Positions 1-37,133 of a DNA stretch of 37,133 nt are shown here, in pieces. Position 1 is the first letter of the stretch. The number at the start of each line of letters is the position of its first letter. A program made the position numbers and the translations under genes. The stretch lies in the NCBI GenBank assembly GCA_027028625.1, contig JALVIH010000016.1, positions 1 through 37,133 of the forward strand, given 5' to 3'. The notes beneath the pieces are model-generated. The model worked only from the letters and a program-made list of their open reading frames with translations, made no database searches and was not told the origin of the DNA. The DNA is from a bacterium. Lineage in GTDB: Bacteria > Patescibacteriota > Microgenomatia > JAADGY01.

Positions 1-524
1 AAAGCGAAGAAGAAAAATAAAATCAAGCCATAGAAATTGGGATCAAAAAGACTACCAAACAAGCGGTAATGGTGTGGATCCCAATTACCTGGATTATAGA
101 AAGAGATTTTATTAAAGAAAAGATATTGACCCACAGATAAAACTATAAAGGACCAGCTCAATCCTTTTAACCATTTAATTGAAGGAGGATGATAAAGCAA
201 ATAAAAACCATCTACCCAACAAACAAACCATCTCCACCAGTAGAGTAAGCCAGCCAAATGAAAATGGAAAAGTTGCCAACTATCAATTAAAGTAAGAAAA
301 AAAATTACAGTAGATAGGACGAAAAATATATCTTTACTTTTATCTTCCTTAAAGACAAGTAACCACTTAAGAGCTAAAGGAAAAAGTAATATTAAAAGAA
401 TATCTAAAAGATGAAGATGATAAGGCCTTCCCAAAAATAAGGATATTTTAAAAGAGCCTATTTCTCCTAAAAGGAAAGAAAGAGCAAATAAAAACCACCA
501 TAACCTTACAATCTTCTCTTTCAT
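1..524 (-). CDS. O-antigen ligase/polymerase-like polytopic membrane protein, N-terminal part only (runs off window start)
   Basis: Hand translation from ATG at 524 on the minus strand: MKEKIVRLWWFLFALSFLLGEIGSFKISLFLGRPYHLHLLDILLILLFPLALKWLL...NPGNWDPHHYRLFGSLFDPNFYGLILFFFFA. Open to the window edge; several hydrophobic segments; R-L-F-G-S-x3-PN-x-x-G motif typical of Wzy/WaaL-type proteins. Overlaps the next gene by ATGA. Missing from the ORF track because it is truncated. Confidence 0.7.
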   Translation of the reverse strand, partial: MKEKIVRLWWFLFALSFLLGEIGSFKISLFLGRPYHLHLLDILLILLFPLALKWLLVFKEDKSKDIFFVLSTVIFFLTLIDSWQLFHFHLAGLLYWWRWFVCWVDGFYLLYHPPSIKWLKGLSWSFIVLSVGQYLFFNKISFYNPGNWDPHHYRLFGSLFDPNFYGLILFFFFA

Positions 525-1285
525 TTGGAGGAAGAAAATAAAAACAGTTTAACTTGAACAATCAACGAATAGTAACTCATTAAAAAAGCTTGATAAATAC
601 CTCTATATCCGTCTAATAAACCCTTCCGAAAAATTAAGTCTTGGAAACATTTGGCTATTGGGTAAAAGATAACTTTAAATAAATTTCCTTTAACTCCTTT
701 TTCTTTTAAATCCAAAGCTCGAAGAGTAGAGTAGTAATTTAAACGCTGAATGAATTTATCCACAGATAAGTGCTGATTGTGAAGAAGATAAAAAGAGGTT
801 ATTTTCTTTCGAGATAGTTTTTTACCTTCTATTCTCTCATGCACTTTTCCTTTCCATCTTAACTCTTTTTTCACAATCCTATCGTGAAAAATAGATTCTC
901 CATGCCCCAAAATTTTACCTAAAAAGACCTCTTTTCGCTTTACTCCATAGATATCTTTATTCAGATTCTGAAAAAGCCTTATAAACTCTGTCTCATTTTT
1001 TATTTTTACTGCTTCGTCACTATCTAGATGGAAAAGATATTTTTCTTTTGCCTCGTGGTGGGCTAGATTTCGTAGGTAAGCAAAATTATCTTTTATCTTA
1101 TGAGTAACCAAGCGGTGGTTAGGAAGTTTAGCAAGATCATTTTTTTCTCCAAATTGAAGACTGTCTTCTTGAGCAACAATAAATAAAACTTCAGCAAATT
1201 TCCTAGCTAGAGAATAAAACTCAGGCTTTAGCTTCGTTTTTTTAGTAACCAAGACAACTAAACTTACAGGATAAGCTTTATTCAT
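521..1285 (-). CDS. Family 2 glycosyltransferase (WaaE/KdtX-like)
   Basis: ORF with HLDSDEAV (DxD-like) and RWKGKVHERIEG motifs. Start moved from 1321 to ATG at 1285 (MNKAYPVSLVV), preceded by an AGAGGA-like SD. Confidence 0.75.
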   Translation of the reverse strand: MNKAYPVSLVVLVTKKTKLKPEFYSLARKFAEVLFIVAQEDSLQFGEKNDLAKLPNHRLVTHKIKDNFAYLRNLAHHEAKEKYLFHLDSDEAVKIKNETEFIRLFQNLNKDIYGVKRKEVFLGKILGHGESIFHDRIVKKELRWKGKVHERIEGKKLSRKKITSFYLLHNQHLSVDKFIQRLNYYSTLRALDLKEKGVKGNLFKVIFYPIAKCFQDLIFRKGLLDGYRGIYQAFLMSYYSLIVQVKLFLFSSSK

Positions 1286-1298
1286 AGTTATTTCCTCT

Positions 1299-1312
1299 GT
1301 TACAATAGTAAC
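1299..1312. promoter_or_regulatory. Inverted repeat GTTAC-AATA-GTAAC in a 29-bp divergent intergenic region; TACAAT is a candidate -10 for the 1315 gene
   Basis: Read directly. TACAAT (1301-1306) lies 8 nt before ATG 1315; TATTGT on the other strand faces the 1285 gene. Confidence 0.4.
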
Positions 1313-1314
1313 AT

Positions 1315-2583
1315 ATGTCACTTAATCGATGGAAACAATTGTTAACCACTACTTCCCTCAAACTAAATATGCTTAGCAGCGGGGCTTTCTGGTTCATTAA
1401 TATATTAACTTCTCTTATTCTTATTAGGATAGTTTTAAGATATGTTAGTTTGAGTGAATACGGCTACTGGGCTGCCTTTTTAGCTATTACTTCTTACTTC
1501 ACCTTAAGCGACCTGGGCTTAGGCCCCACTATAACTAAGTATATCTCTAACGTAACCATACCACCAGAGAAAAAAAAGCAGCTAGTTACCTTTATTCTTC
1601 TTTTAGAATCTCTCAGTGCCACTATTTTGGCTGGAGGCATATTCATTTTTTATTTAACCTTCTACCACCACAATTACTTTTCCCTTTTTATCTTCCTCCT
1701 TATCGGCCAGTTCTTTACCCAAATGGGGATGAATCTTTTGGCCATCCTTAATGGCCTTCAAAAAATATTTCTTTCCAATGTTCTCACTTCAACTAAAGCT
1801 TTAATTTACTTCTTTCTCGTTTACTTTACAGTCTCGAAAATGGGAATATTTTCACTAGCGTTTTCATTTACTTTAGCTGCGATAATATTTTTTATAACCG
1901 CGGTGTACGCAGTCAGCCATTACTTCCACCCCAAAAAGAATGATCTTCGAGGAATAGATAAAGTTTTGATTAAAAAAGCTTTAAGTTTCTCTAGTTCTAT
2001 GTTTATCCTTAAAATAGTAGGTCAGACTAGAACTCAATTTGATAGGATAATCCTCTCTCTATTAACTTCGCCTGAGTTAACAGCAATCGTTGATTTAGCC
2101 AAAAAACTAATCGGCCCAGTAAGAGGTATTTATATCTCTTTCATTTCTCCAGTTTTCCCTGTTTTTAGCCAACTCCATAGCCAAGCTAATAAAGAAAAAC
2201 TAAGGTATGTTTTTTATAGAACTATCACTTTAGCTTTAATAGTTCTCTTTATTTCCTTTGCTACCCTCGGAATTATCGCCAAACCATTAGTAGACTTTTG
2301 GCTTGGACCTCAGTTTGAAAAAATTCTTCCACCTGTCTACATTCTTATTATTTCCGAAGCTATAAACCTAGTAATGTATCCAGTCAACTTAAAAATTATC
2401 GCCTCCGACCAACATTCGCTCCTTGTTAAATTTGTAACTATTATGACCACTATTCAATTGACTCTCAGCTTACTCGCCCTTTATTTTTGGAACTACTTGA
2501 TTATGTTATCTGTCTTTGCTGGAGTCGAGTTTATCAAATTTATTATCTGGTTAATTCTCTTTAAATCTCAATGGCTCTTTTAA
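1315..2583 (+). CDS. Polysaccharide flippase (Wzx/MATE-like membrane protein)
   Basis: 422 aa with about 12 hydrophobic segments; organisation typical of polysaccharide biosynthesis proteins; neighbours are glycosyltransferases. Confidence 0.8.
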   Translation: MSLNRWKQLLTTTSLKLNMLSSGAFWFINILTSLILIRIVLRYVSLSEYGYWAAFLAITSYFTLSDLGLGPTITKYISNVTIPPEKKKQLVTFILLLESLSATILAGGIFIFYLTFYHHNYFSLFIFLLIGQFFTQMGMNLLAILNGLQKIFLSNVLTSTKALIYFFLVYFTVSKMGIFSLAFSFTLAAIIFFITAVYAVSHYFHPKKNDLRGIDKVLIKKALSFSSSMFILKIVGQTRTQFDRIILSLLTSPELTAIVDLAKKLIGPVRGIYISFISPVFPVFSQLHSQANKEKLRYVFYRTITLALIVLFISFATLGIIAKPLVDFWLGPQFEKILPPVYILIISEAINLVMYPVNLKIIASDQHSLLVKFVTIMTTIQLTLSLLALYFWNYLIMLSVFAGVEFIKFIIWLILFKSQWLF

Positions 2584-3467
2584 ACAAGACTCCTTTTTCA
2601 AAAGATAATATCGGGATAATCATTATTAATTACAATAACTGGGCTGATACGAAAGAAACTCTAGAAAGCATCAATCAATCAACTTTTAAAAATTTCTCAG
2701 TTCTTTTAATAGACAACAACTCTAAGGATCAAGAGTCTTTAGCTCTTAAATTAGCTAAGCTCCATTTGAAATATCCTCATTGGTTAAAAAGGAACAAAAA
2801 AAATCTAGGTTTTGCCAAAGCAGTCAACCGGGGGCTAAATTTTTTCTACAAGAGAGGATATAAATATTATCTTCTTCTTAACAATGATGTTCTGGTTTCC
2901 CCCTCTTTTTTAGATTGTTTAGTAAAAGAGTATAAAAACCTTCCTCCTGGTTCAATTCTCTCTCCTTTAATAAAACACAGAGTAAGTTCCTTAACTCTTT
3001 ATGGAGGAGAAGGGTACTTAACTCCTCTAATTGCTCTAGCCCGCCATCGGAATTATCTTCACCAACCAAAATGGGGAATAAAAAAAGTTCAATTCGTTTC
3101 CGGTTGTTCAATTCTTTTCGACTATAATTTACTTCAAGATAACCTCCGCTTCGACGAACATTTCTTTCTTTATCTAGAAGATGTCGACTTCTGCCTTCAG
3201 GCAGCCAAAAAAGGCCATTATTCTTACCTTACTTCAAGATGTTTAGTCTTCCATAAACAGTCGCGGTCCTTTAAAAAGAGCACCACCAAGCTAAAGTATA
3301 GCTTCCCTTCTAACCTTAGGTTTGCTTGGAAACATTACTCCCTCTTCTCGCCTATCTGGGCTATTTTCCTACCTTTTTTCTATCTTAAACTATACGTCCA
3401 CTGGTCACTGAGAGAACTTAAAAAGAAAGCACTAAAACTGTTATCTAATACTAAAAAGTTGTTCTAA
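2571..3467 (+). CDS. Family 2 glycosyltransferase (rhamnosyltransferase-like)
   Basis: IGIIIINYNNWADTKETLESI..., LLLNNDV, FFLYLEDVDFCLQAAKKG motifs. Overlaps the upstream gene by 13 bp. Confidence 0.85.
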   Translation: MALLNKTPFSKDNIGIIIINYNNWADTKETLESINQSTFKNFSVLLIDNNSKDQESLALKLAKLHLKYPHWLKRNKKNLGFAKAVNRGLNFFYKRGYKYYLLLNNDVLVSPSFLDCLVKEYKNLPPGSILSPLIKHRVSSLTLYGGEGYLTPLIALARHRNYLHQPKWGIKKVQFVSGCSILFDYNLLQDNLRFDEHFFLYLEDVDFCLQAAKKGHYSYLTSRCLVFHKQSRSFKKSTTKLKYSFPSNLRFAWKHYSLFSPIWAIFLPFFYLKLYVHWSLRELKKKALKLLSNTKKLF

Positions 3468-4538
3468 TTTTCGAGCTTGTTTTCGACTATCATATCTTTC
3501 TCTAGCTAGGCTATAAACTTTTTGTTTATAGTTCAAAAGAGTTTGAGGATGAGCAATAAAATTAATAACTTTCTCTACAATTCCAGAATAATCCCCCTCT
3601 TTTACCAATAATTGATCGTTACCAACTACCTCTTCTATGGCTCCGCTTCTATAAGCCAACGGAACTACTCCTGAACTCATTGCTTCAACCAAATTCATTC
3701 CAAATAACTCTTCCCAATACTTGGTAGTATGAGAAAGAGATAATAAAATATCTGCTTGACGATAGATTGCCGGCATTTCCCTATAAGGATAAGAAAAAGA
3801 AGGAATTCCATTATTCTCCAAATACTTCTTTAATGGGCCTCTACCCACCACTTTCAATTCAAAATCAACACCCCTTCTGTGTAGAAGGTTGTAAATAGAA
3901 ACTAAATCTCTTACCCCCTTCTCCTCTACTAAACGACCGACGAAAAGTATCCTCAATTTTCTTCTACTTTTACTCCAAGAGGGGTAAAAGGTTTTTTGGT
4001 TTACTCCGTAGGGTATAACCTTAATCTTTCGAGGTTCCACCCCTTCTTTAACCAAAGCGTTCTTAGCTTTCACGGTAAGTGTGTGAAAAACATCAGTATT
4101 TTGGCGAATAAATTGTTTAATTTGTTTTCTTCGCCAAATACCTTCATGATTAAAAGGTTTGGTCTCTGAACAAGTAACAACCAACTTTTTCAAGTCCCCT
4201 TTAGCTCGCATTTTGGCCAACTGGTAGGTAAAATAAAAATAAGTTTCCCGACCGCTGGCAACAGTAATTTTCCGCTGTCTCAAAGTTCTTTCTAACCCAA
4301 ACAACCACATAGCATCACCTAAAAACAACCTATTTAAAAGAGGCATTTTATAAGGGAAATCAGGTAAGTCAACAGGTGATGGGAGCTTGATAAGCGGAAA
4401 CTTGTAATTCTGATGTATCGGCCTCAGCGACCCTACCCCCCACACCTTAAGTCCATAATCCACCAACGGCTCATAATTCTGCATTTCATACCTATTTATA
4501 TACCTCCCCCGAACTATGGCTAAGTGATTATCCAACAT
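3441..4538 (-). CDS. Family 4 glycosyltransferase
   Basis: KIRILFVGRLVEEKGV-like (LRILFVGRLVEEKGVRD), ELFGMNLVEAMSSGVVPLA, GAIEEVVG motifs of GT-B GT4 enzymes. Confidence 0.88.
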   Translation of the reverse strand: MLDNHLAIVRGRYINRYEMQNYEPLVDYGLKVWGVGSLRPIHQNYKFPLIKLPSPVDLPDFPYKMPLLNRLFLGDAMWLFGLERTLRQRKITVASGRETYFYFTYQLAKMRAKGDLKKLVVTCSETKPFNHEGIWRRKQIKQFIRQNTDVFHTLTVKAKNALVKEGVEPRKIKVIPYGVNQKTFYPSWSKSRRKLRILFVGRLVEEKGVRDLVSIYNLLHRRGVDFELKVVGRGPLKKYLENNGIPSFSYPYREMPAIYRQADILLSLSHTTKYWEELFGMNLVEAMSSGVVPLAYRSGAIEEVVGNDQLLVKEGDYSGIVEKVINFIAHPQTLLNYKQKVYSLARERYDSRKQARKLEQLFSIR

Positions 4539-5457
4539 TTTTGTATGATGACCTTATTCTTATAAACCACGAATCAAAGAAAAATATCAACCTTAATAAT
4601 AATCGCTCTAAAATATTATGAACATGTTTATTGACGAAAAGAAGTCTTGAATCAATCCACGCCTCTACATTGATCCTCTCTTTCATTCTACTTGAACCAC
4701 CACCGTAATGATAAATTTTCAGTTCAGGACACATATAAACTAACTTCTTATTATTTCTCCACCTTAAACAAAGATCTAAATCTTCCAAATAAAGAAAAAA
4801 ATTCGTGTCAAACATTCCAATACTGTAAAAATCTTTCTTTGCAATTGATAAGAAACTTCCCGAAACACTATCCACTTCTAGACATTCCTTTTCCAGGTCG
4901 TAGACATTAGCATCTAAAAAATTGAAATGCCTGCTGTATGGATTATTAGGCCATAATTTTTTGAGATTGGTAAACTCAAAAAGAAATGTATAAAAATTAG
5001 GTCTTCTTCTAAAAGACAAAAGCCTCTTCTTATTATCTTCTAACGAATAGGTAAGAGCACCAATAATGGCCCCCTTTTTCATCTTCAAAAACTTGAGTGT
5101 TTTCTGTAGGAGTAAAGGATCCTTTAATATCACATCTGGGTTGAGAAATAATAAATACTCACCTTTAGCTAACTTAGCACCCAAATTACAGCCCCAACCA
5201 AATCCACGATTGGTTTTCTTTCTAACTAAATTGATCTCAAATGTTTTATGTAGCAAATCATTTTTACTAATAAGTTTGTCTATTTTTAATAGTTCCTTTT
5301 TATTTCCATCTTCGTACCCGATAAATACTATTTCTACTTTTTTGTTAGATAATTTTTGCCTCAATAAACTATCTATTAATCCATCCAAAAACTTAGAAGA
5401 GTTATACAAAACTACTATAATCGAAAGCTCAATGTTGGTATTGACTTCTTCATTCAT
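4528..5457 (-). CDS. Family 2 glycosyltransferase
   Basis: LSIIVVLYNSSKFLDGLIDSLL..., FLNPDV, FFLYLEDLDLCLRWR motifs. Confidence 0.85.
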   Translation of the reverse strand: MNEEVNTNIELSIIVVLYNSSKFLDGLIDSLLRQKLSNKKVEIVFIGYEDGNKKELLKIDKLISKNDLLHKTFEINLVRKKTNRGFGWGCNLGAKLAKGEYLLFLNPDVILKDPLLLQKTLKFLKMKKGAIIGALTYSLEDNKKRLLSFRRRPNFYTFLFEFTNLKKLWPNNPYSRHFNFLDANVYDLEKECLEVDSVSGSFLSIAKKDFYSIGMFDTNFFLYLEDLDLCLRWRNNKKLVYMCPELKIYHYGGGSSRMKERINVEAWIDSRLLFVNKHVHNILERLLLRLIFFFDSWFIRIRSSYKNVG

Positions 5458-5478
5458 TTTTGTAAAGATTAATCATTC

Positions 5479-7935
5479 ATGCAAATTAAATCTAAACTTA
5501 TTCTAACAATAATAAGTTCTACTTTTCTTTTTCTTATTTCCGGTAATTTACTACTCACACAAGCTAACACACATATCATATATTCCAATAATTTTGATAA
5601 TCTATCTCAATTAGAAGACTGGCAACCAACTCCCACATCATACTGGTCATTAGATAATAATCACTACAAAGTCGAGATTCATAACGAAAACACCCTGGCC
5701 ACATCCAATCTCAAAGATCAAATATGTCACACCTGGCAAAATTATTCTGTCTCACTACTGATGAGGGGTGATAAGGGTGTAGACCAACATGTAGATTTTT
5801 ATTATCAAGACCCTAACAATTATTATGATTTGGATTTAAGATGGAACGGATGGGTTGATTCTGGAAATTTGTATATAGCGAGAGTGGTTAATGGTTCAAA
5901 AACTTTTCTCACACATCTTATTCCTTTTAATCTTAAACAACATGAATGGTACAGTGTACGCTTGGAAAACGATACTAATCACCATTTTAAAGTTTATTTA
6001 AATAATATTTTGGCACTAGAAACAACGGATGATCAACATTCATTTAACGGAGGATGCATTCGCTTTAGAGCTTGGACTGGTGCAGCCCCAGAAGTTTCTT
6101 TCGAATATGATACTTTAAAGGTTTTCAAAGAAACAACACTTGAACCGGTAGTAGTAATTCCGGGATTAGGGGCGAGTTGGAATAGGGATATCTTTCTTGG
6201 CTACACTGGCGGCCAATGGAAAATGACTCCTTTTGTCCATGTTTATGACGGCTTGATTCAAGCCTTAGAAGCTGACGGTTATCAAGAAGACAACAATCTT
6301 TTTATATGGAATTATGATTGGCGGCGGCCAGTTTCTGAAATTAGTTCCAATTTTCATACTTACATCCAAAATAGAGTTAAACCAAAAATCGGCAATGAAA
6401 AATTTTCAATCGTTGGCCATAGTTTAGGAGGTCTAGTCGCTCGAACATATCAGACCAACTATAATGACTCTCAAGTTAATAAGCTCATTACAGTTGGCAC
6501 TCCTCATAAGGGGGCCAGTAATGCTTACTTAACTTGGGCAGGCGGGAAATTATGGGAAAAAGGTAGCTGGGCCAATTTAGCTCTGGAAATCTACCTCCAC
6601 TTAAACCAACCTAAGTACGGCCGAAGGATAGATACCATCCATGCTTTAGCCCCAGTAGTCAAAGATCTCCTTCCCACCTATCCTTTTCTTCAAAAGGAAG
6701 ATCACTCATCTATTACTCCCAAAACTACTAACGATTGGTTAGAAAATCTTAATCATCAACCTACTCCGGATAATCTCCTTACCCTCTACGGCACCACTGC
6801 TCAACCATTAACTCTTTATCAAATCATCTTAGGGCCTCAGCCTGGTTTTTGGGATAAAATAAATGGCCTCTGGCCTGACGGACAATTAATAAACAAAATT
6901 TACTCACCCGAAGGTGACGGTACCGTTCTCAGTCTAAGTGCTGCTTATGCTTCTAATCCTTATCATCTAGACAATCAAACTCACCATGGTTTAGTTTCCT
7001 CCGTGGAAGGTACTAAAGCTATTCTAACTCAGTTAGGTTTACCTTGGCCCCAATTATCTTTCCAACCTCAACCATCACCTCATCACAGTCTTATCTTCTT
7101 AGCCCACTCTCCCGTTAAGCTACAAGTAAGAGATAGTAATAATCGAGTATATGGATACCAAGGAAACAATAACGGTGTTTACTACAGCCCTGAAGATAAA
7201 CTGCTTATAATTCCTCAAGCTGACAATTCTACCACTTATACTATCCAACTTATAGGAACAGGGAGTGGACATTATATCCTTGATGTAGGCAAGCAACTAA
7301 ATGATGACAGAGTTGTTTGGGACTCAGCTGAAGGAGAGATAAAATCTAATCAAACAAACAGTTACCAACTTGATTACCAACCAAACACAGAGAGTTTAAA
7401 AATAAACTCGGGGCTTGGAGAAGAAGATACTCTCTTAAGCCTAGTTAATCAATTAACAAATTCATCCTTCATTCGTCACAATCGCCGTCTCCGTTACTAT
7501 CTGCGCTCCACAAAGAGGTATCTCTACTTAGCTAAACGTTATTCAAATACCCCCCGAAGATATTCATATCTTCTTAGAGCCCATCGTTTTCTAATCCTTT
7601 TTGAAGTAACTTTAAATAGGTATAGCAAACGCCTCCCTTCCCAAGATATTTTCTGGACCAAACATAAATTAGAACTAATAAATGATCTCTATCTTAAGAT
7701 CAACCGTCAACACCGCCTTTATTCCAACCGCTATCTTTCTATAGCTAAGAGATTGGAGAGCCGAAATGAAAGAAGATTGACCACCCTCAAGAATAAACTG
7801 ACCTCAAGTTCTCCATCTTTCAAAAAGTATCAGCTAGAACAAATTGATAGCCAACTAAGTCAACTTAACAGCCAGCAACCGGATTATATTTATTACCAAA
7901 TTTACTTTTATTACCTTCTACGATCTCTTAATTAG
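5479..7935 (+). CDS. Secreted LCAT/PGAP1-like alpha/beta-hydrolase (lipase) with N-terminal jelly-roll/laminin-G-like domain and basic Tyr/Arg-rich C-terminal domain
   Basis: Signal peptide; VVVIPGLGASWNRD; GHSLGG nucleophile elbow; candidate Asp in SPEGDGTV and His in THHGLVSS; N-terminal DFYYQDPNNYYDLDLRWNGW-type region. Confidence 0.75.
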   Translation: MQIKSKLILTIISSTFLFLISGNLLLTQANTHIIYSNNFDNLSQLEDWQPTPTSYWSLDNNHYKVEIHNENTLATSNLKDQICHTWQNYSVSLLMRGDKGVDQHVDFYYQDPNNYYDLDLRWNGWVDSGNLYIARVVNGSKTFLTHLIPFNLKQHEWYSVRLENDTNHHFKVYLNNILALETTDDQHSFNGGCIRFRAWTGAAPEVSFEYDTLKVFKETTLEPVVVIPGLGASWNRDIFLGYTGGQWKMTPFVHVYDGLIQALEADGYQEDNNLFIWNYDWRRPVSEISSNFHTYIQNRVKPKIGNEKFSIVGHSLGGLVARTYQTNYNDSQVNKLITVGTPHKGASNAYLTWAGGKLWEKGSWANLALEIYLHLNQPKYGRRIDTIHALAPVVKDLLPTYPFLQKEDHSSITPKTTNDWLENLNHQPTPDNLLTLYGTTAQPLTLYQIILGPQPGFWDKINGLWPDGQLINKIYSPEGDGTVLSLSAAYASNPYHLDNQTHHGLVSSVEGTKAILTQLGLPWPQLSFQPQPSPHHSLIFLAHSPVKLQVRDSNNRVYGYQGNNNGVYYSPEDKLLIIPQADNSTTYTIQLIGTGSGHYILDVGKQLNDDRVVWDSAEGEIKSNQTNSYQLDYQPNTESLKINSGLGEEDTLLSLVNQLTNSSFIRHNRRLRYYLRSTKRYLYLAKRYSNTPRRYSYLLRAHRFLILFEVTLNRYSKRLPSQDIFWTKHKLELINDLYLKINRQHRLYSNRYLSIAKRLESRNERRLTTLKNKLTSSSPSFKKYQLEQIDSQLSQLNSQQPDYIYYQIYFYYLLRSLN

Positions 7936-7958
7936 CACTCATTACAGTCGAGTGCTTG
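7932..7958 (+). promoter_or_regulatory. CIRCE operator (HrcA-binding site)
   Basis: TTAGCACTC-ATTACAGTC-GAGTGCTTG against consensus TTAGCACTC-N9-GAGTGCTAA; upstream of a Clp ATPase gene. Confidence 0.88.
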
Positions 7959-7985
7959 ACTTATGAACATTATTAGTGCTAGAAT
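7956..7985 (+). promoter_or_regulatory. Sigma70-type promoter for the Clp ATPase gene, overlapping CIRCE
   Basis: TTGACT (7956-7961), 18-nt spacer, TAGAAT (7980-7985). SD AAGGAGGT just before ATG 8035. Confidence 0.7.
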
Positions 7986-8034
7986 CAATTATTCTAATAT
8001 TTTAGATTGCTAGATTAAAAGGAAGGAGGTAAGT

Positions 8035-10671
8035 ATGTTGTGTGACAAGTGTGGCCTAAGAGAAGCAACAACAAAAGTTACTATTATCAAAAACGGCAAG
8101 CGGCAAACTCTCCACCTTTGCCCTGTTTGCGCTGCAGAAATGAGAGGAGACTATAATTCGTTCGGTGGTTTTTCTCTTTTTGACGACTTCTTTAACGACC
8201 TATTTAATGATCAATTTTCCAATTTAGAACCAGGACTAGGGGGAGAACAACCTGCTCATCAAGTCCGGCGGATAGATATTACCGAGTACTTCTCCGAGTC
8301 AACTAAACGAGCTATTACCCAGGCAGTGGAAACAGCTCAAAAGTATGGTTCAAAGATGCTCAATACAGAACATCTTCTTTTAGCTCTTCTCAACGATGAG
8401 GTTGTTCAGGAAGTTCTTAAAGCCGCTAAAAGTGATCCAGATACTTTAAGGACGTTGGTTGAAGAGGAGTTAGAAAAAACTAAAAAAGAATCCCTAAGTG
8501 AAAAAGAAGTTCCTGAACCTTCACCTCGAACTAAACTTGTTTTTGAATTAGCCTTTCAGGAATCTCAAGAACTAGGTAAATCCTACGTCGGACCAGAACA
8601 TCTCCTTTTAGCCCTCATTCGGGAAGGAGAAGGTCTAGCCGCCCAAATACTTCGTCAAGCGGGACTAAATCACACCAAATTGCGAACGGCTATTCTCAAA
8701 AAGGTAGGAAAAGAGGGAAAAATTAAAACAACCTCTAACACCCCCACATTGGACAAATATTCTCGTGATTTAACTGCTGAAGCCAAGCAAGGAAAATTAG
8801 ATCCAGTCATCGGCCGAGAGGAAGAAATTGAAACAGTAATAGAGATCCTATCGCGACGGACTAAAAATAATCCTGTCTTAGTTGGAGAACCTGGAGTTGG
8901 AAAAACAGCCATTGTTGAAGGATTGGCACAACGAATAGTTCAAGGGGATGTCCCAGAAACTTTGCAAGACAAACGGGTAGTTGCTCTTGATGTGGGAAGT
9001 ATTGTGGCTGGAACCAAGTACCGGGGTGAATTTGAAGAAAGATTTAAGAAGATATTAGATGAAATAACTAAAAACTCAGATAAGTTAATTGTCTTTATCG
9101 ATGAGATTCACACATTAGTAGGAGCAGGAGGAGCTGAAGGAGCTGTCAATGCTTCAAATATGATTAAACCTGCATTAGCCCGTGGAGACCTCCATTTAAT
9201 TGGAGCTACAACTCTAGATGAATATCGAAAATATATAGAAAAAGATGCTGCTTTAGAACGCCGCTTTCAAATGGTCCTAGTAAAAGAACCAACAGTTGAA
9301 CAAACCATCGAGATTTTAAGAGGGCTTAAGGATAAATATGAAGCCCATCACCGGGTCAAGATAGATGACAAAGCATTAGTTGCTGCAGCCGAACTGTCCG
9401 ACCGCTACATACAATCTCGTTACTTACCTGACAAAGCTATTGATTTGATAGACCAAGCAGCAGCTATGGTTCGTTTACGCTTTACCACTAAACCACATGA
9501 GATAAGAGAGCTTGATAAAAAGCTTAGCCAACTAAAAAGAGAACAGGAATCAGCAACTTCAGCTAGAGATTACGGTCGAGCGGATGAACTGAAGCAAAAA
9601 ATTAAAAAACTAGAAGATGAAAAGAAAACATCCGAAGCCAAATGGCAGAAAGAAAAAGGAACTGACACTCCGGTGGTAACAGTAGAAGATATAGCTACAA
9701 TTGTTTCCAAGCTAACCGGCATCCCAGTTAAGGAATTAACTAAAGAAGAAAAAGAAAAACTTCTCAAATTAGAAGAAACTATGCATAAAAGAATTATTGG
9801 ACAGGATGAAGCGGTAAGAGCAGTAGCCGAAGCTATCCGTAGAGCTCGAGCCGGACTCAAGGATCCCAACCGGCCTATTGGTTCCTTTTTATTCTTAGGA
9901 CCAACTGGGGTAGGAAAAACAGAGTTGGCTAAAACCCTAGCCGAGGTTCTCTTCGGTTCTGAAGATCATATGATTCGTATTGATATGAGTGAGTTTATGG
10001 AAAAACATACCGTCTCTCGGCTTATTGGGGCTCCTCCAGGATATGTAGGTTACGAAGAAGGAGGAAAATTAACCGAGGCTGTAAGAAGACAACCTTATGC
10101 CGTTATTCTTCTGGACGAAATCGAAAAAGCCCATTCGGATGTTTTTAATATTCTTCTCCAAATTTTGGATGATGGCCGCTTAACTGATAGCAAAGGAAGG
10201 ACGGTGGATTTTAAAAACACAATAATCATAGCCACTTCCAACTTGGGATCTTCCTTAATTCAAGAATATGCGGATAAACCAGAGAAATTTGATGAGTTAA
10301 AGGATAAACTTATGGATTTACTAAAATCATACTTCCGGCCAGAATTCCTTAATAGAATTGATGAGATAATTGTCTTTCATGCTCTCACTCAGTCGCAGGT
10401 TCAAGAAATTGTTAAGCTCCTTTTAGAAAGAACTAAACGCCTTCTTCATAGCCAAGGCATAAAACTAGAAGTGAGTGAGAAAGCTATTCAGGCTTTGGCT
10501 AAAGAAGGATTTGACCCGACTTTTGGAGCTCGCCCCCTTAAACGAGTGATTCAAAAAGAAATAGAGAACGCTATCTCTGAAAAACTAATAAAGGGGGAGT
10601 TTAAAAAAGGAGATACCATTCTTGTTGACTACGACGAGAAAAAACAAAAATATCTCTTTCAGAAAAAATAA
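8035..10671 (+). CDS. clpC: Clp ATPase (ClpC type: two Clp_N repeats, two AAA+ domains, UVR-like motif) with N-terminal ClpE/McsA-like zinc finger
   Basis: [35 protein letters not shown] zinc finger; Clp_N repeats ([19 protein letters not shown]); Walker A GEPGVGKT and [23 protein letters not shown]. Confidence 0.95.
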
Positions 10672-10685
10672 CTTCGCCTTTTAAT

Positions 10686-11879
10686 TTATTTGGCAGAAGA
10701 TTTTTTCTTCCGCCAAATAAATTTGTTATAGATAAAATAATTAGCGGGGACAGTAAAAAGAATAATCGCCAGAACTAAAATCAGCTGGCGGTACTCGTCC
10801 CCCAAAAGAGCTGTTCCGCAACCAATAATTAAGGAGGGAACTAAAATCCCGGTGGTAAACGAGGTTAAATTAAACTTAATGAACTGAACCAAAATATGTC
10901 GCCAGTGACTCAACTGGCGATCGGCGAAGGTCCAAAGGTTATTGAAAATAAAATTGGAGATTATTGACAGTTCAGCTGCTACCGAGTTAGCCAAAAAATT
11001 CCGCCACCCCACACTTAGCTGTGGCCAACTATTTTTAAAAACTGCTGAAAAAAAAGCCAAACCAAAAAAATTAACTAAAAATCCCAAAAAACCAACTAAA
11101 GCAAAGCGATAAAAACGGGGTGGGTTTTTAATAACATCAGAAACAAGATAAAGAAGAGTATTCACAATATACTCTGGTCCAAGTTTCGATTTTCCAAAAC
11201 GGCGATCAGTAAAAACAAGCGGTACCGAAACAACTTTATAGCCTCTTTGAAGGGCTTTATTCAAAAAAGCTATCTGCCAAGTATAGCCATTAAATCGTTT
11301 CTCCTTCATCTCATTTCTAATTGCTTTAAACACCTTACTTTTTATCGCTCGATAACCAGTAGTCCAATCTCTAACCCACCAATTAAAAAGGAATAAGGAA
11401 ACAATAAAATTCCCTAAAAAGGAAAGAAACTTCCGCTTTAATCCCCATTTATCTGGGATAGATCCGCCTTTTATATATCTATTACCGATAACTACATCTC
11501 CTTCTTTTACCTTTTCGAGAAGAAGAGGAATCAACTTAGGATCATGAGAAAGATCCGCATCCATCTGAATAAATACATCAACTTGAGGATCTTTATCCAA
11601 AAGATAACTCATTCCTCGGTAATAGGCCTTGCCTAACCCTTCTTTTTTCCCTTGAATTAGTTCTAAATCTGGATATTTTTTCATCATCTTCTTAACCACA
11701 TTGGCGGTTCCATCAGGAGAATAATCATCTATTACCAATACCTTTAATTGCCAGTCCTTTATTTGAGGAAACACTTTTTCAAAAAGAAATGGAATTAATT
11801 TACCTAAATTATCTTTTTCATTGTAAGTAGCCAGCAGAATAACAGCTCGAGGTTTTCTAGTCTCAGTAACCATTTTCAT
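10686..11879 (-). CDS. Dolichol-phosphate mannosyltransferase-like GT2 fused to GtrA-like membrane domain
   Basis: ILLATYNEKDNLGKLI, VIDDYSPDGTA, QMDADLSHDP, GNRYIKGG; C-terminal GtrA-like four-helix region (RFALVGFLGFLVNFFGLAFF...SNFIFNNLWTF). Confidence 0.9.
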   Translation of the reverse strand: MKMVTETRKPRAVILLATYNEKDNLGKLIPFLFEKVFPQIKDWQLKVLVIDDYSPDGTANVVKKMMKKYPDLELIQGKKEGLGKAYYRGMSYLLDKDPQVDVFIQMDADLSHDPKLIPLLLEKVKEGDVVIGNRYIKGGSIPDKWGLKRKFLSFLGNFIVSLFLFNWWVRDWTTGYRAIKSKVFKAIRNEMKEKRFNGYTWQIAFLNKALQRGYKVVSVPLVFTDRRFGKSKLGPEYIVNTLLYLVSDVIKNPPRFYRFALVGFLGFLVNFFGLAFFSAVFKNSWPQLSVGWRNFLANSVAAELSIISNFIFNNLWTFADRQLSHWRHILVQFIKFNLTSFTTGILVPSLIIGCGTALLGDEYRQLILVLAIILFTVPANYFIYNKFIWRKKKSSAK

Positions 11880-12832
11880 TTTTCAAAATACCTTAAAGTT
11901 CTTTTTAGTCCTTCAATCAACTCCACCGTTGGTTGATAATGTAATAATTTTCTTGCCTTAGTTAAAACCGGTCGGCGGCGTTTAGGATCATCCTTGTGGG
12001 GAAGAGGCAGGTAGCGACGTTCCAATTTCTGATTTAAAATTGTCTCTAAGGTTACAGCTAATTCATTAATAGAAATTTCTTCATCATTGCCTAAATTAAT
12101 AGTTTCCCCATCGAGGCCGTCTTGGAGCAACATCTTAATTAACCCCTTCACTAAATCATCAACATAACAAAAAGAACGAGTTTGTTTACCATCTCCATAA
12201 ATAGGCAAAGGTTTATTTCTAAGAACAGCTTGAATGAAATTAGTAATTACCCGCCCATCATTCAATCTCATCCGTGGACCATAGGTATTAAAAATACGGA
12301 CAATCCGGGTATCCAAATGATACTTTCGGTGGTACAAAGCAACATAGGTCTCCCCTAATCGCTTAGCTTCATCATAAACTGATCGGCTACCTTGGGGGTT
12401 TACATTCCCCCAGTAGCCTTCTGGTTGGGGATGAACGAGAGGGTCACCATATACCTCACTCGTTGAAGCAAAAAGGAAACGGCTAGAAAATTCTTTGGCT
12501 ATCTTAAGTAATCGATGAGTGCCCAGGGTATTTACTGAAATAATGGCTTCAGGAATTCTCTCAAAATCTACCGGCGAAGCAGGCGAGGCTAAATGAGCTA
12601 TAGCCTTAATTTTATAACTTTCCAATTGATCAAATTTTAAATCCTCAACTCGCCCTTCTATAAAAAGAAAACGAGGTGAGTTCATAAGATGCTTGATATT
12701 CACCAATTGACCAGTAATCAAATTATCAACTCCAATAACTAAGAAGTCTTTCTCAATTAAAGCATCTACCAGATGCGAGCCAATGAAACCAGCCGCCCCA
12801 GTAACTAAAATAGCACTTTTAGTTTCTCTCAT
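11876..12832 (-). CDS. NAD-dependent epimerase/dehydratase, UDP-glucuronate decarboxylase (UXS)-like
   Basis: LVTGAAGFIGSHL; SEVYGDPLVHPQPEGYWGNVNPQGSRSVYDEAKR; RIFNTYGPRM; YGDGKQTRSFCYVDDLV. Confidence 0.88.
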   Translation of the reverse strand: MRETKSAILVTGAAGFIGSHLVDALIEKDFLVIGVDNLITGQLVNIKHLMNSPRFLFIEGRVEDLKFDQLESYKIKAIAHLASPASPVDFERIPEAIISVNTLGTHRLLKIAKEFSSRFLFASTSEVYGDPLVHPQPEGYWGNVNPQGSRSVYDEAKRLGETYVALYHRKYHLDTRIVRIFNTYGPRMRLNDGRVITNFIQAVLRNKPLPIYGDGKQTRSFCYVDDLVKGLIKMLLQDGLDGETINLGNDEEISINELAVTLETILNQKLERRYLPLPHKDDPKRRRPVLTKARKLLHYQPTVELIEGLKRTLRYFEK

Positions 12833-13802
12833 TTAATTTAGCTTCTATAATCCTAACTAACATCTCTTTAAAGTCAAGACTAGGCTTCCATTTTAGCAGT
12901 TTTTTAGTCTCTCTAATATCTCCATAAAACTCCTCAGCCTCATTTGGTCTAACTAGTTGGGGGGCAATATGAATATATTTTTGCCAATCACCTAACTTTA
13001 AGTACTCAAACACTATATCTAGCACCTCAGTTAATTTATGAGCTTGACCAGTGGCAATAATTACATCCTTGGGGTTGTTTTGTTGGAGACTCAACCACAT
13101 AGCTCGGACAAAATCCGGGGCCCAACCCCAGTCACGAGCCACATTTAAGTTACCTAGCTCGATAAAGTCTCTCTCACCTTTCTTAATCTCAATTGCCTGG
13201 CTAATAATTTTAGGAATTACAAAGTGATTAGGTCTCCGAGGAGACTCGTGGTTAAAGAGAATGCCATTAACAGTATACAGCCGATAATAATTCCGATAAA
13301 ATCTGGTCCAGAAAAAAGCAGCTGCTTTACTTATTCCATAAGGTTCCTCAGGTTTTATTCGAGAGGACAAACCTAAAGGCATCTTTTGAGTTCTATCAAA
13401 AATATAAGCACTAGTAGCCTGGAAAAATTTAGTTGACAATTTATTTTCAACTAAAAAATTAAGGAGAAAAGAAACACTATCCTCATTAACTTTCTTAACC
13501 TTAAGAGCAGCACCAGCTGCGGTAGGAACAAAGGTGATAGCTGCCAAGTTGTAGATCTCATCATAGAAATCCTGTTTCAACACTTCTGTAAAGGTTTGCT
13601 CATCGGTTACATCCAAAGGTACAAAATCAACTTTTCCTTTTAAGGGGATTAAATATGAGGGCATCTTTGCTCGAGGATAATAAGTGGCCGTTACTTGATA
13701 ACCTTTTTCTACTAAAAGCTCAACTAAATATGATCCATCTTGGCCAAAACTTCCGGTAACTAAAGCCTTTTTCTTAAATTTCTTAGCTTCCGCAAAATCC
13801 AT
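12819..13802 (-). CDS. gmd: GDP-mannose 4,6-dehydratase-like SDR
   Basis: ALVTGSFGQDGSYLVELL; FNHESPRRPNHFV; LGNLNVARDWGWAPDFVRAMW. Confidence 0.82.
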   Translation of the reverse strand: MDFAEAKKFKKKALVTGSFGQDGSYLVELLVEKGYQVTATYYPRAKMPSYLIPLKGKVDFVPLDVTDEQTFTEVLKQDFYDEIYNLAAITFVPTAAGAALKVKKVNEDSVSFLLNFLVENKLSTKFFQATSAYIFDRTQKMPLGLSSRIKPEEPYGISKAAAFFWTRFYRNYYRLYTVNGILFNHESPRRPNHFVIPKIISQAIEIKKGERDFIELGNLNVARDWGWAPDFVRAMWLSLQQNNPKDVIIATGQAHKLTEVLDIVFEYLKLGDWQKYIHIAPQLVRPNEAEEFYGDIRETKKLLKWKPSLDFKEMLVRIIEAKLNERN

Positions 13803-13820
13803 ATCCTATTTTAACCCACT

Positions 13821-15110
13821 TTAACGACCAAGGCCGATGTAGTGGAAACCAGCTAGTTTAACTTTAGTCGGATTTAGAATATTCCGACCATCAAAAATGT
13901 ATCTAACCTTAGAAATACGTTTTAACTCTTCCAGGTCTAACTCTTTGAACTCATTCCACTCAGTAGCAATAACTAAAACCTCCGTTTGTTTAGCCACTTC
14001 CTGCCAGCTCGAAGCGTAATTAATATTTAACTCAGGAAAAAATTTCCTTACATTAGCTATGGCCAAGGGGTCATAAGCATATACTTCTGCTTCCTCTTTT
14101 AAGAGTTTTCTAATTAAAACCAAGGCTCTGGATTGGCGGATGTCATCAGTATTCCCCTTAAAGGCTAAACCCAAAACCCCTACCTTCTTATTCTGAAGAT
14201 GACCTAAGTGTTTCTTAATCTTGTCTATAAAATAATCAACTTGGGTAGTATTAGTTTTGTGGGCTCCAGCAATAACCGCCAGCTCCACTTTCTTTTTCTT
14301 AGCAAAGGCTAAGATTGCCTTTACATCCTTTGGAAAACAACTCCCTCCATATCCTATCCCAGGATGGAGAAAAGCCTTTCCAATCCGTTTATCCTCACCT
14401 ACTCCTTCCATAACCTGCATAACATCAGCTCCATAAGCATCACACAAGCGAGCTATTTCGTTAGCATAGGAGATTTTACTAGCTAAAAAGGAGTTAGCTG
14501 CATACTTAATAAGCTGGGCTGAAACTACATCAGTGAGAATACGCTTTCCATTGATAGGACGATGAAGATCCAGCAAAACATCTTGGGCATATCTCTCATC
14601 TGTTCCTATTACCACTCGGTCAGGATGAAGAGTATCTTCCAAAGCACTTCCTTCCCTTAAAAATTCGGGTACACTGGCTAAGTAATACTTAACTTTAGTC
14701 AACTTATCTATAATTTTCTTAACCTCCAGATGCGTTCCAGGAGGAACGGTACTCTTAATAACTACCACCGCTTTATCGGTCAAAAAGGGGGCTAGAGATT
14801 CTGCTGCTGCAAAGACATAACTTAAATCAGCCTCACCTTTTTCGTTAGAAGGCGTACCAACACAAATAAAAATTACCTCAGCTGAAGGAATTGCTTGTGA
14901 ATAATCAGTAGTAAAAACCAACCGCCCTGCCTTCTGGTTCCTTATAAGTAGATCAGAAAGGCCAGGTTCATAGAACGGTGTTTGACCTTTTTGTAAAGTC
15001 TTAATTTTTTTCTCATCAATATCTACCCCAATTACCTGATTACCAAAATCAGCTAGAATAGCCGCCGTTACTAAACCAACATAGCCAGTACCAATAACTG
15101 CAACTTTCAT
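13821..15110 (-). CDS. ugd: UDP-glucose 6-dehydrogenase
   Basis: MKVAVIGTGYVGLVTAAILADFG; VPEFLREGSA; GIGYGGSCFPKD (catalytic Cys); LAFKGNTDDIRQSRAL. Confidence 0.96.
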   Translation of the reverse strand: MKVAVIGTGYVGLVTAAILADFGNQVIGVDIDEKKIKTLQKGQTPFYEPGLSDLLIRNQKAGRLVFTTDYSQAIPSAEVIFICVGTPSNEKGEADLSYVFAAAESLAPFLTDKAVVVIKSTVPPGTHLEVKKIIDKLTKVKYYLASVPEFLREGSALEDTLHPDRVVIGTDERYAQDVLLDLHRPINGKRILTDVVSAQLIKYAANSFLASKISYANEIARLCDAYGADVMQVMEGVGEDKRIGKAFLHPGIGYGGSCFPKDVKAILAFAKKKKVELAVIAGAHKTNTTQVDYFIDKIKKHLGHLQNKKVGVLGLAFKGNTDDIRQSRALVLIRKLLKEEAEVYAYDPLAIANVRKFFPELNINYASSWQEVAKQTEVLVIATEWNEFKELDLEELKRISKVRYIFDGRNILNPTKVKLAGFHYIGLGR

Positions 15111-15111
15111 C

Positions 15112-15888
15112 TTAACTTAAAAAATCAATATCACTTTCAACTGGAGGTTTATGAAAGGCCAAAAAGGCACTTCCACCTCGTAAAAAAACCTCCATAAAGG
15201 GATTATCAAAACCTGATGAACCAGGAGCAAAAGCTAATTCACCGTCCTGCACCGAGAAGCTACCATCTGTGAAGATAGCCGTTAATACAACATTATTAAC
15301 TTGGACCTTTATCTTTTGACCCAAGCTGTACTTACCTTTGATCTGATTAAACCTAATAGTGGTTTTTAAGTTACCATAACCATCAATGTGAACCACTTTA
15401 TTTCGAGGTAACTCAGGAATATTTTCTATCTCTACTCTTCGACCAATAACCTCCCTATCTCCCTCAATAATCTTAACTACAGCTTGTGGAAAAAAATCTC
15501 TCGATCTGAACTGGGAACCACGATTAGCTACGTTAACAAAATTAAAACTACTAAGGTAAGGTTTAACAAAAGAAAAGGCATAACCAGCATTAACTGCTAC
15601 TACTCGAACTCCATTCTTCAGCTGACCATACATTAGCTTTTCACCCTCATTGTTAGCTCTCTTTTCCTTTTTATCTTTTCGAGGAGCTGTATTGGCATAA
15701 ATTAACATCCTTTCCGGATGCTTATTTAAGGCATACTGGTAAATCCAAAAACCCGTATTGAGAGTGGAAAAGGCAGGCACCGATGTCGGATAAATATCTA
15801 AATCAGCTCGTAGGCTTTTCAGTCTCTGAATAACCTCTCCAAAAGCAGGATCTCCATTTCCATAATCAGCAATTAAATGAATGAACAT
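15112..15888 (-). CDS. SAM hydroxide adenosyltransferase (DUF62; fluorinase/chlorinase superfamily)
   Basis: ADYGNGDPAFGEVIQRL; VHIDGYGNLKTTI (DxxGN motif); two-domain length of 258 aa. Confidence 0.75.
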   Translation of the reverse strand: MFIHLIADYGNGDPAFGEVIQRLKSLRADLDIYPTSVPAFSTLNTGFWIYQYALNKHPERMLIYANTAPRKDKKEKRANNEGEKLMYGQLKNGVRVVAVNAGYAFSFVKPYLSSFNFVNVANRGSQFRSRDFFPQAVVKIIEGDREVIGRRVEIENIPELPRNKVVHIDGYGNLKTTIRFNQIKGKYSLGQKIKVQVNNVVLTAIFTDGSFSVQDGELAFAPGSSGFDNPFMEVFLRGGSAFLAFHKPPVESDIDFLS

Positions 15889-15918
15889 ACTTTATTATTT
15901 TACACTAGAAGCAAAATG

Positions 15919-15989
15919 AGGCCTGGGCGGGATTTGCACCCGCGTAAACGGTTTTGCAGACCGCTACCTAGCTCCTCGGTCACCAGGCC
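15919..15989 (-). tRNA. tRNA-Cys (anticodon GCA)
   Basis: Reverse complement folds by hand: GGCCTGG TG ACC GAGGAGCTA GGT A GCGGT CTGCAAA ACCGT TTAC GCGGG TGCAAAT CCCGC CCAGGCC T. All stems pair apart from one G-U; U73 discriminator; no encoded CCA. Confidence 0.96.
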
Positions 15990-16008
15990 TTTCTCTAATT
16001 ATAACCTA

Positions 16009-16998
16009 CTAATCAGAGTAGCCTTGGGGATGGGTCGAGTGCCACTTCCAAGCGGAGGATAAAACCGACTCAATGTCTGAGTGAGCCGCTTTCCAATTTA
16101 ACTCTTTGGCTATCTTATCTACCCCGGCAATCAACACATCCGGATCACCCGGTCGGCGAGGACCAAAAACATACTTAACTGGTTTCTTTATTACTTTCTC
16201 TAAAGACTTAACTATCTCTAAATTAGAATATCCCTGCCCAGTTCCGCAGTTGTAAATCTTATTTTTCTGTCCTTCAAACAAAGCTTCTAAAGCTCGCTGG
16301 TGGACAGAGGCTAGATCTAAAACACTGATATAATCCCTAATACAAGTGCCATCAGCAGTTCGATAATCATTTCCAAAAATAGTAAAAGGCTTATCTTCCA
16401 GAACACTTTTAATTAATAAAGGAATTATATGTGTCTCCGGTCGATGGTCTTCGCCAAAAGAGCCATCAAGTTCAGCCCCACAAGCATTAAAGTAACGCAG
16501 AGCAATATAGTTTAAACCATAAGCTTGTGAATACCATTTAAGAATTTTTTCAACCATCAACTTTGACTCACCATAGGGATTAATCGGTTGGGTTGGGTTC
16601 TTCTCAGGAATTGGATTAACTTGAGAAATACCATAAACAGCCGCCGATGAAGAGAAAACAATATTTTTTACACCAGCTGAGACCATAGCATTCAAAAGAT
16701 TCAAGCTCCCCCCGACATTGTTAAGGAAATACTTAGCCGGATTAGCAACTGACTCTCCGGCTTGAATGTAAGCGGCAAAATGAATGACGGCTTGAGGTTT
16801 AAAATCCTTAATTACTGTCTCTAACTGGTTGTAGTTAGACAAATCTAACTCAGTCAGAGGAACATCGGGGATAGCCTGGCGATGACCATAAATTAGATTG
16901 TCAACAACCAAGATCTCATATTTATCCTGGAGACGGCGAACCGTAAAACTACCTACATACCCACTACCACCGGTGATAAGCAATTTAGGTTTAGTCAT
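16009..16998 (-). CDS. galE: UDP-glucose 4-epimerase
   Basis: LLITGGSGYVGSFTVRRL; VFSSSAAVYG; NPYGESKLMVE; RYFNACGAELDGSFGEDHRPETHIIPL; GTCIRDYISVLDLA. SD AAGGAGGAG. Confidence 0.95.
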   Translation of the reverse strand: MTKPKLLITGGSGYVGSFTVRRLQDKYEILVVDNLIYGHRQAIPDVPLTELDLSNYNQLETVIKDFKPQAVIHFAAYIQAGESVANPAKYFLNNVGGSLNLLNAMVSAGVKNIVFSSSAAVYGISQVNPIPEKNPTQPINPYGESKLMVEKILKWYSQAYGLNYIALRYFNACGAELDGSFGEDHRPETHIIPLLIKSVLEDKPFTIFGNDYRTADGTCIRDYISVLDLASVHQRALEALFEGQKNKIYNCGTGQGYSNLEIVKSLEKVIKKPVKYVFGPRRPGDPDVLIAGVDKIAKELNWKAAHSDIESVLSSAWKWHSTHPQGYSD

Positions 16999-17375
16999 TT
17001 CTCCTCCTTAGAAACTAACTTTAATAGCATTAGAACTATGATAACACCACCTACATCTGCCAAAATATCAGCCAAAGAGGATTGACGGGTAGGAACAAAA
17101 TGTTGATGCCATTCATCTGAACAGGAGTAGAGAAAACTAAAAACAAAAGTGCTTGGAAAGAGTCTTTCTAGGGGAAGATAAAAGGAAAAGAGGTGAAAAG
17201 TAAGCAAAGCTAAAATGCCATATTCTGCCCCATGAGCCACAATATGAGCGAGGTTATCAATCTCTTCTTGAGAAGAAACTACAAAGGCAGGCCTAGACGA
17301 CAAATAAAAGATTAACCCTAACCAAAAAAAGAAGAAAAACCAAGCAACTAGTCGAGAATGAAGCAATTTTCTCAT
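16995..17375 (-). CDS. VanZ-like family membrane protein
   Basis: 126 aa with 3-4 TM segments; HIVAHGAEYGIL and SDEWHQHFVPTRQSSLADILADVGG are characteristic of VanZ-like proteins. Confidence 0.88.
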   Translation of the reverse strand: MRKLLHSRLVAWFFFFFWLGLIFYLSSRPAFVVSSQEEIDNLAHIVAHGAEYGILALLTFHLFSFYLPLERLFPSTFVFSFLYSCSDEWHQHFVPTRQSSLADILADVGGVIIVLMLLKLVSKEEK

Positions 17376-18349
17376 TGTAATGGCTGCCAGCTAAAATTAC
17401 TATTTACCCAATTTTTAAGTTTTATAGTTTCTCCAAAACGATCTTTGCTGCCTAAAAGAATAATCACATACCAATGATTAGAGGGTGATTTAATTAAGGA
17501 AATCAAACACTCGCCAGCTCGAGGTGTCCACCCTGTCTTTAACCCCAATACGCCCGGTTGTTGACCTAAAAGGTCATTAGTTGTTGTTAAAGTAATCAGT
17601 CGGCCAGTGTTAACCGAAACAATCTCCATCATTGGTGCTTGGGCAAAAGCCGAGATCAAAGGATCCTCCAAAACTTTATCAACTAACAAAGAGAGATCAA
17701 AAGCAGTACTATAATGATGAGGGTCGTCATAACCAACAGGGTTAGTAAAATGGCTATTTTCCATATGAAGAAGTTTTGCTTGATGATTCATTTCTTTCAC
17801 AAAAGCTTTCACACCACCAGGATAGGCAGCCGCTATGTTTTCAGCCGCATCATTAGCTGAATGAATTATCATTCCAGCCACCAAACTTTCCAAACTATAC
17901 TTTTCTCCTTTTTTTAAACCAATAACCTGACCATCCACATCTTTACTATCTATAGTGACAGTAATAATCTTTTTGGGGGGGAAAACTTTCAGCGCCACCC
18001 AAGCCGTCATCAACTTAGTTAAAGAAGCAATGGCTAATTTTTTATCTTCATTCTTTTGGGCCATTACTACCTTAGTAGTTAAATCCTTAACTAAAAAGGC
18101 TCGGCCATCTATATATGGGGTATCAGATCTTAAAAGGTGAACCGGGTAAGGAGGCAGATTATCTAGTTTAAGTGAAAACATTTTCACGCTAGGCTTGTGA
18201 AAACTCAGTTGTTGAGAAAGAACATTGAGACTAGGCAAGAAAGGAAGTGGAGGTAGAAGAAAAAGAGTACTTATTACCAAAAGGATAACCTTTATTTTCA
18301 AAGATAAGGGAAAAACTTTTCTTCTTTTAGTCATCTTTTTTCTGAACAA
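17372..18349 (-). CDS. D-alanyl-D-alanine carboxypeptidase (penicillin-binding protein, S11 family)
   Basis: SxxK ASLTKLMTAW; SxN HSANDAAENIA; KTG GLKTGWTPRAGECLI. Confidence 0.93.
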   Translation of the reverse strand: MFRKKMTKRRKVFPLSLKIKVILLVISTLFLLPPLPFLPSLNVLSQQLSFHKPSVKMFSLKLDNLPPYPVHLLRSDTPYIDGRAFLVKDLTTKVVMAQKNEDKKLAIASLTKLMTAWVALKVFPPKKIITVTIDSKDVDGQVIGLKKGEKYSLESLVAGMIIHSANDAAENIAAAYPGGVKAFVKEMNHQAKLLHMENSHFTNPVGYDDPHHYSTAFDLSLLVDKVLEDPLISAFAQAPMMEIVSVNTGRLITLTTTNDLLGQQPGVLGLKTGWTPRAGECLISLIKSPSNHWYVIILLGSKDRFGETIKLKNWVNSNFSWQPLQ

Positions 18350-19700
18350 GTTTTAAGCCTAATTCCTTCAATTGATCTTCAGTCACCTCAGACGGTGCCT
18401 CCATAACTGAAGTTGTTCCGGAAGCAGACATAGGAAAAGCAATAACTTCTTTTATCGAGCTCTCACCCTGAATAATAGCCGCTATTCTATCTATTCCCAG
18501 GGCAATACCTCCATGAGGCGGGGCTCCATAGGCTAGGGCTTCAATCATATGCCCAAATTTAGCTTTTATTTCTTTTGAGGAATAACCTAAAATTTTAAAA
18601 ACTGCTTCCAGTAACTCAGGTTTATGGGCTCGTAAACTACCCCCTCCAACTTCATAACCATTACATACCAAATCATATTGAGTAGCAATTATCTGATCAA
18701 TATTTTTTCCTTTAAGAAGATCATTCTCGTACTCATCTAAGGGTTTGGAAAAGGGGTTGTGTGTAAAGGTCCACTTTCCATCTTCATCTTTCTCAAAAAA
18801 AGGAAAATGAGTCACCCAAGCAAAAGCCAAAACCCCTTTCTCTTTTTTCTTTCTCAAATCAAATTTATCCGCTCCATACTTCTGCATTGCTTCTTGATAA
18901 GTAATTCGGGGAAAAGGTTGTTGATAAATCTTAAAACCTAACTCCTTGGATAAAAAGATAATCATTGATTCTATTAGACTCATAATTTCTTCCTGAGTGA
19001 CAAAACTCATCTCTAAATCAAGTTGGGTAAACTCAAATCCCCGATCTGCCCGGGGATCTTCATCTCTCAAACAACGGGCAATTTGAAAATACCTTTCTAC
19101 TCCAGCGACCATCAAAAGTTGTTTATACTGTTGGGGTGATTGGGGCAAGGCATAAAACTTACCCGGCTGCAATCGAGAGGGTACCAAAAAGTCTCGAGCT
19201 CCTTCAGGAGTTGATTTAGTTAAAAGCGGCGTTTCTATCTCCAAGAAACGATGCTTAAAAAGAAATCGTCGCATTCCCTCCACTAACTGACTTCTCTTCT
19301 TCAAATTCTCCAGAAGACGGTGGCGGCGGAGATCTAAATAACGATACTTCAAACGAAGAACTTCATTTAATTGGTAACCTGGATCATCTAAGGGAAAGGG
19401 TATAGGTAAAGTATCATTTAAAACTTCTATTTCTTTGACTTCCACCTCTATCTTACCTGTAGGCAGTTTAGGATTTATTAATTTTTCCGGCCGCTGGTGA
19501 ACAACACCGACAACTCTTAAAGGAAGATAGGGGCTTAATTTACCTTTAAAATTACTGAGCACCAACTGGATCTCTCCACTTAGATCACCCAGATCAACAA
19601 AAGTTATCTTCCCATGGTCCCGTATTTTCTTTACCCAGCCAAATAACAAAACCTCCTGGCCAGTCTTATTGATTGTTTCCTCAATCCAACTCCGTTGCAT
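18327..19700 (-). CDS. aspS: Aspartyl-tRNA synthetase
   Basis: GWVKKIRDHGKITFVDLGD; FLEIETPLLTKSTPEGARDFLVPSR; FQIARCLRDEDPRADRGFEFTQLDLEMSF; GGIALGIDRI. Start moved from 19772 to ATG 19700 (MQRSWIEET), where a TATAAT box sits 6 nt upstream. Confidence 0.95.
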   Translation of the reverse strand: MQRSWIEETINKTGQEVLLFGWVKKIRDHGKITFVDLGDLSGEIQLVLSNFKGKLSPYLPLRVVGVVHQRPEKLINPKLPTGKIEVEVKEIEVLNDTLPIPFPLDDPGYQLNEVLRLKYRYLDLRRHRLLENLKKRSQLVEGMRRFLFKHRFLEIETPLLTKSTPEGARDFLVPSRLQPGKFYALPQSPQQYKQLLMVAGVERYFQIARCLRDEDPRADRGFEFTQLDLEMSFVTQEEIMSLIESMIIFLSKELGFKIYQQPFPRITYQEAMQKYGADKFDLRKKKEKGVLAFAWVTHFPFFEKDEDGKWTFTHNPFSKPLDEYENDLLKGKNIDQIIATQYDLVCNGYEVGGGSLRAHKPELLEAVFKILGYSSKEIKAKFGHMIEALAYGAPPHGGIALGIDRIAAIIQGESSIKEVIAFPMSASGTTSVMEAPSEVTEDQLKELGLKLVQKKDD

Positions 19701-19706
19701 ATATTG

Positions 19707-19712
19707 ATTATA
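19707..19712 (-). promoter_or_regulatory. -10 box TATAAT, 6 nt upstream of the aspS ATG (leaderless promoter candidate)
   Basis: Minus strand reads ggctggtaTATAATcaatatATGCAACGG. Confidence 0.6.
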
Positions 19713-19750
19713 TACCAGCCATATCTCACGGGGACGGAACGAGATTAAAA

Positions 19751-20187
19751 ATGACCAATTATCAAATTCCAAGGATACAAATGGAACTAGGAACTAAGAA
19801 CTAGGAGCTAGGTAAGAAAAGCACTAATCTCTAAATCCTAATTACCAAAATCTAAAACAGCTAGAACGGTCATCCTGAGGAGCCAGAGCGACGAAGGTCC
19901 CCCTTCGGTAGGGGTAAAATCTAGCCGAAGGCGCATGAGAGTGAACCCAAGCTTGGGTGCTAATCCTTGCACTCGCTCCGCTCGCTAGATTCTTCACATT
20001 CGTTCAGAATGACTCGGTCAAGCAGATACTTTCCTATAATTAAAGTTAAGATTTTAAAATTTGATTTGAATAAAAACCTGCCTGCCGGCAGGTAGGTTTA
20101 GAATTTCGTGCTTAGAATTTGTTTGGAGCTTAGGATTTCGAATTTAGTTTTTTAAACCTAGTTCCAAGTTCTAAGTTTTGAATTCTG
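19751..20187. repeat. Composite intergenic repeat island A
   Basis: CCAATTATCAAATT module; heptads GGAACTA GGAACTA AGAACTA GGAGCTA (19783-19813); palindromic core (19869-20013); GC palindrome (20075-20098, one mismatch); TTTAGGA/TAGTTCC-type heptads to the right. Confidence 0.85.
19869..20013 (+). repeat. Palindromic core element A (145 bp)
   Basis: gtcatcctgaggagc...tctagccgaaggcgcatgag...acccaagcttgggt...ctcgctagattcttcacattcgttcagaatgac. Confidence 0.85.
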
Positions 20188-20222
20188 TCAAATCAGGACA
20201 TCAGAAAAATATCACTGGAATA

Positions 20223-21019
20223 TTAGTAGTTAGAGGAAGATAAGTACTCTTCTAACTTCCTCTTTGAAATGAGGAGATATTCTCTATCTTTTACAAACAC
20301 TTCTAGGGTAAGTGTGCCTTCATATTTAATTTCTTGAAGTAAATCTAGACACTTTTTCCAATCAATAACACCCACACCTAATGGGAGATGGTCTACTTCC
20401 TTCTTAGCATCTGAAATATGAACATGAAGAAGCTTGTTGCGAAGATTTTTAAGAAACTTATCTAATTCTTTCTCAGGTGATAACCCTCTCTTAAAAGCTA
20501 CTGCACTAAAATGTCCTATATCTAAGTGAAAATATAGACCTTCCACTCCTCTAAAAATCTTTTCAAATTTTCAGGATAAGAAAGAAAACCATTAGGAATA
20601 TTTTCTAATAGCACCTTAAGTGAGTATTTCCCTCCTAACTTAACGATTTTTCTTAAGCTCTTGATATTTCGCGATAATATTTCATCTTGAGAAGAATTAG
20701 GTTGGAACCAATGAGGATGTAAAGTAACTTTTTCTACCTTCAATTTCTCTAAAAGAGCAAAAGTCTCTTCTATTTCTTTAAGAGTCCCATTATAAACATT
20801 CTTAACTGGAGAAGCCCATTGTAGATAAAAACTAGTATGGCCAACCAACTTAAGATTATATGATTCACATAATTTTAATACTCTCTCTATGTTAATATCT
20901 TCTACCCTCGCTTTCGGAGGCTCTAAAGTTAAGTCTAAAAAGTCAAATCCAGCTTCAGCAGCAAACCTCAATTCATCCTCAACCTTCCTTGCAGGATCAT
21001 TCATCATTCCTAGAAGCAT
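20223..21019 (-). pseudogene. Sugar-phosphate isomerase/AP-endonuclease-like TIM barrel, interrupted by an apparent -1 frameshift near 20544-20560
   Basis: ORFs 20522-21019 (MLLGMMNDPARKVEDELRFAAEAGFDFLDLTLEPP...) and 20223-20546 (VEGLYFHLDIGHFSAVAF...LLHVHISDAKKEVDHLPLGVGVIDW...GTLTLEVF) join into one xylose-isomerase-like TIM barrel if read ...FLEE|VEGLYFHLDIGH. Confidence 0.75.
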
Positions 21020-21095
21020 ATATTTTATTCTACTATGAATTTATAAAGTCTAAATCATTTGTTCTGGCTTACTGAAATATACCTTGGAACTTTTT

Positions 21096-21124
21096 TTGAC
21101 TTGAAAGGGGGAAATAAATATAAT
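21096..21124 (+). promoter_or_regulatory. Sigma70 promoter, TTGACT-N17-TATAAT
   Basis: TTGACT 21096-21101, 17-nt spacer, TATAAT 21119-21124; predicted leader of about 7 nt before ATG 21138. Confidence 0.8.
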
Positions 21125-21137
21125 TAGCGATAACCAA

Positions 21138-22241
21138 ATGGGGAAGGAAAGTAGGCGAGCTTTGGTTTTAGGAGGACCTGAGGGGCATAGAAGCTTAGCT
21201 GATGCTTTTGCTCATTATAGTGCAGAAGAAGGGTATGATGTAATCCGAAAAGATATAGTTAACCAGTCATTTTTTTGGGAATTATATAAAATAATTTACC
21301 GTCTTGCTCCTAGTTTTTTTAGTCTCCTTTTCAAACTCGGCGGTTTGCCTCTTGTGGTAACTGCTATTGAAACTTATACCCTTCTAAGATATGGTCCACA
21401 GATAAGAGAAGTACTAAGGTCAGCCCAGCCAGAACTAGTAATAACCACCCATTGGGGATATTTAAGAACTCTAGAGAAAGCCCTTGCGGAAGGAGAACTT
21501 CATAAATGGGTAAATGTAGTTCCTGACCCGCGGGGAGTCCATCCTTTAACTGTCTCCACTGGGGCAATAAATACAGCTTTTGATTCAGAGACAGCACGAA
21601 TTATCGAACAATTTGGAATCCCCAAAAAGCAGATTGAAATAATCGGCTGGCCAGTAAGACAGGCCTTCTTAAAAGAATTCGACAAAAATAAAATAAGAGA
21701 AAAATTAGGTTTCGGCACAGATCTCCCTACTTGGTTCGTCTGTGGAGGAAGTGAAGGAAGCAATAAAGTCAAAAGATTGATAAAGATACTGGCCAAGGTT
21801 AATCCCCATATACAATTAATCATAGTAGCTGGCAATAACCACCAATTGGAAGAGTGGGCAAGAGAAAAAAGCAAAGTTTTATTTAGGGCCAAAGTAAAAA
21901 TAACTGGTTTTGTCTCAGCTGAAGAGATGGCCCAGTTCTTGAGCATCTCTAATCTCGCCTTTATTAAAGCCGGCCCTAACTCTATCTTTGAGGCAGTATT
22001 ACAAGGGGTCCCCCTAGTCATTATCAGCCACATTAGTGGCCAGGAGGATGGAAACTTGGAGGTGGTTAAAAACTACAATCTAGGAATAATTGCTGAAAAA
22101 CAAGATGAACTCAAAGAGCTAGTTCTAAATCTTCTCGACAGGGAGACCCTTACTTTTAGCCCCCAAGCTAATCGGCTAAAAGAGGATCTAAGTGAAACTC
22201 CTAATAAAATCCGACAGCTTCTTGGGTCATTAAATCAATAA
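21138..22241 (+). CDS. MGDG synthase/MurG-like glycosyltransferase (GT28 superfamily)
   Basis: GGPEGHRSLADAFAHYSAEEGYDV N-terminus; VPDPRGVHPLT; IIVAGNNHQLEEWAREKS...KITGFVSAEEMAQFLSISNLAFIKAGPNSIFEAVLQGVPLVI. Confidence 0.82.
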   Translation: MGKESRRALVLGGPEGHRSLADAFAHYSAEEGYDVIRKDIVNQSFFWELYKIIYRLAPSFFSLLFKLGGLPLVVTAIETYTLLRYGPQIREVLRSAQPELVITTHWGYLRTLEKALAEGELHKWVNVVPDPRGVHPLTVSTGAINTAFDSETARIIEQFGIPKKQIEIIGWPVRQAFLKEFDKNKIREKLGFGTDLPTWFVCGGSEGSNKVKRLIKILAKVNPHIQLIIVAGNNHQLEEWAREKSKVLFRAKVKITGFVSAEEMAQFLSISNLAFIKAGPNSIFEAVLQGVPLVIISHISGQEDGNLEVVKNYNLGIIAEKQDELKELVLNLLDRETLTFSPQANRLKEDLSETPNKIRQLLGSLNQ

Positions 22242-23096
22242 TCTTTCTGGCCAATGTTTGTCGGTTTCCACTTGAAGATCAACATAAACCTTTTTATTGG
22301 TAATAAGCTCTAGCTCGCGGCGAACCATAATTCCTATTTTCTTAATATTCTCACCTCCATGCCCAATGATAACCCGCTTATACTTATCAGTTAAGGTAAA
22401 GATCTTTGCTTTGAGATAAAAAAGCTCCTTTTCATCCCGTATTTCCTCAACTTCTACCCCCACAGTGTAAGGTACCTCCTGACGAAAAGTAAGAAAAATC
22501 TTCTCTCGGACCAATTCAGCTAGAAAAAGACGAGAGTTAAGGTTAAGAAGTTTACTTGGAGGCAGGTTTTGAGAATCAAAAAGAGGAGTATCACTTTCTT
22601 TTAAAAAGTTAAAGATTTTTTCTAATAAGGTTTTTATGTGTTGACCTTTAAGAGCAGAGATAGAAACTACATCATCAAACTCGGATTCATAAACCCGATA
22701 CTCATAGGTATAATCAGGCTTTTTAATGTCAATTTTGTTGTAAACCATAATCTTTGGAACTTTAGCTTGACGAACAAGACCAAGAATCCGATTTTCTTCC
22801 CGCCCCCTCGCTCTCGTTTTATCAACCATATAGACAATTAGATCAACATTTCCTTGCCATTTAGCAGCCAAAGCATTTATTTTGGCAGCGACCTGCCCTT
22901 CAACCTTAGCAAAGATACCTGGTGTATCAATGAAGATAATCTGGCCACGTTCATCTGCATAGGCGGCTTGAATCAAACGGCGGGTAGTTTGAGGACGAGG
23001 AGAAGTGATAGACACTTTTTGATGCATAATCTGATTAAGAAGAGTTGATTTCCCTACATTAGGACGGCCAACTAAAGCAACTATCCCTGTTTTCAT
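22230..23096 (-). CDS. era: GTPase Era
   Basis: GIVALVGRPNVGKSTLLNQIMHQKVSITSPRPQTTR; DTPG; NKID; C-terminal KH domain VIIGHGGENIKKIGIMVRRELE. Confidence 0.96.
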   Translation of the reverse strand: MKTGIVALVGRPNVGKSTLLNQIMHQKVSITSPRPQTTRRLIQAAYADERGQIIFIDTPGIFAKVEGQVAAKINALAAKWQGNVDLIVYMVDKTRARGREENRILGLVRQAKVPKIMVYNKIDIKKPDYTYEYRVYESEFDDVVSISALKGQHIKTLLEKIFNFLKESDTPLFDSQNLPPSKLLNLNSRLFLAELVREKIFLTFRQEVPYTVGVEVEEIRDEKELFYLKAKIFTLTDKYKRVIIGHGGENIKKIGIMVRRELELITNKKVYVDLQVETDKHWPERLLI

Positions 23097-23935
23097 TGTT
23101 TATCCACTAATCCTTTCAAAATATCTAAGTTTTTCTTATCCGGGCCTTGGTCAGCAAAACCAGGCGTCTCGATAATTATCGGCACCCGCTTGGCAAGGGG
23201 ATGATTAAGGATAACTCGAAATGTATCTAGGCCAATATATCCTTCTCCAATATTAGCATGGCGGTCACGATGGGAATTAAACGGGTCGCGTGAGTCATTG
23301 AAATGCCAAAGAATCAACCTTTCTAAACCAACTTTAGTATCAATAGTTTCTAAAAAGCGATCAAGTTTTTCCTTAGTTGACAAATCAACCCCAGCGGCAA
23401 AACCATGACAAGTATCCCAACATAGTTTCAAGCGCTTATCCTGAAGAGAATTAATAATCCTCAGGAGCTCATCAAGTGTCTGACCAACTTTATTGCCTGC
23501 TGCATTCTCCATAATAAAATAAACATTTGAAGGTGCTTCCGCTAAAACCGCTGAGATATTTTTCAGCAAAATCTGATAACCAAGTTGGGGATTAGTTTTA
23601 AGATATGAACCAAGATGAATAACCGTACCTATAACCCCCATCCTCTCGGCCAACTTCAATTCCCAAATAAGATTAGTTATTGATTTTTGGCTAGTGGGGT
23701 TGTCAACAGCTAAGTTTATTAAATACTGGCTATGAAAAACCACTGGTTCTACATCAAGTTTAGCTTTGGCTTGTTTAAATTCAAGAATATCTTTTTCGGC
23801 AACTTTCGGCCGCCGCCAAATTCGCGGAGAAGCAGAAAAAATCTGCAAAGCGTTTCCACCCATTTCGTGTATTCTTCTTACCGCAGCAGCATAACCTTGA
23901 GCAATAGATAGATGAGCACCTAATCTTATCGTCAT
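23093..23935 (-). CDS. nfo: Endonuclease IV (AP endonuclease family 2)
   Basis: RLGAHLSIAQGYAAAVRRIHEMGGNALQIFSASPRIW; ENAAGNKVGQT; WDTCHGFAAG; HFNDSRDPFNSHRDRHANIGEGYIG; ETPGF. Confidence 0.96.
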   Translation of the reverse strand: MTIRLGAHLSIAQGYAAAVRRIHEMGGNALQIFSASPRIWRRPKVAEKDILEFKQAKAKLDVEPVVFHSQYLINLAVDNPTSQKSITNLIWELKLAERMGVIGTVIHLGSYLKTNPQLGYQILLKNISAVLAEAPSNVYFIMENAAGNKVGQTLDELLRIINSLQDKRLKLCWDTCHGFAAGVDLSTKEKLDRFLETIDTKVGLERLILWHFNDSRDPFNSHRDRHANIGEGYIGLDTFRVILNHPLAKRVPIIIETPGFADQGPDKKNLDILKGLVDKQ

Positions 23936-23978
23936 CGTACCTCTAGGATAGCATACCTATAAACAAATCCTAATCTCT

Positions 23979-24004
23979 GAGCCTGCCTGCCGGCAGGCAG
24001 GCTC
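23979..24004. repeat. Perfect 26-bp palindrome GAGCCTGCCTGCCGGCAGGCAGGCTC
   Basis: Read directly; related copies at 20075-20098 (one mismatch) and 34799-34822 (perfect 24 bp). Confidence 0.95.
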
Positions 24005-24035
24005 TAAATCCTAAATTCTAAACCTTGGCTGTAAA

Positions 24036-24149
24036 GTCATCCTGAGGAGCTGGGGCGACGAAGGGTCTAGCGAAGCGCAAAGAAATGAGCATCAAAGCTT
24101 GGGAGTACTCTCGTGCGCCTTCGGCTAGATCTCGACAAGTCGGGATGAC
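24036..24149 (-). repeat. Palindromic core element B (114 bp), core inverted relative to A, C and D
   Basis: gtcatcctgaggagctggggcgacgaagggtctagcgaagcgcaaag...aaagcttggg...gtgcgccttcggctagatctcgacaagtcgggatgac; reverse complement aligns to elements A, C and D. Confidence 0.85.
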
Positions 24150-24320
24150 ACAAAAGACAAAGTTTTGGATTTTAGTATTAGGATTTAGAATTTGTTTAGG
24201 ATTTAGGGTTTAGAATTTAGTGCTTTCTTCCAACCTAGTTCCTAGTTCCTAGCTCCTAGTTCCCATAACTGAGTTCCAAGTTCCAAGTTCCGATACCTCG
24301 AGAGAATGATAAACTAAAAT

Positions 24321-25565
24321 ATGCGAAGGATCTTCACTTTTTTTCTCATCCTTGGAATTATCTCTTTATCCCTAGCTATCATCTTCCCTCACCATTTCTG
24401 GGCCTATGGTGACCAGACTAAAACAGAAGATATAGAAGAACTCCTCAAACAAAAAGAGGCAGAACAAAAAGAACTCGAAGCTAAGATAGAAGAATATAGT
24501 CGAAAACTAGACCAACTTAGTCGACAACATAAAACTTTATCTGAACAGATTAAGTATTACGATACCCAGATTCAGCTAACCAATTACCGGATAAGGAAAT
24601 TAGAAAAAGAAAAAGAAGTCATTGAGACAACCATCAAGCTTCTTCAAAGTAAAATATCCATTTTGAATACATCTTTAGAAAAAATGAAACTTATCTTAAC
24701 CAATCGCCTTGTCCAAGAATACAAACTGGCCCATCTTTCCAATGCTAGTTTTCTCAGTGGTCAGGATTTTAATTATAAGGTGGCTCTTCAGCTCTACCTT
24801 AAAAGGCTTATCCAATCTGATGAAAAAATGATTAAACAATTATCAACTACTCAAGATACTTTCAATCAAGAAAAAGAAATCAAGGAGAAAAGAAAAAAAC
24901 AGTTAGAAGTAATCACCAAATCTCTTAAAAAACAAAAAATAATCTTGGCTCAACAGCAAATAGAAAAGAAACGACTGCTGGAAATAACTAAGGGTGACGA
25001 GCAACGTTATCAACAACTTCTAGCGCAGGCCAAGGCTCAAATGGCAGCATTGAAAGCCTTCGCGGCTCGCCGCCTAAAGAGTGGCAATGGTCTCTGGACC
25101 AATGTGCCTTCAGGCAAAGACGGCTGGTATTACTCCCAGCGCGATTCCCGTTGGGCTTACTTAGAAATCGGCGACCATTCAGGTGAAAACATTCTCAATG
25201 TCGGCTGTTTAATTACCTCAATAGCTATGGTCCACAAGCGTTATGGGGTAAATATCACTCCAGTTACCATTGCTTCTAACCCCAATTATTTCTTCTCAAC
25301 CACTGCCTATATGCTCTCACCCTGGCCAACATTAGATGGACTAAAAGAAAAACAAATCAGCACTTCTAAGATTAGTACTTACTTAGACCAAAATAAGCCG
25401 GTCATCGTTCACCTTAACCTTGGCGGTGATGGCCACTTTGTCGTTTTAAAGAAAAAGAATGGCCAGGATTATATTATGAACGACCCTTGGTACGGACCAG
25501 ATTTACCTTTCAGCCAGTACTACCACAAATACCAAATTAACAAAGCTGTAGTCTACTATAAGTGA
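24321..25565 (+). CDS. Secreted coiled-coil protein with C-terminal C39-like cysteine peptidase domain (PcsB/EnvC-like architecture)
   Basis: Signal peptide; long coiled coil (LLKQKEAEQKELEAKIEEYSRKLDQLSRQ...); peptidase C39_2-like YYSQRDSRWAYLEIGDHSGENILNVGCLITSIAMV, HFVVLKKKNGQDYIMNDPWYG. Confidence 0.82.
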   Translation: MRRIFTFFLILGIISLSLAIIFPHHFWAYGDQTKTEDIEELLKQKEAEQKELEAKIEEYSRKLDQLSRQHKTLSEQIKYYDTQIQLTNYRIRKLEKEKEVIETTIKLLQSKISILNTSLEKMKLILTNRLVQEYKLAHLSNASFLSGQDFNYKVALQLYLKRLIQSDEKMIKQLSTTQDTFNQEKEIKEKRKKQLEVITKSLKKQKIILAQQQIEKKRLLEITKGDEQRYQQLLAQAKAQMAALKAFAARRLKSGNGLWTNVPSGKDGWYYSQRDSRWAYLEIGDHSGENILNVGCLITSIAMVHKRYGVNITPVTIASNPNYFFSTTAYMLSPWPTLDGLKEKQISTSKISTYLDQNKPVIVHLNLGGDGHFVVLKKKNGQDYIMNDPWYGPDLPFSQYYHKYQINKAVVYYK

Positions 25566-26698
25566 TTCGGTTAATTATTTTCCTCAGCAGTCTATTCCTC
25601 CTTCTCTCTCCACCAACTACTTCAGCCGCCAGCCAACAACTAGAACTAAAGTGGCTACTAGCTAATCCCCCAACTGGTGAAAAAGAGAAAGTTTCTTTAT
25701 TTAATCCCACAGACTCAGTAATAGACCTAAGTAGTTGGCAAGTCGACGATATTGAAGGCGGTTCTTCTCCTCTAAATCTCCAGGGTCAAATTGCTTCACA
25801 TAGTAGCTACTTAATTGAAGTTCCCTCAGCTATGTTCAATAACTCCGGTGACAGCCTTCGCCTTCTCCACAACACAGAGGTCGTCGAGGAAACTACCTAC
25901 CCTTCATCTCCAAAGTGTGAGTACTGGGTTAAAGACCAACTCGGCCAATGGTGCTTCCAAACTCAACTTCCAACTAGCTCCTTCAACTGCCCTCAACCTA
26001 CTCCCACCCCAACTCCCACTCCTACCCCTTTACCTACTCCTTTTATCTATCCTCCAACTAAGTGTTACTCTCTTACAATAACCAAGGTTAATCCCGCTCC
26101 CTTAAGTGGAGATAAAGAAAAGATAAAAATCTTTAATCCTCATAACTTTTCCTTTTCTCTAGAGGACTATCAGCTTGATGATCAAAAAGATGGCGGCGCT
26201 TCACCTATTAACTTGGAAGGGGGTATCTCCCCTAATGAAGAAAAAGAGATTATTCTCTCTCAAGGGATGTGGAATAACAACGGAGACGAAGTTCGCTTAA
26301 CTTGCCATTCCCAACTTATCGACGGATTTTCCTACCCTAAAATAACCAGAGGAGAAATCATCATTCGAGATAAAAATAATCAACTCTGTTTCCAAGATTA
26401 CAATTATTGGCAAGTGCCCCAAAAGTATCTAGACTGTAACCAATCCAATAACGATAATCTTGTTTCCCTTAACTTAGCAAAACATTTTTCTTCCAGGTCA
26501 AGATCTAAACGTAAATCAGAAAAAAACTTTTCTTTTGGTTCATTTTCAGAAATGGCCATCCACCAAAGCTGGCAAGACAAAAGAAAAATGACCCCTCCCC
26601 TCCAAACCTCAACTTTCCTCCCCCCTACTCCATTTCTAACTTTCTCTTCCTCTTTTAGTTTTCTCTTCCTTCTTACTAGAGTTAAAAGAAGGAATTAG
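25562..26698 (+). CDS. Secreted protein with two lamin-tail-like domains, Pro-Thr linker and C-terminal hydrophobic segment with basic tail
   Basis: GTG start overlapping the upstream stop; signal peptide; repeats KEKVSLFNPTDSVIDLSSWQVDDIEGGSSPLNLQG and KEKIKIFNPHNFSFSLEDYQLDDQKDGGASPINLEG; TPTPTPTPTPLPTP linker; LTFSSSFSFLFLLTRVKRRN C-terminus. Confidence 0.78.
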   Translation: MIRLIIFLSSLFLLLSPPTTSAASQQLELKWLLANPPTGEKEKVSLFNPTDSVIDLSSWQVDDIEGGSSPLNLQGQIASHSSYLIEVPSAMFNNSGDSLRLLHNTEVVEETTYPSSPKCEYWVKDQLGQWCFQTQLPTSSFNCPQPTPTPTPTPTPLPTPFIYPPTKCYSLTITKVNPAPLSGDKEKIKIFNPHNFSFSLEDYQLDDQKDGGASPINLEGGISPNEEKEIILSQGMWNNNGDEVRLTCHSQLIDGFSYPKITRGEIIIRDKNNQLCFQDYNYWQVPQKYLDCNQSNNDNLVSLNLAKHFSSRSRSKRKSEKNFSFGSFSEMAIHQSWQDKRKMTPPLQTSTFLPPTPFLTFSSSFSFLFLLTRVKRRN

Positions 26699-26701
26699 GT
26701 T

Positions 26702-27292
26702 AAAACATAACCAATTATCAAATAAAATAGAACTTAGAACTTGGAGCTTGGAGTTTAGTTAACTAACGAGTCATTCTGAGCCCCGCAAAGCCCCCCTTCG
26801 GTGGAATAAATCCACCTTCGGTAGAGGTAAAAATCTAGCCGAAGGCGCATGAGTGTCTACTTAAGCTTGGATGCCAGCAACTTTGCGCTTTGCTAGATTC
26901 TTCACATTCGTTCAGAATGACCTCGAGAGGAGGTTATCTTTTCTCCTTTCGGGTGAGCCGCCAGGCGAAGGGAAGGCCCCCCTTCGGTAGGGGCAGGCAA
27001 TATTCAAATCCCAATGACCAAAAAAAGATAGAACTTGGATCTCGGAACTTAGAACTTAGAATAATTTTTTTCCTTTATACCCTTTATATACTTTGTCTCC
27101 TTGTCTCTTTGTCACTTTCTTTTTTAGGATTTGTTTGGAACTTAGGATTTCGGATTTAGTATTTTTTTAGTTTAGTTCCTCTAACTTAACTCCTAGTTCC
27201 TAGTTCCATTTGTATCCTTGGAATTTGGAATTTGTTATTTCTTACCGAGCTCTAAGTTTCAAGTTCTAAGTTCCGACCTCCTAGTTCCAATA
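26702..27292. repeat. Composite intergenic repeat island C (longest, 591 bp)
   Basis: CCAATTATCAAAT module (26710-26722); core element (26770-26921); free-standing CCCCCCTTCGGTAGGGG hairpin (about 26977-26994); several GAACTTAG/TAGTTCC heptad blocks; 26-bp exact inverted match to island A (27202-27227 vs 19763-19788). Confidence 0.85.
26770..26921 (+). repeat. Palindromic core element C (152 bp)
   Basis: gtcattctgagccccgc...tctagccgaaggcgcatgagtgtctacttaagcttgg...ctttgcgctttgctagattcttcacattcgttcagaatgac. Confidence 0.85.
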
Positions 27293-27296
27293 ATGT

Positions 27297-28511
27297 TTAT
27301 TCGTACCTTAACGCCTCTATGGGGTTAAGATTGGCTGCTTTACGAGCTGGAGCCACCCCAAAGACTACTCCTACCAAGAAGGAAACTCCAAAGGATAAGA
27401 GGATTTCTTTTATCCCCACTGAAGTAGGTATAAAAGAAGTTAAAAGTAAAGACCCCAACCAACCCACTAAAAACCCAAGCAGTCCGCCTAATAAACTAAG
27501 AACCGCTGCCTCGACTAAAAACTGGATGAGGATATCCTTTTTAGTAGCTCCTAAGGCCTTGCGCAAACCTATTTCATGGGTCCGTTCTGTTACACTGACT
27601 AACATTATATTCATAATTCCCACTCCGCCAACTATCAAAGAAATAGCCGCAATCCCTGACAAAACCAAGGATAAAAGACCAAGAATATCCTTAATAGAGG
27701 ATTCCAGTTCCTTCTGGCTAAGAATAGTAAAGTCATCGGTAGTCAGCGACTGTTGAACCAAAAGGGTAGTAGCCTCTTTTTTAAAGCTTTCAAAAGAGCT
27801 GCCTTTCCTTAGTTTTATGAGAATACTCATAACTCGAGCATTAGGAAAGAGATTAGTGATTACGCTTTGGGGAATATAAACATAGTCATCAAAATCCGGA
27901 CCACCAAAACTGGAACCAACCGCTTGGAGAACTCCGACTACCTTAAACTTAGCCGAAGCCACTAAAATAGTCTTGCCTAAAGGGTTTTCACCTGGCCGAA
28001 AAAGATGGGTGTAAACATTGTAACCAATAACCGCCACCCTCTGTCCATTTACATCAGCAGCTTTTGTCCAGGGTTGACCATAGAGAAAATCTGTACTCCG
28101 AATCTGGAAATATTGATGCTTAACACCACTTAAGGTAATATCATACTCTTCCTTTCCTCTTTTGGCTTTAGAAGTGGTGGCGATAACTGAGGTAGCTTTT
28201 TCTACTTGAGGAAGATGTTGCAGTAACTTATCATAGCTGGCTTTAAGAGGCTTAGCAAAAAATAACTTCCGCTCCGAACTCATCGTCATTTTGCCCCCAG
28301 AAGTTGTTAGTTTACCAGGAAGAACAAAGACCAGATCAGAACCAAGCTTTTGAAACTGGCCAACCAGATAATTTTGAAAACCATTACCCAAAGCCATAAG
28401 TAAAATAACCGCTGCTACTCCAATGAGAATGCCCAGGGTCGTCAAAAATGTCCGCAGTTTATGGTTAACGATAGCCGCCCAAACAGTATAAAACAAATCA
28501 AGCCAGTCCAT
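27297..28511 (-). CDS. MacB-like ABC transporter permease
   Basis: TVWAAIVNHKLRTFLTTLGILIGVAAVILLMALGNG; GIMNIMLVSVTERTHEIGLRKALGATKKDILIQFLVEA; PARKAANLNPIEALRYE. Confidence 0.93.
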   Translation of the reverse strand: MDWLDLFYTVWAAIVNHKLRTFLTTLGILIGVAAVILLMALGNGFQNYLVGQFQKLGSDLVFVLPGKLTTSGGKMTMSSERKLFFAKPLKASYDKLLQHLPQVEKATSVIATTSKAKRGKEEYDITLSGVKHQYFQIRSTDFLYGQPWTKAADVNGQRVAVIGYNVYTHLFRPGENPLGKTILVASAKFKVVGVLQAVGSSFGGPDFDDYVYIPQSVITNLFPNARVMSILIKLRKGSSFESFKKEATTLLVQQSLTTDDFTILSQKELESSIKDILGLLSLVLSGIAAISLIVGGVGIMNIMLVSVTERTHEIGLRKALGATKKDILIQFLVEAAVLSLLGGLLGFLVGWLGSLLLTSFIPTSVGIKEILLSFGVSFLVGVVFGVAPARKAANLNPIEALRYE

Positions 28512-28512
28512 T

Positions 28513-29226
28513 TTACTTCCCTCGCTGATAACTAACTTTTATAATCTTGCCGTCCTTAAGATGAATATGTTTATGGGCTATCTTGGCAACATTCAAATCA
28601 TGAGTAACCAAAACTATAGTGTGTCCTTGCTGATGGAGTTTGATAAATAAATCTAGGACTTGTTGGCCGGAAACTGAATCCAGGTTTCCAGTCGGCTCAT
28701 CAGCCAAAATAATAGCTGGCTTGTTAACTAAGGCCCGAGCAATAGCCACCCGTTGCTGCTGGCCACCAGATAATTGGTTGGGGTGATGATTTAAGCGATG
28801 ACCAAGACCAACTTTTTTTAATAACTCAACAGCTCGCTCTCGCCGTTCAGCCAAAGGAACTCCAGCATAAATCAAAGGCAGAGCAACGTTATCTACAGCT
28901 GAGAGATAGTTCAAAAGAAAAAACTGCTGAAAGACGAAACCAATTTCCTTATTCCTCAACCTAGCTAACTGGTCATCTGACAAGCGATTGGCTTGGGACC
29001 CATTAATTATTACCTTTCCCCGGCTGGGTACATCTAAAAGCCCCATAATATGCATAAGGGTTGACTTGCCAGACCCTGACGGGCCAATCACTGCCAGAAA
29101 ATCTCCTCGACGAATAGTTAGGTCTATCCCTTTTAAAACAGGATACTCTCCTCCAGCAAGGTAATAACTTTTAAAAACTTTTTCTAAACGAAGGACAACT
29201 TGTTTTTTATTCGACGATGACATCAC
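28513..29226 (-). CDS. MacB/LolD-like ABC transporter ATP-binding protein
   Basis: [51 protein letters not shown]. Confidence 0.95.
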
Positions 29227-30214
29227 CTGGTTTTAATCCTTGAGTAACTTCTACCTCTTCATCAGATTCTAAACCTACCTGGATAAAGTGTTTTTCCTTC
29301 TTTTTCCCTTTTTTAAGCCAAACATAACTTCGACCATTTTCATAGTTAAGATATTCTTCGGGGATAACCAAAACATTGTCTTTTTCAGCCAACTTCAGAT
29401 GGGCCTGGCCGTTCAAACCTGACCTGAGAGAAAAATCTCTAGGCAATTGGTCAAAAACAATCTTAGCCAAGTAAACCATACTCCCACTTTTTCCTTTAGT
29501 CGGCTGGTAACTAATGTACTTTACTTTACCAGAGAGGGTAGATTGAGGATAGGCATCCAGACTTATTTCTACCTTCTGCCCTACCTTCACTTTAGATAGG
29601 TCAAGCTCATCTACCTCAGCTTCAAAGAAGGCTGAATGGGGATCTACTAGACGGAAAGTTGCCTGGCTGGGAGTGATATTTACCCCAGCTTGAGGCAGAG
29701 TCAAGGCATCAATTACTCCAGAAAATGGGGCTTTAATTACTGCCAACTGCCAAGCTAGGTGTTCCAACTCAACATTAAGAACAGCATTATCTAGATTCTT
29801 CTGACTCCTCTCTAGAATTCTTTTAATTCTCGGAGTTTTATCTAAAATATCTCGATACTCATCTTGGGTATCTTCAAAGTCTAAACGCGTATTGTAATAA
29901 TTATTAAGGGCTTTCTTAAGCTGTCTGTAGAGTTGCCGCCGATCAAGTGAGGCAATCGCTTGGCCCTTCCTAACCGAGCTGCCAGCTTTAACTCCAACCC
30001 AACTGAGAAGCCCGCTAGTTTGAAAGCGTAGATTAGCCTCCTTTTCAAAATCCACTACACCTGCTAAGTCGAGTGTAGAGATCACTCTACCTTTCTTAAC
30101 AGTGTAAGTAGACAAGGTTTTTTTCTTTTTAGCTACAGTTCTCCCCTTAAACCACCAACCTAAACCGATAATCAAAAGTAAAAAAAATACTCCTAAGAAT
30201 AATTTTCTTTTCAT
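29207..30214 (-). CDS. MacA/HlyD-like periplasmic adaptor subunit
   Basis: N-terminal TM; VKAGSSVRKGQAIASLDRRQL; APFSGVIDALTLPQAGVNITPSQATFRLVD; C-terminal [13 protein letters not shown]. Confidence 0.9.
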   Translation of the reverse strand: MKRKLFLGVFFLLLIIGLGWWFKGRTVAKKKKTLSTYTVKKGRVISTLDLAGVVDFEKEANLRFQTSGLLSWVGVKAGSSVRKGQAIASLDRRQLYRQLKKALNNYYNTRLDFEDTQDEYRDILDKTPRIKRILERSQKNLDNAVLNVELEHLAWQLAVIKAPFSGVIDALTLPQAGVNITPSQATFRLVDPHSAFFEAEVDELDLSKVKVGQKVEISLDAYPQSTLSGKVKYISYQPTKGKSGSMVYLAKIVFDQLPRDFSLRSGLNGQAHLKLAEKDNVLVIPEEYLNYENGRSYVWLKKGKKKEKHFIQVGLESDEEVEVTQGLKPGDVIVE

Positions 30215-31758
30215 TTTTTCTCCTTTTTAACCTCTTTCTTTAAATAAGCAAGCAAGGCTGGCCGTTCATTAGGCAATTGATGATCAATAACCTTCTTAAA
30301 AATTTCTTCTAGTATTTTACCAACCTCTGGTGAGGGTGGCAAATTAAGGATCTCCATCACATCATGGCCAGTTATTTTTAAATCAGTAATCTCGAAGGGT
30401 TGTTTTTGAACTTCAGTCAACCGGCGGATAAATTTTTCCATCCGCCAGGAGACAGCTTTTTTTACTCCACTGCCTAAACGGTCTCCTACTCGGAGGGCAA
30501 GCATAGCTGGGATATTTTCTTTTCCAACTCGGCGGATAAAGCGGCGAAGGGCTTTATCAGACAAATTCTCATCAACAGTAAATTGATGCCAACGAACGAG
30601 ACGAAAAAGCTTGTCAGCTGAATGTTTATCGAGATGCCATCTCTCAGCTAACTCCCGAGCTAGTCGGCTACTAACTACCTCGTGGTTATAAAAAATTCCC
30701 CCTTGTCGAGGATCGTTTTCATAACCACAATAGGGGCATTTAAATTTAGGTTTTTGCCAATCCACCGGAAATCTTTTTCCACAAGAAGTACAGATAATAG
30801 CCCAAGTATCGGCCTTACCTAGATCATGCATCAAAGCTGCTAGTCGGGTTATGGGGTCGTTGTCTGGACAGTACTTCATACTTAATAAAGAATGTTCCCA
30901 AAGATCATATTTGTGGTGCTTGGACAAGATAACATTTTTAGCTTTCAAAAGCTCTGGTAAAACAAAGGGGAGTAAATCCAATTCATCTAAGAGGCGAAAA
31001 CCATAATCTGGCTCTTCAGAGGAAAGAATCTTAAAAACTTCATCTCGAATCCTCTCAGCTGAGATATGCCTCAGGAGTTGGCTTTTAGCTTTTATCGCTT
31101 TTCGAGTATTTTCTTCTATTTTAAAACCTAGTTGAGTAGCAAAACGAACTGCTCTTAATAAACGAAGGGCATCTTCAGAAAATCTTTTATCAGGGTCACC
31201 AATAGCTCTAATTATCTTCTTTTGAATATCCTTTATCCCCGAGAAAAGATCAATAAAAGTCAAACTTTCCCTCAGGGAAAGAGGATCTAATTTAGCGGGA
31301 GCTTTGTTCTTAAACCATCCCCAAGCTAAAGCGTTAATAGTAAAGTCACGGCGCTTTAAATCCTCTTCAATTTTCTCTCCCCAAACAACTTTATCTGGTC
31401 GCCGCTTATCCGAGTAACCAAACTCAGACCGGTAGGTAGTAATCTCAACCACCCAAACCGGCTTTCCTTCCTGTTTCTCCAAAGTATACTTTCCTTCCTC
31501 TTTCTTCCAGATAGGCACTCCTACCATTCCAAAGGGATTTGTGTAGAAACTCTCAGGAAAAAGCGACTGAATCTTCTCCGGCTTAGCGGAGGTTGTTAAA
31601 TCAAAGTTCCCTCCTAACTCACGGCCTAGAATGAGATTTCTAATTACTCCCCCCACCAAGAAAATATCCTCTCCTTCATCATTGACTTTCTTCATCACTT
31701 GCCAAATAATGGGAGGAATTTTTTCCACTTTAAGGGAGGTTGCTATCAGAGAAGACAT
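30211..31758 (-). CDS. cca: CCA-adding enzyme / poly(A) polymerase family with HD domain and inserted zinc ribbon
   Basis: DIFLVGGVIRNLILGRELGGNFDLTTSAKPEKI; RRDFTINALAWG; EDALRLLRAVRFATQLGFKIE; HDLGKADTW; CTSCGKRF-x9-KCPYCGY insertion. Confidence 0.93.
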   Translation of the reverse strand: MSSLIATSLKVEKIPPIIWQVMKKVNDEGEDIFLVGGVIRNLILGRELGGNFDLTTSAKPEKIQSLFPESFYTNPFGMVGVPIWKKEEGKYTLEKQEGKPVWVVEITTYRSEFGYSDKRRPDKVVWGEKIEEDLKRRDFTINALAWGWFKNKAPAKLDPLSLRESLTFIDLFSGIKDIQKKIIRAIGDPDKRFSEDALRLLRAVRFATQLGFKIEENTRKAIKAKSQLLRHISAERIRDEVFKILSSEEPDYGFRLLDELDLLPFVLPELLKAKNVILSKHHKYDLWEHSLLSMKYCPDNDPITRLAALMHDLGKADTWAIICTSCGKRFPVDWQKPKFKCPYCGYENDPRQGGIFYNHEVVSSRLARELAERWHLDKHSADKLFRLVRWHQFTVDENLSDKALRRFIRRVGKENIPAMLALRVGDRLGSGVKKAVSWRMEKFIRRLTEVQKQPFEITDLKITGHDVMEILNLPPSPEVGKILEEIFKKVIDHQLPNERPALLAYLKKEVKKEKK

Positions 31759-31775
31759 AGTGATATGATTATAGC
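31759..31775. promoter_or_regulatory. 17-bp divergent promoter region with two overlapping -10 boxes
   Basis: Plus strand: TGA-TATGAT (31764-31769) then 6 nt to ATG 31776. Minus strand: TGC-TATAAT (31773-31768) then 9 nt to ATG 31758. Both look like extended -10 (TGn) promoters. Confidence 0.65.
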
Positions 31776-33389
31776 ATGCTTCAAGGCAAACTTTCCCATT
31801 CTTTTTGGCAAGTAGAAAAAAAGAAAATAACTACCTGGGAGGATTTAGAAAAAAAATTAGAAGAAAATTTTGGAGAAACTACAACTATTCTCACTCCCAC
31901 TTTAACTGATCTAGAAACGGCCATCCAAAAAGAACTTCACCTTACTTCAACTAAAGCAGAAGAATTTTTCCAATTACTAAACTCATTTCAACACCCCTTG
32001 ATATATGGTGATTATGACGCCGACGGCATAACCAGCAGTTACATCTTAGCTACTCTCCTAGGCCATCTCTCCCTGCCTCGCCAACTTTTTCTGCCTCATC
32101 GGCAGAACGACGGCTATGGAGTTAATCCTAGGACCATCTCTAGGTTGAAGAAGGCTTTCCATTTTGATCTTCTTATCACTATTGATAACGGGGTTAATGA
32201 CCTCCCTCTTTTGGAAAGCTTGAAAAAAGAAGGCCAAGGCGTCGCCGTTATCGATCACCACTCCTTAAAAAAACAACCTTCCCATCTAGATTTCTTTCTT
32301 CACAACACTCATACCTCAGCAGCAGGTTTAGCCTTGGCTCTAGCCTTTTATGGTTATCAGAAAAACATTCTCAATCAACGGGTTTGGCTTGAGCTTCTCC
32401 AACTAGCCAGCATTGGAGTTCTAGCCGATCAAATGCCTTTAAAAGGTTTCAACTACATTGTAGCCAAATTAGGCTTAGAGAGCCTAAACAAAGAAGGACC
32501 TCTCAATCCCGGACTAACTGCTCTTCTAAAACAAGCTGGTTGGACAAAAGAGCATTTTGACGAGTACGTTCTGAATTTTATAATTATTCCCCGTTTAAAT
32601 GCCGCCGGTAGAATGGAATCGGCCAATTTAGCTCTAAAATTACTTTCAACTAGAAATAGAGATCTTTTAGAATCTCTCAGTAGAGAAATTGAAAAACTTA
32701 ATCACCAAAGAAAATTATCAACGGGCGAGTACTTGAGCGACTTTCAAGAAGAAATAGAAGAATTGGGTGAGTTTATTCTCCTTTACCGAGAGGATATTCC
32801 GGAGGGCATCATCGGCCTTATTGCTAACCAATTAAGCCAAAAATTTCGTCGGCCAGCAATAGTAGTGACTGGCAAAGAAGAACTAAAAGGCTCAGTTCGC
32901 AGTCCTGCCACTTTCCACCTAACTCAGACCCTCCGCCATTTCGACGAGCTTTTTCTTAGCTTAGGAGGGCATCAAAAAGCAGCTGGCTTCAGCTTAAAAA
33001 AAGACAAACTAGAAGCCTTAAAAAAGTCACTTAAAAATGAAAAAATTTCTCTTAAAATGGAGGAAAAAAATGCTTTTTTTATCTCTCCTTCCCTTTTGGA
33101 GGAGAAGTTAGTTTATTTAGTTGATAACTACCGCCCCTTTGGAGTTGACCGTCCCCAACCCTTTTTCTTTCTCGACGAGTTCTCGATCAGAAGTATCTCC
33201 CCTCTTGGCCAAGGTGGAAAACATTACAAAATCTTTTTCAAACACGAGAAAAATTCTCCCCCTTTTTTAATCTTCAATCTTCCCCCTACCATTACTCCTG
33301 AAACAATTCGAAAACTCATCTTCACCCCAGAAATAAACTATTTCAATCATCAGAAATACCCTCAATTTAGAATTGTTGACTTCTTTTAA
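31776..33389 (+). CDS. recJ: RecJ-like single-stranded-DNA exonuclease (DHH/DHHA1)
   Basis: YGDYDADGITSSYIL; ITIDNGVND; VIDHHSLK; PRLNAAGRMESANLAL; GSVRSPATFHLTQTLRHFDELFLSLGGHQKAAGFSL. Confidence 0.9.
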   Translation: MLQGKLSHSFWQVEKKKITTWEDLEKKLEENFGETTTILTPTLTDLETAIQKELHLTSTKAEEFFQLLNSFQHPLIYGDYDADGITSSYILATLLGHLSLPRQLFLPHRQNDGYGVNPRTISRLKKAFHFDLLITIDNGVNDLPLLESLKKEGQGVAVIDHHSLKKQPSHLDFFLHNTHTSAAGLALALAFYGYQKNILNQRVWLELLQLASIGVLADQMPLKGFNYIVAKLGLESLNKEGPLNPGLTALLKQAGWTKEHFDEYVLNFIIIPRLNAAGRMESANLALKLLSTRNRDLLESLSREIEKLNHQRKLSTGEYLSDFQEEIEELGEFILLYREDIPEGIIGLIANQLSQKFRRPAIVVTGKEELKGSVRSPATFHLTQTLRHFDELFLSLGGHQKAAGFSLKKDKLEALKKSLKNEKISLKMEEKNAFFISPSLLEEKLVYLVDNYRPFGVDRPQPFFFLDEFSIRSISPLGQGGKHYKIFFKHEKNSPPFLIFNLPPTITPETIRKLIFTPEINYFNHQKYPQFRIVDFF

Positions 33390-33390
33390 G

Positions 33391-34446
33391 CTAATCTAAA
33401 GGCAACCATTTTTCAGGCAGGGCCGAAGAGATAGCTTTGAAATTATCTTTAGAGGAACTGAAGATATAAATAGGAACCATATACTTATAAGGGCTAGGAG
33501 CATCGTAAAAAGCTAACTCAGCCTTATCAATAACTACTTCTTGGTTTGATGGGGTTTTAATTACCAAACCTTTCCCATTTTTCAAATATTCCCAACTGAT
33601 AGACGGGGAAACCAACGGATAAGTGGCAGGTTTCTGGAGATAAATAGGGCGATATTGAAAATCACCTTTAACTACCCTTAATTGATCATTACTCTTGCCT
33701 ACCCAAAAGCTAACCACAGGCTTATCATCGGTAAATATAACCGGTCGCTTGGCAACTGGCCTTCGTTTGTAACGCACCTCAACTATCTGAGCATCACTTA
33801 CAGTCTCCACTCTTATTAATTTCCCATTAAGAAAACGATAGAAACCAAAACTACCTACCTCTAGATCTTTAGTCCAGTATTCACTCTCCTCCAACCAATT
33901 TTCTAAAAACTCAGTCACTTCAGAAGTGGCTATAAAAGCACTTTGTTGCAGATGAAGCCGACCATAATTTTTTGTTCGAACACGGAAATAACCATTAACT
34001 TCATTTATATCCAAACTCGAAGTCTTGTCTTGGTTGTAAAACCTAATCCAGGTAGGCTCTTCCTTCAGACGCCCTTCTTTAATAGGAAACCCCATCTGCC
34101 TAGCCGTCTGACTGAGTTCTGCCGGACCCCAAATGTTGGCTCGATTTTTGAGGTAAAGGAACACATAACCGATTTGATTTTTTAATTGTCTTTGGCGGAT
34201 AGTTGAGATGCGAAAGACTAAGTTATGATTGGCTATTTTTTCCAACTTTCCATTCTGAGGCCATTTGAGAGCAGGAAGAACACCAAAATAGACTGTTGGT
34301 GGTGGTGGAGGTGGAGGATTGATTCTCCTCCATTGATAATAAAGTATCTTATAAATGTTCCAGAGAAGAATAAGTCCGAAAACAGTTATTAAAGTACCTT
34401 TAATCGCCATCCTCGTTTGATACATTACTTGAGTCAAGCTAGTCAT
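33391..34446 (-). CDS. Conserved-type hypothetical membrane-anchored protein with heptaproline stretch after the TM segment
   Basis: Single N-terminal TM (GTLITVFGLILLWNIYKILYY) followed by WRRINPPPPPPPTVYFG. ATG at 34446 (MTSLTQVMY) preferred over the TTG at 34461 because TATACT lies 5 nt upstream. Confidence 0.7.
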   Translation of the reverse strand: MTSLTQVMYQTRMAIKGTLITVFGLILLWNIYKILYYQWRRINPPPPPPPTVYFGVLPALKWPQNGKLEKIANHNLVFRISTIRQRQLKNQIGYVFLYLKNRANIWGPAELSQTARQMGFPIKEGRLKEEPTWIRFYNQDKTSSLDINEVNGYFRVRTKNYGRLHLQQSAFIATSEVTEFLENWLEESEYWTKDLEVGSFGFYRFLNGKLIRVETVSDAQIVEVRYKRRPVAKRPVIFTDDKPVVSFWVGKSNDQLRVVKGDFQYRPIYLQKPATYPLVSPSISWEYLKNGKGLVIKTPSNQEVVIDKAELAFYDAPSPYKYMVPIYIFSSSKDNFKAISSALPEKWLPLD

Positions 34447-34516
34447 AATTAAGTATAGCAATAACTTTGGGAATTAGAACTCAGAGCTTGGAACTCAGAA
34501 CTTAGTATTTAAGGGA

Positions 34517-34666
34517 GTCATCCTGAACGAGCCGAGAGGCGAAGTGAAAGATCTAGCCGAAGGCGCACGGGTGTCTACTCAAGCTTGGGATCTAAGTTCT
34601 TTGCGCTTCGCTAGATTTTACCCCTACCGAAGGGGGGTCTTCGTCGCCTCAGCTCCTCAGGATGAC
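34517..34666 (+). repeat. Palindromic core element D (150 bp)
   Basis: gtcatcctgaacgagccgagaggcgaagtgaaagatctagccgaaggcgcacggg...caagcttggg...ctttgcgcttcgctagattttacccctaccgaaggggggtcttcgtcgcctcagctcctcaggatgac. Confidence 0.85.
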
Positions 34667-34798
34667 TCGTTAATAGGCTAAGTTCTGAGTTCCGAGTTCT
34701 AATTACCTAGCTCCTAGTTCCAGACAAACTGAGTTCTGAGGTCTTATTTCTGATTAAAATTTTTAGGATTTTGAAATTTGATTTGATTAAAAATTTCA

Positions 34799-34822
34799 AA
34801 CCTGCCTGCCGGCAGGCAGGTT
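34799..34822. repeat. Perfect 24-bp palindrome AACCTGCCTGCCGGCAGGCAGGTT
   Basis: Read directly. Confidence 0.95.
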
Positions 34823-34891
34823 AAAAATTAAAAATTAATCCCCTAGCTCCTAGTTCTTAGTTCCTAGCTCCTCCAACCTGGTTCCAACCCC

Positions 34892-35761
34892 CTAGTCTTT
34901 TATAAACCGGCGGACGGCCATAAAAGTTAACCAGGCACTAAAAGCCCCTCCCACAATTAAACTAAAACCAATATTAAGATAGAGATACTGGTAAGGAATA
35001 GCTGCAACCTTGAGTGTTGGACCCAAAAAACTAAGGATCAAATCCTCACTGCGGCGAGTGATAAAAAGGACTATTAACGAGGAAAGTAAACCTGCCAAAC
35101 TACCTAAGAGAGTGTTCTCTAAGATAAAAATAGACTCTACATAACGTCGGCTGGCTCCCAAAAGGCGCATTATTTGAATACTTTCCCGAAGGCCGGAAAT
35201 CTTAAAACCAGTTACTATCCAAACGGTGATAAAAGTCTGAAAGAGAAAAAATAGGATTAGAGTCAGGCCAATAATCCTGATGTTTTTAGTCCATTTGCTA
35301 ATGATATGAACCAAATTCCGCTGGTAAATAATGTCATCTATTATGTCCGTTGTTTCTAGTTGTTTATAAACAACCTCCAACTGACTAGGCTGGTAAGTAG
35401 AGATTTCTAAGCTAGCGGGGAGAACATCATCACTAATTACATCTGTCAGCATCGGATTGTTACTTATCTTTTGATAAATTTTTAAAGCTTCGGCCGAGCT
35501 AATGTAGCGGATTGATTTTATTACCCCTGTTTTCTGAAGATTAATAATAAGCTGATTAACTTGGCTTTGAGGAATACCTTTTTTAATAAAGGCAGTTATC
35601 TGAGGCTGGGAGGAAAAGTAATTCAATAACTGGTTAGAACCTACCAAAACTAAGACAAAGAAACTTATCAAGGTGTAACTCACTAAGAGAGAAAAAAAGA
35701 TAGCCAGGTTCTGATAAGGGCGGCGGCGAAGGTTAAGGTAACTCAGTCTAGGTAAGGACAT
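34892..35761 (-). CDS. ftsX: Cell division protein FtsX
   Basis: Four-TM FtsX topology; LISFFVLVLVGSNQLLNYFSSQPQITAFIKKG; ESIQIMRLLGASRRYVESIFILE; adjacent to ftsE. Confidence 0.92.
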   Translation of the reverse strand: MSLPRLSYLNLRRRPYQNLAIFFSLLVSYTLISFFVLVLVGSNQLLNYFSSQPQITAFIKKGIPQSQVNQLIINLQKTGVIKSIRYISSAEALKIYQKISNNPMLTDVISDDVLPASLEISTYQPSQLEVVYKQLETTDIIDDIIYQRNLVHIISKWTKNIRIIGLTLILFFLFQTFITVWIVTGFKISGLRESIQIMRLLGASRRYVESIFILENTLLGSLAGLLSSLIVLFITRRSEDLILSFLGPTLKVAAIPYQYLYLNIGFSLIVGGAFSAWLTFMAVRRFIKD

Positions 35762-36431
35762 ACTTTCCCTCCTGAATGTCCTTAACTAACTTTCCTCTCT
35801 CCAAAGACAAAACTCTATAGCGGAACTTATCTACTAACTCTTTATTATGAGTAGTAACTACTACTAACGTTCCTTCTTTATTTATTCGGACTAATTCTGT
35901 CATTATTTCTAAAGAGGCTAAAGGGTCTAAATTAGCGGTCGGCTCATCGGCAAAAACCATTAATGGCTCTAAACTTAAAGCCCTAGCCAAAGCAATTCTT
36001 CTTTTTTCTCCGCTCGATAACTGGGAAGGAAAATACTTAAGTTTATCTTTAAGATTAAAACGGTCAACTATCTCCGTTAGCCTTCTCTCCCTTTCTTTCT
36101 TATCCATCCCGGCTAACTCTAAACGCAAACTAAGATTTTCCTCAATGTTTAGTTCTGGAATTAAATTCCGACCTTGAAAAACTACCCCTATTTTCTGGCG
36201 AAGGAGCTGTCTCTCCCATCCTTTTAGTTCCTTTATTTTCTTACCATCAAAGATTATTTCTCCTTTTTGAGGAAAATATTTAGCTAACAAAAGCTTTAAG
36301 ATAGTTGTTTTCCCTGATCCATTAGGGCCAATAATAAAGACAAACTCTCCCTCGCTTAGTTCAAAGGAAACGTTATCAATAGCCACTGTTCCGTCTGGAT
36401 AGGAAAAGACCACCTTTTCGAAACGTAACAT
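35748..36431 (-). CDS. ftsE: Cell division ATP-binding protein FtsE
   Basis: MLRFEKVVFSYPDGTVAIDNVSFELSEGEFVFIIGPNGSGKTTILKLL; LSSGEKRRIALARALSLEPLMVFADEPTANLDP. Start moved from 36509 to ATG 36431. Confidence 0.93.
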   Translation of the reverse strand: MLRFEKVVFSYPDGTVAIDNVSFELSEGEFVFIIGPNGSGKTTILKLLLAKYFPQKGEIIFDGKKIKELKGWERQLLRQKIGVVFQGRNLIPELNIEENLSLRLELAGMDKKERERRLTEIVDRFNLKDKLKYFPSQLSSGEKRRIALARALSLEPLMVFADEPTANLDPLASLEIMTELVRINKEGTLVVVTTHNKELVDKFRYRVLSLERGKLVKDIQEGKYVLT

Positions 36432-36436
36432 AGATA

Positions 36437-36982
36437 TTAATCTAATATTTGTAATTTGCCGATGTCCATAAACCAGCCTACGCTTTCTACTGCCTGTGTT
36501 TCTCCCCAAACTTTCACTTTATGCCCCACATACTTGTCTAGATCGATAACACTCGAAGTTAAATAGGCTGTCTGGGACTTATCCCCACGAATTAGAATAT
36601 GAGTACCTGGTTTGGTCTCGTCTGTATTCTTTTCTAGTAAACCTTCGGCAGTGTCCTTAAAAATTGGGCTATCCACTCCAATAATTTTCCCCTTCTGCAC
36701 TTGAGCTGTTTTTAAAGGAGCTTGAGTTCCTCCCGGCATTCCAGGAAGAGATGAAGAACTTCCTCGCCACCAGTAAAAAACCAAACCAAGAGAGTAGAAA
36801 AAAAGAAAAACCACCAGAAAAAGGGCTACTTTTTTAAAGTTTTTCTTCCCCCTTTGAACTTTCTCCCCTTCCTCATCAAGTCTATGAAGAATTGGCGTTT
36901 CTGCAGTTTCTGGTTGACCCTCTATCTGGTCATCAACTATCGGCATCAACGATTCCTTTTCTAGGTTATTATTCTCTTCCAT
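36437..36982 (-). CDS. Hypothetical single-TM protein with possible C-terminal OB-fold-like domain
   Basis: MEENNNLEKESLMPIVDDQ...; TM VALFLVVFLFFYSLGLVFYWW; C-terminus YVGHKVKVWGETQAVESVGWFMDIGKLQI. Start moved to ATG 36982, which has a promoter TTGAGT-N17-TATATT ending 6 nt upstream. Confidence 0.7.
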   Translation of the reverse strand: MEENNNLEKESLMPIVDDQIEGQPETAETPILHRLDEEGEKVQRGKKNFKKVALFLVVFLFFYSLGLVFYWWRGSSSSLPGMPGGTQAPLKTAQVQKGKIIGVDSPIFKDTAEGLLEKNTDETKPGTHILIRGDKSQTAYLTSSVIDLDKYVGHKVKVWGETQAVESVGWFMDIGKLQILD

Positions 36983-36988
36983 ATTTTG

Positions 36989-37017
36989 AATATAGCAAAG
37001 TTCTCCCCAAAACTCAA
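36989..37017 (-). promoter_or_regulatory. Promoter TTGAGT-N17-TATATT, leaderless relative to ATG 36982
   Basis: Minus strand: TTGAGT (37017-37012), 17-nt spacer, TATATT (36994-36989), CAAAAT, ATG. Confidence 0.7.
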
Positions 37018-37070
37018 ATAACCATCCACCTCCTTCAACATTCCTATAGTATGATATAATCACAGTAGAT

Positions 37071-37133
37071 ATGAGTATTGAAGCCCAACAATCTATTTAT
37101 GATCTAGTGAGCGGAGAACATAGAGAAGAACAA
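37071..37133 (+). CDS. Partial ORF, start MSIEAQQSIYDLVSGEHREEQ (runs off window end)
   Basis: ATG at 37071 open to the end, 10 nt after TATAAT (37055-37060). Confidence 0.5.
   Translation, partial: MSIEAQQSIYDLVSGEHREEQ

Follow-up and report, generated by a model that had tools for sequence, protein, structure and literature searches.

The window analysed here (the whole stretch of 37,133 nucleotides) contains four copies, A to D, of a palindromic repeat in which the same long hairpin arm is joined to opposite sides of a central core, and this raises the question of how arms and cores came to be combined in such a way. The window belongs to a Microgenomates/Patescibacteria genome of 725 kb (54 contigs, 91% complete; G000). 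Each element consists of two inverted hairpin arms (GTC-AT..AT-CTAG) enclosing a core of ~54–63 bp that has two distinct ends and is itself closed by CTAGC/GCTAG. In the window elements an arm starts with GTCAT and stops with TCTAG, and the second arm is reversed beyond the core. Core end 2 occurs as subtype y (CGAGCGGAGCGAG) in A and as subtype x (CGAAGCGC; also CGAAGCGCAAAG) in B, C and D. The four copies are composed as follows:

19869–19924, + strand: element A, long class-a arm (aL, with an inserted CCCCTTCGGTAGGGG hairpin) at core end 1
19925–19984, + strand: element A, core with end 1 CCGAAGGCGCA and end 2 of type y (CGAGCGGAGCGAG)
19985–20013, − strand: element A, class-c arm (GTCATTCTGAACGAATGTGAAGAATCTAG) at core end 2
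24036–24070, + strand: element B, short class-a arm at core end 2
24071–24124, − strand: element B, core of type x in the orientation opposite to A, C and D
24125–24149, − strand: element B, class-g arm (GTCATCCCGACTTGTCGAGATCTAG) at core end 1
26770–26838, + strand: element C, class-d arm with a double insert (dLL) at core end 1
26839–26892, + strand: element C, core of type x
26893–26921, − strand: element C, class-c arm identical to that of A, at core end 2
34517–34556, + strand: element D, class-b arm at core end 1
34557–34610, + strand: element D, core of type x
34611–34666, − strand: element D, long class-a arm (aL) at core end 2

Intergenic regions are also filled by a degenerate, CTAG-rich repeat of ~7 bp (AGTTCCTAGTTCCTAG..) together with TTTAGGATTTAG-type repeats (19783–19812, 24223–24292, 27176–27289, 34681–34722 and 34842–34871). 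A palindrome separate from the elements (CCTGCCTGCCGGCAGGCAGG) recurs beside A, B and D (20077–20096, 23982–24001 and 34801–34820).

The arms of A to D lie where an earlier note on this DNA had placed them, and its observation is real and general. The left arm of A (19869–19925) is 89% complementary to the right arm of D (34610–34666) over 57 nt, and this long arm joins core end 1 (CCGAAGGCGCA) in A and core end 2 (CGAAGCGCAAAG) in D. The arm of B was said to join the same side as the arm of D; the left arm of B does adjoin end 2, but it is short and lacks the CCCCTTCGGTAGGGG insert. A and C are closed by identical 30-nt arms, and the junction reads TCTAGC/GCTAGA at all eight window junctions. 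A cannot, however, be described as the core of B or D turned around, since its core is of type y and those of B, C and D are of type x.

At least 60 complete copies of the element are present in G000. The strict arm pattern GTCATYCTGA-N{12,42}-TCTAGC matched 120 arms in this genome and none with a reversed-pattern control, so the arms are not chance matches; beside these 120 arms and the 140 sites of GTCATYCTGA in G000 stands a count of 262 in the closest genome compared, a sister species of the same genus (G001). These arms and core ends recur in another genome of the class (G017), together with the long arm that has two inserts. From sequence stretches around the copies, 64 paired elements were parsed in G000 and 62 in G001, and both core ends could be assigned in 111 elements of the two genomes; almost every element combines an end 1, either CCGAAGGCGCA or CCGATAGGCGCA, with an end 2 of type x or y. 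No paper on repeats of this sort in Patescibacteria was found in a literature search.

About eight arm classes can be defined by loop sequence, and nearly all of them occur on both core ends in G000 and in G001. Classes a, b, c, d, e, f and g are all found on both ends, with counts on the two ends of 21/23 (a), 17/12 (b) and 12/20 (d) in G000 and of 20/35 (a), 27/11 (b) and 6/14 (f) in G001. Nine unordered arm pairs exist in both orders, for example a/d (11 versus 10). A single fixed linkage of arm to core, with A as the unique exception, is thus contradicted genome-wide, and the same arm–core tables rule out a one-off rearrangement peculiar to A. The choice of arms is nevertheless restricted to a degree: classes g and b are found preferentially at end 1 and class c at end 2 (P<2e-4), which indicates some constraint or shared history. 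The long arms are normal arms of several classes that carry the same CCCCTTCGGTAGGGG insert beside TCTAG, some with a further nested insert; since these inserts are common to different arm classes, exchange takes place inside the arms too. Stem positions covary (TA 122, CG 118, mispaired or wobble 18), and these two-sided changes indicate that hairpin pairing is maintained. Arms, long-arm inserts and cores behave as interchangeable modules.

In a linkage analysis of 104 short-core elements, arm class showed almost no association with the core columns, even with those adjoining the junction. Neighbouring core columns are strongly linked (mean z ~15), but z declines to ~1–2 by seven or more variable columns, and the Cramer V after bias correction is 0.35 at a distance of 1 bp and has dropped to 0.08 by 12–16 bp. 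Linkage is thus lost over ~10 bp inside the core as well; exchange also reaches beyond the junction, which is not special in this respect. This speaks against an enzyme that acts only at TCTAGC, and with it against the inversion at the TCTAGC repeat that the earlier note had suggested. Its interpretation holds in part: there is exchange of arms and cores, and cores are found either way round, but a special inversion at TCTAGC is not supported. A site-specific inversion or exchange, in which a recombinase or cutting at CTAG leaves the core ligatable either way round, could account for the near-invariant junction (120 strict arms) and for the two core orientations. We nevertheless regard it as very improbable, because core-internal linkage decays on the same scale, the shared inserts imply exchange within arms, CTAG is plentiful elsewhere between genes (one per 103 bp in intergenic DNA versus one per 318 bp in the listed open reading frames) and no clean flip of the same core in place between the same arms was seen at the slots compared below. 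Recombination between arms by a phage integrase or Xer, as proposed for Nf1 phage at the dRS3 repeats of Neisseria (PMC3898611), has in its favour the resemblance of the arm plan to dRS3; no prophage was seen at an arm in the stretches around the copies, and we judge it highly improbable here.

The two arms of an element are rarely alike. Among the 111 elements only four were like-armed, compared with 19.1±3.5 expected, and the deficit holds in each species alone (2 versus 10.4, P 0.0004; 2 versus 8.8, P 0.001). In predicted DNA folds of the whole element, arm 1 pairs with arm 2 across the core in 95 of the 111 elements, and the predicted folding energy is −37.5 kcal/mol for the like-armed copies, of which there are only four, versus −25.5 kcal/mol for the others. 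Like-armed copies may be lost through palindrome instability, an idea that Di Nocera et al. propose for REP heterodimers (PMC3733652). A conserved secondary structure of the core was considered and rejected: only the CTAGC closure and GCGC pairs were predicted, and covariation gave no two-sided support.

Orthologous slots, whose flanking genes are ~76–95% identical between G000 and G001, offer a view of the elements over time. The slot of A contains no element in G001, and the slots of B and C contain other elements. Across 33 slots, sharing of arm classes is 0.261 versus 0.207 for random re-pairing (P 0.045), and sharing of arm plus core end is 0.114 versus 0.103 (P 0.31). Element orientation was the same at 12 and opposite at 20 of these slots, which is compatible with chance, and a systematic orientation flip between the species was therefore discarded. 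Some cores are retained: five of 22 core pairs at slots had a rank within the top 5% when compared in both directions (P 5e-5 against a base rate of 1.9%). Three of these five descent pairs are inverted, and four have one or both arms changed. This slot evidence consists of five or six core pairs, some with one-sided anchors:

L167/L140: orientation kept, other arms
L196/L146: orientation kept, other arms
L193/L093: core inverted, other arms
L186/L105: core inverted, one arm class kept
L154/L138: core inverted, both arm classes kept
window element B/L103: core inverted, weaker support

At a further pair, L181/L088, the arm classes are the same and the core differs. Arms and orientation at the slots are thus reshuffled almost to random, while some cores persist. 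Among the slots compared there is no clean case of one core flipped in place with both of its arms unchanged. Beyond the arms the flanks are repetitive too, and those of L154 and B go partly with the element, so that inversions of larger segments are possible; for single cases, whole-element inversion, arm replacement and independent insertion are each possible.

Three slots deserve separate mention. A 1.1-kb stretch beside a probable tRNA gene (L181 2374–3482 in G000) is missing in G001 (L088 590–593); it contains one element and a probable peroxiredoxin gene, read by eye, and the difference was rejected as a clean empty site because the stretch also carries this gene. In L093 (~944–968) and L193 (~2737–2761) a solitary class-g-like arm (CTAAACCCTGACAAGTCGGGGTGAC) is kept in both species, and the element adjoining it has changed between them. 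L167 (1389) and L189 (991), on different G000 contigs, correspond to opposite sides of a single G001 element (L140 989), which may reflect a rearrangement breakpoint at the element or just contig ends.

The almost complete difference in slot contents between the species, together with the presence of A in G000 at a slot that lacks an element in G001, would also be expected if the elements were mobile, MITE- or REPIN-like, with a transposase acting in trans that pairs compatible arms and inserts them separately into the same gaps. RAYT-like Y1 genes, one in G001 and two in G017, would suit such an independent transposition. No Y1 (RAYT) transposase was found in G000 (91% complete), however, and the Y1 genes of the relatives are flanked by inverted repeats other than the element arms. 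The fetched flanks of these genes contained no element arms, barring one arm-like sequence ~1.2 kb downstream of one G017 Y1 gene and past another gene. A dedicated Y1 transposase was accordingly rejected, and no transposase found here explains the multiplication of copies. No clean empty site was found at which a target site duplication, as expected of a MITE, might be read, and the flanks are repeats themselves. Some cores have stayed at their slots with different arms around them, and transposition alone neither unlinks arms from cores nor breaks linkage inside the core; we consider independent transposition unlikely as the main explanation. The single Y1 gene of G001 (L289 681–1340, − strand) lies between copies of the repeat ACGAGCC[C]GG..CCGGCTCGT.

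Mosaics could also be made by short-read assembly across repeats, given that the metagenome assemblies of G000 and G001 are fragmented, with several contigs breaking off within elements. Such an artefact is largely refuted and extremely improbable: the same modularity is found in G000, G001 and G017, the contig names of G001 (k151_) suggest a k-mer that equals or exceeds the length of most elements, and a separately assembled contig (L241, JALWAP010000149.1) repeats the element of G000 contig C5 with the same arms, core type and order, in flanks of ~94–96% identity. Since the C5 element is intact there, element change is slow relative to strain divergence at this one locus. The L241 contig is binned as Anaerolineae and is probably misbinned or chimeric, its positions 355–685 and 1122–1638 matching C5 at 85–96%.

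We think it reasonably probable that the elements are a high-copy family of intergenic REP-type palindromes, a mosaic repeat similar to dRS3 and the CGTC REPs. Recombination over short tracts, or template switching at hairpins, would shuffle its modules, and its like-armed palindromes would be purged. Short tracts would be exchanged between dispersed copies, by template switching or gene conversion while the hairpin-forming DNA is replicated, and such an exchange would sometimes invert the core or the whole element. Like-armed, near-perfect palindromes would be lost through their instability. Against this explanation it must be said that homologies of 6–30 bp are poorly suited to ordinary RecA recombination, that with repeat flanks a larger segment may have inverted in some of the apparent flips, and that independent insertion into the same gaps is possible. 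More tentatively, and at odds that we hold to be somewhat unfavourable, the palindromes may reassort their short modules near-freely and invert in place, under a requirement that the arms differ and with no transposase of their own.

By plan, the CGTC REPs and the neisserial dRS3/NIMEs are the closest known systems, and the present elements work like a mosaic REP dimer. The dRS3 repeat of Neisseria is the best-known CGTC-tagged REP. Enterobacterial BIMEs are likewise mosaic combinations of REPs and linker motifs, but the core described here has two distinct ends, the arms obey an unlike-arm rule and the sequences are different. REPINs and GTAG REPs with their RAYT share the arrangement of two inverted REPs around a spacer, the high copy number and the intergenic location; the tag is here GTCAT instead of GTAG, and no cognate RAYT flanked by the same REP was found in G000, G001 or G017. 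In the NIMEs (dRS3 plus RS units), too, short inverted hairpins that are proposed recombination sites separate exchangeable intergenic units. The present elements differ from NIMEs in a nearly fixed arm-core-arm plan, in which the arms are unlike and the cores belong to one family, and also in sequence: dRS3 is the 20-bp ATTCCC(N8)GGGAAT, and the stems here are ATTCT..AGAAT, ATCCT..AGGAT or ATCCCGA..TCGGGAT. Minute hairpin-associated inversions of chloroplasts (PMC2903610) resemble the elements in that the loop enclosed by short inverted repeats is found either way round, but those are single loci without dispersed copies or arm exchange.

CGTC REPs have an unpaired CGTC (or TGTC/CCTC) tag, a tail that fits CCA, a stem of 8–9 bp starting with complementary AT and a loop of 4–5 nt, and they have no known dedicated transposase (Di Nocera 2013, PMC3733652). 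The unpaired GTC tag and the AT first stem pairs are shared, AT..AT starting the stem in nearly all arms, and so are predominantly inverted dimers (64 pairs in G000 and 62 in G001), arranged head-to-head around conserved spacers, and the preference for heterodimers known from CGTC families 2 and 3. Only GTC is fixed in the tag of the present arms, however (preceding base A 67, C 29, T 21 and G 19 in 136 arms), and the tail is CTAGC and not CCA. Class g has a stem of ~7 bp with a 4-nt loop, classes a to f have larger apical parts, and most loops are much longer than 4–5 nt. Because tag, tail and loop lengths differ, the elements are not filed as members of the CGTC REPs, from which they are also set apart by their Microgenomates host and by an asymmetric core whose two sides both receive exchangeable arms of ~eight classes. 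Their presence indicates that a repeat population between genes can be large and change fast and still be tolerated by an extremely reduced genome, and as each orthologous position can be scored for arms, cores and orientation, rates of exchange, inversion and insertion could be measured directly. The preference for unlike dimers, which had ‘no obvious explanation’ in the CGTC REPs (PMC3733652), is here a strong, quantified rule in two related species.
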